Shown here: positions 1 to 64,000 of the stretch, piece by piece
How positions within the stretch are numbered: the first letter of the stretch is position 1
How the letters are laid out: every line of letters begins with the position of its first letter
NCBI RefSeq assembly: GCF_024707485.1
Contig: NZ_CP102602.1
Span: 1,612,001-1,676,000 of the forward strand
Source of the DNA: Thermococcus thermotolerans
GTDB taxonomy: Archaea; Methanobacteriota_B; Thermococci; Thermococcales; Thermococcaceae
Length of the DNA stretch: 64,000 bases
Direction of reading: 5' to 3'
Made by a program: the position numbers and the translations under genes
Notes under the pieces: model-generated
What the model saw: only the letters and a program-made list of their open reading frames with translations
Databases searched by the model: none
Told to the model about the DNA's origin: nothing

Positions 1-291
1 GAACATCATCATTTCCTTGGAGACCCCATAGACGCTCTCTTCAAGGAGCAGGTACTCCGCCCTAACGAGAACCACCAAAGCAGTATACAGAAGGACATTC
101 CGTAGTAAAAAGGCCCCCTCCAGTTTTCCGTTCCGGAACTCCCAGGCGCGGGGGAGGAGGGCACCCGCGATCCAGAGAAGTACTAGAACGAGCATCGTCT
201 CAGGAGAAAACCCTCTAACCACGAGGACAGCTACCGCAAGGATAACGGCCGAAACCGAGATAAGCACCCGAACCGCGTTTTCGGAGGCCAT
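1..291 (-). CDS. Membrane protein, partial (C-terminus off the window)
   Basis: This open frame starts with ATG at 289-291 and runs leftward off the window without a stop. The visible 97 residues begin MASENAVRVLISVSAVILAV and contain about three hydrophobic stretches separated by short basic turns, so it is an integral membrane protein. I do not recognise the family. It lies 22 bp after the membrane-protein gene at 313-717, same strand, and looks like the last visible member of a run of three small membrane-protein genes that follow the secreted protein at 1299-2060. A role linked to that secreted protein is inference only. Confidence 0.6.
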   Translation of the reverse strand, partial: MASENAVRVLISVSAVILAVAVLVVRGFSPETMLVLVLLWIAGALLPRAWEFRNGKLEGAFLLRNVLLYTALVVLVRAEYLLLEESVYGVSKEMMMF

Positions 292-312
292 TTTTCATCA
301 CCCGTCGTTTTT

Positions 313-717
313 TTAGTATTTGTGACCTGCCCTATTATTATCCACAAGGCCAAGCGTTTTTTCAGCCCCTCGAGCCAGCCCAACCCTAAAGAGCAGGAGT
401 GTCCAGAGGAGCGAGATTACCGCGGTGGAGTACGGATAAAACCCGAAAACCCACACGAAAACATTAGACGCCGGAACCACCCCGGAGAACACGAACCACA
501 GACTGCTCTCCAGCGAGCAGTACTCCGAATCCCTGTAGGCGGAGCACATGAGCCACATCAGGGCCGGGAAGGCCAACCAGTAAAAACCCGTGACAAGAAG
601 GGCCTCAGGACAAAACCCATCACTTCCAAAGTACCCACCGAGGAGTGCCAGGGCCAGCTTGGCAATCCACCAGCGCAAAAATAAGATGAAAGGAACTTCA
701 GTTCCGTAGAGCCTCAT
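313..717 (-). CDS. Small membrane protein of unknown function (about 134 aa)
   Basis: The protein begins MRLYGTEVPFILFLRWWIAK and has about four hydrophobic segments, with a cysteine-containing extracellular or cytoplasmic loop (MCSAYRDSEYCSLESS) in the middle. I chose ATG at 717 rather than the upstream 735 because a GGTGGT ribosome binding site lies just before it. It sits between two other membrane-protein genes on the same strand with short gaps, so it is probably co-transcribed with them. Size and topology resemble the small membrane proteins at 4369-4806 and 10503-10886, but I cannot show homology. Function unknown. Confidence 0.6.
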   Translation of the reverse strand: MRLYGTEVPFILFLRWWIAKLALALLGGYFGSDGFCPEALLVTGFYWLAFPALMWLMCSAYRDSEYCSLESSLWFVFSGVVPASNVFVWVFGFYPYSTAVISLLWTLLLFRVGLARGAEKTLGLVDNNRAGHKY

Positions 718-737
718 TTTCACCACCTTTAGCACCC

Positions 738-1169
738 TTAGCCAAATTCCATCCTGAATATCCTCTCTTTTTCCTCTTTGCTGAGGGGATAACCGGCATC
801 GGTGAGGAGCTTTGCCGCCAGCAGTGCAAAGAGAACGCCTGCCGGGCCAAGGAGTATCAGGTTTCCATCGAACCAGCTTCCCAGTATTGCGGCGGTTATT
901 GGTATGAACCCTATCATATAGCGCGCCATCAGGAGGTTGTTAGCTATTCTGTCAGCATCTCTTGGAGGATACACCTTTGACAGCGTTTGCCACTCCGCTC
1001 GATACAGGTATAAAATGATTGGGGTCATCGCAAGCAACCACAGGATGCCATACTGCAAACTCTTCTCAGGGATCGCGTACTTTCCAAAGATTACAAATAA
1101 TATCTCTGCCGCAACCAACCGTGTAAGAAAATTATGGATGAACTTTCTGTTGTGAATGTACTCCCTCAT
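738..1169 (-). CDS. Small membrane protein of unknown function (about 143 aa)
   Basis: Four hydrophobic segments are visible in a 143-residue protein starting MREYIHNRKFIHNFLTRLVA; the C-terminal tail is charged (KEEKERIFRMEFG). Three ATG codons are stacked at 1175, 1172 and 1169; the GGGGG ribosome binding site at about 1176-1180 is best spaced for the last. A longer start at 1259 would add another hydrophobic segment and cannot be excluded. It follows the secreted-protein gene 1299-2060 on the same strand, the same order seen at 8.3-9.5, 10.5-11.9 and 46.1-49.3 kb, where a small membrane protein follows a secreted one. An immunity or transport role is inference. Confidence 0.6.
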   Translation of the reverse strand: MREYIHNRKFIHNFLTRLVAAEILFVIFGKYAIPEKSLQYGILWLLAMTPIILYLYRAEWQTLSKVYPPRDADRIANNLLMARYMIGFIPITAAILGSWFDGNLILLGPAGVLFALLAAKLLTDAGYPLSKEEKERIFRMEFG

Positions 1170-1298
1170 CATCATACCCCCAAGTTTAACACAGGAAATT
1201 AAAAGCAAAAGAGCTTTAAGTATCTTCACCACTTCTGAATGCTGTGTGATGTGGGGCATATTCCTCTAAAACACCCAGGATTAGGAGGATCTGTGACC

Positions 1299-2060
1299 TC
1301 AGGATACGCACTGTATGACATTATTTGCCTCTCCCGTGGTAGACTTATCCCAACCTTTGATTCCTGTGACCGATCCTATTAACTCTCCAATGCTCCATGA
1401 AACTATTCCTGATAAAATCTTTACCCCTGTTGTTCCAAATACCCTAACCGCAATCTGTTCTGGGAAAAATAATGAGACTGCGACCCTTCCAACTGCGTTA
1501 AGAGCACTCCCCCAACTGTACGTGTGAATATAGTACATGACTGTTGTCAATTTGAGTCCCTGATACTCAGGTTTAGGTCTGACACCGATGTATATATACC
1601 CGCTCGAAACGTCATCATCAACTGGGATTTTTATCCTTAAGAACTTGAATTCGTGTCCACCAATTATCTTGGACTTAATATCAACTCCAAGAATAACCGG
1701 CCGACCCACTGAACCATCAGATGGGTAAGTTATAACATCTGGAGTTTCATTCTCATAAAATATGTCATCCCAATGGCCGTCTTTGAGACGGATTTGCCAA
1801 GGTATTGTTATCGTTATGTAATCAGAGGACCCATCCAATAGTTTCTCAGTATGGTCCCATTCCCAGTGATACGCTAGGTATATCCTACCCTTGTATACAT
1901 AAAAGAGATACGGTTCAACACTAAGATGAAGCTCACTCTTGTCTCCGAATATCGTAGGCTGTATTGGCGTTTCTGCTAATGGTGCAGCCATCGCACTTCC
2001 AGTCGTCACTCCAAGCAGGAGCAGTCCGAGGAGGACTGCCATCAACGGACGCCACTTCAA
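1299..2060 (-). CDS. Secreted protein with hydrophobic C-terminal region, unknown function
   Basis: About 253 residues. A clear signal peptide (MKWRPLMAVLLGLLLLGVTT then GSAMA, cleavage after the alanines) precedes a hydrophilic beta-rich region of about 130 residues, then an amphipathic/hydrophobic region from about residue 165 containing FFPEQIAVRVFG and SWSIGELIGSVTG, ending in a short tail with one Cys. TTG at 2060 is preferred because GGAGGTT lies 6-7 nt upstream; the longer TTG frame from 2075 would put the ribosome binding site inside the gene. The signal peptide resembles those at 8712-9470, 46098-48992 and 56114-57094 (LG-x-T-x-S-x-A pattern). A bacteriocin-like precursor is possible; no family recognised. 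Confidence 0.6.
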   Translation of the reverse strand: MKWRPLMAVLLGLLLLGVTTGSAMAAPLAETPIQPTIFGDKSELHLSVEPYLFYVYKGRIYLAYHWEWDHTEKLLDGSSDYITITIPWQIRLKDGHWDDIFYENETPDVITYPSDGSVGRPVILGVDIKSKIIGGHEFKFLRIKIPVDDDVSSGYIYIGVRPKPEYQGLKLTTVMYYIHTYSWGSALNAVGRVAVSLFFPEQIAVRVFGTTGVKILSGIVSWSIGELIGSVTGIKGWDKSTTGEANNVIQCVS

Positions 2061-2230
2061 GGGGCTAACCTCCAAGAGTTTTCAATGGACATAAAATCCA
2101 AGTCCTTAAAAGTTTTTCTCTTCAATAGTAATTTATAACAAACATGAAAAAAAGACTTCAACCATCGCAAAATGACTCCAATTGACGAAATAAGTTGAGT
2201 AAAAAAGATCTCCAAAACTTCAAACTCACA

Positions 2231-2884
2231 TCATCCCCCAGAACTTTCGGGCTCACACCACCCTTCCTTTATCCTCACAACCTCGTCGGTGAGATACGTC
2301 CCGTTAATTACCTCCGCCGGGCAAAGGAGAGTCCCGTTCGTCCCGGTTATCTCCGCGAAAACCCCCCACGTTCTTCCAAGGACTTCAACGCTCTCGTTCA
2401 CGCAGGTCGTCTCGTTTGAAGCCTGGAAGAGAAAGTAAACGATGGAGTTCCTTTCAATTTTGTAGCCGAGGTAAGTGCCGTTGATGCAGGAATTCAGGGT
2501 TATCCTCCGCCGCAGGGCGTCTTCAAGGGTTGGGAAGCAGTGCCCGTCGTCGAGGACGAAGCGTCCGTCCTCAAAGACCGCCCTGCAGTAGAGCAGGTCT
2601 CCGTCGCGTATCTCCGCCACCACATAATCGACGGGAAGTTCAAAGGTCTTCACGAACCGAAAGTCCCTTCTACCATTGCTGGAGCGCCTGAACTTGAAGA
2701 GAGCCACGTGGGTAACCTCGTTGGGATAGCCGGCCATAAGCTCCGCATCCTCAAACTCAAGGGGAGAGTTGAAGTGAGTCTCGACCTCCAGCTGGTACTT
2801 CTCCCCTGAAAAGAGGATAAGAAGGGAAACCAGAACCAGAGAGACAACGGCAAGAAAAAGGAAGGCCTTCAAAAAACGCCGCAT
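2231..2884 (-). CDS. Membrane-anchored extracytoplasmic protein, unknown function
   Basis: About 217 residues: one N-terminal hydrophobic helix (FLKAFLFLAVVSLVLVSLLI) followed by a soluble, beta-rich domain with several cysteines (YCRAVF, GHCFPT, NSCINGT, TTCVNES, TLLCPAE, EGWCEPE), suggesting disulfides outside the cell. Two adjacent ATGs at 2887 and 2884 follow a GGTGGT site; the second has the better spacing. It ends in a short Glu/Ser/Gly tail. It lies 10 bp downstream of the nnr stop on the same strand and may be read with it. Family not recognised. Confidence 0.55.
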   Translation of the reverse strand: MRRFLKAFLFLAVVSLVLVSLLILFSGEKYQLEVETHFNSPLEFEDAELMAGYPNEVTHVALFKFRRSSNGRRDFRFVKTFELPVDYVVAEIRDGDLLYCRAVFEDGRFVLDDGHCFPTLEDALRRRITLNSCINGTYLGYKIERNSIVYFLFQASNETTCVNESVEVLGRTWGVFAEITGTNGTLLCPAEVINGTYLTDEVVRIKEGWCEPESSGG

Positions 2885-2893
2885 CATACCACC

Positions 2894-4336
2894 TCAGAAC
2901 TCCATCACCCACTTCACGGCATACGGAACCGTTTTGGCAACCTCCAAGGCCGTGAAGTTCTCGCCGAGCTCCTCCTTCACCATATCCCCCGCGAGGCCGT
3001 TGAGGAAGGCACCAACGGAAGCGGCCCTCAGCGGTTCGTTGCCGAGCGCGAGGAGTGCACCAACGAGGCCCGCCAAAACGTCCCCGGTTCCACCGGTGGT
3101 CATGCCCCTGTTCCCGGTCCGGTTATACTTCCAGGTCTTCCCGTCGCTGATGATGTCGTAGGGACCTTTGAGAAGGATAACACCGTCGAGCTCGCCGGCC
3201 TTCTCCTTCACCACTTTGGCCTTCTCTATGAGTGAACCCTCGGGCTTGACGCCAAAGAGAACCGCAAACTCACCCGCGTGGGGAGTTAAGACAAAGGTCT
3301 TTCCATTGAGAACGCTCAAATCCTCGGCTACAGCCTTAATACCGTCCGCATCAATCACCATCGGCTTCTCACAGCGCCTAACGAACCCCCTCACGAACTC
3401 CTTCGTCTCCTCGGCGAGACCGATTCCCGGGCCGATGACGACGGCGTCAGCCTTTTCTGCCAGTGCCAAGACTCCCTCAAGATGCTTCTTTGTGAAGTTC
3501 TTCCCTTCGACTGGCCTGAGGATCAGGTCGGGGTCGCTTATCCGTTTCGCCGGTTCGGAGGGCATCGCTAAGTAAACCAAATCGACGAGGTAGCTAGCCC
3601 CCTTGGAAGCTAGGTAGGGCGCGCCGTAGTAGTCCCCGCTCCCACCGATGATGAGCAGTTTACCGTTCTGTCCCTTGTGCTCACCCCTCTTCCTTAGCGC
3701 GAACTTCGCATCGCCCGGCCCGACGAGGTGGTAGAGTTCCTTGGGATAGCCTATCTTAACCACAACGCGCTCGAAGCCCTCGTATTCCTCCTTGTCCCAC
3801 TGGAATGTGACGGCGAAGTCGGCCTTAACGCGAATCTGGGAGGGATAGCCGCTCGGCAGGTCGACGCTGACTATCTTGGTCTTTCCGGCGTATTCGTTTA
3901 TCTTCTCGATGGCCGAGCGTATCGGCTCCCTCGGCTCGCCCCTCGTGCCGGCCCCGAGCAGGGCATCGACGATAACGTCGTAAGCGCTTAAATCCAGGGA
4001 TTTTACATAGGCAGAGTCCTTCAGGACTTTAATTTTCACAAAATCGAGCCTTTTGAGTATCTCCCAGTTGTGTCTTGCCTCCTCACTCCTTATCCTGGCC
4101 TCGTCTCCAACGAGGAAGAGCGTGACATCGTTCTCAAAGCTGAGGTGTCTGGCCGCGACGAAGCCATCGCCGCCGTTGTTTCCGGTGCCTGAGAAGACGG
4201 CCACCGTAAGGCCCTTCCCGAACTTCTCCTCAATCGTCCTGGCAACGCCCGCTCCAGCGTTCTCCATGAGCTGGTAAGGCGTAATCCCAAGCCACCTAGC
4301 GTTGATGTCCCAGATATAAACGTCCTCGATGCGCAT
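2894..4336 (-). CDS. nnr: Bifunctional NAD(P)H-hydrate epimerase / ADP-dependent NAD(P)H-hydrate dehydratase
   Basis: Repairs NAD(P)H damaged by hydration: the N-terminal epimerase (NnrE, YjeF_N; about residues 1-210) interconverts the R and S forms, and the C-terminal ribokinase-like dehydratase (NnrD, YjeF_C; about 220-480) restores NAD(P)H using ADP. Visible motifs: GNNGGDG at 52-58 in the epimerase, GGSGDYYGAP near 231-240, TPHAGE at 351-356, and the nucleotide/catalytic loop GGTGD at 415-419. The 480-residue length fits the fused archaeal and bacterial family. ATG at 4336 is preferred (MRIEDVYIWD) with GGTGAT upstream; the longer frame to 4438 would overlap the next gene. Confident assignment. 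Confidence 0.93.
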   Translation of the reverse strand: MRIEDVYIWDINARWLGITPYQLMENAGAGVARTIEEKFGKGLTVAVFSGTGNNGGDGFVAARHLSFENDVTLFLVGDEARIRSEEARHNWEILKRLDFVKIKVLKDSAYVKSLDLSAYDVIVDALLGAGTRGEPREPIRSAIEKINEYAGKTKIVSVDLPSGYPSQIRVKADFAVTFQWDKEEYEGFERVVVKIGYPKELYHLVGPGDAKFALRKRGEHKGQNGKLLIIGGSGDYYGAPYLASKGASYLVDLVYLAMPSEPAKRISDPDLILRPVEGKNFTKKHLEGVLALAEKADAVVIGPGIGLAEETKEFVRGFVRRCEKPMVIDADGIKAVAEDLSVLNGKTFVLTPHAGEFAVLFGVKPEGSLIEKAKVVKEKAGELDGVILLKGPYDIISDGKTWKYNRTGNRGMTTGGTGDVLAGLVGALLALGNEPLRAASVGAFLNGLAGDMVKEELGENFTALEVAKTVPYAVKWVMEF

Positions 4337-4368
4337 GAGTATCACCGGAGAAATTTCGGGTTCAAAGG

Positions 4369-4806
4369 TTAAGGGGTTTTCCATGAGCGATACGAGGTCA
4401 GGACGAGAAGCAGGCCGAGAGGAGCCGTGATGTACCACATCAGGACAAATATGAGAATCCCACTTATCCCACTCTTAATCGCCGCGTAGGAGGACTCAAT
4501 GACGACGGCGGGGAACTCAAAGACGACGGCTATGATGAAATACGCCAGAAGTAACCTGACGGGAAACTTCCCCCTCCGGAGAACCACCATGAGGTAAACC
4601 TCAGCGATGCCCATGATGAGCGGGTAACCCAAGGCAACGAATCTGGGGAGATGCAGCAAGAGGGGCACGTTGTAGAAAAGCACCATGCCGAGAACCGAAT
4701 CGAGGAGCGTGACGAAGCGAAAACCGAATCGGAACAGTATAAGGAAGGGTAGCCAAGGGGAGAGGGAAGGATTGTTCCTTCCAGTCCTACTATTCTCACG
4801 TTCCAT
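4369..4806 (-). CDS. Small four-helix membrane protein, paralogue of 10503-10886
   Basis: 145 residues with about four hydrophobic helices after a polar N-terminus (MERENSRTGRNN). It aligns by eye with the 127-residue protein at 10503-10886: FLILFRFGFRFV versus FLISLRLFLRVF, then LLLAYFIIAVVFEFPAV versus LLTTYVAIALPLEFPSV, so both belong to one family. The 10.5-kb copy directly follows a secreted-protein gene; this copy instead follows the small two-helix protein at 4821-5087 with a 14-bp gap. Function unknown. A link to secreted peptides, for example immunity or export, is only suggested by the paralogue's context. Confidence 0.6.
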   Translation of the reverse strand: MERENSRTGRNNPSLSPWLPFLILFRFGFRFVTLLDSVLGMVLFYNVPLLLHLPRFVALGYPLIMGIAEVYLMVVLRRGKFPVRLLLAYFIIAVVFEFPAVVIESSYAAIKSGISGILIFVLMWYITAPLGLLLVLTSYRSWKTP

Positions 4807-4820
4807 AGACGATACACCCG

Positions 4821-5087
4821 CTATTTCCTGTCAGATTTTTCCGTTCCGCTGGACGAGAAATACCAGAGGACGGAAAAGAAAACAACGGAAACGACGAAAA
4901 TCATAACGAACATGTCAATACTGCTTATGTCCGATGTTCTTGGCCAAGGACCCGGGGAACATAGATCGGTTGACGCGCAGATCAGTTTTCTGATGGAATA
5001 GTACAGAACCAAAAAGCCCGACAGGAAGAGCGTGACAAATCCAAGAGCGAGCCTCTTGATGAGTTCCTCAACCCTTTCGCATGACAT
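4821..5087 (-). CDS. Small two-helix membrane protein (about 88 aa), unknown
   Basis: Starts MSCERVEELIKRLALGFVTL and contains two hydrophobic segments joined by a loop carrying two cysteines (ICASTDLCSPGPW). The frame is open back to 5258 but that extension would lie inside the macro-domain gene; ATG at 5087, just downstream of an AT-rich promoter-like sequence (about 5110-5130), is more likely. It precedes 4369-4806 with a 14-bp gap and is probably co-transcribed with it. No family recognised. Confidence 0.5.
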   Translation of the reverse strand: MSCERVEELIKRLALGFVTLFLSGFLVLYYSIRKLICASTDLCSPGPWPRTSDISSIDMFVMIFVVSVVFFSVLWYFSSSGTEKSDRK

Positions 5088-5154
5088 CGCGCGCCCCAGT
5101 GAATTTTTAACTTGACGAGTTATATATTTTTCCACAGTATAACGTTTAAAGTGC

Positions 5155-5715
5155 TCAGTGCAAACCGAGGGTTTCAACTGCGGTTCTGTAATCCCTCCCC
5201 GAGTACAGCACGAGATAGACTTTCTCCACGCTCTTCGCTTCCTTCGAGAATTCCTCAACGACCCCCTTAAACGTCCTCACAACCTCCTCAAGCGGACAGC
5301 CGTAGATGCCGGCGCTTATGGCAGGGAAGGCTATGGTTTTGACACCGAGCTCGTCGGCCTTCCTCAGCGCTCCCATAATTGCTTTTCGGAGCCTCTCCTT
5401 CCTGTCCTCATCCCAGACGCCGCCGCAGTATGGCCCGACCGTGTGAATGACGTACTTGATTCCGTATTTTTCAAGCCTCATCGCCGGCGTTACAACGACC
5501 TCGCCGTGCTCGATGGAGTTCTTTCCGAGCTGCTCCCTCATGGCTCCCTTGCTTATCCTGATATACTCGCGGGCGTCTCCAGCGGCGGCCTTTGCTATCG
5601 CGTAGGCGACGCCACCTCCGTGTTCCAGATAGCGGTTCGCGGCGTTGACTATGGCCTCGGCCGGAAAGCGGGTTATGTCCCCACGGACAATCTCGAAGGA
5701 GACCACCGAACTCAC
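5155..5715 (-). CDS. Macro-domain protein (ADP-ribose binding / deacetylase type)
   Basis: 186 residues forming a single macro domain. Diagnostic motifs: EIVRGDITRFPAEAIVNAAN at the N-terminus (the Asp and Asn pair contacts ADP-ribose), GGGVAYAIAKAAG-type loop, VIHTVGPYCGG, and the phosphate loop FPAISAGIYGCP. Family members bind ADP-ribose and many hydrolyse O-acetyl-ADP-ribose or remove mono-ADP-ribose from proteins or nucleic acids. Full-length and intact. It follows the amidohydrolase gene at 5752-7026 on the same strand with a 36-bp gap. The substrate in this organism cannot be told from sequence. Confidence 0.9.
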   Translation of the reverse strand: MSSVVSFEIVRGDITRFPAEAIVNAANRYLEHGGGVAYAIAKAAAGDAREYIRISKGAMREQLGKNSIEHGEVVVTPAMRLEKYGIKYVIHTVGPYCGGVWDEDRKERLRKAIMGALRKADELGVKTIAFPAISAGIYGCPLEEVVRTFKGVVEEFSKEAKSVEKVYLVLYSGRDYRTAVETLGLH

Positions 5716-5751
5716 CAGGCAAATTTATGAAAGAGAAAATTTAACCCTAAC

Positions 5752-7026
5752 TCAGGCCAGCTTCTCTATCGTTTTTTCGGCATCTTCAATTATCTTCTCC
5801 TCGTCGAGCGTGAGGACCTCACGGTCGAGCATGAGGATTTTTCCGTCGACTATCGTAGTCTCAACGTCGTTTCCACTGGCCGAATAAACCAAGTGGCTTA
5901 TCACGTTGTTTATTGGCCTCAAGTGGGGCCGGTTGAAGTCAATGATTGCTATATCCGCCAGGTAGCCCTCCTTTATGACCCCGGCGTTGAGGCGCAAAGC
6001 CCTGGCCCCATTGAGGGTCGCCATCCTGAAGACCGTCTTAGCATCGGCAACCGTTGGATCGAGGTTGTGCACCTTGTGGAGGAGAGCGACCAGCTTCATC
6101 TCGTCGAGCATGTCGAGGTTGTTATTGCTGGCGGCGCCGTCGGTCCCAAGACCGACATTTACACCCGCGTTCAGGAGCCTCTGAAGGGGCATCACGCCGC
6201 TCGCGAGCTTCATGTTGCTCGCCGGATTATGGGCGACGGTGACACCGTGCCTCGCGAGTATCTGGATGTCCCTGCTGTCAAGCCAGACGCCGTGGGCGAT
6301 TATAACGTCGCTCCCAAAGAAGCCGATTTCATCGAGCAAAACCACGGGGCTCTTGCCATAGCGCTCGCTTATCTGGCCTATCTCGGCCATCGTCTCGCTC
6401 ACGTGGATGGTGATGAGCTTGCCGTGCTCGTTCGCGAGCCTCCTTACCTCCTTGAGGAGGGCTATGGAGCAGGTGTACGGTGCGTGCGGCCCGAAGACAA
6501 AGTGAACCCTGTCGGAGCCGAGCTTCTCGATAAACTCCATCACCCGGAGGGCCTCTTTGATCTCCTTCTCGGTTTTCTCGGGGTCGCCGAGGTCTATCAT
6601 GCCGTAGCTGAGGTACCCACGCAGGCCGGCTTCCTCCACAACCTCGGCAACGGCGTCCATGAAGAAGTACATGTCGAGAAACGTGCCGGTCCCGCTCTTT
6701 ATCATCTCCAGCGCACCTAGGTATGCCCCAACCTTGGTGTACTCCCTCGTAAGCTTTGCTTCCCTCGGCCATATGTGGTTCTGCAACCAGTCCATCAGCG
6801 GAAGGTCGTCAGCCAGGCCACGGAAGAGACCCATTGGTGAGTGGGTGTGGAGGTTTACGAAGGCCGGAGAGACAACGCGCCCCTTGGCGTCTATGACCGT
6901 GTCAGCGGGCTCTGTGATGTTTTTGGCCACCTTAACGATTCGATTTCCCTCAATGAGAACGTCACCCTCAACGACCTCAAAGCCCTCGCCGTAGATAACG
7001 CGGCCGTTTTTGATGAGAATGCTCAT
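5752..7026 (-). CDS. mtaD: 5-methylthioadenosine / S-adenosylhomocysteine deaminase (amidohydrolase)
   Basis: 424-residue amidohydrolase of the cytosine/adenosine deaminase group. It shows the metal-binding HTH motif (NLHTHSPMGLFRGLADDLPL), the FGPHAPYTC segment, IHVSET with a metal His, AHGVWLD, and the late Asp motif in GLGTDGAASNNNLDM. These are typical of MtaD, which deaminates MTA, SAH and related adenosines to inosine derivatives. ATG at 7026 (MSILIKNG) follows a GGTGGT site. A purine nucleoside phosphorylase of the MTA type lies about 2.6 kb away (9639-10412), so this window carries two steps of MTA salvage. Substrate preference is inferred. Confidence 0.88.
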   Translation of the reverse strand: MSILIKNGRVIYGEGFEVVEGDVLIEGNRIVKVAKNITEPADTVIDAKGRVVSPAFVNLHTHSPMGLFRGLADDLPLMDWLQNHIWPREAKLTREYTKVGAYLGALEMIKSGTGTFLDMYFFMDAVAEVVEEAGLRGYLSYGMIDLGDPEKTEKEIKEALRVMEFIEKLGSDRVHFVFGPHAPYTCSIALLKEVRRLANEHGKLITIHVSETMAEIGQISERYGKSPVVLLDEIGFFGSDVIIAHGVWLDSRDIQILARHGVTVAHNPASNMKLASGVMPLQRLLNAGVNVGLGTDGAASNNNLDMLDEMKLVALLHKVHNLDPTVADAKTVFRMATLNGARALRLNAGVIKEGYLADIAIIDFNRPHLRPINNVISHLVYSASGNDVETTIVDGKILMLDREVLTLDEEKIIEDAEKTIEKLA

Positions 7027-7098
7027 GACCACCACCCCTGTTTTAAAGGGGTGTGTTTCCGGTGGAAGTTAAAAAGGTGTCGGAGAAGAGAAAAGCCC

Positions 7099-7560
7099 TC
7101 AAATGGGAACCCAGAGGCTCCAGGAGTAGGGGTTGAACTCGTTGTAGTGGTCCCAGATGCTCGCGTAGCCGCTCTCAACGAGCCACTCATTAACGTTCAG
7201 GGCGTAGCCGTAGTACCAGAAGGGAAGGTAGAGCACGGCAACGACCCTGCCGTAGCGGTCGGTTTCGTAGACGTCATCGACGTCGAGGTAGACGTAGCGG
7301 CCGTATGTATCGAGGAGCCACTCCAAAGCGGCCTTCGATTCCTTGCCTTCATCGGTGTATATCTCGGGCGCGTTTATGTCGGCGAAGCGGATCTTGAAGG
7401 TTTCTCCAGCTTTGTAACCGTAGTAGGAGTGAAACCACACGGTGTCGCCATCAACCACCTTTGTGACGTAGCCGTAGGCCTGGAACTCGTAGGTGCTGGC
7501 AAAACTTAGTGCTGAAACCACTAAGAGCACTATTGTTATTAAAAGTACTCTCCTACCCAT
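7099..7560 (-). CDS. Secreted staphylococcal-type (SNase-like) thermonuclease
   Basis: 153 residues with a signal peptide (MGRRVLLITIVLLVVSALSF) followed by one SNase domain. Key residues of the family are present: Asp37 and Asp39 in VVDGDTV, Arg58 in KIRFADINAPE, Glu74 in GKESK and Arg105 in DRYGR, so it should be a Ca2+-dependent nuclease cutting DNA and RNA outside the cell or at the surface. The tail is rich in Tyr and Trp (FWYYGYALNVNEWLVESGYA), as usual for this domain. Single gene with a GGTGACC site upstream of its ATG. Role may be nucleic-acid scavenging or competition with other cells. Confidence 0.88.
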   Translation of the reverse strand: MGRRVLLITIVLLVVSALSFASTYEFQAYGYVTKVVDGDTVWFHSYYGYKAGETFKIRFADINAPEIYTDEGKESKAALEWLLDTYGRYVYLDVDDVYETDRYGRVVAVLYLPFWYYGYALNVNEWLVESGYASIWDHYNEFNPYSWSLWVPI

Positions 7561-7721
7561 TAAAGGTCACCACAGACCATTAAAAAACCAGTATAAATCT
7601 TTACTCCCCAACTTTTCAGGAAACATAGAAAGATATCTCAGTAAGAGTCCAAACGCTCTTCACCAGAAACAAACACAGTTTCATAAAAGAGAAAAGGGCA
7701 TGGTCCAAAAATAAACGTACG

Positions 7722-8231
7722 CTATTTTGTCACCTCAATCGTCTTGTACTCCACCACAATCGCCAGTCCGGCTTGTTTTATTGTGATTCTCTCCGGCAGT
7801 TTTCCGTTGAGTTCAACCTCGTAGGTTGGCATTCCTTCAGTCTTTGGTTTGAGAAGCAAGATGTCTCCCTCCCACGTGACGTTGAAGGACTCAAGGTTGG
7901 TGAGTATTGAAGCGAAGGGATCGAGGGCGTTAATGTCTTCCATGGTGGCGTTAAGGACAAACGTTCCGTTGGCGGTTATAATCTTCTGGATTCCGTTTTC
8001 TATGACGATTTTTTGAACCAAGGAACCGTTTATGTAATCCTTTCTAGTGATTTTGTCGGGCTTTGTAAAGGAAACATGACTCTCAAACGTCTGATTGCCG
8101 ATTTTTATTGTTTCGTGGGCCGTAAAGGAGGTGATGGAAGACCAGTAAGAGATCACATCTTCCTCCGAATATGTATGGAAAATACCTCCCAAAGCCAAGA
8201 CTGTCAATAATATCAGTACCCACCACTTCAT
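7722..8231 (-). CDS. Secreted LolA-like lipid-binding-fold protein, putative
   Basis: 169 residues; N-terminal hydrophobic signal (MKWWVLILLTVLALGGIFHT) without a lipobox Cys, then a beta-rich domain with repeated IKIGNQTFES, TRKDYINGSLVQKIVIENG and YEVELNGKLPERITIK strands. The pattern of an antiparallel sheet with a GxLPERIxI segment resembles LolA/DUF4292-type outer-membrane-lipoprotein-sorting folds that archaea use in secreted proteins. A similar architecture occurs in the lipoprotein at 50716-51579. It lies about 100 bp downstream of the membrane protein 8331-8702 on the same strand and could be the third gene of the halocin-like locus. Function unknown. Confidence 0.55.
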   Translation of the reverse strand: MKWWVLILLTVLALGGIFHTYSEEDVISYWSSITSFTAHETIKIGNQTFESHVSFTKPDKITRKDYINGSLVQKIVIENGIQKIITANGTFVLNATMEDINALDPFASILTNLESFNVTWEGDILLLKPKTEGMPTYEVELNGKLPERITIKQAGLAIVVEYKTIEVTK

Positions 8232-8330
8232 TTTCCTACCCCCTGATTAATCTACGAATATGCTTCTCAGTTGATGACACCTATACACAACACTTATTCT
8301 ACACTACTAAAGTTATTCAACATGCACTCA

Positions 8331-8702
8331 TTACGCTTCACCACCGATGAGAATTCGAGAATACCTCTCTAAAATTCTCCTATGCTCAAGATTCTTTTCA
8401 CGAGAAATAAAAAGAGCCATGATCCTTTTGCCCTCTTCTTTGTCAATATTCCGGGTTATATTTCTGTAGAGACTCCACAAGAGCCATAACTTCTGTTTTT
8501 TATAATGAATACTTCTCCGAATCAACAACAGGTAAACCATCAAGACAAGGGCAGATATCACAGCCGCCATTAAAGAACTTCCTTTAAAAGCGGAGAATAT
8601 AACTATAGTCATAACAAAAGATATAAAAAATTCATCTAAAACAATCCCCCAAAAAATATGTAAAAAGTAAGTTCGGTTGAAGAGTTTTTTTAGGGCCACC
8701 AT
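8331..8702 (-). CDS. Small membrane protein, candidate immunity/export partner of the halocin-like precursor
   Basis: 123 residues: two to three hydrophobic helices in the first 60 residues (IFWGIVLDEFFISFVMTIVI, SSLMAAVISALVLMVYLLLI), then a basic, charged cytoplasmic tail (RRSIHYKKQK, RNIDKEEGKR, EHRRILERYSR). The start lies only 9 bp after the stop of the cysteine-rich precursor at 8712-9470, so the two are almost surely co-transcribed. Bacteriocin genes are commonly followed by a small membrane immunity protein, which is the basis for the call; the family itself is not recognised. Confidence 0.55.
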   Translation of the reverse strand: MVALKKLFNRTYFLHIFWGIVLDEFFISFVMTIVIFSAFKGSSLMAAVISALVLMVYLLLIRRSIHYKKQKLWLLWSLYRNITRNIDKEEGKRIMALFISREKNLEHRRILERYSRILIGGEA

Positions 8703-8711
8703 AACACCCCC

Positions 8712-9470
8712 TCAACAATATCCTGCTTTTTTACATACTTCATGGGGGCTTATGTACTTGTTGTATTTTAAGTACTCAACTACAATTCCACTTACAACGC
8801 TACAAATCGGAAAGCATGTGGCAAGGCATGTTGCCACTGCACCCGGAATTGGAGTGGACATTAAACACACCGTGCCACACACCCCAGTACATGCAACAGT
8901 TCCTCCTAGCTTTATCACAGCATCGGCCACATATTCACAAATGAAACATTTCAAAGATCCCCAAAATCCCAGCGGACGAATCTCCTTATGAATATTTCCA
9001 TTAATATCCACAGTATAAACTTCTATTTCATGAGATCCTAGCACATATCTGCCCAGTGCCAACGCAGAGCCATATTTGTTCTGGACATAAACCAGTTGCC
9101 CCACACTAGTGGATCCAACCAGCGGCACCTTAACTATTTCTGTCGTTGTTCCGTTGTACTCCACTATCAAAACGGTAGCTTTTTCGTACACTGGCACAAG
9201 GTTTTGATCCCGCAGGTGCTCCCTCAGCATTATTGAATCTTTAGTATTGAAAGCCCTTAGGGCCATTAGATACGTCGTCGGCCCCCTAAGTTCCTGCACC
9301 CGGAGATCCTTCGGTAGGCTCACGTTCCCTGAACAACAAGGACATTTTAGAGTAGTGGGAACATTCGGAGTTGACTTTGGCACAACATCAGACGCCGCCA
9401 TGGCAGAGCTAGCTGTTAGGCCAAGGATGAGGAACACAACCATTACAGTCAGGAACCGCTTCACGGGCAT
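8712..9470 (-). CDS. Halocin-C8-like bacteriocin precursor (secreted, 10-Cys C-terminal domain)
   Basis: About 252 residues. Signal peptide MPVKRFLTVMVVFLILGLTA then SSAMA; pro-region of about 140 residues with a CPCC motif near its start; then a C-terminal domain of about 85 residues (residues 168-252, DNA about 8715-8969) holding exactly ten cysteines. It starts with CFIC, has two C-x3-C-x3-C ladders (CTGVCGTVC and CLATCFPIC), and ends EVCKKAGYC. Halocin C8 as I remember it also has ten Cys, opens with C-x2-C and ends EACNRAGLC, and is cleaved from the C-terminus of a precursor whose N-terminal part gives immunity. An A/T-rich TATA box (about 9498-9510) precedes the gene. ATG 9476 is an alternative start. 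Confidence 0.75.
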   Translation of the reverse strand: MPVKRFLTVMVVFLILGLTASSAMAASDVVPKSTPNVPTTLKCPCCSGNVSLPKDLRVQELRGPTTYLMALRAFNTKDSIMLREHLRDQNLVPVYEKATVLIVEYNGTTTEIVKVPLVGSTSVGQLVYVQNKYGSALALGRYVLGSHEIEVYTVDINGNIHKEIRPLGFWGSLKCFICEYVADAVIKLGGTVACTGVCGTVCLMSTPIPGAVATCLATCFPICSVVSGIVVEYLKYNKYISPHEVCKKAGYC

Positions 9471-9638
9471 CACCATTATTGATGAAGCAAAAGTCATATT
9501 TAAATTTTACGCTTTACCATAGTATTATCTTTTTTTCCAATACGTCACAAAAGAGACTGTCTAAGGAGTATCAAACCAACCACGCGTCATATTAAAAACG
9601 TAGAAAAGAAAAACAATCCCAAAAAGTAATTATAAAAA

Positions 9639-10412
9639 TCACACGAACATGCTCTTCAAAACATCGGCGCAGCCGCACTTTCTCTCCTCCGGAATGAGCG
9701 GGATGGCCTTCTTGAGCAGTTCCTGAACCTTGTAGTTGTTCTCGGCCATGACCTTGAGCACCTCCTGAGCGTCAACCGGCTTCTCGGCCCAGACGTCGTA
9801 GTCGGTGACCGTTGCGATGTTCGCGTAGCACATTCCAAGCTCCCTGGCGAGGTTTACCTCCGGGACAAGCGTCATGCCGATGATGTGGGCGAACTGCCTG
9901 AACATGAAGCTTTCTGCCCTCGTTGAGAACCTCGGCCCCTCGATACAGACGTAGGTGCCCTTCTCGTGGACTGGGAAGCCGAGCTCTTTGGCCGTCTCGT
10001 AGAAGATTTTCCTTATCTCAGGGCAGAATGGGTCGGCCATGCTCACGTGGGCGACGCGCGGTCCGTTGTAGAATGTGTAGTCGCGCTTCTTGGTAAAGTC
10101 GATGAACTGGTCTGTTATGACGATGTCTCCCGGCTTGTACTCCTCGCGGAGCGAGCCGACGGCGGTAATGCCGATGACCGTCTCGACGCCCAGTTCCTTG
10201 AGCGCCCAGATGTTCGCGCGATAGGGAACCTCGTGCGGTGGGAACTCGTGATGCTTGCCGTGACGAGGTATGAAGGCTACCTCAACGCCCCCTATCTCCC
10301 CTATTTCCACTGGAGCCGAAGGCCTGCCGTAGGGGGTGTGGACCTTCACCGTTTCCTTAGGCTCGAAGACGCCGTAAACACCTGAACCACCCATGATACC
10401 AATCTTCACCAT
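9639..10412 (-). CDS. mtnP: S-methyl-5'-thioadenosine phosphorylase (purine nucleoside phosphorylase family)
   Basis: 257 residues starting [18 protein letters not shown]. Phosphorolysis of MTA (or inosine-type nucleosides) to a base and ribose-1-phosphate derivative. Motifs: GGSG phosphate loop at the N-terminus, [48 protein letters not shown] (substrate Met/Glu region), and [11 protein letters not shown]. The C-terminus carries a CGC pair ([15 protein letters not shown]), a disulfide feature described for the thermostable Pyrococcus enzyme. GTG/ATG alternatives upstream were rejected in favour of ATG at 10412. Together with the deaminase at 5752-7026 it recycles MTA from polyamine synthesis. 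Confidence 0.92.
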
Positions 10413-10457
10413 AGACATCACCCTGTAAAAATAAGCCCCGTGTTATTTAAGGGTTGC

Positions 10458-10471
10458 TTTTCCAGTGGAAA
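10458..10471. repeat. Origin recognition box core, outlying copy
   Basis: The 11-bp core TTCCAGTGGAA occurs here in the intergenic space upstream of the MTA phosphorylase gene, about 7.5 kb from the origin. It matches the inner palindrome of archaeal Orc1/Cdc6 binding sites. Whether it is bound is unknown. Confidence 0.5.
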
Positions 10472-10502
10472 TATAACTCCCCACAGCAGTTAACTCCTTT
10501 TA

Positions 10503-10886
10503 TCACCCACCCATCGTTATCACCGGTCTTAAGTAAAAATTAAGAGCAGTCAACAGCAGTAGAGACCCGTACCAGAGGACAACCCAGGGCAGAAAGACAA
10601 GTGCTGTGTGAACGTAAACACCACCTAAGAAAACGCTTGGGAATTCAAGGGGAAGGGCAATTGCCACGTAGGTGGTTAAGAGGGACTTTAACGGCAGACG
10701 ATCACCAGCAACACCCATCAGAAGCTCCCACGCGGCCACAAAGACTATGTACCCCCACCACGCAACGGCGGATAGTTTTTCAAAAATCCAAAAGTTGTAC
10801 ATAACCGTTAGAAAGAGCGGATAAGCAAAAGCAAAAACCCTTAGAAAAAGCCTCAAAGATATGAGGAAACGAAGGGAGTACCTCAT
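10503..10886 (-). CDS. Small four-helix membrane protein, partner of secreted protein 10893-11846
   Basis: 127 residues, about four hydrophobic helices, short basic N-terminus (MRYSLRFLISLRLFLRVFAF). It begins 6 bp after the stop of the secreted-protein gene 10893-11846, so the two form an operon. It is a paralogue of the protein at 4369-4806, sharing the helix pattern and an LEFPSV/FEFPAV motif in the third helix. Small membrane proteins directly downstream of secreted proteins recur in this window (8331-8702, 49005-49301), which suggests immunity or dedicated export, but no experiment or family assignment supports a specific role. Confidence 0.6.
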   Translation of the reverse strand: MRYSLRFLISLRLFLRVFAFAYPLFLTVMYNFWIFEKLSAVAWWGYIVFVAAWELLMGVAGDRLPLKSLLTTYVAIALPLEFPSVFLGGVYVHTALVFLPWVVLWYGSLLLLTALNFYLRPVITMGG

Positions 10887-10892
10887 ATCCCA

Positions 10893-11846
10893 CTACCTCC
10901 ACGAATAATAGTGCCAGATCTTGGCCATATCCGGGCTAGTATCTACAGTATTCATGAGGTGGTTCCAGGTGTTGCTAACGTAAACTTCAACGGAAGAAGA
11001 AGAATACAACTTAATTCCATAACCATGGGTGGGTGCTGGCGTTGCGTATGTCTGACTTATCTCATGACAAATTAAATATCCACATTCTGTATAGGTACTA
11101 GATGTCGTTGGGAAGATTATTGAGCCATCTTTGACTTCGATGCTTTCTATGTCTTCACATCCATAAGTATCATCTCTCCCAGGATATAAAATATGACATC
11201 GTGTCCAGTCATACACAGCATTAAGTGAAGGGTCCGGGTGGTCCTCATCGTAGAAATGAAGTTCATACTTTACACTCGTTGAGTCATAATAGACAACTAT
11301 TTTAAAGAGGTCATTATGGCCATCTACGTTGTATTGGTATCCCTTGCTGTCAGTTCCCGTTCCTCCGTTAATATCAACCTTAACTTGAACCCACCAATGG
11401 ATTGGGTAGGGGATTGAAGAGCTCATCGGAGCATAGTAATAGTCATAGACTTTGCCGTTAGTCTTAACTGAGGCAACTTTAATGGGCTTCACGACTAATA
11501 CCTTGGCGTTCTTGGGGTAAAAGCTCCTCTGGTAGAGGTAGGAGACGTAATCGCTTACCAGTAACCGCTTAAGGGTTTCCCTCTGCTCAGGTGCGAGGTT
11601 TTTAGCATGTTCAGCAATCTCAGCATCAAGCTGTCTGTCAAATCTCTTCAAAACGAGGTTGGTGAGCCTGTTCACAAAATGCGGGTCGTTGATAGTTCCT
11701 TTGGTATGTGCAATATCAATCTGCTCCATAACAAAGAGATCAATAACCGTCCAGCTGTCCACGTCAGCCTGAGGTCGTGCACTAACAAACCCTGAAAAAA
11801 CAAAAACAAACATCAGAACTCCGGCCAAGAGTCTTATCCATTTCAA
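10893..11846 (-). CDS. Large secreted protein of unknown function with small membrane partner
   Basis: About 317 residues. Signal peptide MKWIRLLAGVLMFVFVFSGF then VSA; a helical region (about 30-100) rich in charged residues; then a beta-rich C-terminal region with a Gly-rich strand (NGGTGTDSKG) and four cysteines in two pairs (RCHILYPGRDDTYGCEDIE and ECGYLICHE), probably disulfides. TTG at 11846 is preferred because GGTGAT lies 4 nt upstream and gives a signal peptide like the paralogous MKWRPLM start at 2060; ATG at 11858 is the alternative. A strong TATA box (TATATATAAT, 11878-11888 on the plus strand) lies upstream. Base composition is AT-richer than its housekeeping neighbours. No family recognised. 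Confidence 0.6.
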   Translation of the reverse strand: MKWIRLLAGVLMFVFVFSGFVSARPQADVDSWTVIDLFVMEQIDIAHTKGTINDPHFVNRLTNLVLKRFDRQLDAEIAEHAKNLAPEQRETLKRLLVSDYVSYLYQRSFYPKNAKVLVVKPIKVASVKTNGKVYDYYYAPMSSSIPYPIHWWVQVKVDINGGTGTDSKGYQYNVDGHNDLFKIVVYYDSTSVKYELHFYDEDHPDPSLNAVYDWTRCHILYPGRDDTYGCEDIESIEVKDGSIIFPTTSSTYTECGYLICHEISQTYATPAPTHGYGIKLYSSSSVEVYVSNTWNHLMNTVDTSPDMAKIWHYYSWR

Positions 11847-12174
11847 AGATATCACCATTAGGTGTTGGGTGTTAGACGTATATATAATTTTCTATTAGTA
11901 ATGGTTTAGAACATAAAACTTGAAAATAGAAATATGGGCATTTTAAGAAATTTTTAATACTCTCTCCTAATATCCCTTCTGCTATGTTACAGGACAAATC
12001 AGCTCAACGTTGCATCCTGTCCAAACCCATTTACCCCACATTGAATCCCCTTGAAGGGTTTAATGACTTTCCGGGACAGGTAACATCGACTTTAGTTCAA
12101 ACAATCTCTCTGGAAATGAAAGAATCCGAAAATTTAATAACCTTTTGGAACTAAATTTCTCCGGGGGTGGTACC
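11847..12174. other. Divergent intergenic region with possible structured RNA
   Basis: About 330 bp between two divergent genes. It holds the TATA box of the leftward secreted-protein gene (11878-11888), a second TATA-like sequence reading rightward (TTTTTAATA, about 11950-11958), a set of nested inverted repeats at 11984-12086 described separately, and the AATTTAATAA promoter (about 12131-12140) of the PAC2-family gene. No protein-coding frame of substance was seen. Confidence 0.6.
11982..12090 (+). ncRNA. Candidate structured RNA or attenuator (nested inverted repeats)
   Basis: Outer arms ATGTTAC (11984-11990) and GTAACAT (12080-12086) enclose CCTGTCC (12016-12022) with GGACAGG (12074-12080) and AAACCC (12023-12028) with GGGTTT (12056-12061). 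In addition ACAGGA at about 11989-11994 can pair with TCCTGT at 12015-12020, so two mutually exclusive folds are possible. A TATA-like sequence about 25-30 nt before 11982 would start a transcript right at the structure. No known family was recognised; it could be a small RNA or a leader element. The downstream gene has its own promoter, which favours a separate small RNA. Confidence 0.35.
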
Positions 12175-12903
12175 GTGGAAAACGGGAGTCCGGTCAAGAT
12201 AGTTCTGCCGGAGATAAAAAACCCCATCCTGATAGAGGGCTATCCCGGAATAGGCCTGGTCGGCCACATAGCGGCCAACTTCCTGGCGAAGGAGCTTGAA
12301 ATGGAGATGATAGGCTACGTGGAGAGCCCGTTCATCCCGCCCATGGCCCTGATCTTCGATGGGAAACCCAACCCTCCGCTCAGGTTCTACGGGAAGGACA
12401 ACATAATACTGGCAACGGCCGACATCTACGTGCCCCCAACCCTCGTGAGCGAGATAGCCCGGGAGCTCGTGAGGTACCTCAAGGACTCGGGGGCTGACAA
12501 GATAGTGTCCCTCGGGGGCATAGGAATAGGCTTCTTCAAGGAGAAGATGGACGTCTGGGGGGTTGGGGCAAAGGAAGAGCTGAACAGGGAGCTTGAGAAT
12601 CTGGGCGTGAAAATCCTCCAGTACGGTTCGATAATGGGGATGAGCGGAAAGCTCCTCTGGGAGGCGAGCAAGGAAAAACTCGACGCCTACGTCCTCCTCG
12701 GGGAGACGTTCGGGGACAGACCCGACCCGAGGGCAGCAGCGAACGTCATAGAAATCCTCAAGAAGCTGACGCCGATAGAGGTCTCAACGGAGCCGCTCAT
12801 CAAGGAGGCGGAGATGATAGAGACCCAGCTGAGGAAGATGCACGAGCAGATGGAGCAGGCAAGAAGAAAGGCCGAGAAGCAGTACGAGAGCATCTACCTG
12901 TGA
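12175..12903 (+). CDS. PAC2 family protein (proteasome assembly chaperone-like)
   Basis: 242 residues of the DUF75/PAC2 family, whose archaeal members resemble proteasome assembly chaperones. Characteristic stretches: LIEGYPGIGLVGHIAANFLA near the N-terminus, FDGKPNPPLRFY, IVSLGGIGIGFFKE, and LLGETFGDRPDPRAAANVIE; the C-terminal 40 residues form a charged helix. GTG at 12175 is chosen because GGGGGTGG lies 4-11 nt upstream and a TATA-like sequence at 12131-12140 would start transcription nearby; the longer TTG frame from 12145 is unlikely. The next gene starts 9 bp later and is probably co-transcribed. True role in the proteasome is not shown here. Confidence 0.82.
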   Translation: MENGSPVKIVLPEIKNPILIEGYPGIGLVGHIAANFLAKELEMEMIGYVESPFIPPMALIFDGKPNPPLRFYGKDNIILATADIYVPPTLVSEIARELVRYLKDSGADKIVSLGGIGIGFFKEKMDVWGVGAKEELNRELENLGVKILQYGSIMGMSGKLLWEASKEKLDAYVLLGETFGDRPDPRAAANVIEILKKLTPIEVSTEPLIKEAEMIETQLRKMHEQMEQARRKAEKQYESIYL

Positions 12904-12912
12904 GGTGGGAGC

Positions 12913-13293
12913 ATGGAGGCTATAACCCTCGCCGGAATCGCGAGGCGGGTTCTCGATGAGCTTTTGCGGAGCCCGTACAAGACCCTTGAGCTAAGAAGCG
13001 CAAGGAACGTCATTGCCCTCGAAAAGGCTCAAGAGCTTGGACGGGTCTTCCTCACATACGAGACATTCCAGGATGTCACCGTGGGCACGGAAGGGCTTCT
13101 CGCGGAGATACTCCGCCTGGAGAGCATGGAGCAGAGGATTCCATGGGAGGAGAGCGACGAGAGGGAAGTGACAGTGTGCAGGGCGCAGGTGAGGCTCCTC
13201 GGCCTCGGTAGAATAGTCGAGGTGAGGAAGAGGAACACGGTGCTGGTGGTCAGGGTTCGCGAGATGTTGCCGCAGGAGATGGACATAGGCTAA
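12913..13293 (+). CDS. DUF473-like conserved archaeal protein
   Basis: 126 residues, soluble, beginning MEAITLAGIARRVLDELLRS, with a helix, a beta-rich centre (VFLTYETFQDVTVGTEG) and a final strand region (VEVRKRNTVLVVRVREMLP). The pattern fits what I remember of DUF473, a family limited to euryarchaea, but this is from memory. GGTGGGAGC precedes the ATG. It follows the PAC2 gene by 9 bp and its end overlaps the convergent nucS end by 4 bp. Function unknown. Confidence 0.6.
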   Translation: MEAITLAGIARRVLDELLRSPYKTLELRSARNVIALEKAQELGRVFLTYETFQDVTVGTEGLLAEILRLESMEQRIPWEESDEREVTVCRAQVRLLGLGRIVEVRKRNTVLVVRVREMLPQEMDIG

Positions 13294-14042
13294 AAAAGAG
13301 TTTTCTGCCTGCCTTTTCCGAGCTTTTCCCTCTTCGGTGGCTGAACCCTTCTGAACTCAAGGCCCTCCTTTTCGAGGAGCTTCTTTGCACCAGCAGTCAG
13401 GGACGGCGCGACCAGTATTCCCCTGACGTTCCTGTGCTCCTTTCCCAGGGCTTCGACGTAGCGCTTGAGCTGGCTGACGGCATGCAGGTCGGCCTTCCTG
13501 CGCTTAAGTTCAAGGACGACGAGGTTTCCGTCCCTATCGCGGCCGAGGATGTCCACTATGCCGTGGCCGATCTGCTTTTCCCGGAAGAGGGGCTTGAAGC
13601 CCGGCTCGATGAGTTCGGGATTTCGGAATACCATCTCCGCCATCTCGGCCTCGCTGCCGGTCAAAGCAAGCTCCTCGTAGTCCTCGGCCTTGAAAAGAGA
13701 AACTAGATAAACCTCTTCCAGCTCAACTTCGAGTATCTCCTTCGGCTTCCTCCTCACGGAGCGGAGGATGATTACGCCATCGCGCTCCTCAACCGTTACG
13801 AAGCTCCCGGGCGGCTGCCAGTTGACGGGTTCCCTCTTCCTGCTCTGGTGAATGAGAAAGGCACCATCCGGCTTGATTATTATCACCCTGTCGCCGGAGC
13901 CGAGCTCGCTCTTGGCTCTCCCGTCGTAGTGAACCTTACACCGGGCAAATATCGTCAGCATTGCCTCGGACGACAGGGCGGAATCGACTATCCTCAAGAG
14001 CTCATCGCGGGAGGGGTTCTGAACGGCCTCAACTTTCGACAT
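13290..14042 (-). CDS. nucS: Endonuclease NucS (EndoMS mismatch endonuclease)
   Basis: 250 residues. N-terminal DNA-binding domain, then a PD-(D/E)xK nuclease core with Asp164 (HGIVDILGRD), Glu178 and Lys180 (VVLELKRRKA) and the Gln191 region. The extreme C-terminus is GRQKTLF, a PCNA-interacting peptide. The Thermococcales enzyme cuts both strands at mismatches (EndoMS) and also acts on flapped DNA. It lies 36 bp downstream of radA on the same strand, an association known in Thermococcus kodakarensis, and fits a mismatch-repair link to recombination. Complete, all catalytic residues present. Confidence 0.93.
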   Translation of the reverse strand: MSKVEAVQNPSRDELLRIVDSALSSEAMLTIFARCKVHYDGRAKSELGSGDRVIIIKPDGAFLIHQSRKREPVNWQPPGSFVTVEERDGVIILRSVRRKPKEILEVELEEVYLVSLFKAEDYEELALTGSEAEMAEMVFRNPELIEPGFKPLFREKQIGHGIVDILGRDRDGNLVVLELKRRKADLHAVSQLKRYVEALGKEHRNVRGILVAPSLTAGAKKLLEKEGLEFRRVQPPKREKLGKGRQKTLF

Positions 14043-14077
14043 GGGGAGAAGTAAAGAAGAGGGGTTAAAAAGCTAAC

Positions 14078-16588
14078 TCAGTCCTCAACGCCCCTGTCGG
14101 TTATCCTGAAGATCGCCTCCCCCTCGGGAAGGTGCGGGCTGTCTATGAGCCTGGCGACGCGCTTCCCGGCCTTACCCTTCCTGAGGTATATCCTAAGCGT
14201 GGCGCTGTGGGCAAGGATGTGACCACCAACGGGCCTCGTCGGGTCGCCGAAGAACGCATCGGGCTTGGCCTGAACCTGGTTGGTGACGAAGACTGCTATA
14301 TCGTAGAGGTCAGCAATGCGGTGAAGGTCTGCGAGATGTTTCGCCAGCTTCTGCTGTCTCTCCGCCAGAGTCCCCCTGCCGACGTACTCGCTCCTGAAGT
14401 GGGCCATGAGAGAATCAACGACGAGGAGCTTTACAGGTCTGTCTGTCTCCGCTTTCTCCTTGATTATCTCCTCCGCCTTCTCGATGAGGAGCATCTGGTG
14501 GTTGCTGTTGAAGGCCCTGGCCACGTAGATGTTCTTGAGGGTCTCGTCCGGATCGAGACCTCGGTTCTCGGCGATCTGCCTTATTCTCTCGGGCCTGAAG
14601 GTGTTCTCGGTGTCTATCCATATGACCGAACCGTGGAGGCCGCCCTCCTCCTCGGGGAGCTGAACCATCACCGCGAGAGTGTGAGCCAGCTGAGTGTTAT
14701 GGAGGACGAGGCCGTTCGGCGCTATGAAGTTGTGGGTCTCTGGGACAACTAGGTCGTAGACCCAGTCGTTGTACTCAACAAGCTCAACGGACTTTACCTC
14801 ATAGAATTCCAGTTTTTTAAGGAACTCAATGAATTCAATGGCTTTTCTGGCAATCTTCTCGTGCTCTTCAATCTCACGCAGGAGAGCCGAGATTACTCTG
14901 CCCCTAAGGGGTTCGCGCTTTGGAAGTCCCCTGGCACGGTAGTTTGAAATCTGCCTATCGGTAAAGCCATACTTCCTGAGAACCGTCCACGGGAACGGAA
15001 GCTCTGGTTTCTCCCCGTTTTCAATTGCTTTCTTTGTGAGTTCAAGCCTGTTGAGGGCATCCCTGAAGTAGTCAGAGATTCTTTCGAGAGTCCTCTCGGT
15101 GAACCAGACGTTCTTACTGCGTGTCAGGATGTGGTATGCAGTTTCACCATCCCTCTTTGGCAGTCTGAATTCAGAGTAAAGGGCAGAGAGGTACCTGGCC
15201 ACTGCTGGAGGATAACGACCAACGCCGCGGCCAGGTAGCTTCGAGTTCTTGAGGATGGAAACCCCAAGAACCGAGCTGAAGGAAGCCCTGTCCTCACCAG
15301 TTATGAAAATCCTGTAGTAAGTTTCTCGGTTTATGACCTTCTCGGAGACCGTTGGGGAAATCCCGAGGCGCTTCAGCAGGAAGACGATACCATCAGCCAG
15401 GTTCCTGCTCTTGGTGACGAACTCAATGTGGGACTCGGCAACGTGGCCATCACCGTCGAGGTAACCGGCGAGGAAGCTTACTATCGTGTCCTCATCACCG
15501 TTGAGTATTTCCTCCGGAACGACCTTGCTTTGAGCGTTCGAAGCTGAGAGCCCTCCAAGCCACTCCGCAGTTTTCTTGCGGAGGAGTATCCTGTAGAGAC
15601 CGCGCCTAACTTCAACCTTTGGCTCATAGCCGTCATGGCGCTTAATGAACTCAACGATGAAATCCCTGAGTTGTTCAGAGGATGTGGTTATTGAGAGCGG
15701 ATTCGATGTCCCTTCCGCAACGAAGAGACCGAGGAAATAGGCCATTTCATCGGACAAGTGTGTAGAATTTGCGGGAACCTTGCGAACGCCAACAATCACA
15801 TCGCCTTCCCTGAGCTCCCCCGCGCGAACCCACTGAAGGCCGTTTCTGAAGACAAGAACAGGGTGAACTGCGGTTATCCTGAGCTTCCGTCCCCGAGAGA
15901 GGTTAAGCTGAAGTATCTTTCTGACCCACTCGCGGTACAGATAAGATGCCTTAGTGCGCTTTATTTCTCCGGTCGCAGGATCAAAGGTGTAGACGCTGAC
16001 TGTTTCCAGTGGAACCGCAAAGCCAGTATCAAAGGGAACTTCCCTCCCTAAAGCCCTGTACTTCTCGTACATCTCCTCTATAGTCTCAAAGTGAACGAGA
16101 GTATCGTTTTCGTAGTAAACTTTCGTATCCTTGGCAAAGCACTTCCCGCTTCCGAACTCTCCGAAGACCTCGGTTATGGCCTGGGTCTCGACTCCACCGC
16201 CGACGAGCTTATCGAGGCTCTTGCTTCCAGTGGAAATCCTGCCTATGGTTCTGCGCTTCTCCATGTACTCGTCCGCCCGCATGAAGGTTCCTATGTTTGC
16301 CGCTTCCCTGGCGGCCTGGATTATCTTGAGAGCAGCACCCTCACTTATGCCAGCTATCTCCTTGAGCTCCATAGGGGATGCAACGGCTATGGCCTCAATG
16401 CTGTCGTAGCCGGCCTCGCGGAGCTTCTCGGCAGTGGCTGGCCCAACACCCGGGAGGTCTTCAAGGGTCTTTATTTCTTTCTCCTTCTTTTTCTTAGTTG
16501 AGCTTGATGGGGACTCCGTAACGACATCGAGCTCCTCAAACTCTTCGAGCTCTTTTATTTCATCGTCAGCCTTCTTCTTCCGTGGCAT
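14078..16588 (-). CDS. radA: DNA repair and recombination protein RadA, with an intein
   Basis: 836-residue precursor; about 354 residues after splicing. Extein: N-terminal helix-hairpin-helix domain ([20 protein letters not shown]), the RadA core with Walker A (GEFGSGKT), Walker B-like [12 protein letters not shown]2-type loop and the [13 protein letters not shown] polymerisation/interaction segment. RadA is the archaeal Rad51/RecA strand-exchange recombinase. The intein (DNA 14696-16141) interrupts the Walker A motif between Lys and Thr. ATG at 16588 is preferred over GTG 16597 because of GGTGAG spacing. It is followed by nucS. An origin-box core (16224-16237) encodes part of the conserved RISTGS segment. 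Confidence 0.95.
14696..16141 (-). mobile_element. RadA intein with LAGLIDADG homing endonuclease
   Basis: 482 residues, from Cys ([10 protein letters not shown], block A) to the His-Asn end (VLHN) with Thr as the first C-extein residue; splicing would restore GSGKT of the P-loop. Block B is seen in the TAVHPVLVF segment; block F/G in [16 protein letters not shown]. Two LAGLIDADG motifs ([10 protein letters not shown] and [10 protein letters not shown]) keep their acidic residues, so the homing endonuclease may be active. Sequence is in frame with no stops. Insertion at the P-loop of RadA is a known hotspot because the site is highly conserved. Confidence 0.92.
16002..16015. repeat. Origin recognition box core inside the RadA intein
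   Basis: Exact 11-bp core TTCCAGTGGAA within the intein coding sequence, with a flanking G/C matching the box consensus. About 1.9 kb from the origin repeats. Confidence 0.5.
16224..16237. repeat. Origin recognition box core inside radA
   Basis: Exact core TTCCAGTGGAA. It codes (on the minus strand) the conserved peptide ISTG of RadA, so it might be coincidental coding, but it adds to a local excess of this motif. Confidence 0.4.
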
Positions 16589-16775
16589 CTCACTCACCCT
16601 CTACACCTACCTTTCATAGGGGTAAAAAGCCGAAGGGTTATATACTTTTCTTTCCGATGGGGAGGTGGATGAAACTGCCAGGTATTAAGAAATATCACAA
16701 ATCCCTGCTTCCGAAAAACTGTTCTGCGCTGAAACAGGGCATGTGACCAGATACAAAGGGAATAAAGCAACACCA

Positions 16776-17792
16776 TCAATTTTTTCCACTGGAAGAGCCG
16801 GGCCTTATAACGATCAGTTTGGATCCTTCAGGGATTCTCTCGTCCAGCGCAGGGCTGAGGACGGGCTTTTCCCGATAGTAGCCAAGGAGGAAGTAGCCCT
16901 CCTCACGGAGGCGCTTCATAGCCTCGACGTATGGGACACCCCAGAGGTTCTTACGCTCCAGAACGGAGATGTCGTAGCCCCCTGTTGATGTGGTAAGATC
17001 ATCTATGACGTCTACCACCTCTGGCTCGAAAACGGAGCTGGCCAGCAACCTTCCTGCGAGGCTCCTGCTGAGTATCACCCTATCGGCTCCGGCCCCTTTG
17101 AGAAGCTCCAGGCTCTCCCCGCGGAGGGCCTCGACGAAGACCTTCGCGTTAGACATGCGCTTCACCATGAGGGTCGTGAAGACGGACTTCGAGTCGTCCT
17201 CCAGGGCGAGGATAACGTAGGATGCCTCCCCCACATGGGCGCGCTCCAGCGTTTCCGGATTCGTGGGGTCACCTATGAGGACCTCCACTTCCTCTGGAAG
17301 CTCGACCTTCTTCCTCTCGCTTTCATCTGGAAAGACCACCACTATGGGCCGCATCTCTACATCTCCACTGGAAATCGCCGCCATGAGTTCATTCACACAG
17401 CTAGGGAAACTGCTCCCCCGACCGATTATCACGTAGTGTCCGGAATAGTTAACCCTGTGCATGCCCATCATCCTCCTTAGAGACGACGAAATGAAGTATT
17501 CGGCCAGAATCGAAACAAGGGCCGTAAACGTCGAGATCCCGGCAACGGCAGCGACCATCGCCACCGCGCGGCCGGCCTCTGTCTGGGGCGTTATGTCACC
17601 ATAGCCGATTGTGGCCATGGTTATGACTGCCCAGTAAAAAGCCGTGTAAAAGCTCACGTTCTCGAAATACATGAACAGAAATGCGAAAACAACCGCCAGC
17701 ATGAGCACGAGGGTAGCTATTTGCAGGAGCCGGTTCCTGCTGACCTTGACCTTCATTCTGAGGAGTCTCCGCACTAAGGGTACCGGAATCAT
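16776..17792 (-). CDS. Potassium channel with TrkA-N (RCK) domain
   Basis: About 338 residues. Two membrane helices flank a pore loop with the selectivity filter TIGYGD at residues 61-66; the rest is a cytoplasmic RCK/TrkA-N domain (HYVIIGRGSSFPSCV) followed by a TrkA-C-like end. This is the MthK-type layout: a K+ channel gated by ligand binding to the RCK ring. The nucleotide loop reads GRGSSF, lacking the last Gly of the usual GxGxxG, so NAD-type binding may be altered. Start ATG at 17792 fits a leaderless transcript from the TTTTAAAG TATA box (17813-17820); GTG 17801 is an alternative. Confidence 0.9.
   Translation of the reverse strand: MIPVPLVRRLLRMKVKVSRNRLLQIATLVLMLAVVFAFLFMYFENVSFYTAFYWAVITMATIGYGDITPQTEAGRAVAMVAAVAGISTFTALVSILAEYFISSSLRRMMGMHRVNYSGHYVIIGRGSSFPSCVNELMAAISSGDVEMRPIVVVFPDESERKKVELPEEVEVLIGDPTNPETLERAHVGEASYVILALEDDSKSVFTTLMVKRMSNAKVFVEALRGESLELLKGAGADRVILSRSLAGRLLASSVFEPEVVDVIDDLTTSTGGYDISVLERKNLWGVPYVEAMKRLREEGYFLLGYYREKPVLSPALDERIPEGSKLIVIRPGSSSGKN
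16783..16795. repeat. Origin recognition box core
   Basis: Exact core TTCCACTGGAA just inside the 3' end of the K+ channel gene. Confidence 0.5.
17362..17375. repeat. Origin recognition box core, one mismatch
   Basis: TCTCCACTGGAAAT within the K+ channel gene: 10 of 11 core bases match. Confidence 0.35.
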
Positions 17793-17862
17793 GATGTACA
17801 CTATGATGCCCGCTTTAAAAAATTATCACCCATGCCCCCACACATCCACGGATGGACTCATT

Positions 17863-17881
17863 TTTCCAGTGGAAACGAAGG
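17863..17881 (+). repeat. Origin recognition box (ORB), plus orientation
   Basis: TTTCCAGTGGAAACGAAGG: palindromic core plus the A/G-rich 3' side that sets the orientation of Orc1/Cdc6 binding in archaeal boxes. Confidence 0.8.
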
Positions 17882-17905
17882 TCTTTTTCGATGCCCATCT
17901 GAAAG

Positions 17906-17936
17906 ACCCCCCCAGAGTTTCATTTCCACTGGAACC
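17906..17936 (-). repeat. Full-length origin recognition box with G-tract, minus orientation
   Basis: On the minus strand: GTTCCAGTGGAAATGAAAC followed by CTC and a run of seven G. This is the complete archaeal layout, palindromic core, short spacer and G-string, and it faces the box at 17863-17881. Confidence 0.85.
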
Positions 17937-18140
17937 CAGTTTTGGAGATGGACGGGTTTAAGCCGGCAGTTTATAGAAAGGGCAATTTATAAAGCGGATT
18001 ACAAATGCCAAATCTACAATTTTTAAATAATGTTGGATTCGTGATGAACTAATTTTCATCACTATAAGCGATTGCATGATTTTTATGAACATTGTTCATG
18101 AAAAAATATAAATACTAGAAGTCGTAGATGAGACGGGAGA

Positions 18141-18158
18141 GTTTCACCAGAAACACAA
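18141..18158 (+). repeat. Mini origin box-like sequence
   Basis: GTTTCACCAGAAACACAA: core arms GTTTC and GAAAC kept, centre diverged. Confidence 0.5.
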
Positions 18159-18184
18159 AACAATGAGGCGAGTAGCCATATCCG

Positions 18185-18215
18185 TGTTCCACAGGAAACA
18201 AAACTCCCAGGGGTC
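18185..18215 (+). repeat. Origin recognition box with G-string, plus orientation
   Basis: GTTCCACAGGAAACAAAA followed by CTCCCAGGGG: diverged core centre but with the A-run and G-string spacing of a full box. Confidence 0.7.
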
Positions 18216-18321
18216 ACGTTTTGTTAACGGTTTATCAAAGACGATAACAATGCTGTTTTCTCAAAATGTCTCGATAATTGCTCTGATGAACTTGTATGGA
18301 TATCCATAAGAGTACATTCTT

Positions 18322-18334
18322 CTTTCAGTGGAAG
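18322..18334 (+). repeat. Mini origin box-like sequence
   Basis: CTTTCAGTGGAAG, one base off the core. Confidence 0.45.
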
Positions 18335-18408
18335 TGATGGAATGCACCCATCGGTTCCTTTACAAATCGAAACTCTCGATGTGCATTACTGTACATGGAA
18401 CCCCTTTG

Positions 18409-18428
18409 CTTCCTGTGGAAACTACGCT
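18409..18428 (+). repeat. Mini origin box-like sequence
   Basis: CTTCCTGTGGAAACTACG followed by a short C/G stretch; 10 of 11 core bases match. Confidence 0.45.
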
Positions 18429-18479
18429 TCGGGTGCAATATTATTAACCCCTTATAACAAATTTGTATCGGTGGTTCGC

Positions 18480-19103
18480 ATGGAGGATATTGAAACCCTG
18501 GTTCTGGAGTGGTTGAGGGCAGGCAATGACAATGCCGAAGACATCGTTGACCTGCCATGGTCTGTTAAGGAAATGCGGCCGGGAATGTACGTGGCGGAGC
18601 ATCCGAGGATGCCCTTCTCCCTGCTGGTGGCCTTCTCGGAGGACTTTATACACCTGCTGGTGCCTCTGGGCTTGGAGACGTTCTCCATGACAAAGGACGA
18701 GAAGCTCAAGGTGTACCACACCCTCCTGCGTCTCAACGACCAGGTGAACCTCATGAAGTTCACCCTCTCGGGCATGGATGATGATGTTTACCTCCGCGTT
18801 GACTTGGATAAGAAGACCCTCGGGAAGGAAGAGTTTAACGACGCCCTAACGTCGCTCCTAATAGGACTGATGTCTGCCGTCTCAGCGCTGGGCCTTGAGG
18901 AGGCCTTTGCGAGGGAGATCTTTGACCGCATAGTTGGAATGGTTCTGGAAAGAGTCGACCACGGTGCCAGCAGGGATGAGTTAATGAGGTTCCTAACTGT
19001 TAAAGTTGGGATGAGTGTGGAGGATGCCAAGAATCTGCTCGACGAAGTGTTCGCGGCCAAGAAGGAAATGGATGAACGGGGTAAGGACGTGGGTTATTTC
19101 TGA
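18480..19103 (+). CDS. Conserved hypothetical protein between oriC and cdc6 (207 aa)
   Basis: 207 residues, acidic, soluble, beginning MEDIETLVLEWLRAGNDNAE. The first 110 residues have a strand/helix pattern (MPFSLLVAFSEDFIHLLVPL, KLKVYHTLLRLNDQVNLMKF) that recalls YbjN or type-III-secretion-chaperone folds; the C-terminal half is helical. The frame is open to 18342, but ATG 18480 has a GGTGGT site and lies after an ATTATTAA TATA-like sequence (about 18438-18446). Placed between the origin boxes and orc1/cdc6. I do not recognise a function. Confidence 0.65.
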   Translation: MEDIETLVLEWLRAGNDNAEDIVDLPWSVKEMRPGMYVAEHPRMPFSLLVAFSEDFIHLLVPLGLETFSMTKDEKLKVYHTLLRLNDQVNLMKFTLSGMDDDVYLRVDLDKKTLGKEEFNDALTSLLIGLMSAVSALGLEEAFAREIFDRIVGMVLERVDHGASRDELMRFLTVKVGMSVEDAKNLLDEVFAAKKEMDERGKDVGYF

Positions 19104-19498
19104 GCTTTTTACCCCCATGATTTTTCCATGTGGACATTTTCTTCCGGTCCGCTTGCACTAACGGCTCCTTGACGCCGTTTTGGGGATATATTCGGGGAAC
19201 CCGGCGACAAAGAGGGGTGATTCGGCCTTATTTTCATTGATTATCTCTTCTATTTTCCACCTGCCTTTTTACATCCGCCTGTTCAACAAGGCATATAAAC
19301 CCCTTGGCTCGACTATCTATGCTTTCCTCTGCATCCGGTGCTTCCTCTGGAGCACATGTTTGATGTTCAGGATCTCTTAGATAGAATTGGCTGATTGACA
19401 ACTATGAGGTATAAAATTATCATATGTTCAACAAATAAAGAATTTCATGAATAAAAATCAGCGATGGGGCTGGATTTCCAGTGGAGTGGGTGGTGTCC
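19104..19498. other. Intergenic region upstream of cdc6
   Basis: About 395 bp. It shows a possible hairpin with arms AACGGC/GCCGTT near 19158-19177, TATA-like sequences (CATATAAAC near 19290 and GTATAAAATTATC near 19408), an A/T-rich stretch at 19400-19460, and an origin-box core at 19474-19490 overlapping the start of cdc6. A 66-codon frame at 19180-19380 lacks a convincing ribosome binding site and is not called. Confidence 0.5.
19474..19490 (+). repeat. Origin box core at the cdc6 translation start
   Basis: ATTTCCAGTGGAGTGGG lies just upstream of the GGTGGTG ribosome binding site of cdc6. Binding of Orc1/Cdc6 here could autoregulate its own gene; this is inference. Confidence 0.55.
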
Positions 19499-20746
19499 AT
19501 GGACGACAATTACCTTGATTCAATCTTTGAGAAGTACCTTCACGCCAAGAAGATCTTTAAGAATAAGGAGGTTCTCAGGCACAGTTATACGCCTCGGGAG
19601 CTTCCCCACAGGCGTGAGCAGATTGAGAACCTTGCCCATATCCTCGTTCCCGTTCTCCGCGGAGAAACACCTTCCAACGTTTTCGTCTATGGAAAAACCG
19701 GAACCGGTAAGACCGTAACCATCAAGTTCGTGACTGAGGAGCTCAAGAAGATATCCCAGAAGTATAACGTCCCCGTGGATGTTATCTACGTCAACTGTGA
19801 GATAGTCGACACCCAGTACCGCGTCTTGGCTAACATTGTGAACTACTTCAAGCTTGAGAGCGGTGTCGAGGTTCCCCTTGTCGGCTGGCCGACTGATGAG
19901 GTCTACGCCAAGCTCAAGGAGGTTATAGATGCCAAGGAGCGCTTCGTCATAATAGTCCTGGACGAAATAGACAAACTCATCAAGAAGAGCGGCGACGATA
20001 TACTGTACTCCCTGACGAGGATAAACACGGAGCTTTCCAAAGCCAAAGTCAGCATAATCGGTATTTCCAACGACCTTAAGTTCAAAGAGTACCTCGATGC
20101 CCGTGTTCTCTCAAGTCTGAGCGAGGAGGAAGTGGTCTTCCCGCCCTATGATGCCAACCAGCTCCGTGATATTCTCATGCAGCGTGCAAAGGACGCCTTC
20201 AATGATGGTGTTCTGGACGATGGGGTCGTTCCTCTCTGTGCGGCTTTGGCCGCGAGGGAGCATGGAGATGCTAGAAGGGCTCTGGACCTCCTCCGTGTCG
20301 CTGGGGAGATAGCAGAGCGTGAGGGGGCCAGCAAGGTCACTGAGAGGCACGTCTGGAAGGCACAGGAGAAGATAGAACAGGACACCATGGAGGAGGTTAT
20401 AAAGACCCTTCCGCTTCACTCAAAGGTCCTCCTCTACGCCATAGTCCTCCTCGATGAGAACGGTGAGCTTCCCGCAAACACCGGTGACGTTTACTCCGTT
20501 TACAAGTCCCTCTGCGACCACATCGACCTCGAACCCCTCACTCAGAGGCGCGTGAGCGACCTTATAAACGAGCTCGACATGCTCGGCATCATCAACGCCA
20601 AGGTCGTCAGCAAGGGCCGCTATGGGAGAACCAAGGAGATTCGCCTGAACGTAACCCCTTATAAGGTTAAGAACATATACCGTCATGACCACCAGCTCCA
20701 GACCGTGCTGACAATCAGCATGTCCCGCCAGAGGAGGCTGCTCTGA
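19499..20746 (+). CDS. cdc6: Orc1/Cdc6 replication initiator
   Basis: 415 residues. AAA+ ATPase with Walker A GKTGTGKT at 65-72, Walker B VIIVLDEIDKL near 150, sensor and lid regions, then a C-terminal winged helix that binds origin boxes. The N-terminal ELPHRREQIENLAHIL motif is typical. It binds oriC and loads MCM. ATG 19499 (MDDNYLDSIFEK) has GGTGGTG upstream; a GTG at 19481 lies inside the origin-box-like sequence and is less likely. Its stop overlaps the DP1 start by one base (TGATG), so initiator and polymerase small subunit are translationally coupled. Confidence 0.96.
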   Translation: MDDNYLDSIFEKYLHAKKIFKNKEVLRHSYTPRELPHRREQIENLAHILVPVLRGETPSNVFVYGKTGTGKTVTIKFVTEELKKISQKYNVPVDVIYVNCEIVDTQYRVLANIVNYFKLESGVEVPLVGWPTDEVYAKLKEVIDAKERFVIIVLDEIDKLIKKSGDDILYSLTRINTELSKAKVSIIGISNDLKFKEYLDARVLSSLSEEEVVFPPYDANQLRDILMQRAKDAFNDGVLDDGVVPLCAALAAREHGDARRALDLLRVAGEIAEREGASKVTERHVWKAQEKIEQDTMEEVIKTLPLHSKVLLYAIVLLDENGELPANTGDVYSVYKSLCDHIDLEPLTQRRVSDLINELDMLGIINAKVVSKGRYGRTKEIRLNVTPYKVKNIYRHDHQLQTVLTISMSRQRRLL

Positions 20747-22854
20747 TGGGTCTGATCGAGGATTTGATGTCCAATAACTATTTAATCACGCCCTCGGCTT
20801 ACTATCTTCTAGTTGATGCCTATAAGAGAGACTTCACGCTCGCGGAGCTCATAAAGTTTGCAAAGGCAAAGGGGACCTTCGTGATAGACTCTGCACTGGC
20901 AAAGGAGTTCCTGTCGCAGAAGGGTGTCTCTCCAATGGAAAGTTCCACCCAGTCTCCGTCCCAAGAAGCACCCTCCCTTGAGGAATACATCTCGTCTGAG
21001 TCGGCCCCAAGTGGGGAAATCTCAGAGGAACCGTCTTCTCTCAATGAATCTGCGGAGTTGGCAGCTTCTTCTACGAAAATGGCTGAGGCAGTTCTTTCTT
21101 CTGGTGACGCCTCTCGAACGTCTATTTCCACTGGAACCATCCCTGAAAGCGGCGAGGAAACATATGAAATTTCGCAATCTGGGGAAGAAGAGGGCAGTTT
21201 TTCTGGGGGGGAGAGTTTCATTTCCACTGGAGATGTCGAGACCGCAGGGGTCGGAGGGGACTTCGAATCTGAAACCGAAGTTAAAGAGTCCATCTTATCT
21301 GAGGCTTCAGATGAAAGCCTTCCCGTGGAAAGTGAAACCGTTGTTGAGGAGGCTCTCCCCGAAAACGGCAATGGCTACAATAACGGCTACGTTAACGGTG
21401 ATGAAAACGGAAACGGGGTTAAGCCCAAGGTGGTCTATGGTGACTACGGGGTGCCCATTGCATACGTAGGCGAGGAGATTCCCGGGAAGGAGAAGAGCTA
21501 CTCTGTCTACTCAGATTTCAAAATCTCTCCCGTGGAGGGCTTTCACTACAGGGCAAAGGAGATACCCGACGACTATGAGGTAGTCTTCGATGTGAAGAAC
21601 GTTAAATTTGCCCTCCCCAAGGCCAAAAATGCTGCCGGAAAAGAGGGGGACATCATAATCAAGGTCTACTCCGACTACTTCAGGAGCAGGCTCAGGAAGA
21701 TGCGCAGAATCCTCCGCGAAAACCCGGAGATAGGTGGTGTGATAGACATAGCCAAGCTGGGATACGTGCGGGGAGATGACGAGGTAACCATCATTGGTCT
21801 CGTGAACAGCAAAAAAGAAACCGCCAAGGGCTTTATGTTCGAGGTGGAGGACAATACCGGTGTTATCAAGGTCTTCATAAACCGCAACAACGAGGAGAGC
21901 AAGAAGTTCTTCCAGATAATGCCCGATGCGGTGGTGGCCTTCAGGGGGCGATACTCTGGAAGGGGAATATTCTTTGCGAACAGGATTTACCTCCCTGACG
22001 TTCCCAAGTTCAAACGCGAGAAGCCGCCCCTTGAGGAGAAGGTTTACGCAGTTCTTCTCAGCGACATTCACGTCGGTTCGAACAAGTTCTGCGAGAAGGC
22101 CTTCATGCGCTTCCTGGAGTGGCTGAATGGAGACGTAAACAACAAGGCCGAGGAGGAGTTCGTCAGCAGGATCAAGTACATGATAATTGCCGGTGACGTT
22201 GTCGATGGCATCGGCATCTATCCAGGCCAGTACAACGAGCTTGCCATTCCCGATATCTTCGACCAGTATGAGGCCTTGGCCAATCTTTTGAGCAACGTGC
22301 CGGAGCACATAACCATGTTCATCGGCCCGGGCAACCACGATGCGGCCAGAACAGCCCTGCCACAGCCGGGCTTCTACGAGGAGTACGCGAGACCCCTTCT
22401 GAAGTTGAAGAACGCGGTTATAATAAGCAATCCCGCTGTGATACGGCTCCACGGCAGGGACTTCCTCATAGCCCACGGCAGGGGAATAGAGGACGTCGTC
22501 ACGGCTCTACCAAACAGGAGCCACCACAGGCCGGCGGAGGCGATGCTTGATCTTCTCAAGCTCCGCCACCTCGCGCCGACCTTTGGGGAGAAGGTTCCTA
22601 TAGCTCCGGACTCGGAGGATACCCTCGTCATAGAATCCGTCCCAGACCTCTTCCAGGCGGGTCACGTCCACGTTATGCAGTACAAGATGTACAATGGGGT
22701 TTTTCTTATAAACACGGGCACGTGGCAGGCGCAGACCGAGTTCCAGAAGATGGTTAACATAGTCCCGACCCCTGCGAGGGTTCCGATAATCGACATCGAG
22801 ACTGCCCGGCTGAGGGCGGTTATAAGGTTCGACCAGTACTGTGAGGGGGTGTGA
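20746..22854 (+). CDS. polB: DNA polymerase D small subunit DP1 (3'-5' exonuclease)
   Basis: 702 residues. N-terminal 60 residues are conserved; residues about 65-235 are a low-complexity Ser/Glu/Gly linker; then an OB-fold (about 300-400) and a calcineurin-like phosphodiesterase domain with LLSDIHVGSNKF, IIAGDVVDGIG, GPGNHD, LIAHGRGIEDVV and QAGHVHVMQY. The phosphodiesterase residues are intact, so proofreading activity is expected. DP1 pairs with DP2 (24107-27997) in the replicative polymerase D. Two origin-box-like sequences lie in the linker and encode ISTG (21124-21137 and 21214-21233). Confidence 0.96.
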   Translation: MGLIEDLMSNNYLITPSAYYLLVDAYKRDFTLAELIKFAKAKGTFVIDSALAKEFLSQKGVSPMESSTQSPSQEAPSLEEYISSESAPSGEISEEPSSLNESAELAASSTKMAEAVLSSGDASRTSISTGTIPESGEETYEISQSGEEEGSFSGGESFISTGDVETAGVGGDFESETEVKESILSEASDESLPVESETVVEEALPENGNGYNNGYVNGDENGNGVKPKVVYGDYGVPIAYVGEEIPGKEKSYSVYSDFKISPVEGFHYRAKEIPDDYEVVFDVKNVKFALPKAKNAAGKEGDIIIKVYSDYFRSRLRKMRRILRENPEIGGVIDIAKLGYVRGDDEVTIIGLVNSKKETAKGFMFEVEDNTGVIKVFINRNNEESKKFFQIMPDAVVAFRGRYSGRGIFFANRIYLPDVPKFKREKPPLEEKVYAVLLSDIHVGSNKFCEKAFMRFLEWLNGDVNNKAEEEFVSRIKYMIIAGDVVDGIGIYPGQYNELAIPDIFDQYEALANLLSNVPEHITMFIGPGNHDAARTALPQPGFYEEYARPLLKLKNAVIISNPAVIRLHGRDFLIAHGRGIEDVVTALPNRSHHRPAEAMLDLLKLRHLAPTFGEKVPIAPDSEDTLVIESVPDLFQAGHVHVMQYKMYNGVFLINTGTWQAQTEFQKMVNIVPTPARVPIIDIETARLRAVIRFDQYCEGV
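21124..21137. repeat. Origin box core in the DP1 linker (first)
   Basis: Exact core TTCCACTGGAA in frame, encoding part of SISTGTIP. Confidence 0.5.
21214..21233. repeat. Origin box copy in the DP1 linker (second), 20-bp match to oriC
   Basis: AGAGTTTCATTTCCACTGGA is identical over 20 bp to 17914-17933 in the origin box at 17906-17936. The flanking G-tract here is on the opposite strand from that in the origin. Confidence 0.6.
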
Positions 22855-22856
22855 TT

Positions 22857-23933
22857 GTGGGTCTCCTTATCGGTTCCGATGAAGGAGACATAAAGTTCGT
22901 TGGGCGGCGCGGAACTTTCATCGCGAGAATCGGGGTTGCCGTAACGATTAGGAAGTCCAGTTATGGCTCTTTTTTGGACCTTTACCGTGAGTTTTTTGAA
23001 GATTTCAAGGAGGATCTGAACTTAAAGACCCCCCGGTGGATTTTTTCGTCTTCGGATGTTAGGGGGTTTCTCATTGGTGGGGACAACGACCCGACGGAGT
23101 ATTTCCTGCGTATGAATGAGTTCGTTGAAAAGGTTGTTGTCCCAGGGGGTGTTATAACCAACTTCATCTTTGCTTCTTTTGGCGTTAAGAAAATTAGCAT
23201 GCCGGATGGGTCGCAGGTTGGTGTTATGAATTTCATTAAGAAGAAACTTGGCTCGTACTTCTCTTACATTCCTGCTTGGGTCGTTCTATCTCGTTTGGGT
23301 CGGTCTCATCCAGTCGTTTATATTGATAACTTCAACCCTTCGCCGAGAACACTCGCATGGGAGAAGCTCTGCAGGGATTCAAAAAAATTGGTGGTTATCC
23401 CCAATGGTGACAAGGTTAATCCTCTGATATCAACTGCAGACCTCGTCCTCAGGTACATCAAGGAGAGCATACTGCTCTCAAAGTGGAGACTTGATGTGCC
23501 TTCTCTTCTCCAGAATTTGTCCTCGATAGGGTTCGCTCCAGACCTGTTAAAGGTGTACCATGTTGGTAGCAGAAGCCTATCTAAAATCGTGCCTGTTTCA
23601 ACTGAAAACGATGTTCTTCCCCAATCATGGTATCCCATCCCCATGATTTACGTTATCAGGGAAGGTTTGCTCCCGGAGAACGAACAGCGTTTAATTGAAA
23701 AATCTCCGGCATTTGAGTACATTCTGAGACACGCCTCCGAAGTTGGGGGTTCGATTAAGTTCCTTGCCCTCCAGAGTGGTGCAGGTGGCGATGTTGATGA
23801 GCTCCGCAGAAATGGGGGAATTCTCGTTTCTCTTGGTCCCTATGGCCATGGAACTGGAGAATACCTCGCCTCCTTGGGATTCCCAGTAACCCATCTAACA
23901 ATATCTGAACTTATCTCCAAATACGGGGGTTGA
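22857..23933 (+). CDS. Unknown protein inserted between DP1 and DP2, possible RNase H-fold (DUF3800-like)
   Basis: About 358 residues. N-terminus has an LIGSDEGDIKF segment recalling the acidic start of DUF3800 proteins (DESGD), an internal VVYIDNFNP strand, and PLISTADLVLRYIKESIL, like the late ADL motif of DUF3800. These would suggest an RNase H-like nuclease fold, at low confidence. GTG at 22857 has GGGGGTG 5 nt upstream; GTG 22851 would overlap the DP1 stop. Codon usage is richer in T-ending codons than DP1 and DP2. In Thermococcus and Pyrococcus genomes I remember, DP1 and DP2 are adjacent, so this gene looks acquired. A terminator-like hairpin follows. Confidence 0.5.
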   Translation: MGLLIGSDEGDIKFVGRRGTFIARIGVAVTIRKSSYGSFLDLYREFFEDFKEDLNLKTPRWIFSSSDVRGFLIGGDNDPTEYFLRMNEFVEKVVVPGGVITNFIFASFGVKKISMPDGSQVGVMNFIKKKLGSYFSYIPAWVVLSRLGRSHPVVYIDNFNPSPRTLAWEKLCRDSKKLVVIPNGDKVNPLISTADLVLRYIKESILLSKWRLDVPSLLQNLSSIGFAPDLLKVYHVGSRSLSKIVPVSTENDVLPQSWYPIPMIYVIREGLLPENEQRLIEKSPAFEYILRHASEVGGSIKFLALQSGAGGDVDELRRNGGILVSLGPYGHGTGEYLASLGFPVTHLTISELISKYGG

Positions 23934-23981
23934 TACAATGGCTCGAAATCTTTTTATACTGATGTGTTCAAAAATGAAATG

Positions 23982-24009
23982 GGGATACCGCCAGGCTAGG
24001 CGGTATTCC
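23982..24009. terminator. Perfect hairpin between the unknown gene and DP2
   Basis: ATACCGCC (23985-23992) and GGCGGTAT (23999-24006) form an 8-bp stem with a 6-nt loop, extendable to 11 bp with one G-T pair. It could end the upstream transcript or be a scar of an insertion. No long T-run follows; the DP2 promoter (CCTATAAGC, about 24020) lies just downstream. Confidence 0.4.
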
Positions 24010-24106
24010 TTAATATTGACCTATAAGCTACTCTTGAATTTTTACCTTTTGTGGAGTCTCGTTGGATCTACTTGCGAATCTCTTCTTGAAGTAGGGGTGA
24101 TTACTC

Positions 24107-27100
24107 ATGCCTGAGCTCTACTCACCCGAAATTAAGGCTTACTTTGAATCCCTGCAGCGCGAGATAGACAGGGCCTACGAGGTGGCGAGAAAGGCCCGTG
24201 AGCAGGGCAAAGATCCCAGCCTGGAAGTGGAGGTGCCCCAGGCGACCGACATGGCCGGCCGTGTTGAGAGCCTCGTTGGGCCGAAGGGCGTCGCCGAGAG
24301 AATCAGGGAGCTCGTCAAGGAGTACGGTAAAGAGCTGGCCGCCCTGAAGGTGGTCGATGAGATCATCGGGGGGAAGTTCGGCGACCTCGGGAGCAAGGAG
24401 CGCTACGCTGAACAGGCCGTCAGAACGGCTCTGGCAATCCTCACGGAGGGAATAGTTTCGGCCCCACTGGAGGGAATAGCCGACGTCAAAATCAAGCGCA
24501 ACAGCTGGGACGATAACTCCGAGTATTTAGCCCTCTACTACGCTGGTCCAATCAGGAGCTCCGGCGGAACGGCACAGGCTTTGAGCGTCCTCGTCGGCGA
24601 CTACGTGAGGAAGAAGCTCGGCCTCGACCGCTTCAAGCCCAGTGAGAAGCACATTGAGAGAATGGTCGAGGAGATAGACCTCTACCACCGTGCCGTTACG
24701 AGACTGCAGTATCATCCCGAGGCCGACGAGGTAAGACTCGCCATGAGAAACATCCCCATCGAGATAACCGGTGAAGAAACGGATAAAGTTGAGGTCTCCC
24801 ACAGGGACGTTCCCGGCGTTGAGACCAACCATCTTCGCGGCGGAGCGATTCTCGTTCTGGCCGAGGGTGTCCTCCAAAAGGCTAAGAAGCTCGTCAAGTA
24901 CATCGACAAGATGGGCGTTGAGGGCTGGGACTGGATAAAGGAGTTCGTTGAAGCCAAGGAGAAGGGCAAAAAGGCAGAGGAGTCCAAAGTCGATGAGTCC
25001 AAGGCGGAGGATTCCGGTGCAAAGGAAGAGATCGGGGAGAAAGTTGAGAAGGGCTTCTACTACGAACTCTACGAAAAGTTCAGGGCCAATATCGCCCCCA
25101 ACAAAAAGTACACGAAGGAAATAATCGGGGGCAGGCCGCTCTTCGCCGAGCCCTCAAAGAACGGTGGGTTCAGGCTCAGATACGGCCGCTCCCGTGTCAG
25201 CGGTTTCGCAACTTGGAGTGTCAATCCTGCGACCATGCTGGTTCTGGACGAGTTCATAGCTATTGGAACCCAGATGAAGACGGAAAGGCCCGGCAAGGGC
25301 TGTATCGTGACGCCGGCAACCACCGTGGAAGGCCCGATAGTCCGGCTCAAGGACGGGAGCGTTATTCGCGTGGACGACTACGAGACCGCCCTCAGAATCC
25401 GGGACAAGATTGACGAGATACTCTACGTCGGCGATGCTCTGGTGAACTTCGGCGATTTCGTCGAGAACAACCAGACGCTTTTGCCTGCCAACTACGTCGA
25501 GGAATGGTGGATTCAGGAGTTCGTCAAAGCTATAGCCGAGACCTATGAGGTCGAGCTTAAGCCGTTCTCCGACAACCCGCGCGGGCCCATCGAGGAGGCG
25601 GCGGAGTACATTGAAGTTGACCCGGACTTTCTCGAAGACCTGCTGAAAGACCCCCTCCGTGTGAGGCCGAGCGTTGAGGTTGCGGTGCACCTCTCAAAGG
25701 TCCTGGACGTTCCGTTTCATCCGTACTACACCCTCTACTGGAACACGCTCAAACCTGAGGAAGTCGAGGAGCTTCAGAGGGCCTTGCTGGGGGCTCAAAT
25801 CGAGTGGGACGAGCACATGAAGAACAAGTTCGCGAGGAAGGTGGTTCTGGAGAACGACCCCAAAATCAAGCGCTACCTTGAACTCCTAGGTTTACCTCAC
25901 AGGCTTGAGAGGACAGAGGAGCGGAAGAGGGTCATAGTAATCGATTACCCCTGGAGCGCCGCGCTCCTTACACCCCTTGGCAACCTCGAATGGGAGTTCA
26001 GGGCCAAGCCTTTCCACACCACCATAGACATAATCAACGAGAACAACCGGATAAAGCTCCGTGACAGGGGAATAAGCTGGATAGGCGCGAGAATGGGCAG
26101 GCCGGAGAAGGCCAAGGAGAGGAAGATGAAGCCGCCGGTTCAGGTTCTCTTCCCGATCGGCCTCGCCGGTGGCTCCAGCAGGGACATCAAGAAGGCCGCC
26201 GAGGAGGGAAAGGTAACGAGCGTGGAGATAGCCTTTTTCCGCTGTCCGGAATGTGGCCACACCGGGCCGGAGCATATCTGCCCGCGCTGTGGGACGAGGA
26301 AGGAGCTCCTCTGGCACTGCGCCAAGTGCAACGTCGACTACTCCCAGAACGAGGCAGGGGGCTTTGACTTCCGATGTCCCAAGTGCGGCATGGAGCTGAA
26401 GCCCTACGCGAGGAGAACCATAAAGCCGTCCGAACTGCTCAGGAGGGCTATGGAGAACGTGAAGGTTTACGGCATCGACAAGCTCAAGGGCGTCCAGGGT
26501 ATGACCTCCGGCTACAAGATGGCAGAGCCGCTTGAGAAGGGTCTTTTAAGGGCCAAAAACGACGTTTACGTATTTAAAGATGGCACCATCCGCTTCGATG
26601 CCACAGATGCCCCGATAACCCACTTCAAGCCAAAGGAGATAGGCACGAGCGTTGAAAAGCTTCGCGAACTCGGCTACACCCATGACTTTGAGGGCAAGCC
26701 ACTGGAGCGGGACGACCAGATACTCGAACTCCGCGTTCAGGACGTTATACTGCCCTACGAGGCTGGAAGGTATCTCCTAAAGGTTGCCCGCTTCATAGAC
26801 GACCTCCTTGAGAAGTTCTACGGCCTTCCGAGGTTCTACAACGCCGAGAAGATGGAGGACCTCGTCGGACATCTCGTGATAGGCCTCGCCCCCCACACTT
26901 CAGCGGGAATCATAGGCAGGATAATAGGCTTCTCCGACGTTCTCGTGGGCTATGCGCACCCGTATTACCACGCCGCGAAGAGGAGGAACTGTGACGGCGA
27001 CGAGGACGCTGTAATGCTCCTCCTCGACGCCCTGCTCAACTTCAGCAAGTACTATCTGCCCGAGAAGCGCGGAGGCAAGATGGACGCGCCTTTAGTCGTT

Positions 27101-27997
27101 ACCACCCGCCTCGATCCAAGAGAGGTGGACAGCGAGGTTCATAACATGGACGTCGTCCGCTACTATCCGCTGGAATTCTACAGCGCGACCTACGAGATGA
27201 AGTCCCCGAAGGAGATCAAGTTCATCGAGCGCGTCGAGGACAGGCTCGGCAGGCCGGAGATGTACGAGGGCCTGAAGTTCACCCATGATACAGATGACAT
27301 CGGCCTCGGCCCGAAGATGAGCCTGTACAAACAGCTCGGCGACATGGTGGAGAAGGTCGAGCGCCAGCTCGCCCTGGCGGAGCGCATAAGGGCGGTTGAC
27401 GAACACCACGTGGCCGAGACGATAATCAACTCCCACTTGGTTCCCGACCTGAGGGGCAACCTTAGGAGCTTCACGAGGCAGGAGTTTAGGTGTGTTAAAT
27501 GCAACACCAAATACAGAAGGCCCCCGCTGACAGGTAAGTGTCCCAAGTGCGGCGGGAAGATAGTCCTCACGGTCAGCAAAGGGGCTATAGAGAAGTACCT
27601 TCCGACCGCCAAGATGCTGGTCACGAAGTACAACGTGCTCGACTACACGAGGCAGAGGATATGCCTGACTGAGAAGGACATCAAGACCCTCTTCGAGAAC
27701 GTCTTTCCCGAGAGGCAGAGGACGCTCATGGGCTTCTCGGCCGACGTCTGCGAGAAGATGATAAAGGCAAGAACCGGTAAGTCCAACGGCAAAAACGGCT
27801 ACCTTGATGAACTTAAGGCGAACGGAAAGCTCAAGAAGAGTTCCAAACCCGAGAAAAAGAAGGAATCTAAAGCCTCTAAGCGCTCCGAGAAGAAGATAAA
27901 GCCATCACAAGGGTTCGAGAAAGCAGTCAAGAAGGAAAAGGCTGCCATGAAGAAGAAAAAGAAGGGCATAAGTCTCGACGAGTTCTTCGGCTCTTAG
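24107..27997 (+). CDS. polC: DNA polymerase D large (catalytic) subunit DP2
   Basis: 1296 residues, the two-barrel polymerase of family D. Recognisable segments: YYAGPIRSSGGTAQALSVLV near the N-terminus, catalytic-type ARRNCDGDEDAVMLLLDALL region with acidic residues (about 960-980), a zinc ribbon CPECGHTGPEHICPRCG then CAKCN...CPKCG, a second one CVKCNTKYRRPPLTGKCPKC, and a Lys-rich tail ending with the PCNA-binding peptide ISLDEFF (last 9 residues ISLDEFFGS). A low-complexity Glu/Lys stretch lies near residues 285-310. No intein, unlike Pyrococcus horikoshii and abyssi. GGTGAT precedes the ATG. Confidence 0.96.
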   Translation: MPELYSPEIKAYFESLQREIDRAYEVARKAREQGKDPSLEVEVPQATDMAGRVESLVGPKGVAERIRELVKEYGKELAALKVVDEIIGGKFGDLGSKERYAEQAVRTALAILTEGIVSAPLEGIADVKIKRNSWDDNSEYLALYYAGPIRSSGGTAQALSVLVGDYVRKKLGLDRFKPSEKHIERMVEEIDLYHRAVTRLQYHPEADEVRLAMRNIPIEITGEETDKVEVSHRDVPGVETNHLRGGAILVLAEGVLQKAKKLVKYIDKMGVEGWDWIKEFVEAKEKGKKAEESKVDESKAEDSGAKEEIGEKVEKGFYYELYEKFRANIAPNKKYTKEIIGGRPLFAEPSKNGGFRLRYGRSRVSGFATWSVNPATMLVLDEFIAIGTQMKTERPGKGCIVTPATTVEGPIVRLKDGSVIRVDDYETALRIRDKIDEILYVGDALVNFGDFVENNQTLLPANYVEEWWIQEFVKAIAETYEVELKPFSDNPRGPIEEAAEYIEVDPDFLEDLLKDPLRVRPSVEVAVHLSKVLDVPFHPYYTLYWNTLKPEEVEELQRALLGAQIEWDEHMKNKFARKVVLENDPKIKRYLELLGLPHRLERTEERKRVIVIDYPWSAALLTPLGNLEWEFRAKPFHTTIDIINENNRIKLRDRGISWIGARMGRPEKAKERKMKPPVQVLFPIGLAGGSSRDIKKAAEEGKVTSVEIAFFRCPECGHTGPEHICPRCGTRKELLWHCAKCNVDYSQNEAGGFDFRCPKCGMELKPYARRTIKPSELLRRAMENVKVYGIDKLKGVQGMTSGYKMAEPLEKGLLRAKNDVYVFKDGTIRFDATDAPITHFKPKEIGTSVEKLRELGYTHDFEGKPLERDDQILELRVQDVILPYEAGRYLLKVARFIDDLLEKFYGLPRFYNAEKMEDLVGHLVIGLAPHTSAGIIGRIIGFSDVLVGYAHPYYHAAKRRNCDGDEDAVMLLLDALLNFSKYYLPEKRGGKMDAPLVVTTRLDPREVDSEVHNMDVVRYYPLEFYSATYEMKSPKEIKFIERVEDRLGRPEMYEGLKFTHDTDDIGLGPKMSLYKQLGDMVEKVERQLALAERIRAVDEHHVAETIINSHLVPDLRGNLRSFTRQEFRCVKCNTKYRRPPLTGKCPKCGGKIVLTVSKGAIEKYLPTAKMLVTKYNVLDYTRQRICLTEKDIKTLFENVFPERQRTLMGFSADVCEKMIKARTGKSNGKNGYLDELKANGKLKKSSKPEKKKESKASKRSEKKIKPSQGFEKAVKKEKAAMKKKKKGISLDEFFGS

Positions 27998-28040
27998 TTT
28001 TTCCGTTAATCATATATATCATTATGCCGCTCTTTCTTTG

Positions 28041-28733
28041 ATGGGAATGAACTCAGGGTTCAAATTGCTCCCCAGCGTGGCCTACCTGCGGGTTCAGAGG
28101 CAGGCTTTCATAGGCTATTCTATGCCCCTCGCTGGATGGATAGGTGAGTACCTGGTGAACTACCAGCGGCTTCCGAGGCCGAACTTCCTTGGGAGGGCGA
28201 TGGGAAAACTGGGCTTCCACCTCGCCGGCGAGGAGCGCGATGATAGGTACATCACCCAGTTCTTCACGAAGGGGAGCGTCTCTGTAAGCGCGAGCTGGGA
28301 CGTTGAGAGGGAAAACCTTTTCCTCCAGATAATTCCCCTCCGTTCGAGACTCTCCAGTGGCTTAACGGTCAGAGCGGAGCACATAGAGTTCTACGACCAG
28401 TACGTGGTGAGCATAGAGCCGACCGGTAAACTCCCGCCCGGCGTCAGGGGGATTGGGATAAACGCGCTCATCCTTGAGAAGTTCTATCCGGTCGAGACTC
28501 CCTTCTGGGGAATGCTCCACGAGGACTGGGAGGTTGAGCTAAACCTTCTCGTAATGAAGGACGAGGTCTACGATTCTCTGAGCCGCGATGAGTACCGCTG
28601 TCCGGTCTGCTTCTCGCCCCTGAGCGAGGAGAAGGGAGTTTTGAAGTGCACCACGTGCGGCTTCACCTACGCTCCGGAGACGGACTTCGAGAGGGTAATG
28701 GAAAAGTTCAGCGTGGAGGAGTTTGCGTTTTAG
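28041..28733 (+). CDS. Hypothetical protein with C-terminal zinc ribbon
   Basis: About 230 residues. A soluble N-terminal part (LLPSVAYLRVQRQAFIGYSM, PSFLGRAMG-type segment) and a C-terminal zinc ribbon CPVCFSPLSEEKGVLKCTTC at about residues 190-210. A strong TATA box (CATATATATC, about 28009-28018) lies 25 bp before the ATG, suggesting a nearly leaderless mRNA; ATG 28047 is an alternative. It follows DP2 but with its own promoter. No family recognised. Its last 19 codons' worth of DNA is partly repeated downstream at 28792-28810. Confidence 0.65.
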   Translation: MGMNSGFKLLPSVAYLRVQRQAFIGYSMPLAGWIGEYLVNYQRLPRPNFLGRAMGKLGFHLAGEERDDRYITQFFTKGSVSVSASWDVERENLFLQIIPLRSRLSSGLTVRAEHIEFYDQYVVSIEPTGKLPPGVRGIGINALILEKFYPVETPFWGMLHEDWEVELNLLVMKDEVYDSLSRDEYRCPVCFSPLSEEKGVLKCTTCGFTYAPETDFERVMEKFSVEEFAF

Positions 28734-29206
28734 AAACTTTGCCTTCACAAAGTTGCTCGACAGAGATTCATCAAAGTTTGTGATTCCTTTCAAAAATTCA
28801 ACGTGGAGGACGTTTGTACTCTCAACAGGCATTTTCAGGTAGGAATTCATAATTCAAGGCTACAAAACGCGGGTTTAAACCATTGAAGCCTCCTTCGGAG
28901 GGCAGAGATAGCAAACCCACTTGGATAATGTATTTTCAAAGGAATTCTTCACTAAAAACCACGCGCTCAAAAAAGCAAACCTCTCAAAAGAGCACTTCAC
29001 AGAAGAATCACCAACTTGTCAAACTACGCGCAGGAAGCTTTGGAAAAGGCTCCGTCAAAAGTTGGGAGCTCTTGAAATATGGAAAATCGCTTCCAAAGGG
29101 GAACTTGGGAGAAAGCTACGAACTTGATAAATCCCTGCCGGGCGACTTTGCTGGGGTAACTTTTCACTAAACTTTATAAGCCTCTTCTCGGCTTTTTCTA
29201 TCGGGC
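28734..29206. other. Intergenic region with a hairpin and a 3' gene-end echo
   Basis: About 470 bp. The hairpin AACTTTG (28735-28741)/CAAAGTT (28748-28754) directly follows the stop codon and may be a terminator. 28792-28810 repeats 28702-28720 (17 of 19 bp), that is the end of the preceding gene. A second small hairpin (CCTCC-TTC-GGAGG) lies near 28890-28905. Frames of 60-95 codons exist on the plus strand at 28883-29170 but lack a good ribosome binding site and are not called. The TATA box of the tRNA (about 29171-29178) ends the region. Confidence 0.5.
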
Positions 29207-29282
29207 AGCCCCGTGGTGTAGCGGCCAAGCATGCGGGACTTTGGATCCCGCGACCCGGGTTCGAATCCCGGCGGGGCTACCA
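29207..29282 (+). tRNA. tRNA-Gln (anticodon TTG)
   Basis: 76 nt with encoded CCA. Acceptor stem AGCCCCG (29207-29213) pairs with CGGGGCT (29272-29278), discriminator A, then CCA. The anticodon stem CGGGA/TCCCG holds the 7-nt loop CTTTGGA, giving anticodon TTG (Gln). The T-arm GGGTTCGAATCCC is canonical. No intron. A TATA-like sequence CTTTATAAGC (about 29171-29180) lies upstream. Confidence 0.95.
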
Positions 29283-29360
29283 TTAATTTCTGTTCTGTGG
29301 CCTAAGAAATTTTTGAACGGGCTTGTTTGGACGTGACTGGCTTTAAAAGTTAGAAAAGGC

Positions 29361-30576
<1,216 letters not shown>

Positions 30577-30646
30577 GGGGGAAACTTAGGCGAAGGAACC
30601 AATAAGCTTTTTTATTCGCTGAGAAGATTTCCGTGGAGGTGGTTGA

Positions 30647-31834
30647 ATGAGGCGGTTCATGGCGTTCATGCTCATCATCTTTCTCCTCACTCCTCTCATC
30701 GGTGAGGTCAGTGCGGTCGACGACCCGCAACCCCTTTTCAGGATGGAGATGACCATTACCGTGGCCCGAGTTAAGGTCGAGAACACCTCTACCTGGATGG
30801 GAACCTTCAAGATATACGTGGTTCTGAAGGATCCCGGCTATCGGGCGTACTTCGACTATCTGGTAGCCAACAACAGCACGAAGGCCAATGAGGAGTTTGC
30901 GAGCTTGGTGAAGCAACTGGTTTACGACAACATGAAAGACAACCTTGAGAAGAAGTTTGAGGCCGCCAACATGAGCAGCACCATATACCTCCCCTCCGGA
31001 GGGCCCGTCAGGGTTCTCGACAACTGGTCGGCCGTCGTGACCTTTGCAGTTGCGAACTTCCTTGTGGGCGATGGAAAGGTGCTCCGGTGCCCTGTGAGCG
31101 GCTTTCTGGACTTTGTTTACAGAGGACACGTTTTCGACTACAGCTGGGACAAGCTCACCCTGATTCTCCCCCGCGACTACCAGATAAAGAACCTGGCTCC
31201 CGTTCCAGACGACCTGAGCGATAACGTTGCCGTATGGAAAAACGGAAGCTTTCTCCCAATCATAGAGCTGTACACCCCAGTGTATTCCTACGTGCTGTTC
31301 CTGAACTCGACCCGGAAGGAGATTTCACTCCTCTACGACCCGAAAGAGGGCTACGTCCAGTTCAACGCGACCTTCACCGGTGCCAACGCTACCCCGTCGA
31401 TAATAAACCAGCTCCTGGCCAGCTTCAGAGCCACAATGGACGTTATGAGTATAGACACCAGACAGGAAAACGGTTCGCTGGTCGTTATCGGGGTTGTACG
31501 GCCGGAGGTTGCCTACCAGGAGACGTCCTCTGAAAAGATATGGAAGGCCATGGTGAAGCTTCCGGGGGCTTTTGACAACATCTCCGTCGTCAGGGGCACT
31601 TACGTTCTGGCGCCGGACCACACCCTGATAATAACTGTCACGGAGAAGAAGTCTAACTACAGACTCTACGCCTATGGAATCGCCGTTGTGCTCGTGATAG
31701 CGGCCGTTATCATAGTGAAAAAGAAAGGGGCTAGGAAGGGGTCTGAAACAGCAGAGAAGGAATCGGGTGGGGCTTCTCCACCGGAAACTGGAAAGCAGGA
31801 GCTGTCCCGGGAGCCGGACGGTGGGGGTGAGTGA
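30647..31834 (+). CDS. Cell-surface protein anchored by a C-terminal helix, unknown function
   Basis: 395 residues. Signal peptide MRRFMAFMLIIFLLTPLIGE then VSA; a large extracellular beta-rich region with several N-glycosylation-type NxS/T sites (NNST, NGS, NAT); a membrane helix near 340-360 (YAYGIAVVLVIAAVIIVKKK); and a Glu/Gly/Pro-rich tail of about 30 residues. GGAGGTGGTTG precedes the ATG. It ends directly at the start of the acyl-CoA synthetase gene (31835) and may be co-transcribed with it. No family recognised; a substrate-binding or adhesion role is possible. Confidence 0.65.
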   Translation: MRRFMAFMLIIFLLTPLIGEVSAVDDPQPLFRMEMTITVARVKVENTSTWMGTFKIYVVLKDPGYRAYFDYLVANNSTKANEEFASLVKQLVYDNMKDNLEKKFEAANMSSTIYLPSGGPVRVLDNWSAVVTFAVANFLVGDGKVLRCPVSGFLDFVYRGHVFDYSWDKLTLILPRDYQIKNLAPVPDDLSDNVAVWKNGSFLPIIELYTPVYSYVLFLNSTRKEISLLYDPKEGYVQFNATFTGANATPSIINQLLASFRATMDVMSIDTRQENGSLVVIGVVRPEVAYQETSSEKIWKAMVKLPGAFDNISVVRGTYVLAPDHTLIITVTEKKSNYRLYAYGIAVVLVIAAVIIVKKKGARKGSETAEKESGGASPPETGKQELSREPDGGGE

Positions 31835-33151
31835 ATGGATTTCTTCTTTTATCCCTCCAGCGTTGCGGTATTTGGCTCCTTCAAGAAGGGCGCCATAGCC
31901 TACGAGATTCTCCGGAACATCGTGGAGGGGGGCTTTGAGGGCAAGATAATCCCGGTCAACCCGAAGGGCGGAACCGTTGAGGTCGCCGAGAGGATTCTCC
32001 AAATCCGTGAGAGGCTTGACGAGGCCGTTGATACTGCTATAATCGCCATCCCGGCGAAGTTCGTTCCTTCCCTAATCGATGAAATAGGCCCCCTCATCAG
32101 GGGTGCGGTCGTTATCTCAGCCGGCTTCTCCGAGGTTGGGAACGAGGAGCTTGAACGCGAACTGGTGGAGAAGGCTAGGAGGCACGGCGTTCGCGTTATA
32201 GGCCCCAACTGCGCAGGCATCTTCGGCGTCCACGGGAGGTTCTTCGGTTCCTTCGAGGTCAGGGTTAGGCCCGGTGGGCTGGCATTAATCAGCCAGAGCG
32301 GTGCCTTCGGCGGTGCGGCGTTGGCTATGGGCAACGACGAGGGGATAGGCTTCTCGGCCTTCGTTTCCTATGGAAACGCATCCGACCTGAATGAGAGCGA
32401 CTTCCTTGAGTACTTCGCGGACGACGAAAACACGAAGGTCATCGCCCTCTACATCGAGGGCGTTAAGGACGGCAGGCGGTTCCTAAAGGCCCTCCGCTAC
32501 GCCGCTGGAAGAAAACCGGTCATCATCCTCAAGGCCGGCAAGAGCGCGAGCGGGGCCAAAGCTGCAGCTTCCCACACCGGCTCTTTGGCTGGAAGCTACG
32601 AGATTTATAGGGCGGCATTCAGACAGGCCGGGGCAATCGAGGTCGAGGAAATGGAGGAGCTCTTCGACGCTGCCAAGGCCTTTGAGATGTATTCCAAGGC
32701 AGGAAGGAGGGTCGCGGTAATCACCAACTCCGGCGGCCCGGGTGTTCTGGCAACGGACAAGCTCGAAAGGCTGGGCCTTGAGATTGCAAAGCTGAGCGAG
32801 GAGACCGTCAATGAACTCCGCTTATTCCTTCCGCCCCAGTGCTCGGTGAGGAACCCGATTGACCTGATAGCCGATGCGGACTACGAGCGCTACAGAAAAA
32901 CGATTGAAGTCGTCTGCCGGGACGAAAACGTGGATTCGCTCCTCGTCATCTGCGTGCCGCCGATTTTCATTCCAAGCGAAGAGATAGCGAAGGCGGTAAT
33001 CGAGGCCGAATGCGATAAGCCAGTAATAGTCAACTTTATGGCCGGGGAGCTGGTGGGTGATGGGGTTAGGCTTCTCGAAAGGCATGGACTCAAGAACTTC
33101 CCGACACCGGAGAGGGCCGCCAGGGCACTCTACTGGCTCTCCCTGCGCTGA
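31835..33151 (+). CDS. ADP-forming acyl-CoA synthetase alpha subunit
   Basis: 438 residues: CoA-binding domain (VAVFGSFKKGAIAYEILRNI), succinyl-CoA-ligase-like central domain with ISQSGAFGGA, and catalytic-His segment AASHTGSLAGS, followed by the third domain. This fits the alpha subunit of the archaeal ADP-forming acetyl-CoA or acyl-CoA synthetases, which make ATP from acyl-CoA during peptide and sugar fermentation. The beta (ATP-grasp) subunit is not adjacent. Acyl preference cannot be read from sequence. Length is normal for the family. Confidence 0.88.
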   Translation: MDFFFYPSSVAVFGSFKKGAIAYEILRNIVEGGFEGKIIPVNPKGGTVEVAERILQIRERLDEAVDTAIIAIPAKFVPSLIDEIGPLIRGAVVISAGFSEVGNEELERELVEKARRHGVRVIGPNCAGIFGVHGRFFGSFEVRVRPGGLALISQSGAFGGAALAMGNDEGIGFSAFVSYGNASDLNESDFLEYFADDENTKVIALYIEGVKDGRRFLKALRYAAGRKPVIILKAGKSASGAKAAASHTGSLAGSYEIYRAAFRQAGAIEVEEMEELFDAAKAFEMYSKAGRRVAVITNSGGPGVLATDKLERLGLEIAKLSEETVNELRLFLPPQCSVRNPIDLIADADYERYRKTIEVVCRDENVDSLLVICVPPIFIPSEEIAKAVIEAECDKPVIVNFMAGELVGDGVRLLERHGLKNFPTPERAARALYWLSLR

Positions 33152-33167
33152 TGCTCCTCTCTTTTAA

Positions 33168-35538
<2,371 letters not shown>

Positions 35539-35555
<17 letters not shown>

Positions 35556-36375
35556 TTTTCATTGTATACTTGGGGTACACCTCACTGGTGAAGCGTATGA
35601 ACTTGGCCTTTCTTGGGGAGAGTTTCACGGTTATCTCCGTTTCCGGTTCGAGGTACGTGTAGAACTGGCCGTCGATGGCGAGGATGACCTCCCTTGTAAT
35701 GGCGATGTTTCTGATGTCTATGGTGCTGTACGAGGGCACTATCATGGGCCTTGAGCTCAGGGCTATTGGTGCGAGAGGTGCTATGACCACGACGTCCAGT
35801 CTTGGATCAACGAAGGGTCCGCCCGCGCTCATTGCGTAGCCTGTGGAACCTGTTGGAGTTGAGACTATCAACCCGTCGGCCCTTATCTCGTCGGCCAAGC
35901 CTCCGTCTATGTAGTACTTAAGGTGGATTATCTTTCCGGGGATTCCCGTCAGGACGGCCACCTCGTTGAGCGCGTCCGGCACGGTGTTCTCGCCGTTTAG
36001 GTAGGTCCTCAGTTTTATGCGCTCATCTATGTGGTAATCACCCTCAAGGAGCTTGCTCAGTGCAAAGAACGTCTCGTGGGGCTCCACCTCCGTGAGAAAG
36101 CCGAGGGTCCCCATGTTGATTCCGAGGATGGGTATGTCCTTCTTGGTTCTGTGCTCCACCCGCAGTATCGTCCCATCTCCCCCTATGACGATTATAAAAT
36201 CGACGTCGAAATCCTCAAGCGGGCAGACGTCCTCTTCCTGGAACTCGGGGAGATGCCTGTGGGTCTCGCTGTCGACGCACACCTCGTATCCACTAATCTT
36301 TAAAAAGTCGTAAACTCTATACGCCAGCTTCAGCGCCGCTTCCCTATCCCTTCGGGCAACGATTCCGAACTTCAT
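35539..36375 (-). CDS. nadK: NAD kinase
   Basis: 278 residues with GGDGT at 65-69 (catalytic Asp), the LNEVAVLTG motif (Asn-Glu) and [15 protein letters not shown]. Phosphorylates NAD to NADP using ATP or polyphosphate. Typical archaeal length. The 3' end overlaps the DUF835 gene end (convergent). ATG 36375 follows a GGGTAGT sequence. A TATA-like AATATTTTTGAG sequence lies about 30 bp upstream. Confidence 0.95.
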
Positions 36376-36431
36376 ACTACCCTCTTCCCCGCGAGGCGAT
36401 AGTGCTAACTCAAAAATATTGGAAGTTGGAT

Positions 36432-37469
36432 TTATATCTTTCCCTCTTCCTCGCGGGATTGCCTCTCGGCTCTGACCTTTATGCCGAAGTGCGCCATCAC
36501 TATAGCCCCCGTGAATGTGGGGGCCCAGTAGGAGATGAGCCTCTCAAGGACCGTTGCCGTAACGGCCACTCCCTTCCCTATGCCCAGTAGGACGTACACC
36601 GCGGAGTTTATGGCCTCGATTATCCCGGCCCCTCCCGGGAGAATCATCATCATTCCCACCACTATGCCGATGGTCTGGACGACCATGACGTCGAGGATGC
36701 CTATCGGGTTGTTGATGCTCAGGAATATCAGGTATGACCTGAGGAGAACAAGGAACCAGAAGGCGAAGGAGTACGCCAGAGAGAGTGCAAAGGCGCGCCT
36801 GTGGGTGAGCAGGAACTTGAACTTCTCCTGGAACTGGGGGACGCTGACTTCAACGGCATGAACAAACTTCTCCTCGTACTTGGCGGCCTTTTTCGGCATG
36901 ATCCTTCCAAACTGCCGGTAGACCCAGTAGAGCATGCCCTTGGTCTTCCTTTCGCTGAGAAGTATGCCAACCGTTGCCAGGGTCAGGGCGGCAAAAGCGA
37001 GGTCAAGTACAAACACCGTGATTGTCAGCGTGAACGACCCGAGGCGGTATACGTACACTGTCGCGAGGAAGAGCATGACGACGACTGGGATCACATCAAG
37101 TATCCTGTCGAGCATTATCGTGGCGAAGACGTTGCCGTAGGGTTCTTTGGTATGCTTGGATATGTAGTACATCCTCACCGGCTCGCCGCCGCCCCTTGCC
37201 CCAGGCGTGACGTTGTTCACGAAGATGCCCGCGAAGAGGGCCCCGAGGATCGTCCTGAAGGGAACTCCGATGCCCAGACTGTTCAGGAGAACCCTCCAGC
37301 GGAGGGCCCATATGATGACTGCAGCTATGTAAACCAGAACCGCCAGGAGGAAGTAGTCGGCCCTCGCGTTCCTGAGTATCGCCATGACCTCCCCTATCCC
37401 GGCCCACCAGAGGAGGAGTGCTATTATCGCCAGACCCAGGCCCAGGAGGGAATACTTCCTCCAGTCCAT
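36432..37469 (-). CDS. Flippase-like membrane protein (UPF0104 / AglD-like)
   Basis: 345 residues with about eight hydrophobic helices starting [20 protein letters not shown]. Motif regions [20 protein letters not shown] and [20 protein letters not shown] are hallmark segments of the YbhN/LPG-synthase TM family, also seen in AglD. Members are linked to lipid or dolichol-sugar flipping. ATG 37469 has AGGTG upstream; the long upstream ORF is out of a real frame. It follows the methyltransferase gene (37472) by 2 bp, so it is probably translated from the same mRNA. The C-terminus has a charged, Glu/Arg-rich end. Confidence 0.82.
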
Positions 37470-37471
37470 GG

Positions 37472-38620
37472 CTACACCTTCCTGAATTTGGCTATGAAGA
37501 ATCCCTGGGTCAGGTGCCTGTTTGGATAGAACCTTTGAACCTCGTCGATACCCATACCGCTCGAACCTATAAAGATGCTCTGCTCTTCGAGCTTTAAACC
37601 TTTGCCGAGGATGTACTTCACGTTGGCCTCGTTCTCCTCGTAGCTCAGCGTGCAGGTGGAGTAGACGAGAACACCGCCCCTCCTTAGGGATTTTATGGCG
37701 GCATTGATGAAGTGCCTCTGGTAGCGGGCCGTTGCCTCTATGTCCCTCGGCGTCCTGCTCTCCCACAGCTTTGGCCTTATGCCAAGGGCCGTACACGGCG
37801 CATCCAGGAGTATCTTGTCCGCCTGGATTCCCAGCTCGGGAAGCTTCCGCGAGTCCATGTGGATTAACTTAACGTTCTTCACGCCGAGCCTTTTGAGCTC
37901 CTCCTCCATCTTTTTGAGCCTGTTTCTGGACTTGTCTATGGCTATTATCTCTCCCCTGTTCTGCATCAGCTGGGCTATGTGGCTCGTCTTTCCGCCCGGT
38001 GCTGCTGCCATGTCGATTATTATCTCCTCCTCGCTCGGCTCAAGAACGTGGGCGACCACCATAGATGGCAAACTCTGAGCGTAGAAGAGGCCCTCCCTGA
38101 AGGACTCCAGTTCACTCAGACTTGGCAGTTTGAACTTCGGCAGGGTGACCTCTACCGCCACTCCGCGCGTCGAGACTACCATCTCCTTGGCGCTCATTCT
38201 GGCGATGCCTATTCCGACGAGAAGTCCCCTTGGGTCGCGTATCTCCACCTCGTCGCCGGGCTTGATTTTTTTGTCCGCCTGGAGAACGCCGGGAGCGTAG
38301 AGCATCGCGCCCTGATAGACGCTCTCGCTCGCGAACTTGTTGGCGCGGACGACTGGAAGGCCGGGCTCGTGGTCGTCGGGGAAGTTCGGGCCTTCCCTCT
38401 CGAAGTATATGCCCTCCTTGAGGTAGGGGCTTCGCCTTGGCTTTAGGCCCTCCTTCCGGAGGATGCTCATCAGCTTTGACCTGCTGGTCTTCAGCGTGTT
38501 CACGCGGATGTAGTACTTCTCCACCGGCGTTCTGAGGGAGGCCATTATCTCCTCCGCCTCGCTCCCGAAGAGCCTCTGGTAGTACTCCCTCAGCTCCTCG
38601 GGGAAAGCATCGGCGTACAT
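37472..38620 (-). CDS. RNA m5C methyltransferase (NSUN family) with PUA domain
   Basis: 382 residues. N-terminal RNA-binding region, PUA-like segment (about 95-165, LYAPGVLQADKKIKPGDEVE) and a Rossmann methyltransferase. SAM-binding DMAAAPGGKTSHIAQLMQN; catalytic cysteines in DAPCTALG and YSTCTLSYEENE. This matches the archaeal NSUN6-like enzymes such as PH1991, which methylate a cytosine in tRNA. ATG 38620 follows GAGGTGTCC. Followed 2 bp later by the flippase-like gene. Confidence 0.9.
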   Translation of the reverse strand: MYADAFPEELREYYQRLFGSEAEEIMASLRTPVEKYYIRVNTLKTSRSKLMSILRKEGLKPRRSPYLKEGIYFEREGPNFPDDHEPGLPVVRANKFASESVYQGAMLYAPGVLQADKKIKPGDEVEIRDPRGLLVGIGIARMSAKEMVVSTRGVAVEVTLPKFKLPSLSELESFREGLFYAQSLPSMVVAHVLEPSEEEIIIDMAAAPGGKTSHIAQLMQNRGEIIAIDKSRNRLKKMEEELKRLGVKNVKLIHMDSRKLPELGIQADKILLDAPCTALGIRPKLWESRTPRDIEATARYQRHFINAAIKSLRRGGVLVYSTCTLSYEENEANVKYILGKGLKLEEQSIFIGSSGMGIDEVQRFYPNRHLTQGFFIAKFRKV

Positions 38621-38629
38621 GGGGACACC

Positions 38630-39148
38630 TCAGAGGTCGAAGATTTCGAAGCGCTTGCCGGTCTCTATGAGCTTCAGAAGTCCCTTCTTCAGCTCTCCGG
38701 CGCTTTCAAAGTTCGCCTCAAACTGGAACAGCTTCTCATCACTGGCTTCGATCTTCTCAAGTATCTCCCCTGGGGAGACCCTTCCGTCCCTGCGCCAGTT
38801 GTAGATGTCGCTCAGAAAGTTCTCGCTCCCATATATGAAGCTCCTCGGAAAGAGTTCGATGAATCTCTCAAGAAACTCTGTGTTTATCCTCTCCTTTGGA
38901 ACCGCGACCACGAAGTAGTAGCTCTCCGGCGTCGCGCCAACCTCTATCTGGGGCTTTACCTCGAAGGCCGGGTGGGGATACTTCATGAGCCTCCACTCAC
39001 CGTCTATGAAGATGTAGGCCCCGAAGGCCTCCTCGACGTCTTCAACCTTAAAACCCTCCTTCGGGAGCTCAAGCTTGAGCTCTTCGTTGAGCCTGAATAT
39101 GCCCTCCCACATCTCGTTAAGGAACTCGTGAATCTCTCTCACGTTCAT
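38630..39148 (-). CDS. Conserved hypothetical protein (DUF3201-like)
   Basis: 172 residues, starting MNVREIHEFLNEMWEGIFRL. An alpha/beta protein with YIFIDGEWRLMKYPHPAFEV in the middle and an acidic C-terminal helix region. It fits what I remember as DUF3201, found in Thermococcales, but I cannot verify that. GGTGAGAGGA precedes the ATG. It is 9 bp before the methyltransferase start on the same strand, so it is probably in the same operon. No function known. Confidence 0.6.
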   Translation of the reverse strand: MNVREIHEFLNEMWEGIFRLNEELKLELPKEGFKVEDVEEAFGAYIFIDGEWRLMKYPHPAFEVKPQIEVGATPESYYFVVAVPKERINTEFLERFIELFPRSFIYGSENFLSDIYNWRRDGRVSPGEILEKIEASDEKLFQFEANFESAGELKKGLLKLIETGKRFEIFDL

Positions 39149-39190
39149 TCCTCTCACCGGAAATAGAAAAGGTGGGGGACTTAAAAACCT

Positions 39191-40099
39191 TCATCCGGAG
39201 AGGAGGTTCTCCAGCATGCTGTTGAGGCCACCCATGATGTCCGTTTTTACCGTCTGTTCGTAGCTTGCCAGCCTGATGCTGTACCTCTGGTTAAGGACGG
39301 AGATGTCCATGAAAATATCCGCGCGAACCTTACTCATCTCACCGTTTTTTACATGAATTTCCCACACTTTGGTCAGTCTGCTCTCATCAACGTACATCCT
39401 GACGTCCACGGTGGAGTATCCCCCGGGGGGTATGACGGCGGTCTCTTCGGTTTCGCCGTACCCGATTTTTATACCGTTCGCATACGCGTCGAAGCTGAGT
39501 TTTGTGATCGGGACGGGGTATTTGTTTGGATTGTAGAACTTCATGTGGGCTATGAGGACTGCCTTTCCGTTCTGTTCGCCGGCCCAGTCAAAGGCAGTCT
39601 CGACCAGCGCAGGGCTCTTAACCAGTCCACCCGCGAGCTCCTTGCTCTCCGCGGTGAAGTTGAGGTACGCGAGGATGTCCTCGCTGATAACCTGTCTTAT
39701 GTCCGCGTTGATTGGTATTACCTTGAGGAGGCTTCCCTTGAGGCGGAACTCGACCTCCCCCGTCTGGCCGTTGTCCAGGTAGGCCACCAGGGAGCGGACT
39801 AGGTTTTCGTTGTCTATGACTATGGCCATGTTTATGTTCGACCTCGTCGCACCGTAGTCGAACCTCGCGACCCTGGCAACGGGTATCCCCATGAAGTTCA
39901 GGCTCAGGTTCTCTACCTCCACCGGGACGAGCAGGGGCTTGCTCAGCTCTGCGTCCACCCATATCTCGGTCGTCTTCTCATCCACGTAGCCCCAGCTGGC
40001 GTGGACCGTTGGGTTGGCGGTCATGGCGGCATAGGCCACGTAGCCTATCCAGGAGATGATTATAAGCGCCGCACCAAGTATCAGCAGCTTCCAGTTCAT
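39191..40099 (-). CDS. LEA14/WHy-domain membrane-anchored protein
   Basis: 302 residues. One N-terminal membrane helix (LLILGAALIIISWIGYVAYA) then two related beta domains: residues about 35-165 (KPLLVPVEVENLSLNFMGIP) and about 180-290 (KFYNPNKYPVPITKLSFDAY, with GGYSTVDVRMYVDE). The second has the NPNxxPVxI pattern of LEA14/water-stress-and-hypersensitive-response domains. Extracytoplasmic role unknown. It is separated by a 50-bp gap from the S-layer-like gene on the same strand. Confidence 0.7.
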   Translation of the reverse strand: MNWKLLILGAALIIISWIGYVAYAAMTANPTVHASWGYVDEKTTEIWVDAELSKPLLVPVEVENLSLNFMGIPVARVARFDYGATRSNINMAIVIDNENLVRSLVAYLDNGQTGEVEFRLKGSLLKVIPINADIRQVISEDILAYLNFTAESKELAGGLVKSPALVETAFDWAGEQNGKAVLIAHMKFYNPNKYPVPITKLSFDAYANGIKIGYGETEETAVIPPGGYSTVDVRMYVDESRLTKVWEIHVKNGEMSKVRADIFMDISVLNQRYSIRLASYEQTVKTDIMGGLNSMLENLLSG

Positions 40100-40150
40100 T
40101 CTTTCCACCGTGTCCCTTCATTCTTTGAAGTGCGTTTAAAGTTTTCCGGC

Positions 40151-42520
40151 TTAGCTGGACCGTTTCCTGTAGGTGTAGAGCACCGCTATGACCACGAGCA
40201 CGCCGATGACTATGGCCAGGTTTCTCAGGTTGGTCTGGGTTTTTGTGTTCTCCTTCACGGAGATTGTCGCGGTTCTCTCGAAGACGTAAACGTTGTCGTC
40301 CCCCTGGGCCGGGTCTCCGACGGCCCTTATGCGCAGCTGGATGTTGTAGTCCTTTGGAATTGCGTTTCCGTCTATCCTGAGCACGATTACTCCTTCTCCC
40401 GTTGCTCCCGGGGCCAGGTCGCCGATGTAATCCGTTCTCTTATCCAGACTGAAGGGCTGGTCGGCCTTCACGACGCCCTCGATGAGCACGCTGGTGGCCT
40501 TCTCTCCGCCTGTGTTCTTCAGCTTGATGTATACGTTGACGGTCTCCCCCTGGAGGGGCTCTGGAGCAAAGTCCACACCGACGACCTCGATGTTCGGCTT
40601 GGCGCCGATTATTATGGGAACCTTGAGCGTGACGTTCTTCGCCATACCGAGGTCGTTGGTGTAGGTCACGAGCAGGGGTATCTCATAGGTTCCGGAGCTG
40701 GCGTTCTCGGCGACGTTTATCTTGAATGAGGTCTTTGCGGAGTCGCCCTTCCCCAGGTTTCCCAGGCCAATTACCTGCTCGCTGCTCTCGCTGAGCGAGA
40801 AGGGCCATCCCGGCATGGGCCTTACTATTACCGTCCTGGCAGTACCGGTTCCAACGTTGTCCACTTGGAAGTCGACCTCAACGTTGTCCGTCCCGGGGAT
40901 TATCTTGCCGGGCGACGTTGATACCCTGGAGAGTATCAGCTGGGCCCTTCCGGTCACGTCTATTCCGACCAGCCTCTCGTCGGTTATCTCCTTCTCGTTC
41001 GGCTCCGTGAGGTACTTCAGCTCTATCCTGAGCGGGTATATGCCGTTCTCCAGCTTCTCATTGGCCTTGATTCTGAACTCAAGGGTGGCCTTCTCCCCCG
41101 GCTGAAGCTCTGGGAGATACTTCACGTTGTCCTCCCCGATAGGCAGGAAGGCCTCTATGTTCTGCTTGGCAAGCTGGCCCATTATCTGGTTGAGGGCATC
41201 CTGCAGGCTCCCTCTGAGCTGCTCACTCCCCTGGACTGGGAGCTGAGAGAGCGCCGAGAGGTCGACGTTCTTTATCTCGCCCTGTACCGGCACTTTGTAG
41301 GAGCTTATCTTCAGGCTGAGGGCTTTAACGGCCTCCGCCCCGGTGTTCTCAATGGTAAAGCGCACCGTGAAGGTGTCTCCAGGGCTTATCTCCCGGGGCT
41401 CGGTCTCGACCTTGGTTATCTCGACGAAGGCTTCCCTGGGCTTTTTGACTGTGAGAGCCACGAAGTTGTAGCTCTGCACCATGCGCATGTTCGCCCCCAG
41501 GCCGGTGAAGTAGACGACCCCAACGTAGAGGGGATACGTTCCAACGTCGGCGTTGGGGTTTATCTTTATCCTGAATGTCAGAGTTGTGTTCTCCTTGCCT
41601 TCGAGGTACTCAATGTACCGCACGGTGCTTTCCTCCGGATAGAAGACGCTCTTTGAGAGGCCGGTTTGGCTCAGGGCCATCGAAACTGCGCTCGCTATTG
41701 AGGAGCTGTCGTTGAAGCTCATCGGTGCGGGCGTAACGAAGACGTTGATGTAGCGCACCTTTCTGGCACCCTCGTTCCTGAGGTGAACCTTGACGGTAAC
41801 CGTGTCTCCCGGTTGAACCGTGCTCGGCATTTCAACGTTTGAAATTATCAGTCCTGGGGCTGTTGCGGCTCTCCATTCAGAGGGTCCGCTCATGCTTATC
41901 CTGACGCCGTTTGGATATACCTCGTTGACGGTCACGTAAACCGTCCGGTTGTCAACGCTGACCTCTACGGTCTCTCCTTCCCGAACAGGGGTTACCTCGG
42001 GATAGGTTACCTCCATCAGGATGTCTTCCTTCCTTATTCCAAGTTCTGGGTGCTCCTCGATGGTCTTAATCACGGCGTCGGCTATCTCCTGCGGGGACGC
42101 GCTGTTGAGCCACTGGTAGAATCCGTAGGCGTTGGCGATCAGACAGGCGTTGAATTCGGCGCTGTTGTTCACGTACTGCTCGCACTGGGTCACGTCGTAG
42201 CCCATGGCCTGTGCCATAGCCGTCAGGAACTCCGGGTCGAGGAGAAGGCGCTGTATCTTGTTGGGATCCGGCACGAGTATCGTCTTGTATTCGGCGTTGA
42301 GTATTCTGCCGTCCTTCATTATGAGGAGGAAGGCGTAGTAGTCGCCGCTTCCGTAGTCCTTCTGGGTGTCGGTTAGGGTCACTATGAGCGGACCGACGAG
42401 AATAGCCTCGCCCTTGCTGAGGTAGCCCTCGAACAGGGGGCTTCCGGTTGATGCGCTCACGCTCCCGGAGAGCATCGCGGTGATGAGCATCAGGGCGAGA
42501 ATCAATCCGGTTTTTTTCAT
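40151..42520 (-). CDS. COG1361-like surface protein with CARDB repeats and C-terminal anchor
   Basis: 789 residues. Signal peptide MKKTGLILALMLITAMLSGS; N-terminal unique domain (about 25-230); then at least four repeated Ig-like/CARDB units, each with a conserved start (ISNVEMPSTVQPGDTVTVKV, ITKVETEPREISPGDTFTVR, LSRVSTSPGKIIPGTDNVEV, VVGVDFAPEPLQGETVNVYI) and a GxxGEGV/GEKATLEF-type strand; a membrane helix at 762-782 and a short basic tail. Such S-layer-domain proteins often serve as partners of RND exporters. Its start overlaps the RND gene stop by 4 bp (ATGA). Confidence 0.85.
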   Translation of the reverse strand: MKKTGLILALMLITAMLSGSVSASTGSPLFEGYLSKGEAILVGPLIVTLTDTQKDYGSGDYYAFLLIMKDGRILNAEYKTILVPDPNKIQRLLLDPEFLTAMAQAMGYDVTQCEQYVNNSAEFNACLIANAYGFYQWLNSASPQEIADAVIKTIEEHPELGIRKEDILMEVTYPEVTPVREGETVEVSVDNRTVYVTVNEVYPNGVRISMSGPSEWRAATAPGLIISNVEMPSTVQPGDTVTVKVHLRNEGARKVRYINVFVTPAPMSFNDSSSIASAVSMALSQTGLSKSVFYPEESTVRYIEYLEGKENTTLTFRIKINPNADVGTYPLYVGVVYFTGLGANMRMVQSYNFVALTVKKPREAFVEITKVETEPREISPGDTFTVRFTIENTGAEAVKALSLKISSYKVPVQGEIKNVDLSALSQLPVQGSEQLRGSLQDALNQIMGQLAKQNIEAFLPIGEDNVKYLPELQPGEKATLEFRIKANEKLENGIYPLRIELKYLTEPNEKEITDERLVGIDVTGRAQLILSRVSTSPGKIIPGTDNVEVDFQVDNVGTGTARTVIVRPMPGWPFSLSESSEQVIGLGNLGKGDSAKTSFKINVAENASSGTYEIPLLVTYTNDLGMAKNVTLKVPIIIGAKPNIEVVGVDFAPEPLQGETVNVYIKLKNTGGEKATSVLIEGVVKADQPFSLDKRTDYIGDLAPGATGEGVIVLRIDGNAIPKDYNIQLRIRAVGDPAQGDDNVYVFERTATISVKENTKTQTNLRNLAIVIGVLVVIAVLYTYRKRSS

Positions 42521-44784
42521 TCCCTACCACCTCCAATATTTCTTCCGTAAAAGACCTGCAGCAGCGCAGGGGTTACGAGGTAAGCGGCAAACATTGACGC
42601 GAATATTCCAAACGCCAGGGTCGTTCCGAAGTCGTGTATGGTCGGTAGCTCACCGGCGAGTAAGGCCAGGAAGCCGCCGGCCGTTGTCAGAGCTCCGGCC
42701 AGTATGCCGGGCCCGACGCTCTCAACCGACGTAACTATCGGCCTGGGGTTGCCCTCGTTCATCTCCTCAAGGAAGCGGTGGGTTAGGTGCATGCCGTAGT
42801 CAACGCCCAGGCCCACTATCATTGAGATAACTCCGGCCAGACTCTGGGTGAAAGGTATCCCGGCCCATCCCATGAAGCCGACCGTCCAGAGGGCACCTAA
42901 AAACATCGGTGTTATCATTGCCATCGAAACCTTGGGTCTCCTGAAGAGGAGGAGCACTATTAACACGACAACGGCGGTTCCGTAGGTCGAGATGCGGTTT
43001 ATCTCGACCTTCGTGAGCTGGTCGAGTACGTAGTTCAGGTATATGTCTCCCGTGAGGGAGAGCTTCACGCCCGGTGGGAATTCGGTCTTCTGCGCCCTCG
43101 CGGTTTCCTCTTCGAAATAGCGCATTATCCTCCTGAAGTCATCCATGCTGGCCCCGCCGAAGTCGCCCTTGAACTTGATGATGGTCATGGAATAGTCGCT
43201 TGAGACCAGGCTGGGCCCCTGGCTTTTCCCAAGGGCGCTCTTTATTTTCTCCTCATCGTTGGGAATGTAGCCGTACTGTCGGTGAACCACGTCGGCTATG
43301 CTCTCCGAGTCGAAGACGCCGTTGTAGTAGGAGTCCGCCTTTACCTGATTCTCGAAGCGGTAAATGCCCCTGGCTATGGCTGGGTTCCTGACGTCGTTCG
43401 CCTTAACAAGGACGTACAGCTCGTCCTGACCGCCGAAGTCACTCCTGATGTCCATGAGCGCCTCTATCTCCGGCATGCCCTTGGGGACGAACTTTTCAAG
43501 CCTCACCTCGGTGGTCACCTGTGTTATTCCGTATCCGAAGAAGAGGGTTATCAGAAACACCGCCGCTAGAAATGCCGCGGGTTTTCTCCTTATGGTCTCT
43601 CCGAGGTTGTGGAAGACCCTGCCCACCATGCCCGAGTGGGAGCGAACCTCTGGGACCACGTAGTGGCCTTTTACCCGCTTCATTATGTCCTCCTCTAGGA
43701 TTATGACCGCGGGGGTTATCACGACTGCGTTGAGCGCGGCTAAACTTAGACCGAGGATCAGCGCGGTGGCCAGGTGGTGGAGCATCGGGAGACTTGATAG
43801 GTACATCGCGGCGAAGCCGCCTATGGTTGTAAGCGCCGCGCCTAGTAGGGCTTTTCCTGTCTCAGCGACCGCTTCCTCTGCCGCTTCCTCTATGCTCCTT
43901 CCCCTTTTCCTCTCCTCGTAATAGCGGTTGGTCACGTGGATTCCGTAGTCTATTCCCATTCCGATGAGCATCGCCCCTATTGTGGTCGTGGCCAGGTCGA
44001 GGGGTATGCCCATCAATCCCATGAAGCCGAGTGTCATCGTGACTCCGAAGACGAGGGGAATGAGGGGGATGGCGGCCTTAACGGGGGAGCGGTAGAAGTA
44101 GAGGAGCAGGGCTATGACGAGGATGAAGGATATTGCCATCGTCTTGTTGAGGTCGCTCTGGAGGAGTTCCAGTATGCGGTAGGTTATCCCTATGTTCCCA
44201 GTCTGTATCACCTCAACGTTCTTCGGGAACTTGACGTCGTTTATGTCCTCCTCTATGCCCCTGTAGACCCTTACGAGGGTTTCCGTTTTCTTTTCCCTGC
44301 TTATAGTCACGGCTATTATCGTCGTCGTGTAGTCCCTGCTGACGAGCCCGTACCTCTCCTCCGGCGGAAGCATATCGAGGACGAACTTTGCCTCCTCCTC
44401 GGTCTTTGGAAGCCTTCCCAGAACCTGCATGTAGATATCGGCGATGCTCACCGTGTCGGTTACGTACTCCCTCTGCCTGAGCCTCTGCTCAAGCTCGTAG
44501 ATGGCTTCTATAACCTGCGGGTCGCGGATGTCGTAGACACCGCCGGGCTCTATCGAGTTCACCTTGACGACTATCAGCGTGCTGTCCCCGCTCTGGAACT
44601 CGTTCTGCAATGCCGTGTAGTCCGCTATGGAGGGGTGGTTTTCGGGGAGCATGGTTCTGAGGTCGCTCTCAAAGCGGAGTTTCTGGATTCCGTATACCGA
44701 AACGACCAGCAGAAACACCGCTATCAGTGCAAAGGCTACCCTGTACCTCACGATGATTCTCGCGGCGCTCCTCAGTGGATTCAT
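42517..44784 (-). CDS. RND-superfamily exporter (MMPL/HpnN type)
   Basis: 755 residues: two halves each with a membrane helix, an extracytoplasmic domain and five more helices. Motifs: GIDYGIHVTNRYYEER in the first half and GVDYGMHLTHRFLEEM in the second are the conserved helix-4 segments, with acidic proton-relay residues; EAVAETGKALLGAALTTIGG and SVGPGILAGALTTAGG follow. Exports lipids or hydrophobic compounds by proton motive force. It leads an operon with the surface protein (4-bp overlap) and is divergent from the GbsR-type regulator; a palindromic operator overlaps its transcription start. Confidence 0.9.
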   Translation of the reverse strand: MNPLRSAARIIVRYRVAFALIAVFLLVVSVYGIQKLRFESDLRTMLPENHPSIADYTALQNEFQSGDSTLIVVKVNSIEPGGVYDIRDPQVIEAIYELEQRLRQREYVTDTVSIADIYMQVLGRLPKTEEEAKFVLDMLPPEERYGLVSRDYTTTIIAVTISREKKTETLVRVYRGIEEDINDVKFPKNVEVIQTGNIGITYRILELLQSDLNKTMAISFILVIALLLYFYRSPVKAAIPLIPLVFGVTMTLGFMGLMGIPLDLATTTIGAMLIGMGIDYGIHVTNRYYEERKRGRSIEEAAEEAVAETGKALLGAALTTIGGFAAMYLSSLPMLHHLATALILGLSLAALNAVVITPAVIILEEDIMKRVKGHYVVPEVRSHSGMVGRVFHNLGETIRRKPAAFLAAVFLITLFFGYGITQVTTEVRLEKFVPKGMPEIEALMDIRSDFGGQDELYVLVKANDVRNPAIARGIYRFENQVKADSYYNGVFDSESIADVVHRQYGYIPNDEEKIKSALGKSQGPSLVSSDYSMTIIKFKGDFGGASMDDFRRIMRYFEEETARAQKTEFPPGVKLSLTGDIYLNYVLDQLTKVEINRISTYGTAVVVLIVLLLFRRPKVSMAMITPMFLGALWTVGFMGWAGIPFTQSLAGVISMIVGLGVDYGMHLTHRFLEEMNEGNPRPIVTSVESVGPGILAGALTTAGGFLALLAGELPTIHDFGTTLAFGIFASMFAAYLVTPALLQVFYGRNIGGGRE

Positions 44785-44796
44785 AGTTTCTCCCCC

Positions 44797-44828
44797 AACT
44801 TTCGGAAATTTCCGAAAGTTTTAAATAA
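44797..44828. promoter_or_regulatory. 24-bp perfect palindrome at the RND exporter promoter (operator)
   Basis: A perfect 24-bp palindrome at 44797-44820 (arms AACTTTCGGAAA and its complement) lies right between the TATA box of the exporter gene (about 44820-44828, minus strand) and its ATG at 44784, covering the expected transcription start. The divergent gene (44905) encodes a GbsR/MarR-type regulator. Repression of the exporter by that protein is the simplest reading. Confidence 0.75.
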
Positions 44829-44904
44829 GTAAAACCTTAAAAACCTTTTGTCAGTTGATTGATGCAGTCCCTTTCGGCGATGGTATAAAATCGGGGTGTT
44901 GGTG

Positions 44905-45426
44905 ATGGGGATCGAAGAGGCCAAGAGGATAATTATGGATCATTTCGCAGGGGCCGCGAGGAGGTTCGGCTTCAACGAGCTTTACGGCTACATCTACGGC
45001 GTTCTGTTCCTTGCGCGGGAGCCCATGAGTTTAGGTGAGATCGCCGAGGCGACGGGCTATTCTCTCTCCCACGTGAGCACCGCCCTCAAGTTCATGGAGC
45101 GCATAGGGCTCGTCGTGAGGATCAAAAAGCCCGGTGACAAGAGGGCCTACTACAAAGCAACAAAACTCCTCAAGGACTGGAGGCAGGCGGCCTATTATAA
45201 CAGGATAATGGAGGACATACAGCAGACCAGGGCGAACTTGGAACGGGCCCTTCAGGAGCTTGAGGGTGAGGAAAGCGAGGAGGCAGAGTTAATAAGGGAG
45301 AGCATCAGGTTTGCTATACACAGGAATGACCTTGCGGAAAGGATTCTGAGGTTTCTGATTGAGCACGAGGACGAGGAGGTTCTTGAGAGGCTCATGGACT
45401 GTCTTGAAGCACCCGAAAAACGGTAG
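44905..45426 (+). CDS. GbsR/MarR-type winged-helix transcriptional regulator
   Basis: 173 residues. Winged helix-turn-helix at about 30-95 (EPMSLGEIAEATGYSLSHVS, then STALKFMERIGLVVRIKKPG), C-terminal helical dimerisation domain rich in Glu. The FNELYGYIYGVLFL start and the KPGDKRAYYKA wing match the GbsR group. ATG 44905 has GGTGTTGGTG upstream; GTG 44896 is a less likely start. Located head-to-head with the RND exporter operon; probable local repressor of it via the palindrome at 44797-44820. Confidence 0.82.
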   Translation: MGIEEAKRIIMDHFAGAARRFGFNELYGYIYGVLFLAREPMSLGEIAEATGYSLSHVSTALKFMERIGLVVRIKKPGDKRAYYKATKLLKDWRQAAYYNRIMEDIQQTRANLERALQELEGEESEEAELIRESIRFAIHRNDLAERILRFLIEHEDEEVLERLMDCLEAPEKR

Positions 45427-45465
45427 CTTTAAAACCGACCTTCAATAATCAGACCGGGTGAAATT

Positions 45466-45984
45466 ATGGCGATGGCGCTCTCATCACTGCTTTGGGCATT
45501 CTGGTATATACTGCCCGCCTATGTTGCCAATGCTTCACCGGTGCTGCTGGGGGGAGGCTCCCCTATAGACGGGGGCAAGAACTGGCGCGACGGACGAAGG
45601 ATCCTCGGCGATGGTAAGACCTGGAGGGGCTTCCTTGGTGGCCTGACGTGCGGCACGCTGACTGGACTCATCCAGTACTTCCTCACACCCGGGTTTTACG
45701 GAAACCTCAGAACGGCCGCCCTGCTCGCGTTCCTTCTTGCCCTCGGTGCCCTCACCGGGGACCTGGTCGGCAGCTTCTTCAAGAGGAGGGCAAACCTCCC
45801 GCGTGGCGCCCCTGCGATAGGCCTCGACCAGCTGGGATTCCTCATAAGCGCGCTTGCACTCGCTTATCCGGTTAAAACCCTCAGCTCGGGCCAGATAATA
45901 TTCCTTCTCGTGGTCTCCCCCTTCATCCACTGGGGCGCGAACTACTTCGCCTACAAAATGGGCTGGAAGGGCGTGCCGTGGTGA
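45466..45984 (+). CDS. carS: CDP-archaeol synthase (CarS)
   Basis: 172 residues with about four or five hydrophobic helices. Motifs NASPVLLGGGSPIDGGKNWR near the N-terminus, ILGDGKTWRGFLGG and LPRGAPAIGLDQLGF match CarS, which makes CDP-archaeol from digeranylgeranylglyceryl phosphate and CTP, an early step of archaeal phospholipid synthesis. GGGTGA precedes the ATG. It follows the regulator by about 40 bp and is followed by a gene-free interval carrying the shared regulatory element at 46003-46053. Confidence 0.9.
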   Translation: MAMALSSLLWAFWYILPAYVANASPVLLGGGSPIDGGKNWRDGRRILGDGKTWRGFLGGLTCGTLTGLIQYFLTPGFYGNLRTAALLAFLLALGALTGDLVGSFFKRRANLPRGAPAIGLDQLGFLISALALAYPVKTLSSGQIIFLLVVSPFIHWGANYFAYKMGWKGVPW

Positions 45985-46002
45985 TGAGTGCTCTTTCAGA
46001 TT

Positions 46003-46053
46003 TTCCGTTTTTTGCTAACTATTTTTAGTAGTGTGTTAAATTTGAATAGAAAA
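46003..46053 (+). promoter_or_regulatory. Shared upstream element (copy 1), before the 46.1-kb secreted precursor
   Basis: 51 bp that match 52111-52161 at 42 positions, including an identical TTAGTAGTGTG block. Both copies are followed by GAATAGAAAA and then a TATA-like sequence (TTCTTTTAAACTTC here). In copy 2 the element is an almost perfect 29-bp inverted repeat. It probably binds a common regulator. Confidence 0.65.
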
Positions 46054-46097
46054 TTCTTTTAAACTTCAACAAGTTTTAGTATTTTGGTGACGTTCCC

Positions 46098-48992
46098 ATG
46101 AGAAAGTTAGCAGGATTATGGTTAGTAATACTGATTTTGGGTATGACGGTAAGTGCTGGAATGTCAAACAACTACGCGGCAGCAGTAACGACCAGTGATC
46201 CCTATGAGGCTTTCTGGGATATTCTAAACAGGGAGGCGGAACTTGTAGTTGAAGTTGAAAACGGCAATCTCAGTCTTGCTCCAGAGTTGATTCAAAACTC
46301 CCGCCTCGGTGCTGAGAATGCAGCCAACATTTCAGCCTTAATCTGGCAGGCTTTGGAAGAGTTGAAAGCCTCTGGAGTCAAAACTTATTACACTGCGGAG
46401 GAACTCCGCGAAATGGCTCAGAACATTAGCGAAAACGGTCTGCCACAGGAGACTGTTGATGCTCTTAAGGAGCAGGGCTGGACTGACGAGCAGATTCAGG
46501 CTTTGGAAGAGTACATTGTTCAGAACGGGGCAAACATTACAGAAGACTTTAACATGACGGCCTTCCTTGAAGAATTCTCCATGGCATTCATTAACGTGGC
46601 CTTCAAGTACAATCGTTATGAAGCCTGGGCGCTGGAGAAATGGAAGTGGACTCAGCCCGCTGAAGCTCCAACCTTAAACAATGAAGAACTGATAAACCCT
46701 GTTTTGGCAGATCCATGGGTTCAGTTTTATCATGCGTACGCTGTGAGTGATTACGTGGGAATGGAAGACTCCATTGAAGCCTTAAGAGATTCTGCGTATA
46801 ATTTCTTGACGTATCAGGAGAGATTTGTTAGTTTAACCTTTTTGCGCAATGGGAGTGTAATTACGAAGACTGGAACACTGGATCGTGTTAACTGGACGGA
46901 TAATGGTTCAATGGTGTTTACCACTCTAGTCACCTCTCCGTCGGAGGACGGTTTCATGCTTAACACTACAACCTACTACTGGCCAAGTGCGTTACGGGCT
47001 TATGAGCTGACATCCAACATAATGACTCTCGTAAAGGCCAGGAATTGTGGTAACAACAATTCTGAGGTTCAGTGGATGCTTAATCAGAAAGTTGCAGAGT
47101 TGAGGAGTGCGCTCAAGGTAATTATCGTGAGTACGAGCACTTCAACTGTACAAGTTCCGAATGAGCCAATTTATCCAATAGAGCCAATAGACCCGATCTA
47201 TCCAATAGATCCAAAACTGCCAGTACTGCCTGTTTCGATGACCTCTCCAGAAGAGTCCACTACGGCAGAACTTTCCGAGAGTACAACCGTTATAACCCCT
47301 GCCGATGAGACTGCGCTGTTGGCCCTTGATCCCAACAACGAGGAAGGACGTTTGATGGTCGACAGTGTTAATGTGGAAGCGGTTGAGGTAACCTCGGATT
47401 ACGTCACATACAAGGTTGCAGTCCACCTCCATGTTGAAGACAACGCCGTCTCAAACGTGAATTTAGAGTTTCAAGGAACTGAGTTGAGTGACTCCAAGTC
47501 TATGGGTTTTCTTTATCCAGGTGATAGCTTTGTGGTGGAGAGTACCGTCAGTGGAAGAGTGTATGGAAGTGACCAAGTTACGGTAAGCGGGACTGTTAAG
47601 ATAACTTATACCCCCAGTTCCGGCCAGATACCGAACAGTGTTAGTCCAGCTAATGATGAGCGTGAAATAACCGAGAGTTATTCAAAGACAATACCGTTGG
47701 AGGAAGACATTGATCCTAGCAAGGTTTATGTAAGCGTTTTGGCTCAAGATGAAAATGGTGATGGAGTCATTACTGCAGGGGAAGACGTTGCCTTCAAGGT
47801 TGTCGTGAAGAATGAGAATAATGCTGATGTTTCTGGATCATGTAAGATCGACGTTAAGTACCCTATAAGCAGTAGCGACACGAGCATGAGGAATTTTAGC
47901 GTTAGCATTAATGCTCCCGCTGGTGGGAGTATAACGGGAACCTTTGGCAGTGTTCACTATGCTTGGTCCGGAACCTTCACGTACACTGGAAAATGTACTT
48001 TTGACCAGTATGAGAAAAGCTTTAGTGGTTACGTGACGGTGGAGGAGGATGACTCCACAGACCCCACTGTTGTGAAGATGATTGATGTTGTTCCAACAAG
48101 TTGGCCAAGTACGGCTCGTCTTGGTGGTTCTGTTGAGTTCAGTGTGGATTTGAAGAATACGTATCCAGTAGACAAGTCTGTGAAGGTTGAGTTAAAGATT
48201 GATGGAGTTACTGTTGATGTTGTTGAGACCACAGTGATTGCTGGTCGTTCCACGGGAGTAATCCTTACTTGGAATGTTCCGGACGACTTCCCAGTGGGCG
48301 AGCATACTGTAAAGATAAAAGCCTGGTCAAGAAACATCGGCTTAGATGATCCCTGGAACCCAGAAGACAGCGAAACAGAATCCATCGAGGTCACGGGTGT
48401 TGAAATCTTAAATATCGATTGTCCTCAAAGGGCAGGTCTTGGTGAAACCATTGAATGCAGGATATACATAAGGAACACTCTAGATGAACGAGTCGGCATA
48501 AATACTAAGCAGGTCATTTTAACTGGCCATCCTTACGATGAGTATCTCCATGAGACCAGAACAGTTAGCATTGAATATCCCATCCAGAACTCCATCAACA
48601 TAGATCCAGGTCGTACTGAAGTTTTGTTAGTAGCGCCCATTGATATCCCCGACGATCGGAAAATTCTTGATTATCGCTATACTTGTGATCAGATAACAGG
48701 GGACTGTTCTTTTAAGTGGGCAGACACCAACTACACACTTCAAATCCAAATTGACATGCCGTATCCCCAAAAAGACATAACCATTAATAGGACCCTAACT
48801 CTCTACTACTTTGGCAGCTCAGCAATGCAAGAAATAGCTGGAGGTCTGGTGACCGAATATGGAGTACCCGCCGCTACAGCAGGTCTAACAGGGCTATTAC
48901 TTGCAGCCGCTGGGTTTAGCGCATTTGCTACGTTTGGACTCTCATTAGCTGTTGGAGCAATAGTCTATGTAATACTTAAAGAAACAAGTTAG
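46098..48992 (+). CDS. Large secreted precursor-like protein with hydrophobic C-terminal segment
   Basis: 964 residues. Signal peptide MRKLAGLWLVILILGMTVSA; a helical region of about 200 residues; a Pro/Ile repeat (YPIEPIDPIYPIDPKLPVLP) near 360; Ig-like or CARDB-type units (about 430-830, e.g. EDVAFKVVVKNENNADVSGS and SVEFSVDLKNTYPVDKSVKV); a Cys pair (NIDCPQRAGLGETIECRIYI); and a final 55-residue hydrophobic stretch (GGLVTEYGVPAATAGLTGLL, LLAAAGFSAFATFGLSLAVG). The end could be a membrane anchor or a bacteriocin-like hydrophobic peptide. Codon and base use are AT-richer than neighbouring core genes. The small membrane gene follows 12 bp later. Confidence 0.7.
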   Translation: MRKLAGLWLVILILGMTVSAGMSNNYAAAVTTSDPYEAFWDILNREAELVVEVENGNLSLAPELIQNSRLGAENAANISALIWQALEELKASGVKTYYTAEELREMAQNISENGLPQETVDALKEQGWTDEQIQALEEYIVQNGANITEDFNMTAFLEEFSMAFINVAFKYNRYEAWALEKWKWTQPAEAPTLNNEELINPVLADPWVQFYHAYAVSDYVGMEDSIEALRDSAYNFLTYQERFVSLTFLRNGSVITKTGTLDRVNWTDNGSMVFTTLVTSPSEDGFMLNTTTYYWPSALRAYELTSNIMTLVKARNCGNNNSEVQWMLNQKVAELRSALKVIIVSTSTSTVQVPNEPIYPIEPIDPIYPIDPKLPVLPVSMTSPEESTTAELSESTTVITPADETALLALDPNNEEGRLMVDSVNVEAVEVTSDYVTYKVAVHLHVEDNAVSNVNLEFQGTELSDSKSMGFLYPGDSFVVESTVSGRVYGSDQVTVSGTVKITYTPSSGQIPNSVSPANDEREITESYSKTIPLEEDIDPSKVYVSVLAQDENGDGVITAGEDVAFKVVVKNENNADVSGSCKIDVKYPISSSDTSMRNFSVSINAPAGGSITGTFGSVHYAWSGTFTYTGKCTFDQYEKSFSGYVTVEEDDSTDPTVVKMIDVVPTSWPSTARLGGSVEFSVDLKNTYPVDKSVKVELKIDGVTVDVVETTVIAGRSTGVILTWNVPDDFPVGEHTVKIKAWSRNIGLDDPWNPEDSETESIEVTGVEILNIDCPQRAGLGETIECRIYIRNTLDERVGINTKQVILTGHPYDEYLHETRTVSIEYPIQNSINIDPGRTEVLLVAPIDIPDDRKILDYRYTCDQITGDCSFKWADTNYTLQIQIDMPYPQKDITINRTLTLYYFGSSAMQEIAGGLVTEYGVPAATAGLTGLLLAAAGFSAFATFGLSLAVGAIVYVILKETS

Positions 48993-49004
48993 GGGTGGAT
49001 TGAA

Positions 49005-49301
49005 ATGGATGTTGTTATCCACAGCATTATAGTGATGTTCCCCCACGCTTTCTTATTTTTAATGGTTATAGTAATGTATCTGAGGTTAAAAGAAGGCAGA
49101 ATTCAAGTTGCAAAGAGAATAGCATTACTGGCGCCGATGACATGGTTGTACTGGAGGTGGTTCTTTGGTAACCTGCCATTTTTAAGTGATCCTACAAATT
49201 TCATAGCCTTCATTATATTCACAATGTCTCTAGCAGGATATACCACAGTCGTAATGAGGCTATATCCTGAACCTGCCAATTCCAGAGAGGGCTTAAAATA
49301 A
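49005..49301 (+). CDS. Small membrane protein, partner of 46098-48992
   Basis: 98 residues with about three hydrophobic helices (VVIHSIIVMFPHAFLFLMVI, RIALLAPMTWLYWRWFFGNL, NFIAFIIFTMSLAGYTTVVM). A GGGGTGG site precedes the ATG and the gap to the upstream stop is 12 bp, so the pair is an operon. Same order as 8331-8702 after 8712-9470 and 10503-10886 after 10893-11846. An immunity role is inferred from position only. Confidence 0.55.
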   Translation: MDVVIHSIIVMFPHAFLFLMVIVMYLRLKEGRIQVAKRIALLAPMTWLYWRWFFGNLPFLSDPTNFIAFIIFTMSLAGYTTVVMRLYPEPANSREGLK

Positions 49302-49756
49302 ATCAGCTATTTTTTTATTTTTAATTATCGAAGATACATCGTCCAAGATGGGATTCTGAAAATCTACGCGAGGAAAACAATGAGCGAATGGGCAGACTTC
49401 AGTAAAATATGTCAGGACATCACGTTGTACTTAAAAGTCGGAGGAAAACACTCGCAAACGCAAAAATCAACATTATCCAACCCGGACTGGTGAAGGCGAC
49501 GATGACATGCCCTGCAGTTGTTGGTCTAGGTGGCTCAGCCCAGTGTACTATACATTTCAAGCTGAAAGAGCAAACGGCATTAACGCTTAACTTGGAGAGA
49601 CTTAAATTTGGTGGTAAGATGATATAATCTTAACGATGAAGACGGGGACATCCCATCCAGTAAGGGACATAGCTTAACGTCCGAGGAGTTGGGACCTTGG
49701 CTTTCTTATCCAGCAACCCTTTTTAACTCCTCCCCCAACTTTTTTCGGTGGTGTGG
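49302..49756. other. Region with a gene remnant and the moaD-type gene's promoter
   Basis: 455 bp. Holds the degenerate paralogue described at 49380-49690 and, near the end, a T-rich CCTTTTTAACTCC promoter-like sequence (about 49717-49730) for the downstream operon. No intact gene. Confidence 0.5.
49380..49690 (+). pseudogene. Degraded remnant related to the 46.1-kb secreted protein
   Basis: In one frame (49409-49627) 72 codons read through TMTCPAVVGLGGSAQCTIHF, which lines up by eye with NIDCPQRAGLGETIECRIYI of the upstream 964-residue protein (Cys, GLG, Cys at matching spacing). The frame has no convincing start; a second short frame from 49380 (MSEWADFSKICQDITLYLKV) overlaps it in another phase. 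This looks like the eroded end of a second such gene rather than a functional protein. Confidence 0.4.
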
Positions 49757-50023
49757 ATGAGGATTAGGGTTCGCTATTTCGCCAGGTTCCGCTCCCTGGT
49801 TGGCACCGGTGAGGAGGAACTCGAAGTTCCCGAGGGGACGACCATCGGCGGGCTGATAGAAATCCTGAAGGAGAGGCATCCCGTTCTCAAAAACGAGGTC
49901 TTCGCCGAGGACGACGACCTAGCTGATGTCAATGTCTCCAGGAACGGCAGTTACGTGGGTTTCGATGAGGTTCTTGAGGATGGTGATGTGGTTGCGCTGT
50001 TTCCCCCTGTGAGCGGTGGTTGA
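49757..50023 (+). CDS. MoaD-like / ubiquitin-like small modifier protein
   Basis: 88 residues, beta-grasp fold: MRIRVRYFARFRSLVGTGEE, ...LEDGDVVALFPPVSGG. It ends in Gly-Gly, needed for adenylation and thiocarboxylate formation or isopeptide transfer. Partner for the MoaE gene (51680-52108) in molybdopterin synthase, or an archaeal SAMP modifier. ATG 49757 is preferred (M4 of the longer frame), with GGTGGTGTGG upstream. It is 1 bp from the E1-like gene, consistent with a single operon and functional pair. Confidence 0.85.
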   Translation: MRIRVRYFARFRSLVGTGEEELEVPEGTTIGGLIEILKERHPVLKNEVFAEDDDLADVNVSRNGSYVGFDEVLEDGDVVALFPPVSGG

Positions 50024-50024
50024 T

Positions 50025-50723
50025 ATGCTCACGAAAAGGGAGCTTGAGCGCTACGACAGGCAGATAATGATCTTCGGTGAAGAGGGTCAGGAGAAGCTTA
50101 AGGCCTCAAAGGTCGCGGTCGTTGGAGTCGGTGGCCTCGGGAGTCCGGTCGCCTACTACCTTGCCGCCGCTGGCGTTGGTACCCTCCTCCTTGTAGACGA
50201 GCAAAAGCCGGAGCTGAGCAACCTCAACAGACAGATACTCCACTGGGAGGAGGATTTGAATGAGAATCCTAAACCGCTCTCTGCCAAATGGAAGCTTGAG
50301 CACTTCAACTCAAATATAAAAATCGAAACGTTTGTAGGTAAACTGGACGAGGGCAACATCGATAGTGTTCTCAAAGGGGCTGACGTCATCGTTGACTGCC
50401 TCGACAACTTCGGGACAAGGTTTCTCCTCGATGACTACGCGGGAAAGGCAGAGGTTCCCCTCATTCACGGAGCCGTTGAGGGAACCTACGGGCAGGTGAC
50501 GACCATAATTCCTGGAAAGACCAAGAGCCTGCGCGAGATATTTCCGAACGTGAGGGAAAATAGGGGAAAGTTCCCGATACTCGGGGCAACAGCTGGGGTT
50601 ATTGGCACCATTCAGGCGATGGAGGTAATAAAACTGCTCACCGGGATCGGTGAGCCCCTCCTCAACAGACTGCTCATAGTTGACCTTGCCTTCAACACCT
50701 TTGATGTTATTGAGCTCAGGTAG
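50025..50723 (+). CDS. E1-like adenylyltransferase (MoeB/ThiF/UbaA family) without zinc cysteines
   Basis: 232 residues. GVGGLGSPVAYYLAAAGVGT nucleotide loop, DEQKPELSNLNRQILHWEED, and DCLDNFGTRFLLDDYAG are intact, as is LGATAGVIGTIQAMEVIKLL. But the usual CxxC zinc pairs and the catalytic Cys of MoeB/ThiF are missing: the only Cys is in DCLDN, and the segment that normally has Cys reads SLREIFPNVRENRGKFP. It should still adenylate the MoaD-like C-terminal Gly, giving the acyl-adenylate for sulfur transfer. It ends 8 bp inside the convergent lipoprotein gene. Confidence 0.85.
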   Translation: MLTKRELERYDRQIMIFGEEGQEKLKASKVAVVGVGGLGSPVAYYLAAAGVGTLLLVDEQKPELSNLNRQILHWEEDLNENPKPLSAKWKLEHFNSNIKIETFVGKLDEGNIDSVLKGADVIVDCLDNFGTRFLLDDYAGKAEVPLIHGAVEGTYGQVTTIIPGKTKSLREIFPNVRENRGKFPILGATAGVIGTIQAMEVIKLLTGIGEPLLNRLLIVDLAFNTFDVIELR

Positions 50724-51579
50724 ATGGTGCTTCCACGTTTTTCTTCTCGTTTATGGATGTTATCCGTATGGTCTCGCTCCACGAGCCGTCCTGGGTTATC
50801 GTCATCTTCCCGATGGTGGGGTCGTCTATTGATGTCTTCGCACTCACTGAAAAGCTTACCCTTCCCCCTACGAGCCTGCCGTTCTCGAAGTACAGCTCAA
50901 GGACGCCGTCCTTCACGCTGATCTCCGTGTCGGGAGTTGTGGCGAAGTACATGGTTGCCAGGGGCCTCACCTCGTAGTCGCTGAGGTGGTACCTGAGCAC
51001 GAGCCTCTCGCCGTTCTCCCTTTCGTCTGGGGTTCTTTTCAGGTATTCCTTGGCGAGGCTTACGATGTTGTATTTCCAGACGAATTCCGCGGTGGTTGGG
51101 TCGTCGCTCTTCACCCATCCGAGGGGAGTGCGGATGTAGGTGACGTTGTTAAAGACGATCCTTGATGTGTTGGTGGAGGCACCGTCCGGGACGCTGATGG
51201 TGGTCGTGTTTATGACCGCGCTCCAGGATTCAAAGTCCATGTAGCCCCTTTCGATTATATTCAGTGTGACGTTGTCCCTCTGGGAGACGTTTCCCTGCGT
51301 TACCACTACCAGCATTGAGATCGTGGCGTTGCTGACGTATGTGTACTGGTTCAGGGCCGAGACCCACTGAAGGAGCTCGTCCGTGGTGACCTCCTTTGGG
51401 GTTTCCGTTGGGGACTGGCTGGTGGTTGTTGGAGACTGGCTAGTGGTTGTCGGGGTTGTAGTGCCGGGGCTGGAAGAGACCGCGGGGCTCGACGTCGTGG
51501 TATCGCTGCCGCCTCCAAGACAGCCAGCGGTGAATCCGATGACCAGAACCAGAATGAGAACGAGGGCATATTTTTTCAT
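50716..51579 (-). CDS. Lipoprotein with LolA-like domain
   Basis: 287 residues. Lipobox signal MKKYALVLILVLVIGFTAGC with Cys20 followed by a Gly/Ser/Thr-rich stretch (TTTSSPAVSSSPGTTTPTTT repeated SPTTTSQ units), then a beta-rich domain (ELLQWVSALNQYTYVSNATI, ERENGERLVLRYHLSD-type strands, FSVSAKTSIDDPTIGKMTIT). Thermococcales have many such proteins with LolA/DUF-type folds on the cell surface. Extracellular, lipid-anchored. It is the only minus-strand gene between the MoaD and MoaE genes. Function unknown. Confidence 0.75.
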   Translation of the reverse strand: MKKYALVLILVLVIGFTAGCLGGGSDTTTSSPAVSSSPGTTTPTTTSQSPTTTSQSPTETPKEVTTDELLQWVSALNQYTYVSNATISMLVVVTQGNVSQRDNVTLNIIERGYMDFESWSAVINTTTISVPDGASTNTSRIVFNNVTYIRTPLGWVKSDDPTTAEFVWKYNIVSLAKEYLKRTPDERENGERLVLRYHLSDYEVRPLATMYFATTPDTEISVKDGVLELYFENGRLVGGRVSFSVSAKTSIDDPTIGKMTITQDGSWSETIRITSINEKKNVEAPST

Positions 51580-51679
51580 GCCTTTCACCCAGGAACCCTC
51601 GGCTGGAGACCACTTAAACCTTTTCGTTAACCCGGCAGGTTTTAATCTGGTTGTGTGTAGTCTTTAGGGGGGATGAGAG

Positions 51680-52108
51680 ATGAAGGTCAGGCTTACGAAA
51701 GAACCCTTTGACCTCAACGAGGCTTTGGGCTACCTCCTGGTTCCGGAGGCTGGTGGCTATGTGTTCTTCCTTGGCAAGGTCAGAAACGAGAACCACGGGA
51801 GGAGGGTAGAGAAGCTCATCTACGAGGCCTATCCTGAGATGGCCGAGGCTGAGATGGCCCGTATACGAAAAGAGGCCCTTGAGAGGTTCCCCATTCTGGA
51901 CATGCTTATCTGGCACCGCTACGGAGAGCTTGAAGTCGGTCAGGACACGATACTCATTATCGCCAGTGGCAGGCACAGGAAGGAGGCCTTTGAGGCCTGC
52001 ATGTGGGCAATTGATGAGGTGAAGCGCCGCGTCCCGGTGTGGAAGAGGGAGGTGACGGATGAGGGCACCTTCTGGATCGAGGGCGACCGGCTGGTTCCTG
52101 AGAAGTGA
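51680..52108 (+). CDS. moaE: Molybdopterin synthase catalytic subunit MoaE
   Basis: 142 residues. GYVFFLGKVRNENHGRRVEK (the LG.VR segment), LIYEAYPEMAEAEMARIRKE, IWHRYGELEVGQDTILIIAS, and the C-terminal RVPVWKREVTDEGTFWIEGD with the catalytic Lys are typical. Makes molybdopterin with MoaD-thiocarboxylate, needed for tungsten or molybdenum enzymes. Its MoaD-like partner and E1-like enzyme lie just upstream at 49757-50723. GGGGGGATGAG precedes the ATG. Confidence 0.93.
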   Translation: MKVRLTKEPFDLNEALGYLLVPEAGGYVFFLGKVRNENHGRRVEKLIYEAYPEMAEAEMARIRKEALERFPILDMLIWHRYGELEVGQDTILIIASGRHRKEAFEACMWAIDEVKRRVPVWKREVTDEGTFWIEGDRLVPEK

Positions 52109-52110
52109 TT

Positions 52111-52161
52111 TTCCATTTTTTGCAGACTACTCTTAGTAGTGTGCAAAATCGGAATAGAAAA
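52111..52161 (+). promoter_or_regulatory. Shared upstream element (copy 2), before the SPASM-domain gene
   Basis: Matches 46003-46053 at 42 of 51 positions. Within it 52119-52147 is a 29-bp inverted repeat, arms TTTGCAGACTACT and AGTAGTGTGCAAA with one mismatch and a 3-nt centre, followed by GAATAGAAAA and a strong TATA box (TATATATAC, about 52163-52172). Likely regulator binding site. Confidence 0.7.
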
Positions 52162-52204
52162 AGTATATATACAATTCTGTCCCTCTCCTCTATGGTGAGG
52201 ATTA

Positions 52205-53137
52205 ATGGAGAGGGTAGCCTACGATGCATCTCATACCGTTGATGTGGGGATGGCCCTCAATATAGTCTCCATAGGAAAGCCTCCTTGGAGCAACAGCTCC
52301 CACAATGGCAGGCTTGAGCGTCTCATCGTGCAACTTGGTGCAGGAAACGGTAAATTCTCCGAGATTAACGGCATACCGCGCTCAATAGGGTGTATAGGGA
52401 ACAGCTCCTTCATTCTTCGGAGGGAACCTCTCAGTCCCGAAAGGGTGAAGGAGCTTATCCGGGAGTTCAAGGAGATAGGCGGAAAGGAACTCTGGCTCAC
52501 CAACTACGACAGGGTGGAATACCTTACCAGCGTTGCCACATACGCCTCTGAAATAGGCGTTCCGGAGGTCTATGCAGTCGTCAGGCTTGAGGATGTGGAA
52601 TCAGTCGAACCCGTCGATGGGGTCCGCTTCATCGCCGAGCTTGAATACTCACCGAAAAACGTTCAGAGGCTTGAGGCCCACAGCTGGCTCTACGGAGCGC
52701 TCATAATGGTGCGGGGTTCACAGCTGGATGAGCTTATGGGCCTCAAGACCACCTTCCCCGGGGAGGTCTACGTCGACGTTCTCTTCCCCGGCTCCGCTAG
52801 AAAGCTGGACTTCAACGTTATAGAGGTCAAGAGGATACTGAATCCAACCGTTGAAAGATACCACGACTGCTTGGCCGGTACGATGGCCGTAACGGCTGAC
52901 GGCTATGCGCTTCCGTGTCCGCTCCTCAGGAACTACGTTGTCGGGGATCTGAAGGAGCTGGGGATAAAGAAGGTTCTCAGAAAGAGGAGAATCAAGGCCT
53001 TCTGGAGGATGACAAAGGATGATATAGGGGCCTGCAGTGACTGTCCGTTCAGGTATATCTGCCACGACTGCAGGGCGCTAGAGTATCAGGCTACCGGTGA
53101 GATAGACGGCCTGGAATACTGCCAGATAGTATTTTAG
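52205..53137 (+). CDS. SPASM-domain Fe-S protein with a degenerate radical-SAM domain
   Basis: 310 residues. The C-terminus is a clear SPASM-type Fe-S domain: DCLAGTMAVTADGYALPCPL and GACSDCPFRYICHDCRALEY with the expected Cys ladder. The N-terminal part looks like a TIM-barrel (ERVKELIREFKEIGGKELWL, EIGVPEVYAVVRLEDVESVE), but where the radical SAM CxxxCxxC should be it reads IGCIGNSSFI, a single Cys63, so no SAM cluster can form. It may be a scaffold or peptide-binding relative of radical SAM peptide modifiers. Its promoter element is shared with the secreted precursor at 46.1 kb. A double-HTH regulator gene is convergent with 4 bp overlap. Confidence 0.75.
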   Translation: MERVAYDASHTVDVGMALNIVSIGKPPWSNSSHNGRLERLIVQLGAGNGKFSEINGIPRSIGCIGNSSFILRREPLSPERVKELIREFKEIGGKELWLTNYDRVEYLTSVATYASEIGVPEVYAVVRLEDVESVEPVDGVRFIAELEYSPKNVQRLEAHSWLYGALIMVRGSQLDELMGLKTTFPGEVYVDVLFPGSARKLDFNVIEVKRILNPTVERYHDCLAGTMAVTADGYALPCPLLRNYVVGDLKELGIKKVLRKRRIKAFWRMTKDDIGACSDCPFRYICHDCRALEYQATGEIDGLEYCQIVF

Positions 53138-54051
53138 AAGTCCAGTATGGATCGGTACCCGCTCCCGTCTTTTTTTATCCTTCGTGAGTACCTGGTCATT
53201 CCGTTCTTGTCGTTGAGTTCTTTGAATGTGGGATCAAAGTACTCTATGAGTAGCTTTTCCACGTAGTTGCTGAACTCCAGTATCTTTGTTCCCAGATCCT
53301 CTTTTGACGAGAAGAACCATTCTATGACGTATCCTCTTCCAGGGAGCACCCCAACGACGATCTCGTATTCCTTGAATCTCTCTAGGACTGATTCATCGAG
53401 GGTTTCCGTTATTCCAAGAACACTCCTGTCGTGGATATTGTTTTCCAAAGCGGGGTCGAATCCCACCAGGATTCCCATACTCTTAAGTCTGTTTATCATG
53501 AATTTTACTGTGGGGCGGGTCTTTCCGAGCCTCTGTGCTATCTTGGTTATCGGGGTTCTCGCGTCTATATTCAAGATGTCCATCAGCACAGCGTAATCGT
53601 AGCTCAGGTTCCATTCCCCGAAGTTGTCGTCCCCGCTGTATGGATACGCCCTGACCTCATAGTATTCATAGTCGTCGGAGTATTTTGATAGCATCTCGTC
53701 TATCCTGTCCTTCTGGTCGTCTGGAATGTGGAGTACTGCCGATAGTCCATTCTTGAATCCGAATGCAGGATTGACATAGGCCACAAAAGGATTCTGGGCC
53801 ATTCTATAACCCGTCTCAAGTATGCTGTCTGAAGGAACGCTCAGAAACGCCAGATAACTCCTGAGGCCTATTATCCTAATATTATAAACGGCACTGACGG
53901 AGATGTATTTTCCGTAGTACTTGTCGTACAGCCTCTTGAGACGATAGTAGTCTATCCCCTCCTCCTCGGCTATTTTTTTCAGGCTATCCGTGGGATGTCT
54001 CACCAAAATCTCCACGAGAAATTCGAGCTCCTCCATGACAGGCTCGCCCAT
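53134..54051 (-). CDS. Transcriptional regulator with two Lrp/AsnC-type helix-turn-helix domains
   Basis: 305 residues. N-terminal HTH (HPTDSLKKIAEEEGIDYYRL) plus ligand-like region, then a second HTH near 165-210 (NIDARTPITKIAQRLGKTRP, TVKFMINRLKSMGILVGFDP) and a C-terminal domain. This is the duplicated-HTH Lrp-like family frequent in Thermococcales. ATG 54051 has GGTGAGGTG upstream. Its 3' end overlaps the SPASM gene end by 4 bp. It may control the element at 52111-52161, but nothing in the sequence proves that. Confidence 0.75.
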   Translation of the reverse strand: MGEPVMEELEFLVEILVRHPTDSLKKIAEEEGIDYYRLKRLYDKYYGKYISVSAVYNIRIIGLRSYLAFLSVPSDSILETGYRMAQNPFVAYVNPAFGFKNGLSAVLHIPDDQKDRIDEMLSKYSDDYEYYEVRAYPYSGDDNFGEWNLSYDYAVLMDILNIDARTPITKIAQRLGKTRPTVKFMINRLKSMGILVGFDPALENNIHDRSVLGITETLDESVLERFKEYEIVVGVLPGRGYVIEWFFSSKEDLGTKILEFSNYVEKLLIEYFDPTFKELNDKNGMTRYSRRIKKDGSGYRSILDF

Positions 54052-54122
54052 TTCACCTCACCAATATACTCCACGGAAAAGGTTATATCGTCGATGTATA
54101 TTAAACTCTTCCGGTGGTAGAC

Positions 54123-54611
54123 ATGGTGAAGATAGACGTCGTTGACATCGAAAAGCCCGAAGGGGTCGAGGTGATAATCGGGCAGGGCAACTTCTCTATA
54201 TTCACCGTTGATGACCTAGCAAAGACCCTCCTCACAACGGTTCCGGGCATAAAGTTCGGAATAGCCATGAACGAGGCCAAGCCCCAGCTGACGCGCTTCA
54301 CCGGCAACGATCCCGAGCTTGAAAAGCTTGCCGCTAAAAACGCCCTCAAGATTGGAGCCGGCCACGTCTTCGTTATACTGATGAAGAACGCGTTCCCGAT
54401 AAACGTTCTCAACGCCGTCAAGAACCACCCCGCCGTTGCCATGGTCTACGGCGCCAGTGAAAACCCGTTCCAGGTGATAATAGCTGAGACCGACCTCGGC
54501 AGGAGCGTTCTGGGGATTGTGGACGGCAAGGCCGCCAACAGGATCGAAGACGAGGAGCTCAGGAAGGAGCGCAGGGAACTCGTCGAGAGGATAGGTTACA
54601 AGATAGACTGA
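54123..54611 (+). CDS. Adenosine-specific kinase family protein (DUF355)
   Basis: 162 residues: VKIDVVDIEKPEGVEVIIGQ, GNFSIFTVDDLAKTLLTTVP, GIKFGIAMNEAKPQLTRFTG, and KNHPAVAMVYGASENPFQVI match the DUF355 family, annotated as adenosine-specific kinase from Pyrobaculum structure work. Biological role is unclear. Start ATG 54123 preferred (M4) with GGTGGTAG-type site upstream; TATATTAAAC (about 54093-54103) is a promoter. Confidence 0.82.
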   Translation: MVKIDVVDIEKPEGVEVIIGQGNFSIFTVDDLAKTLLTTVPGIKFGIAMNEAKPQLTRFTGNDPELEKLAAKNALKIGAGHVFVILMKNAFPINVLNAVKNHPAVAMVYGASENPFQVIIAETDLGRSVLGIVDGKAANRIEDEELRKERRELVERIGYKID

Positions 54612-54653
54612 AACCTTTTTATCTCTCCGTTCCCCTTCTCACTAGGTGGTCTC

Positions 54654-55208
54654 ATGAGACTGGCGTTCATCACTTCTAACCCCAGAAAGGTCGAGGAGGC
54701 GAAGAAGTACTTCGAACCGCTCGGTGTTGAAGTCTACCAGCTCCGGATGGAGTATCCGGAGATACAGGCGGATACCCTTGAGGAGGTCGCCCTCTTCGGC
54801 CTTGAATGGCTTGCCAGAAAGATTGATGGGCCGTTCTTTCTCGATGATTCTGGGCTGTTTATAGATGCCCTCGGCGGCTTCCCTGGAGTGTATTCTGCCT
54901 ACGTTTACAGAACCCTTGGGATAGGTGGAATCCTCAAGCTGATGGAGGGTGTTGAGGACAGAAATGCCCACTTCAGGAGTGTAATAGCTTACTGGGACGG
55001 TGGAGCTCACATCTTTACCGGAAGGGTCGATGGCGAGATAACCACCGCCCCTAAGGGAAGTGGCGGCTTTGGTTTCGACCCGATATTCAGGCCTCGGGGA
55101 TTTGACATTACTTTTGCCGAAATGACAACCGAGAGGAAGAACGCCATCTCCCACAGGGGGCGTGCCCTGAAGGCCTTTGCTGATTGGCTAAAGGAAAACC
55201 TTAAATAA
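54654..55208 (+). CDS. XTP/dITP pyrophosphatase (HAM1/RdgB family)
   Basis: 184 residues: [20 protein letters not shown] at the N-terminus, [20 protein letters not shown] metal-binding segment, [16 protein letters not shown] and [15 protein letters not shown]. Hydrolyses non-canonical nucleoside triphosphates (ITP, XTP, dITP) to protect DNA and RNA. Family length and motifs intact. TAGGTGGTC precedes the ATG. Confidence 0.95.
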
Positions 55209-55263
55209 GCCCATCGTTCCAAAGTTAACAGTTATAATTGAACGAATGACGAAGGGGGTCGCG

Positions 55264-55716
55264 ATGGTAGCATCACTCGATAGCACCGATTTGAGGCTGT
55301 TGAAGGAATTAAAGGAAAACGCCAGGGAGAACATAGCTAGTCTCAGCAAGAAGCTGGGGATACCGAGGACCACCGTTCACTACCGCATCAAGAAGCTGGT
55401 CGAGGAAGGGGTGATAGAGAAGTTCACGGTCAAGCCCAACTACAAGAAGCTCGACCTCGGGACGACGGCCTTTATACTCGCCAGGTACGAACCCGACTCC
55501 GGTCTGAGCCAAAGGGAGGTTGCTGAGAGGATAGCGGCCCTTGAGGGGGTCTACGAAGTCCACATAATAGCCGGCGAATGGGACCTCCTCATAAAGGTAC
55601 GCGCTCCGAGCTCCGAGGAGGTCGGGAAGATAGTAGTTGACAGGCTCCGGGAGATAAAAGGGGTTGGCCAGACCGTAACTATGGTGTCGTTCGTAACGGT
55701 TAAGGAGGAGCTTTAG
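55264..55716 (+). CDS. Lrp/AsnC family transcriptional regulator
   Basis: 150 residues: winged HTH (STDLRLLKELKENARENIAS, LSKKLGIPRTTVHYRIKKLV) and RAM ligand-binding domain (VYEVHIIAGEWDLLIKVRAP). ATG 55264 has GGGGGTC upstream (M7 of the longer frame). Binds DNA as dimers or octamers and often responds to amino acids; target here unknown. It is just upstream of the toxin-like locus, same strand, with a 397-bp gap. Confidence 0.88.
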   Translation: MVASLDSTDLRLLKELKENARENIASLSKKLGIPRTTVHYRIKKLVEEGVIEKFTVKPNYKKLDLGTTAFILARYEPDSGLSQREVAERIAALEGVYEVHIIAGEWDLLIKVRAPSSEEVGKIVVDRLREIKGVGQTVTMVSFVTVKEEL

Positions 55717-55820
55717 TCCTGCCGGGCGATGATTGGCGTTCTCCTTTCTGATTTTATGATGACGCGAGGGATGGTGAGCCCTGCGTTTTCTTTTAAGAGC
55801 CTCCTTAGGAGGAGGTCAGA

Positions 55821-55922
55821 ATGAGGCAGTGGTTGGTGATTGCAGTGAATTATATTTTTCTCGAAAGCCCCGCCCTTTATGACGGGAGGAAGTCTGTGGA
55901 AAATCGAGACAAAGTGTTGTGA
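55821..55922 (+). pseudogene. 33-codon frame: gene start fused to an IS200/IS605-type right-end remnant
   Basis: ATG at 55821 follows a perfect Thermococcal ribosome binding site (GGAGGAGGTC). The first dozen codons (MRQWLVIAVNYI) read as a gene start; the rest (FLESPALYDGRKSVENRDKV) overlaps GAAAGCCCCGCCCTTTATGA and CGGGAGGAAGTC (55863-55894), which resembles, in decayed form, the CCCCGCCCTTTAGGGCGGGG-AGGAAGTC sequence seen at the 3' ends of TnpB-type IS elements in Thermococcus. Probably an old insertion that truncated a gene. Confidence 0.4.
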
Positions 55923-55943
55923 TTTTCCCTGGTGTTTACGGTT

Positions 55944-55961
55944 CCGCCAGCTTTCTGGCGG
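55944..55961. terminator. Hairpin of unknown role
   Basis: CCGCCAG (55944-55950), loop CTTT, CTGGCGG (55955-55961): perfect 7-bp stem, followed by a T-containing stretch. Possibly a terminator or the end of an insertion; it recalls the hairpin at 23985-24006. Confidence 0.35.
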
Positions 55962-56113
55962 TTCTTTGATTGTCCTGTTTTGGCGATTGTAATCCGAACT
56001 TCTCGCTGAGCAGTAATCTGATTTTAATTGTCACTGCCCTGTTAATATTCAAAACAGTAAATTTTTTAATGTTTGGATTTATTATCCGTATGAAGGGCGT
56101 TGGAGGTGAATCC

Positions 56114-57094
56114 ATGGGCTGGAAGAGGGTTCTTGCTTTGGCTTTGGTGGTGCTCTTCTTGGGAATGACGGTCAGTAGTGCCAGCGCCACGGCAAGCTTC
56201 GTTAACACGACTACTAACAGTACAGTAACGGTTCCCCAGGAGCTGGCTAAGAAGGGGCCTGGGGATGATGTTAAGCCGAAGTTCCTGCCCGCTATCGGCG
56301 TTGGTATAAGTATAGTCGTGGGCAGTACGGAGTTGTTGGCACTGACGGTAAGCCTTGCGACGCTCGCGGCGATTGGTCTTTACAAGGTTATTGAGAAGTA
56401 CGGCGGCAGGGTGGCGGATGTTATTCTGCGCGCAACGGGGTTTAAGCAGCTCTCCGACTTTGGAGATGGGTTCTTTAGCGTTGCGGGTTCCTCTTTGGAG
56501 CATCCAAAAGTGGAGGTGCACCTTAAGAAGCTCTGGTTCATTCCCCTACCAATAGCCGAGAAAATTGTGATCAAAGACGGCTCCAGGACTGTAGTGGAGG
56601 TCAAGAAGAGCGAGCTCGATCAGATCAACGACCTCTTCACCCCGAAAGAATTTGGACGACTCTTGGGCCAAGCATACCTCAACGGATGGGATGCCAACGA
56701 TGCTAAGAAGCTTGCAGAGGAGTTTGATAGGAAGTACAAGAACTTTCGGGTAAAGTTCAGGGGAAGATACGCCTGCGGCAGCTACTTCTCGGAAGGAGAC
56801 GTCATCATTGATGATGAAGGGGCGACACACATAATTGAAAGGCACATTAAAAGGAGAGTGTACGACCACAAATCGAAATTTGAACAGATAACCGCCAAAC
56901 AGCTCCTCCAGATGCTTGAAGAGACTATAGAAAGCGGAAGGATAAACTGTGACAGAAGCAATGCGCCACATGAAGTAGTCCTTGAAAAGTATTACTACGG
57001 GCTTGGCGCCAAGAACAAGCTAAGAGTGGTCATTAGGAAAATGTCTAATGGTCTCTACAGGATAGTGACAGCACACCCGGTGGATTGGGACTGA
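56114..57094 (+). CDS. Secreted toxin-like protein with C-terminal RNase-type domain
   Basis: 326 residues. Signal peptide MGWKRVLALALVVLFLGMTV then SSASA; hydrophobic stretch 57-90 (FLPAIGVGISIVVGSTELLA); central domain 100-225; then a C-terminal domain at 235-326 with H239-I-I-E-R-H244, Ser254 and a T-A-H321-P end. That arrangement (HxxERH near the start, S-x-F, then a Gly-rich strand and TAHP at the end) recalls RNase domains of bacterial polymorphic toxins (barnase/EndoU/colicin-type and related Ntox families), from memory. GGAGGTG precedes ATG 56114. Followed by four related genes that could encode immunity proteins. Confidence 0.6.
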   Translation: MGWKRVLALALVVLFLGMTVSSASATASFVNTTTNSTVTVPQELAKKGPGDDVKPKFLPAIGVGISIVVGSTELLALTVSLATLAAIGLYKVIEKYGGRVADVILRATGFKQLSDFGDGFFSVAGSSLEHPKVEVHLKKLWFIPLPIAEKIVIKDGSRTVVEVKKSELDQINDLFTPKEFGRLLGQAYLNGWDANDAKKLAEEFDRKYKNFRVKFRGRYACGSYFSEGDVIIDDEGATHIIERHIKRRVYDHKSKFEQITAKQLLQMLEETIESGRINCDRSNAPHEVVLEKYYYGLGAKNKLRVVIRKMSNGLYRIVTAHPVDWD

Positions 57095-57146
57095 GGACAA
57101 GAGACCACTTTTAATTTTTTTAGCTGCATAACATTGGGTGATGCAA

Positions 57147-57809
57147 ATGGTGAACTTCAAAATCACGTTTAAACTTGAGGAGCCCTTTGGACCATTGGAA
57201 AAGATGATAAAAGAGGCAGTAATAGAAGGGAAAAATTATGGATACCCAGAGGAATCGATAATAGAGACTGCCCTCAGCGAGTACGATGTTCTCATCCACT
57301 GCCAAAGAGAGGAAGTGTTTAACGCAACCGTTCACTTCAACGAATTTCTTTATGAGCTTTTCAGATTTGCATTTTATGCCGCAACCGGGGAGATCCCTGA
57401 AGACGTGAAGTCGTACGGATGGGGCTTTAACAGCATAGATGAACTCCCGAACTGGCTAGATAAGGAAGTTCGGATTCTGGGGGAACTATTGGGAGATGAG
57501 TTTGACGAGTTAACCTCCAGTCCATTTTTAAGGTCCTTCCTCGGAAGCTACGACCCGATATTGATTGTCTATGGATTCAGGAAGGGCGGTTATCTCCATT
57601 TCGTGAGTGTGGACTACAGAAAGGTCTGCAAGGTACCCATTAGCGAGTTCGTGAAGGGTGCAATGAATGTCATAGAAGAGGCTATCCTGGAATTGGAATC
57701 CTGCACCCGCGTATTTGAGGAGAATTGGATTAAGGAATACCAGGAAATGATTGATGACTATAAGAGGCTCCTTAATTTTTTAAGGAAAAAAGCCGGGAGG
57801 TGGTCTTAG
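57147..57809 (+). CDS. Candidate immunity-type protein 1 (related to 57809, 58326, 58863 genes)
   Basis: 220 residues, soluble, acidic. After MVNFKITFKLEEPFGPLEKM it shows an SYDPILIVYGFRKGGYLHFV strand pair and a C-terminal helix motif VPISEFVKGAMNVIEEAILE. The same DP-x-x-V-x-Y...VP-x-x-x-x-A-x-x-x-I-E-E pattern recurs at 57809-58321 and 58863-59720. GTG at 57138 and ATG 57141 are alternative starts; ATG 57147 fits GGTGAT. It lies 53 bp after the toxin-like gene. Family unknown; immunity is inferred from position and repetition. Confidence 0.55.
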   Translation: MVNFKITFKLEEPFGPLEKMIKEAVIEGKNYGYPEESIIETALSEYDVLIHCQREEVFNATVHFNEFLYELFRFAFYAATGEIPEDVKSYGWGFNSIDELPNWLDKEVRILGELLGDEFDELTSSPFLRSFLGSYDPILIVYGFRKGGYLHFVSVDYRKVCKVPISEFVKGAMNVIEEAILELESCTRVFEENWIKEYQEMIDDYKRLLNFLRKKAGRWS

Positions 57810-58321
57810 TGCCGGTTAAGTTCTCGGTTGATTCCACTCTCGAAGAGCTGAAGGAATCCGAAGGATTTGGGGCTGAGATCGAGGTGGAGATTAACGGAAA
57901 AGAGTTTGTATTAGCGCTCTGCTACATTGTGCAGGCGCTGTCGGCAATTCTCGCTACAGTAACCTTTGCAGTCTCGTCATGCGATGAAATCCCCTACGTG
58001 CTTGAAAAGTTCGAGGAGGACGAGAGGAGAGTGATAAGAAGGAACTGCAGGGGCAGGAAGCTCGAGGTGGGTTTCGGCACTTACGAGCCGATTTCTCCCG
58101 TGGTGTTCAGGAAGGAGGGCGATTACCTGCTCATTGAGGCCTTCGAGGATGGACGATTTATTGGCAGGGAGAGGGTTGAAGTCAGGGAGTACGTGAAAGC
58201 CGCCCTGGAATTCCTTGAGGAGTACCTGAAGGGAACCAGCGATGAGGCTTACCTGACGGGGCTTGAGAGGGTTAAAGAACTCGTGCGGAAGAGCGAGTAT
58301 AAGGACGTGCTCGAGGGTTGA
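57809..58321 (+). CDS. Candidate immunity-type protein 2
   Basis: 170 residues. VPVKFSVDSTLEELKESEGF, then TYEPISPVVFRKEGDYLLIE and RVEVREYVKAALEFLEEYLK, which line up with SYDPILIVYGFRKGGYLHFV and VPISEFVKGAMNVIEEAILE of the previous gene. GTG 57809 is preferred, sharing a base with the previous stop (TAGTG), with GGGAGGTGG 5 nt upstream. Soluble. Co-transcribed with its neighbours. Function inferred only. Confidence 0.55.
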   Translation: MPVKFSVDSTLEELKESEGFGAEIEVEINGKEFVLALCYIVQALSAILATVTFAVSSCDEIPYVLEKFEEDERRVIRRNCRGRKLEVGFGTYEPISPVVFRKEGDYLLIEAFEDGRFIGRERVEVREYVKAALEFLEEYLKGTSDEAYLTGLERVKELVRKSEYKDVLEG

Positions 58322-58325
58322 TGCC

Positions 58326-58859
58326 GTGGAATGCTCAATAACATGGGATGAGCTTGATGTTAGAAATGGACCCCTCTGGAAAGCCCTTGTCGTCCCTCCC
58401 GGACGCTACAGGATAAAGCTCGGCCCCCTGGAAGTGTTCTCGACAGTCCATAGCTTAAAGTTGATACTTGCCATAAATAGCCTTGCTAAAGGCACCATCT
58501 ACCTTCTCTCCAGTAACTTTGAGGGGATGGAGATTGAAGACGAGCCTGATTACACCACTCTGATAAGTTCCTGCAAAGCTTTTGACGGCTTTTTCCTGCT
58601 CACTTTCGGACTGCCAGAGGATTTTGGTGTGACTATGAAGCGGAAAAACGGTAAAGTCGTCCTATGCTGCCCCGATGACTTTAACGTCCCTCTCCCCACG
58701 TACTCCATCAGAAAAGTGGAGCTTTCGGCGAGGGAGCTCGGGTTGTGCATGGCCAAGGCCGTGTTTGACGCGTTCGGGAGGCTCGACACCAAAGTCCCCG
58801 AGGGCTTAAGGGACGAGTACCTCAGGTGGAGGGGTGCACTCCAGATACCGGGGGTGTGA
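58326..58859 (+). CDS. Candidate immunity-type protein 3
   Basis: 177 residues from GTG 58326, with GAGGGTTGAT upstream; the stop of the previous gene is 4 bp before. Contains RYRIKLGPLEVFSTVHSLKL and VTMKRKNGKVVLCCPDDFNV, then RKVELSARELGLCMAKAVFD, resembling the first half of the protein at 58863-59720 (LKVRVEGGMVCLTLPDGRGV then a helix with A-x-x-x-x-x-A). Soluble. A frame from 58263 overlaps the previous gene and is not used. Role inferred from the array. Confidence 0.55.
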   Translation: MECSITWDELDVRNGPLWKALVVPPGRYRIKLGPLEVFSTVHSLKLILAINSLAKGTIYLLSSNFEGMEIEDEPDYTTLISSCKAFDGFFLLTFGLPEDFGVTMKRKNGKVVLCCPDDFNVPLPTYSIRKVELSARELGLCMAKAVFDAFGRLDTKVPEGLRDEYLRWRGALQIPGV

Positions 58860-58862
58860 GCA

Positions 58863-59720
58863 GTGTTGTCTTTTTCCTTCTTTCCCCAGAATGGAAACAG
58901 GGGCTTTCCCGTGCTGGTGCTCGAAGACGGGCCGGTTTTCATCAGTGAAGACCCGGTGGTGCTGGATGAATTCATGGGCTCCCTAAAGACGCTCCAATCG
59001 ATGGAGAATCCGCCGGAAAGGCTCTGGAACCTGAAGGTAAGGGTAGAGGGCGGAATGGTCTGCCTGACGCTGCCGGACGGGAGGGGAGTGCAGGTCGCCC
59101 GCAAAAAACTCGTCGAGACAATCCGGACTTCCATCCAGAACTTGAAAGCGGTTCTCACTAATAAACCTGTGCGGATGGAGTGGCTCAGGTTCAAGCTAAA
59201 GCCGCCTTCACATGAAGTGCTTGAGATGTTCGGTGAACCTGAGGGCATCATGGACGAGTACGAGGTTCAGGTTTACGTGAGCACGTACGTGCTGGAGGCT
59301 TTCGTTAATCTCAAGGGGTACGTTGAGGAGCTTGCACTTCTCAAGGGTTTCGTGGCGGACGGAAAACTGCCCGGCGAAAGGTGGCGGGTAAAGCGGAACG
59401 TTGATGGCGAAATCAAGAGGCTGTCTTCCAAGGGGGCAAAAAAGCCGGAGGATAGGGGCCTTCTCCGCGAACTGGCGGGCCTTAAAAAGCTCTCAGCAGG
59501 AGCGGCTCCTCCCTTCGTTCGCTTTACCCTTTCAACCTACGACCCTTTTGAAGTTCTCTACGCGGCAGACTCTGGAAAGGGCGAATTTTTGCTGGCATTC
59601 GTCCTGTATTCCGGTATGGCCGTCAAAGTCCCAAAGGATGTCCTCCTAAGGGCCATTGATGAGGCCATCAAAGATGCGGAAAAGGAACTCAAAAAACTCG
59701 GCAGACCAAAGATTATTTGA
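58863..59720 (+). CDS. Candidate immunity-type protein 4, two fused domains
   Basis: 285 residues from GTG 58863 (GGGGGTGTGAG upstream). First half (about 1-100): LWNLKVRVEGGMVCLTLPDG and RKKLVETIRTSIQNLKAVLT, like protein 3. Second half (about 110-285): WLRFKLKPPSHEVLEMFGEP, a basic linker (about 190-210), then STYDPFEVLYAADSGKGEFL and VPKDVLLRAIDEAIKDAEKE, like proteins 1 and 2. So it appears to be a fusion of two types in the array. Soluble. Last gene of the operon. Confidence 0.55.
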   Translation: MLSFSFFPQNGNRGFPVLVLEDGPVFISEDPVVLDEFMGSLKTLQSMENPPERLWNLKVRVEGGMVCLTLPDGRGVQVARKKLVETIRTSIQNLKAVLTNKPVRMEWLRFKLKPPSHEVLEMFGEPEGIMDEYEVQVYVSTYVLEAFVNLKGYVEELALLKGFVADGKLPGERWRVKRNVDGEIKRLSSKGAKKPEDRGLLRELAGLKKLSAGAAPPFVRFTLSTYDPFEVLYAADSGKGEFLLAFVLYSGMAVKVPKDVLLRAIDEAIKDAEKELKKLGRPKII

Positions 59721-59823
59721 AACTTAGAGGTTAGGGGTAATAAATGGGGAGTGCTGGACCAATAAGAGACATAACCCTGTACAGTGCTACTCCGGAGATT
59801 TACCCTTAAGGACGGGGAGGAGG

Positions 59824-60651
59824 TCACATCACGCAGCACTCGTAGATTATCTCAACCTCCCTCAGGCTTTTTGCCCATTCGATGACTTTTCTGGGGGGAT
59901 TTGTCAGCCTGTCAACACCCGCTAAAACGGCCCCCTTGTCAAACTCAAGGCGCCACCTGCCCAGCGGCCGCATGCAGCCTATGCTTATCTCCCCGTCAAA
60001 ACGCTCCCTGGCGTACCTCACGACCTCAAGGCTCTCCTCAACCCCCGGTGCGGATACACCTTCCATCTCAGTCCCCCTGGTGGGGATGAGCACGTCGAGG
60101 ACTAGGACGTCTATGGGGTACTCCGCCAGCATGTCTATGGCCCTGTACTCCCAGTGGACTTTCCCGAAGTCGAGGCCTATGGTTATGTGGGGGGCGACCC
60201 TCACCCCGGCATCGGTGAGCAGGTCGAGGATTCTGAGGTAGTCTTTAACGGTTCTATCTATTTTGTAGACCCTCTTTATGACGTCGTCATCTCCCACGAA
60301 GTCGAGGGAAACGACATCTACGTATTTAACCCACTCCAGATCGTCCTCATCTATAAAGCCGACGTGGGCGTTGAGCTTTAAGCTCGTCCTCCTCTTTATC
60401 TCCTGGATTTCATCGGCGTACTTATCGAGGGGGACCTTCAGGCGGGAGTCTAGACCGCCGCTCAACAGGCAGCCTGTGTAACCTTCCCTCTCAAGGCTGA
60501 CGCAGTAATCCAGGAGATCTCTCCCGGTGGGCTTTCTCATGCTCTCAAGGTAGTGTTTCCCGCAGTGAGCACAGTTCAGCGCGCAGTAGTTTCCGGTGAG
60601 CGAGATTGAGGGAAATTTGATGCCTGGGATGTAGATTTTGAGCTTTCTCAT
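59824..60651 (-). CDS. Radical SAM protein (possible lipoyl synthase component LipS1/LipS2-like)
   Basis: 275 residues with the CxxxCxxC cluster in NYCALNCAHCGKHYL near residue 22-29, a GCLLSGGLDSRLKVPLDKYA segment, LNAHVGFIDEDD, and a Cys-rich end (GCMRPLGRWRLEF, YECCVM). Located beside enolase and the deoC end. In Thermococcus kodakarensis the lipoyl synthase subunit LipS1 (TK2109) is near enolase (TK2106); I recall this from memory, so lipS1 is only a hypothesis. AGGTGGTTTG precedes the ATG. The first 13 codons are duplicated upstream (60820-60857). Confidence 0.65.
   Translation of the reverse strand: MRKLKIYIPGIKFPSISLTGNYCALNCAHCGKHYLESMRKPTGRDLLDYCVSLEREGYTGCLLSGGLDSRLKVPLDKYADEIQEIKRRTSLKLNAHVGFIDEDDLEWVKYVDVVSLDFVGDDDVIKRVYKIDRTVKDYLRILDLLTDAGVRVAPHITIGLDFGKVHWEYRAIDMLAEYPIDVLVLDVLIPTRGTEMEGVSAPGVEESLEVVRYARERFDGEISIGCMRPLGRWRLEFDKGAVLAGVDRLTNPPRKVIEWAKSLREVEIIYECCVM
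60614..60651. repeat. 38-bp direct repeat, copy A (start of the radical SAM gene)
   Basis: Identical to 60820-60857 except one base. It encodes the first 13 residues M-R-K-L-K-I-Y-I-P-G-I-K-F of the radical SAM protein. Confidence 0.85.
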
Positions 60652-60819
60652 TCAAACCACCTTTGGGGGTTGTAGGGGGCGAAGCCCTCTCCGGTGTTTA
60701 AAGGAGAAGGAAGGGTCTGGGAAACGTAGTTTCCCGATTTATGTGGGGCGAAGCCCCACGTTCGGGGGGAGGGGGTTAGCAAGGACGTGGGGGGTGAAAC
60801 CCCCGGGTCCTGCGAGGGG
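60652..60819. repeat. Insert of GAA-loop hairpins between the direct repeats
   Basis: Four hairpins in under 150 bp: GGGC-GAA-GCCC (60677-60687), GGGAAAC-GTA-GTTTCCC (60719-60735), GTGGGGC-GAA-GCCCCAC (60743-60759) and GGGGGT-GAA-ACCCCC (60790-60804). Three share a GAA loop. Looks like a small palindromic element; no coding frame of note. Confidence 0.65.
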
Positions 60820-60857
60820 AATTTGATGCCTGGGATGTAGATTTTGAGCTTTTTCAT
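60820..60857. repeat. 38-bp direct repeat, copy B (displaced duplicate of the gene start)
   Basis: 37 of 38 bases match copy A. Copy B has its own ribosome binding site (GGTGAG) and may be the original start region. Confidence 0.85.
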
Positions 60858-61039
60858 CTAACTCACCTCAGAAAGGGGGTTGCAGGGAACGGAGTCGCCT
60901 TGAAGAGTTTGATATCCATTCTCCATCGGTCAGGGCCTCCCCGGATTAACCACTCAACTGGTTCCCTCAAGTTCAAAAAACGTTGAAGCCGGGGGTTAAA
61001 ACCCTTACTGGCCAGCAATGTAGAAAAGAAATAGGATGC

Positions 61040-63656
<2,617 letters not shown>

Positions 63657-63840
63657 CCCTTTCTTTCCTTTTGTGTGGTTGAATGCCCCACATGTTGCTG
63701 GCTTTTGTCCACTCCCTGCGGGATAACTTCAAAAAATTGCCGAAGATTCAATGAAACCCTGCAGATTTTCCGGTAAATTGCCCATTTTTGAGGAGAAAAA
63801 GTCTAAATACCTTCAGGAAAAGTAGGCACTGGTGATGGTT

Positions 63841-64000
63841 ATGGGTGATCATCTCGATATAGCTAAATATATCGACCATACGAATCTCAAACCATACGCT
63901 ACCGCCGATGATATAGTTAAGCTCTGCGAGGAAGCCAAGGAGTACGGCTTTTACGCCGTCTGTGTCAACCCGTACAGGGTAAAGCTGGCAAAAGAAGTCC
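63841..64000 (+). CDS. deoC: Deoxyribose-phosphate aldolase, partial (C-terminus off the window)
   Basis: Visible part: [20 protein letters not shown] and [20 protein letters not shown], then [11 protein letters not shown], the start of DERA (IDHTxLKP and VCVNP motifs). Cleaves deoxyribose-5-phosphate to acetaldehyde and glyceraldehyde-3-phosphate. ATG 63841 with GGTGATGGTT upstream is preferred to ATG 63835; a TCTAAATAC TATA-like sequence lies near 63802. Confidence 0.93.

Follow-up and report, generated by a model that had tools for sequence, protein, structure and literature searches.

A halocin C8-like peptide locus of Thermococcus thermotolerans as a probable allele of a polymorphic bacteriocin system in Thermococcaceae

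Most of the peptide antibiotics known in archaea come from haloarchaea and Sulfolobales. Makarova et al. (2019) reportedly expanded the halocin C8 family in archaea, and their families may overlap with those considered here. In the halocin C8 system, one gene yields both the toxin and the immunity protein HalI (review PMC11509114), and the active C-terminal fragment is released by a protease that remains unidentified (PMC12893001). The same archaeal group as studied here possesses the VARTIG module (PMC8416519), in which, as in the system described below, a hypervariable secreted protein is followed by varying membrane protein genes; the window system, unlike VARTIG, has no Ig domains and no large surface protein, and what varies in it is a halocin-like peptide rich in Cys. 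The main text of the VARTIG paper does not mention halocin (PMC8416519).

We analyzed a 64,000-nt stretch of the T. thermotolerans genome (the window; contig NZ_CP102602.1, positions 1,612,001 to 1,676,000). One of its loci probably encodes a peptide bacteriocin (archaeocin) with its immunity protein and represents a single allele within a polymorphic bacteriocin system of the Thermococcaceae in which cassettes are swapped. The first-pass annotation of this DNA had proposed a halocin-C8-like precursor with a membrane partner; this reading is supported but incomplete, as the modular system to which the locus belongs is much larger.

The precursor gene and its likeness to halocin C8

The locus comprises the following features, all on the minus strand:

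9496..9515, minus: BRE/TATA archaeal promoter-like element AAAGCGTAAAATTTAAATAT, largely conserved, at the same distance to the start, in most aligned carrier-A loci of other genomes
8712..9464, minus: precursor gene (signal, carrier A pro-region and Cys-rich domain), from the sequence and homologues
9393..9464, minus: Sec-type signal peptide VKRFLTVMVVFLILGLTASSAMAA, read from the sequence; predicted helix 3-25, boundary inferred
8958..9392, minus: carrier A pro-region, from alignments of relatives and an AlphaFold model
8715..8957, minus: halocin C8-like Cys-rich domain, the presumed mature toxin, from TIGR04449, hhalign against shuffles, the model and composition
8331..8702, minus: membrane protein of 123 aa that has two hydrophobic segments and a C-terminal tail of charged residues, the presumed cognate immunity protein, with homologues at four places

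Read from its ATG, the precursor gene extends from 9470 to 8712 and encodes 252 aa; a GTG start at 9464, two codons downstream, gives 250 aa. We placed the start at the GTG because the upstream DNA is conserved and the ATG is lost in one relative. A ribosome-binding-like GGTGAT and a BRE/TATA-like element AAAGCGTAAAATTTAAATATGA precede the gene and are kept in related loci. Homologues of the precursor are present in other Thermococcaceae genomes. The hydrophobic N-terminal signal and the 9 nt between the precursor stop and the start of the membrane protein gene were found as originally annotated. The signal VKRFLTVMVVFLILGL contains no twin-arginine (RR) motif, and in this respect the Tat signal of HalC8 is not matched.

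The Cys-rich domain (residues 172-252, 81 aa, pI ~8) contains ten Cys, at residues 175, 178, 194, 198, 202, 215, 219, 223, 246 and 252, the maximum per 81-residue stretch in the window when open frames of at least 100 codons are compared. These positions agree exactly with the claimed CFIC start, two C-x3-C-x3-C ladders and EVCKKAGYC end of a secreted precursor. Three more Cys (residues 43, 45 and 46), absent from the first-pass annotation, are in the pro-region, the first part of which is conserved across species and the remainder variable in alignments. The fold of carrier A is predicted to be a helical hairpin followed by a beta meander, and AlphaFold places four helices in the Cys-rich domain of both the window precursor and its same-genome paralogue, with moderate confidence. 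In PDB fold searches neither model had a match with E below 0.001. Pfam assigned no family to the precursor, its membrane partner, carrier B (a second pro-region, see below) or the other C-termini, and neither Pfam nor NCBIfam contains a family for the carrier A pro-region or reveals an enzymatic domain in the precursors (about 250-370 aa).

The proposed relationship to halocin C8 was supported by several comparisons: (i) the NCBIfam model TIGR04449 (halocin C8-like) aligns over its full length (1-69) with precursor residues 175-252 (hmmscan, 20.2 bits, E 9e-4), a borderline score given the curated cut-off of 24 bits; (ii) in a genome search for this model the window domain scores 23.3 bits, or 24.1 with neighbours, just over the cut-off, and in a separate scan the corresponding domain in the same-genome paralogue reaches 41.9 bits; and (iii) hhalign of 13 Thermococcus domains against four haloarchaeal ones yields a score of 21.45 (E 4e-4), above the maximum of 12.99 among 60 Cys-preserving shuffles. 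The outcome that would have refuted the proposal, absence of any significant match, did not occur. The identity of the halocin C8 query peptide is backed by its own TIGR04449 score of 61.5 bits and by haloarchaeal relatives that are encoded on plasmids and carry a halocin C8-like annotation. Further Thermococcus proteins score clearly above the TIGR04449 cut-off; the recognition of halocin-like domains in Thermococcus by the NCBIfam model is already known.

Short Cys-rich domains look alike, and the likeness might reflect no more than a shared Cys-rich, hydrophobic composition, the domain being that of an unrelated disulfide protein, e.g. one for redox or metal handling. The borderline score of the window copy fits such an explanation, as does the hhalign probability of only 14% despite the low E-value. 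Nevertheless, we consider it very unlikely, since relatives, at 42-48 bits, lie far above the curated cut-off, the score lies above all Cys-preserving shuffles, and the cassette and immunity organisation described below is independent of any halocin resemblance. Assignment of the window domain to the halocin C8-like peptides is well supported at the level of sequence, and its activity is inferred only.

The window precursor and the halocin C8 family (HalC8/ProC8) share a C-terminal domain of ~76-81 residues with ten Cys, a C-x2-C start and a C...C tail of the EACNRAGLC type; in both, the precursor is secreted and its pro-region is long. Unlike halocin C8, the window precursor has a Sec-like rather than a Tat signal, and the Thermococcaceae system has a separate downstream membrane gene as its probable immunity determinant, many exchangeable toxin types per carrier, and a hyperthermophilic rather than a halophilic host. 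Two haloarchaeal halocin C8-like genes are followed by a small 68-aa ORF (L143, 5304-5510; L144, 3299-3505), which in L143 is hydrophobic and about 20 nt downstream; this ORF might encode immunity separately, in addition to the HalI already published.

Several neighbours of the locus were also recorded. A lipoprotein-like gene with the motif SFTAHETIKIGNQTFES (7722-8231, minus strand) has counterparts directly after nearly all carrier-A toxin/immunity pairs elsewhere; it belongs to no Pfam family and is either a system component or a conserved neighbour. At 10503-11858 (minus strand), a gene for a secreted 321-aa protein is separated by 6 nt from that for a 127-aa membrane protein, neither with a convincing family; the two are possibly another secreted effector and membrane partner. 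A RadA-like recombinase gene of 839 aa, apparently interrupted by an intein, is located at 14078-16597 (minus strand).

Carriers and toxin types in Thermococcaceae

To describe the distribution of the precursors, 94 Thermococcaceae genomes were searched with the pro-regions. Carrier A was found at 12 clear loci, the weaker matches being signal peptides only, and carrier B in 29 of the 94 genomes. A search of genome contigs additionally confirmed carrier B in two Thermococcus MAGs and gave no confirmed relative for the window precursor. No precursor relatives were found on plasmids, and no carrier B relatives in viral contigs. Homology between carriers A and B is unsupported, and their pro-regions have no detectable similarity.

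The C-termini attached to the two carriers fall into 16 types at the threshold used. Types were defined by normalised scores and depend on the threshold; these scores replaced BLAST single-linkage clustering, in which Cys content merged the types. Carrier A bears several types. In carrier B, the median normalised similarity is 0.70 in the pro-region versus 0.11 in the C-termini, and conservation, high up to residue ~230, drops sharply near residue 231. Of ten carrier-B precursors compared with described families, only two had a fitting match, in both cases TIGR04449 (one over and one under the cut-off).

Toxins and carriers have been shuffled: for 18 of the 34 precursors on carrier B, the most similar pro-region is joined to a toxin of another type. 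For example, precursors L035 and L034 share 93% of the toxin and 72% of the carrier, whereas the nearest carrier to that of L035 (86%) bears a different toxin. T. thermotolerans itself contains a carrier-B precursor with the window toxin type and the partner family that accompanies it, and, elsewhere in the genome, a second carrier-B precursor with another toxin type.

The membrane partner, orphan cassettes and immunity arrays

Homologues of the window partner occur at only four places in the 94 genomes: beside the window toxin, beside its orthologue in genome G061, beside the same-type toxin on carrier B in its own genome (34% identity to the window partner over 79 aa), and alone in G097. Three of the four directly follow the same toxin type; the one in G097 is a toxin-less gene in the array of another toxin, downstream of which it sits. 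Across 54 precursors, the first downstream membrane protein tracks the C-terminal toxin type (Mantel r = 0.86, p = 5e-4) and not the carrier (r 0.17-0.21; the partial r is 0.085 for carrier B and -0.05 for all). This co-inheritance strongly supports, without demonstrating, toxin-specific immunity, and protection itself is inferred from it. Some similar toxins nevertheless have dissimilar partners (44 of 103 pairs with the thresholds applied, for the most part subtypes of a single type); since partners differ within some toxin types, either specificity operates between subtypes, as appears to be the case, or the pairing is blurred by tandem genes.

The membrane protein could instead be a dedicated maturation or export factor, with immunity residing in the pro-region as published for HalI. 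The single halocin C8 gene that provides both functions (PMC11509114) is a precedent, and the carrier pro-region, which includes a predicted helical hairpin, is large enough. A processing factor, however, should track the carrier, and the partner tracks the toxin type. Moreover, carrier B is conserved while its toxins vary and can therefore hardly confer type-specific immunity. Neither carrier has detectable similarity to haloarchaeal pro-regions, and homology with them is unsupported: hhalign of carrier A against the pro-regions of haloarchaeal halocin C8-like proteins (that of HalC8 itself not among them) gave E 0.8, below shuffles, and a pro-region of the HalI type was not recovered. We regard a maturation role as very unlikely.

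Under the immunity reading of the partner, the same-genome carrier-B locus L027 (genome positions 1418000-1432000) can be described as the following series: (i) the precursor bearing the window-type toxin and its partner, (ii) a 164-aa ORF without a signal, in which the end of carrier B is repeated and joined to another toxin, followed by the partner of that toxin, and (iii) a 53-aa toxin-tail remnant and a partner gene that has lost its toxin. The carrier segments of the precursor and of the 164-aa ORF are 93% identical and constitute a direct repeat of 299 nt; recombination between the copies is inferred to be able to swap the expressed toxin. Signal-less cassettes beginning at the same carrier residue were also found in other genomes, whereas no silent cassette is present at the window locus. 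What looks like a VapBC toxin-antitoxin pair lies between orphan immunity-like genes of L027 (8746-9183, minus strand), upstream of its carrier-B precursor.

By our count, immunity-like genes without a toxin are present in about 19 loci. This count leaves out the 'T15' immunity label, which arose artefactually from a gene in which a membrane segment is fused to the lipoprotein conserved next door. At the carrier-A locus L141 of genome G064 (5491-6565, minus strand), only a signal/carrier remnant is left, the toxin has decayed, and two immunity-like genes of different types remain; this is apparently an immune non-producer.

Variable ends with co-varying membrane partners would also fit recognition pairs. 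The Cys-rich end could be displayed for surface recognition or adhesion in kin discrimination, with the membrane protein as its anchor or receptor and diversity serving self/non-self distinction or virus escape, with no killing; such roles have been proposed for VARTIG, the hypervariable Ig-domain module of Thermococcales (PMC8416519). This remains conceivable but unlikely: the Cys-rich domain has a relative among known antimicrobial peptides; partnerless membrane genes are kept beside other toxins, and at L141 beside a decayed one, as immunity predicts; and Pfam scans found no anchor, Ig or adhesion domain, the best Ig match in the precursors being weak and not significant (E 0.1).

Proposed mechanism and relation to polymorphic toxins

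For the favoured reading as a bacteriocin with its immunity protein, we propose the following sequence of events. The precursor would be exported by the Sec route, the Cys-rich C-terminus would gain its disulfides and fold outside the cell, and a protease would free a peptide of ~81 residues, as for halocin C8; cut before Ser172 and with five disulfides, this peptide has a calculated mass near 8466 Da, which would shift by about 10 Da on reduction. No dedicated processing protease or exporter adjoins the toxin/partner pair; the genome contains three subtilisin-like protease genes, none linked to the locus. The freed peptide may then attack the membrane of related archaea, while the membrane protein encoded 9 nt downstream would shield the producer from its own peptide type. 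These steps are inferred, the last with strong support. Movement of the toxin and immunity module between species on conserved carriers, with old cassettes and immunity genes left as orphans, is established by comparison of the genomes, as are the gene arrangement, the domain similarity and the toxin/partner linkage. Four observations count against the bacteriocin reading, namely the window copy below the hmmscan cut-off, the lack of a silent cassette at its locus, the dissimilar partners in 44 of 103 pairs, and the lack of a dedicated protease or exporter beside the toxin/partner pair.

We further consider it reasonably probable that two unrelated carriers draw on a pool of ~16 disulfide-rich toxin types, mostly outside described families, with matching membrane immunity, and that silent cassettes and immunity arrays let a strain switch its weapon by homologous recombination. 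This arrangement resembles polymorphic toxin systems, e.g. bacterial contact-dependent inhibition, in (i) a constant N-terminal carrier with a variable C-terminal toxin, seen for both carriers, (ii) an immunity gene directly downstream and tied to the toxin type, protection being inferred, and (iii) displaced toxin/immunity cassettes that share carrier sequence, together with immunity arrays, as seen in L027 and other genomes and not at the window locus. It differs in its small precursors and disulfide-rich peptides, where those systems have large proteins whose toxins are nucleases or other enzymes, in its membrane-type immunity proteins, and in that no dedicated secretion apparatus was seen. 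No description of the swapping system was found in the literature searched, which is not proof that none exists.

Hyperthermophiles appear to possess many disulfide-rich peptides, presumably very stable to heat, together with immunity proteins, as a large repertoire that is rapidly exchanged. If this is true, the warhead swapping of polymorphic toxins would extend to small peptides in archaea, and the loci described here would provide many undescribed peptide families and concrete toxin/immunity pairs for the cultivable, partly genetically tractable Thermococcus.

Follow-up and report, generated by a model that had tools for sequence, protein, structure and literature searches.

Why do the gene for a large secreted protein and the gene for a SPASM-domain protein in Thermococcus thermotolerans share nearly the same upstream sequence? 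The original prediction, made within the 64,000-nucleotide stretch of DNA analysed here (the window, whose positions are used throughout), described a 51-bp element common to positions 46003-46053 and 52111-52161 and took it as a sign of one regulon, possibly with a maturation link between a peptide and an Fe-S protein. We asked what the element is, which genes it precedes and which protein might act on it.

A shared promoter module

Our re-count gave the same 42 identities in 51 positions, including the blocks TTAGTAGTGTG and GAATAGAAAA. When copy 1 was slid over both strands of the window, the placement at 52111 was the best, with 42 matches, and all others reached 29 of 51 at most. The sequence ACTACTNTTAGTAGTGTG, allowing up to three mismatches, occurred three times against 0.08 expected; one of these matches is the reverse strand of the palindrome itself. 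Because the likeness of the two copies runs on into the BRE and TATA box, to about 46064 and 52172, we regard the unit as a module of about 62 bp. Copy 1 occupies 46003-46064 on the forward strand (palindrome region 46010-46040, BRE/TATA about 46049-46063; R1 E = 9.5e-18, R2 E = 1.9e-15), and copy 2, the top-scoring site of the genome (R1 E = 7.0e-19), occupies 52111-52172 on the same strand (palindrome 52118-52148, BRE/TATA about 52157-52171). The downstream genes are those named originally, encoding a 964-aa protein from 46098 and the SPASM protein from 52205.

The inverted repeat reported for copy 2 is indeed near-perfect, with 14-bp arms pairing at 13 of 14 positions around a CTT centre, and it measures 31 bp rather than the predicted 29 bp. 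Thirteen paired positions were never reached in 600 Markov resamples of the region, the maximum being 12. Copy 1 taken alone is a poor palindrome (9 of 14 paired, counted by eye). Across 55 non-redundant sites, palindrome, linker, BRE and TATA box align without gaps, and 82% of positions pair in two-fold symmetry, compared with at most 49% when the alignment is slid by one to three columns. The order is always a 31-bp palindrome with the consensus TTTTGCWWACTAYTnnnARTAGTdTGCAAAA, then the BRE (TCTGAATAGAAAAA), then the TATA box, at fixed spacing; the centres of the palindrome and the TATA box lie about 35 bp apart, the palindrome being upstream. Both the BRE and the TATA box are near consensus, and the linker beside the BRE, TCTGAATA, is highly conserved. 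Covariation between the arms did not exceed that of shuffles over the aligned sites, which fits a DNA site for a dimer, and we dropped the reading of the repeat as an RNA hairpin.

The element also holds an oligo-T run, and its start often lies no more than a few bp from an upstream stop codon; copy 2 begins right behind that of a gene that we read from its sequence as moaE (51680-52108, forward strand; neighbourhoods compared by tBLASTn). Does the similarity then reflect chance, or no more than termination of the upstream genes? These two features would suit a terminator, but the two copies share 42 matches where no other placement exceeds 29, the spacing to BRE and TATA box is fixed, and the sites in this genome score E of about 1e-15 or better. 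Moreover, the upstream gene is divergent at 11 of 52 sites, so the element is not merely a terminator, the case that the original prediction had named as one that would refute it. We consider this explanation extremely improbable.

Distribution and target genes

A profile search of the 2.07-Mb genome found exactly four copies, standing before the genes for the SPASM protein, a lipoprotein, the 964-aa protein and a paralogue of the latter; beyond these and their own reverse strands, nothing better than E = 0.25 appeared genome-wide. The motif is thus not scattered over the genome without a link to secreted genes, an outcome that would have spoken against the original proposal. The profile built from the four copies detected sites in 59 of 61 congeneric genomes, and a broader profile detected them in 88 of 94 Thermococcaceae genomes. 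The element was present at all 30 SPASM promoters inspected in the genus. The 75 sites at other genes precede those for VARTIG large proteins (31), lipoproteins (24), DUF4855-like proteins (5), SBP5 solute-binding proteins (4), VapB-like proteins (4) and others (7). Counting against a shared operator, the element is missing at 16 of 50 VARTIG starts. Because the genome contains only four copies, and because they recur family-wide before the same few gene families, the idea of one regulon is supported, and the element looks like the operator of a small, previously undescribed Thermococcaceae regulon.

The 964-aa protein (46098-48992, forward strand) has a hydrophobic, signal-like N-terminus, a GN motif at residue 318 and a C-terminal membrane segment. 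A circular-bacteriocin reading of its C-terminus, prompted by a possible likeness to enterocin AS-48, was dropped when Pfam gave no match. In the search for Ig/CARDB-like domains in the C-terminal half, no Pfam family scored above the cutoff, and the sub-threshold matches were of Ig type only (Transglut_C, E = 0.13; ASH, E = 0.15). For VARTIG, a hypervariable module of Thermococcales with Ig domains (arCOG07710), the describing study used HHpred (Makarova et al. 2021, PMC8416519). The features of that module recur in our protein and in the 31 VARTIG targets among the 75: a secreted protein of 950-1140 aa first in its operon, a GN motif ahead of the putative Ig region, cysteines in pairs and a variable hydrophobic C-terminus, some relatives ending in DNNxxxGG. 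The C-terminal tails of the homologues differ, with the motif D[ND]NxxxG[GD] appearing as DNNNVVGG (L089), DNNLICGG (L108) or DNNQIIGD (L100), and it is missing from the protein in the window. A gene for a 98-aa membrane protein with hydrophobic segments follows (49005-49301, forward strand), as expected for the small downstream gene of a VARTIG operon. Judged by these features, we take the 964-aa protein to be a VARTIG surface protein, probably of the arCOG07710 type and with putative Ig domains, and not a typical RiPP precursor.

Could the SPASM protein nevertheless be a maturase of the VARTIG precursor, and be co-expressed with it for that reason? The protein (310 aa; 52205-53137, forward strand) matches Pfam PF13186 above the cutoff (E = 7.6e-08). 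The promoter that it shares with VARTIG is what such a role would predict, and a similarity of its SPASM region to TIGR04193 (grasp-with-spasm), a SPASM family of peptide maturases that likewise has the SPASM domain without a radical-SAM signature, points the same way. However, this match is confined to the SPASM region, its 62 bits fall far under the cutoff of 175, and no ATP-grasp partner was seen beside the gene here. Foldseek matches to radical-SAM folds, the RiPP enzyme SuiB among them, were marginal (E about 1e-3) and came from a weak model (pLDDT 67), so that the protein is only possibly derived from radical-SAM enzymes; a profile search against PDB sequences gave no match. In 21 aligned orthologues, seven cysteines are invariant (222, 238, 277, 280, 286, 289 and 306), Cys63 is the sole conserved cysteine of the N-terminal half, and the radical-SAM CxxxCxxC is absent from every one. 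Furthermore, the SPASM protein occurs in all 94 Thermococcaceae genomes, 43 of them without the VARTIG N-terminus, which was found in 51 of 94. Its usual upstream neighbour in most genera is moaE, and it stays beside moaE even in genomes that lack the candidate regulator described below. A maturase role therefore seems very unlikely, and that part of the original prediction is not borne out.

A candidate regulator

Which protein might recognise the palindrome? Convergent with the SPASM gene and adjoining it lies a gene (53134-54051, reverse strand) for a protein of 305 aa, here called REG, which the original prediction had proposed as the regulator. REG matches HTH_24 (E = 3.8e-06), its sequence lies nearest to LrpA (1i1g, E = 5.9e-09), and its model (pLDDT 91.5) consists of two fused Lrp-type halves, each a winged HTH followed by a RAM domain, in both of which the recognition helix is highly conserved. 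A point against this role is that no copy of the element stands in front of the REG gene itself in this genome.

REG was scored for presence in 74 complete genomes, and was absent from four (G073, G075, G079 and G084) and broken in one (G078). G075 and G079 have no site and G084 has one only at E = 0.0056; the SPASM promoters of G073, G075 and G078 lack the element, which precedes the SPASM gene in every REG-intact genome inspected. G074 carries two SPASM copies, of which the REG-linked one has the element and the moaE-linked one does not. In the g3 genomes, REG lies elsewhere and the element is still present, as would be the case for a trans-acting factor, and all 51 genomes with VARTIG have REG. 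All complete genomes lacking REG come from a single genus, so these losses are not independent events. Nevertheless, loss of the element at SPASM tracks loss or breakage of REG; its phyletic distribution makes REG the best candidate, and we predict that it quite probably binds the palindrome.

Taken as a whole, the module is likely to be the operator and core promoter of a small dedicated Thermococcaceae regulon, with REG as its most likely regulator. REG would bind the palindrome through its two winged-HTH domains and would act from a position-constrained site beside the BRE, as do Ptr2, LysM and Ss-LrpB, which have the same winged-HTH and RAM fold and likewise palindromic sites only a few bp before the BRE. 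Its targets would be the SPASM protein, a LolA-like lipoprotein, the hypervariable VARTIG surface proteins and a handful of further proteins, most of them exported; the system may also sense a signal. REG differs from the Lrp activators in that two Lrp units are fused in one chain and in that its putative site is a highly conserved 31 bp, whereas in nature Lrp sites tend to be degenerate and to occur in clusters (PMC2995911).

Alternatively, the element may be the genuine operator of another Thermococcaceae protein, REG being a mere neighbour and perhaps an enzyme related to NirDL. The closest whole-chain fold match of REG is indeed NirDL, a siroheme decarboxylase (4ch7, 4czc) with the same tandem HTH-RAM architecture (4czc: Z 17.1 and rmsd 3.8 over 268 aligned residues), and G073 retains two sites without REG, in the vicinity of a DUF4855-like gene and of a gene for a secreted protein. 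The identity to NirDL is only 15%, however, and the genomic neighbours of REG are not haem genes. Siroheme decarboxylases of the NirDL/AhbAB type have a conserved catalytic or haem-binding histidine, whereas no column of the REG alignment is invariantly histidine; two columns (19 and 212) are mostly histidine. The joint losses in one genus, the affinity of REG in sequence to the DNA-binding LrpA and its conserved recognition helices make a different regulator unlikely, the lack of an invariant histidine perhaps pointing the same way. As to the direction of control by REG, we somewhat favour activation, by analogy with known archaeal Lrp activators, whose dimer site lies a few bp upstream of the BRE at a constrained position (PMC2995911). 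The same position is described for TFB-RF1 (PF1088) of Pyrococcus, a TrmB-type activator that compensates for a weak BRE in a small Thermococcales regulon, with the palindrome TCTGAANTTCAGA at a conserved distance upstream of BRE/TATA (PMC5937170); motif and protein family differ here, and the BRE looks strong. Since BRE and TATA box look strong, the need for an activator is not obvious, and REG could instead repress: its occupancy would spread over the highly conserved linker TCTGAATA and block TFB, so that VARTIG and SPASM would stay silent until some signal came. Given where the palindrome lies, we hold repression to be the less probable direction.

Proposed control of VARTIG

VARTIG is an enigmatic hypervariable system with a proposed role in conflict or self/non-self recognition, and nothing on its control was reported in the literature that we searched. 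Promoters, the SPASM protein, the operator and this regulator all go unmentioned in the description of the module (PMC8416519), relative to which its predicted shared regulation is new. We speculate, tentatively, that the fused Lrp regulator and the SPASM Fe-S protein under its control form a dedicated switch that times the deployment of VARTIG, the SPASM protein sensing redox state or a metabolite rather than modifying a peptide. If REG is the regulator, a tandem-fused Lrp protein of NirDL architecture in that role would be unusual. The regulon link would give a function to the SPASM protein of all 94 family genomes searched. A conserved operator with a single candidate regulator provides a handle on the control of VARTIG: deletion or overexpression of one gene in Thermococcus should switch the whole set and show when it is used.

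A palindromic promoter element in the window and in the genome

As originally predicted, positions 46003–46053 and 52111–52161 agree at 42 of 51 positions, and the next-best place for this 51-bp element in a scan of both strands of the window reaches 29 matches. The identity between the copies extends across BRE and TATA, so that the whole unit measures approximately 62 bp. The inverted repeat proposed for the second copy is present, with 13 of 14 arm positions paired, a level reached in none of 600 Markov resamples; its length, however, is 31 bp (52118–52148) rather than 29 bp. By itself, the first copy is only weakly palindromic, with 9/14 from a count made by eye.

The genome-wide search called for by that prediction covered the 2.07-Mb host genome, in which the window occupies 1,612,001–1,676,000. 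A profile built from sequence only, using the four copies of this genome (R1), found exactly these four sites, each with an E-value of 1e-17 or better, its sole further match with E<0.1 being the palindrome's own reverse strand. A broader profile (R2), from a gap-free alignment of 55 non-redundant family sites, returned the same four at E<=1.9e-15 with their reverse strands, followed by a match of E=0.25; the E-values of both models are rough. The sites precede the SPASM-domain protein gene (52205 in the window), the gene of the 964-aa protein (46098), a paralogue of the latter at genome position 1,537,485 (L002) and a lipoprotein gene near 969,000 (L003). Among relatives, R1 sites occur in 59 of 61 genomes of the genus (1–6 matches per genome) and R2 sites in 88 of 94 genomes of the family; R2 was trained on these same relatives, and it is therefore R1 that provides an independent test. 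Within the genus, 30 SPASM promoters were inspected and every one has TTTTCCATTTTTTGC..ACTA..AGTRGT..GCAAAATCGGAATAGAAAAAGTATATATA or something close to it. In SPASM promoters of other family genera, recognisable versions lie 80–96 bp ahead of where the match begins; the version at L133 is weak.

Two-fold symmetry in profile columns 8–38 amounts to 82% pairing, as against at most 49% when slid. The arms show no covariation beyond shuffles. This is what a symmetric DNA site whose consensus is fixed should show, and an RNA hairpin kept by compensation was rejected on this ground. Being upstream of BRE and TATA, the element would lie outside any transcript started at this promoter. Nor is it simply a terminator of upstream genes, a reading that the original prediction had allowed for, because at 11 of 52 sites the neighbouring gene on that side is oriented divergently. 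Its layout, a palindrome upstream of BRE/TATA, is that described for archaeal Lrp-type activators (PMC2995911) and for the TFB-RF1 site in Pyrococcus (PMC5937170). Since BRE and TATA look strong, repression rather than activation through this DNA site is possible, at a probability that we regard as low.

Genes behind the element

The genes downstream of 75 distinct non-SPASM sites were retrieved and sorted into classes by tBLASTn: VARTIG, the hypervariable Ig-domain surface-protein module (31, including L112, whose locus holds both a VARTIG and a SPASM site), lipoprotein (24), DUF4855-like (5), secreted SBP family 5 proteins of 955–1048 aa (4), VapB-like (4) and other (7). Exported-protein families thus lie downstream of 59 of the 75 sites, and the motif is not one scattered over the genome without a link to secreted genes. 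The converse is looser, in that the element is found at 34 of the 50 VARTIG starts checked (25/30 in one set, one weak site included, and 9/20 in the other); starts without it belong mostly to the Pyrococcus-like genus g3, to genome G061 and to one Thermococcus group. In one Thermococcus group, VARTIG genes without the element (L279, L280, L282, L283) have another upstream sequence in common, centred on (C)GAGTAATCAAAATT and then GAAAACTTTTTTAG, which is perhaps a diverged operator. Weaker sites precede 72–75-aa genes at L106, L109, L121 and L130, whose VapB-antitoxin-like assignment is below cutoff (PF02697, E=0.011).

The 964-aa protein fits the VARTIG type (PMC8416519): it is secreted, with a GN motif and a variable hydrophobic C-terminus, and a small membrane gene follows its gene. 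Pfam detects no Ig domains in the protein. The VARTIG paper mentions neither promoters, SPASM nor palindromes (PMC8416519), and the literature searched, which did not extend to subscription papers or RegPrecise, contains no description of regulation by this element. At L077 (G036), L074 (G059), L112 (G017) and L102 (G027), the VARTIG frame is truncated or frameshifted (76–196 aa) behind an intact or almost intact element, consistent with frequent inactivation. Downstream of the VARTIG operon in the window, at 49437–49627, CPAVVGLGGSAQCTIHF resembles residues 773–792 of the 964-aa protein (E=0.001); this possible remnant of an Ig-domain gene suggests decay or rearrangement of the island. Several VARTIG loci (L243, L245, L253–L257) open with the element just 2–3 bp past the stop of a ~270–290-aa gene, a place at which VARTIG islands may insert preferentially. 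The last 90 aa of VARTIG proteins in relatives (L086, L123, L124) look like glycine-zipper membrane segments, with PF13488 above cutoff for L124 and a sub-threshold similarity to class IIc bacteriocins for L123 (E=0.0015). No toxin domain was identified in the VARTIG paper (PMC8416519); the tails are candidate membrane-active effectors.

The candidate regulator and the SPASM protein

The 305-aa candidate regulator REG (53134–54051, minus strand), convergent with the SPASM gene (52205–53137, plus strand), matches Lrp-type HTH models and LrpA of P. furiosus (1i1g, E=5.9e-09). Its predicted structure places two wHTH-RAM halves in a single chain (pLDDT 91.5); the closest whole-chain structure is the siroheme decarboxylase NirDL (Z 17), followed by Lrp regulators (Z about 8). 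The recognition helices are strongly conserved (YYRLKRLYDKYYGK; GKTRPTVRYMINRL) and the aligned homologues have no invariant histidine, a combination that favours DNA binding by REG.

REG is present in 86 of 94 genomes, including all that bear VARTIG. Among 74 complete genomes, four of genus g4 (G073, G075, G079 and G084) lack it, and in G078 it is split. Neither G075 nor G079 has an element site, G084 offers only a match at E=0.0056, and G078 has one weak site, adjoining the broken REG. In G073, G075 and G078 the element is missing from the SPASM promoter. Of the two SPASM copies in G074, only the REG-linked one carries it. The exception is G073, in which two sites, separated by 1.4 kb, persist in the absence of REG. 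In genus g3, REG is located elsewhere and the element at SPASM is retained; three genomes of this genus (G067, G071, G072) have a SPASM orthologue with one in-frame stop codon, and the SPASM-site match is still there.

The suggested maturation link between peptide and Fe-S protein fared less well. SPASM occurs in 94 of 94 genomes (a partial match only in a few incomplete ones), VARTIG in 51; the protein has the SPASM cysteines, the aligned orthologues lack a radical-SAM CxxxCxxC, and the gene usually follows moaE. A role as dedicated maturase is therefore unlikely, and a putative sensor or cofactor-related role for the SPASM protein is more plausible.

What the first reader, a model, noticed from the sequence alone, without database searches (positions are those of the whole stretch)
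56114..59720. Putative archaeal secreted toxin with an array of four related, probably immunity, genes
A protein with a signal peptide and a C-terminal domain with His239-x4-His244 and a final TAHP (His321) is followed, all on the same strand and nearly gapless, by four soluble proteins that share a repeated pattern (DP-x-x-V...VP-x4-A...I-E-E) and include one two-domain fusion. Bacterial polymorphic toxin loci often have an RNase-type C-terminal domain and arrays of related immunity genes, so this could be an archaeal counterpart with secretion by the Sec route. Seen: architecture, His/TAHP motif, repeats. Inferred: toxin and immunity roles.
Basis: partly seen in the sequence, partly recalled or inferred. 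Interest (0 to 1): 0.88.

Follow-up and report, generated by a model that had tools for sequence, protein, structure and literature searches.

The report
Archaeal polymorphic toxin with immunity array
A heat-loving archaeon carries a gene for a secreted, probably RNA-cutting toxin followed by its own antidote gene and three spare antidote genes that match toxins of related species, which suggests these archaea fight their neighbours with swappable toxin tips as many bacteria do.

Summary
The toxin/immunity reading is well supported by comparative evidence, though by no experiment. P0001 (56114-57094, 326 aa) has a signal-peptide-like start, a hydrophobic stretch, a conserved junction and a C-terminal domain predicted to be a BECR-type RNase: H239, H244 and T319 are invariant in 16 homologs, one homolog reaches the Pfam PBECR2 gathering score, and a confident model (pLDDT 89) re-aligns best, though modestly, with contact-dependent inhibition toxins and BrnT. 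The same N-terminal module carries other tips elsewhere; two paralogs in this genome end in a PD-(D/E)XK-like domain (sub-threshold matches). In 33 toxin/next-gene pairs the toxin domain predicts the next gene (r=0.86; 0 of 5000 permutations), the N-terminus does not (r=-0.05). P0002 is the cognate immunity gene; P0003, P0004 and P0005 match cognate immunity genes of three other toxin classes, so they are orphan immunity genes. P0004 is unrelated in sequence to the other three. The site is empty in 16 of 20 sampled congeners and holds other toxin or immunity genes in five more. Within the phylum (115 genomes held) it was found in one family only. Polymorphic toxins are a known kind; this compact family looks like a new variant. 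The 2019 survey of archaeal toxins could not be read here.

The parts
56114..57094 (+). Polymorphic toxin P0001, 326 aa, with export signal, predicted BECR-fold RNase at the C-terminus
   Evidence: homologs
56114..56194 (+). Signal peptide (residues 1-27, ending ASATA; cleavage inferred), start of the N-terminal module (residues 1-60) shared by toxins with different C-termini
   Evidence: Alignment A6 of 18 proteins chosen for carrying it, invariant L14 G17 A23 S24 A27 P55; hydropathy
56282..56392 (+). Hydrophobic stretch, residues 57-93, possible membrane-insertion or hairpin element
   Evidence: Hydropathy; role inferred
56630..56704 (+). Conserved junction DLFTPKEFGRLLGQAYLNGWDANDA (residues 173-197) before the variable toxin domain; divergence from the L039 homolog drops just after it (from about residue 201)
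   Evidence: Invariant L174 F175 P177 G181 L184 A187 G191 W192 A197 in 16 sequences; windowed divergence
56711..57091 (+). Variable toxin domain (residues about 200-326), predicted BECR RNase; invariant H239 (56828-56830), H244 (56843-56845), T319 (57068-57070)
57141..57809 (+). P0002, 222 aa, cognate immunity protein (class 8)
   Evidence: In all 10 class-8 pairs (the window and 9 others) the next gene is a P0002 homolog; model pLDDT 87
57809..58321 (+). P0003, 170 aa, orphan immunity gene; relatives directly follow class-5 toxins (L050, L061, L049)
58326..58859 (+). P0004, 177 aa, orphan immunity gene; relatives directly follow class-1 toxins (L059, L047); unrelated in sequence to the other three
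58863..59720 (+). P0005, 285 aa, orphan immunity gene; relatives directly follow class-6 toxins (L057, L052); C-terminal half homologous to P0002
55246..55716 (+). Lrp-type regulator, left border of the insertion site (not part of the system)
   Evidence: About 65-90 bp from the radical SAM gene in 16 of 20 other genomes
59824..60651 (-). Radical SAM protein, right border of the insertion site (not part of the system)
   Evidence: Present in 59 of 61 genomes of the genus

Best explanation
This is an archaeal polymorphic toxin-immunity locus. The first gene makes a protein that leaves the cell by the Sec route. A short conserved N-terminal module (signal peptide, linker, hydrophobic stretch) carries an exchangeable C-terminal nuclease tip, here a BECR-fold RNase using H239, H244 and T319; by analogy with bacterial BECR toxins the likely target is tRNA or other RNA of a competing cell. 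P0002, the next gene, makes the cognate immunity protein that keeps the producer and its kin alive, presumably by covering the active site. P0003, P0004 and P0005 are antidotes to toxin tips carried by related genomes, kept as protection against neighbours or left over from displaced toxin/immunity cassettes. Cassettes (toxin tip plus immunity gene) move between species and recombine in behind a conserved junction, in a chromosomal site that is empty in most sampled congeners. Shown: architecture, co-segregation of tip and next gene, orphan status of three genes, mosaic divergence, site polymorphism, purifying selection. Predicted: fold and catalytic residues. Inferred: toxicity, neutralisation, delivery into a neighbour.
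For: (1) Shared N-terminal module with different C-termini: own-genome paralogs L034 and L035 share residues 1-83 (61%) and 1-65 (58%) with P0001 but end in domains weakly matching UPF0102 and Hjc (and Mrr for L034), all below cut-off; six of seven further proteins of this kind match Mrr and related nuclease families, also below cut-off. (2) Co-segregation: 33 toxin-domain/next-gene pairs, r=0.86, 0 of 5000 permutations, maximum 0.27; in the 16 full-length proteins C-domain vs next gene r=0.864 (0 of 5000), N-terminal 60 aa vs next gene r=-0.046 (3315 of 5000), N-terminus vs C-domain r=-0.011. (3) P0003, P0004 and P0005 score 0.94, 0.76 and 0.81 (normalised) against next genes of toxin classes 5, 1 and 6, and no second BECR toxin was found in this genome. 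(4) BECR: invariant H, H, T, as in the 'H, H, [ST]' patterns given for two BECR toxin families in PMC3482391 (passages); PBECR2 E 5.2e-6 at the gathering score for L038 and sub-threshold PBECR2/3 in 4 of 9 other homologs; model pLDDT 89.1, pTM 0.85; the eight best re-aligned PDB rows are all entries of toxin-immunity or toxin-antitoxin systems, Z 6.0 to 3.5. (5) Exchange: proportion of synonymous differences in P0003/P0005 0.16-0.32 against 0.57-0.75 in the two flanking genes for four genomes. (6) Site empty in 16 of 20 sampled genomes, occupied by differing toxin or immunity genes in six including this one.
Against: No activity has been measured. Fold matches are modest: Foldseek's own list is topped by an NTF2-like protein at E 0.058 and has no significant row, many NTF2-like rows also follow in the re-alignment, and all Z are below 8. 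P0001 itself has no Pfam or NCBIfam match, and 5 of 10 homologs scanned singly match no BECR family. One of 33 pairs breaks the pattern: class-5 toxin L056_20 is followed by a P0002-like gene, not a P0003-like one, although a P0003 homolog lies further down that array; in four other classes the next genes split into two related subclusters at my threshold. Against G071, the closest relative, P0003 (0.22) and P0005 (0.35) are not less diverged at synonymous sites than the flanks (0.16, 0.25), and P0002 against G023 (0.42 vs 0.58, 0.64) and P0004 against G050 (0.50 vs 0.70, 0.72) differ only modestly. The permutation test does not remove relatedness, and some loci are near-identical (L063, L065, L066). 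No delivery apparatus was identified.
Confidence: 0.87

Rival explanations
1. Intracellular toxin-antitoxin or abortive-infection module: the RNase acts in the producing cell under stress or virus attack and P0002 is its antitoxin; the N-terminal hydrophobic part only anchors it to the membrane.
For: RelE, BrnT, ParE and HigB rows among the fold matches; a single membrane span behind a cleaved signal peptide would leave the C-terminus in the cytosol (inference).
Against: Signal-peptide-like start in all 18 proteins aligned (chosen for carrying the module); C-terminal swapping with PD-(D/E)XK-like tips and arrays of non-cognate immunity genes are marks of polymorphic toxins; no match in PADLOC.
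Confidence: 0.07
2. Variable surface or self/non-self recognition protein related in role to VARTIG, not a toxin; the C-terminal domain varies because it is a recognition surface.
For: Same lineage, accessory and recombining loci; VARTIG is also a module of a 5' gene plus an array in Thermococcales (PMC8416519).
Against: Catalytic-type residues are invariant while much of the domain diverges; tips resemble two nuclease superfamilies; no Ig-like domain by Pfam in the five window proteins.
Confidence: 0.04
3. Decaying cassette: a degenerate toxin locus in which only immunity is still selected.
For: Several relatives have broken toxin frames (G029/L007, G043/L009, G015).
Against: In this window the toxin frame is intact, has a ribosome-binding site, and dN/dS of the full frame is 0.19 and 0.13 against two relatives.
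Confidence: 0.02

Closest known systems
Contact-dependent growth inhibition (CdiA-CT/CdiI), BECR-type tips (6CP9, 6CP8) and PD-(D/E)XK-type tips
   Same: Exchangeable C-terminal nuclease tips of the same two superfamilies, a cognate immunity gene directly downstream, orphan toxin and immunity modules behind it (PMC9086364 passages); among the best PDB rows
   Different: 326-368 aa instead of a giant filamentous CdiA; no CdiB seen; archaeal; junction DLFxPKExG...NGWDA instead of VENN; no detectable sequence relation
Pfam PBECR2/PBECR3 nucleases (PF18810, PF18812)
   Same: One homolog reaches the PBECR2 gathering score, four others match PBECR2 or PBECR3 below it
   Different: P0001 itself is below detection; those families are described from phage proteins (by their Pfam names)
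VARTIG modules of Thermococcales (PMC8416519)
   Same: Restricted to Thermococcales, accessory, 5' gene followed by an array, C-terminal recombination between species
   Different: VARTIG has large Ig-domain proteins and mostly membrane-protein partners, and its authors found no RNase or DNase domains; here nuclease-like tips and mostly soluble immunity proteins
Archaeal polymorphic toxins surveyed by Makarova et al. 2019 (mBio 10:e00715-19)
   Same: General kind: archaeal polymorphic toxins, most commonly RNase or DNase (as cited in PMC8416519)
   Different: Paper not held; whether this family is in its tables could not be checked
Neisseria MafB/MafI loci (recalled; one paper only seen in the listing)
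   Same: Secreted toxin with swappable tip and arrays of orphan immunity genes (recalled)
   Different: Bacterial, different N-terminal domain (recalled); not compared here

Membership tests
Polymorphic toxin system | Conserved N-terminal trafficking module joined to varied C-terminal toxin domains | tested here: met
   non-BECR tips assigned only by sub-threshold matches
Polymorphic toxin system | Cognate immunity gene directly downstream, co-varying with the toxin tip | tested here: met
   33 pairs, r=0.86, 0 of 5000; one clear exception, L056_20
Polymorphic toxin system | Orphan toxin cassettes and orphan immunity genes in the locus | tested here: met
   P0003-P0005 here; toxin-domain frames without the N-terminal module in L049, L058, L061, L039, L046, L056
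Polymorphic toxin system | Tip is toxic and specifically neutralised by the immunity protein | not testable with these tools
   Needs expression and co-expression assays
BECR nuclease superfamily | Sequence relation to a recognised BECR family | tested here: met
   Homolog L038 (40% identical to P0001 in A1) reaches the PBECR2 gathering score of 27.1 bits; P0001 alone does not match
BECR nuclease superfamily | Helical segment followed by a four-stranded meander, alignable with solved BECR enzymes | tested here: inconclusive
   Model has helices 85-96 and 112-125, then strands 138-144, 153-160, 166-174; best Z 6.0, 91 aligned, rmsd 3.5, below the level that excludes a common arrangement
BECR nuclease superfamily | Conserved His, His, Ser/Thr residues (patterns given for Tox-Barnase and Tox-EndoU in PMC3482391) | tested here: met
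   H239, H244, T319 invariant in 16 of 16; patterns read; that they cluster in space was not checked
CDI (CdiB/CdiA) | CdiB transporter and giant filamentous CdiA | tested here: not met
   First gene is 326 aa; the longest frame overlapping 52000-64000 is 491 aa; the rest of the genome was not searched for CdiB
VARTIG | Large Ig-domain protein (arCOG07710) at the 5' end | tested here: not met
   No Ig or CARDB match in P0001-P0005; 326 aa, where most arCOG07710 members exceed 500 aa
Type II toxin-antitoxin | Cytosolic toxin without export signal | tested here: not met
   Signal-peptide-like N-terminus in P0001 and the 17 other aligned proteins, which were chosen for it; cleavage and export not tested

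The most novel reading that the evidence does not exclude
A self-contained, apparatus-free toxin platform of hyperthermophilic archaea: a module of about 60-95 residues (signal peptide plus hydrophobic segment) suffices to export interchangeable RNase and DNase tips and to bring them into neighbouring archaeal cells, with whole communities sharing a pool of recombining toxin/immunity cassettes (one genome, G023, holds immunity genes, one of them in two frames, for seven of the eight toxin classes defined here) and immunity families not known from bacteria.
Probability: 0.4. Interest if true: 0.85.

Novelty: new variant of a known kind. Interest (0 to 1): 0.68.

Why it matters
Zhang et al. 2012 describe classical polymorphic toxins as rare in most archaea and most immunity superfamilies as absent there (PMC3482391 passages), and the 2021 VARTIG paper could identify no nuclease toxins in the Thermococcales modules it describes (PMC8416519). 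Here is a compact family with nuclease-like tips, cognate and orphan immunity genes and cassette exchange between species of the Thermococcus group, which includes a genetically tractable species (T. kodakarensis, recalled). It makes archaeal kin recognition and antagonism directly testable, and offers heat-stable toxin/immunity pairs for structural work.

Tried and rejected
Pfam, NCBIfam, PADLOC and PHROGs scans of the five window proteins gave nothing of note (best PHROGs E 0.012, unknown function). NCBIfam on the 16 aligned toxins: chance-level matches only. PDB sequence searches: 0 hits for the toxin profile, 6 chance-level hits for the immunity profile. IMG/VR scan: 139 pattern matches, none a relative. 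Phage and plasmid collections: no match to P0001 at E 1e-3. So a viral or plasmid home is not supported; other replicons were not searched. The immunity model matches CdiI of Burkholderia dolosa best (Z 5.9, 122 aligned, rmsd 5.1), tied with MukE-MukF (Z 5.3), and Foldseek gave nothing better than E 0.5, so no fold is claimed for it. The N-terminal profile search at E 1e-3 (52 of 115 genomes) is inflated by ordinary signal peptides; I count only matches at E 1e-10 or better, 29 of 115 genomes. A fourth own-genome N-terminal match (L036) is only signal-peptide-like. A frame of 250 aa or more was not found by my script in L136 (G068), so its C-terminus was not classified. A shared origin for all four immunity genes was considered and rejected for P0004. 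H321 as a catalytic residue was rejected. VARTIG membership was rejected.


Full report
What is there. The window shows five co-directed frames between an Lrp-type regulator (55246-55716) and a radical SAM gene on the other strand (59824-60651) (names by my reading of the sequences). The first, P0001 (56114-57094, 326 aa), has a signal-peptide-like start, a hydrophobic stretch at residues 57-93, a conserved junction at 173-197 and a C-terminal domain from about residue 200. Four proteins follow with gaps of 46, -1, 4 and 3 bases; of these only P0003 has a hydrophobic stretch (31-58). None of the five matches Pfam or NCBIfam near a cut-off.

The toxin is modular. P0001 matched 32 of 94 genomes of its family at E 1e-3, N-terminal-only matches included. 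Many matches cover only residues 1-65 or only the C-terminal part. In this same genome two other proteins share the N-terminal module (61% over 1-83; 58% over 1-65) but end in a domain that weakly matches PD-(D/E)XK nuclease families, each below its cut-off (UPF0102 E 0.00014 and 0.0002). Of seven further proteins of this kind, six show the same scattered weak nuclease matches (Mrr_cat in all six) and one (L068) shows none. One protein (L054) has a weak EndoU match (E 0.0065). The N-terminal module aligned in 18 proteins, chosen for carrying it, keeps L14, G17, A23, S24, A27 and P55 invariant. At E 1e-10 or better it occurs in 29 of the 115 genomes held of the phylum, all in the window's own family; the toxin domain occurs in 29 of 115 at E 1e-3, also within that family, four of them (G055, G061, G065, G068) only weakly. 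In a pattern-limited scan of 84,980 species genomes six contigs had a relative, five named Thermococcus, Thermococcaceae or Thermococcales and one filed as a Thermotogota MAG. Archaea outside the phylum were not searched more deeply than that.

The C-terminal domain looks like a BECR RNase. In 16 full-length homologs H239, H244 and T319 are invariant while H321 is not. Zhang et al. 2012 give 'H, H, [ST]' type patterns for Tox-Barnase and Tox-EndoU (PMC3482391, passages). Of ten homologs scanned one by one, L038 reaches the PBECR2 gathering score (E 5.2e-6, 27.1 bits) and four others match PBECR2 or PBECR3 below it; five match neither. An AlphaFold model of residues 150-326 from eight sequences has pLDDT 89.1 and pTM 0.85. 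Foldseek finds nothing below E 0.058 and ranks NTF2-like proteins first. After re-alignment the best rows are CDI systems of Serratia (7m5f, Z 6.0), Klebsiella (6cp9, Z 5.0) and Yersinia (5e3e, Z 4.8), BrnT (3u97, Z 4.6) and the E. coli 3006 CDI system (Z 4.2), with NTF2-like rows from Z 3.3 down. I did not check which chains of 7m5f, 5e3e and 9w3a are toxins. The Z values are modest, so the fold claim rests on sequence, catalytic residues and fold together. Most solved CDI toxin structures fall in the same two superfamilies, BECR and PD-(D/E)XK (PMC9086364, passages).

The downstream genes are immunity genes, class by class. Of 38 toxin-domain hits in regions L034-L073 and the window, 35 span at least 55 model positions (L058_14, L061_20 and L058_15 dropped); two more (L060_15, L069_14) have no gene within 300 bp downstream and were dropped; 33 pairs remain. 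Similarity of toxin domains and of next genes correlates at r=0.86, and none of 5000 permutations reached it (maximum 0.27). As a control, in the 16 full-length proteins the N-terminal 60 residues do not predict the next gene (r=-0.046) nor the C-domain (r=-0.011), whereas the C-domain does predict the next gene (r=0.864, 0 of 5000). At my threshold eight toxin classes result. In classes 2, 3, 6 and 8 the next genes form two subclusters that are still related to each other by sequence search. In class 5 there is one real exception: L056_20 is followed by a P0002-like gene while its class mates are followed by P0003 homologs. The test does not correct for relatedness, and L063, L065 and L066 are near-identical loci.

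In the window P0002 is the cognate gene of class 8. P0003 is closest to genes that directly follow class-5 toxins (0.94 with L050), P0004 to those of class 1 (0.76 with L059), P0005 to those of class 6 (0.81 with L057). No other BECR toxin was found in this genome, so these three are orphan immunity genes. Arrays elsewhere look alike: L039 of G023 carries genes of immunity classes 8, 5, 6, 4, 3, 7 and 2 (the last in two frames) behind its toxin, then a partial class-8 toxin frame with another class-8 immunity gene. Orphan arrays of this kind are known from CDI loci and are thought to protect against other strains' toxins (PMC9086364, passages).

How related are the antidotes? Profile comparison links P0002 to the C-terminal half of P0005 (E 1.2e-11) and, more weakly, P0003 to P0002 (E 0.0011 directly, better through other classes), but P0004 to nothing. 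The P0002 model is confident (pLDDT 87.4) but has no clear fold match.

Movement. The interval between the Lrp-type and radical SAM genes is about 65-90 bp in 16 of 20 other genomes examined; in one (L099) about 1 kb lies there without a match to my queries; in three (L098, L104, L107) the left neighbours were not within 8 kb. I chose these 20 by similarity of the radical SAM gene and long contigs, not at random. In this genome and in L041, L042, L048, L050 and L059 the same interval holds toxin and immunity genes: class 8, PD-(D/E)XK-like, class 3, a broken toxin with an immunity array, class 5 and class 1. G040 has a lone P0005 homolog beside its radical SAM gene. The proportion of synonymous differences between this genome and G023, G024, G018 and G043 is 0.16-0.32 in P0003 and P0005 but 0.57-0.75 in the two flanking genes; for P0002 against G023 and P0004 against G050 the gap is smaller, and against the close relative G071 it is absent or reversed. 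Along the toxin, divergence from the G023 homolog drops from residue 201 on, just behind the junction. Toxin and immunity frames show dN/dS of 0.11-0.36 in 13 of 14 comparisons, with dS saturated in the other.

Mechanism. The reading that fits best is a Sec-exported toxin whose tip cuts RNA in a neighbouring cell, with P0002 guarding the producer and kin. Export, entry, target and neutralisation are inferred. A membrane-anchored, intracellular use cannot be excluded from sequence alone.

Known or new. Polymorphic toxin systems are a known kind, and archaeal ones have been predicted (Makarova et al. 2019, cited in PMC8416519; the paper itself is not held, and was not read). Searches of the held library for Thermococcus or Thermococcales together with polymorphic toxins, immunity proteins, BECR or contact-dependent inhibition listed no paper that, by title and start of abstract, describes this family; the nearest is VARTIG (PMC8416519: abstract, Results parts 1-2 of 3, Discussion read, and passages), whose authors found no nuclease toxins in it. 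PMC6393860 (passages) shows archaeal islands with Colicin D and PD-DExK domains as probable polymorphic toxin systems. In PMC12988326 and PMC9425974 the term 'polymorphic toxin' occurs only in reference lists. I therefore call it a new variant of a known kind, with the reservation that the 2019 survey may already list some of these genes.

Noticed in passing
window 60608-60662 and 60814-60868: The start of the radical SAM gene at the locus border is repeated 206 bp upstream (55 nt, 89% identical), so a 69-aa frame there begins like the protein itself; short frames of the same cluster were called next to this gene in L042 and L050.
   Followed up: partly
window 62409-63656: Putative secreted protein with a C-terminal [21 protein letters not shown] tail, which looks like a CGP-CTERM sorting signal (name recalled).
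   Followed up: no
L034 8259-10432 and L035 4443-5604: The PD-(D/E)XK-like toxins of the same genome are followed by their own short arrays of similar-looking genes; the family of the first gene has no profile similarity to the BECR immunity classes.
   Followed up: partly
L075: A contig filed as a Thermotogota MAG carries this toxin type plus P0003- and P0004-like immunity genes; probably Thermococcus-group DNA put in the wrong bin.
   Followed up: no
L036 3321-4151: A 276-aa secreted protein of the same genome with only signal-peptide-level similarity to the module and no convincing Pfam family; a 53-aa hydrophobic frame follows.
   Followed up: no
L099 (G015), between the radical SAM and Lrp-type genes: About 1 kb lies in the otherwise empty insertion site without a match to any toxin or immunity query.
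   Followed up: no
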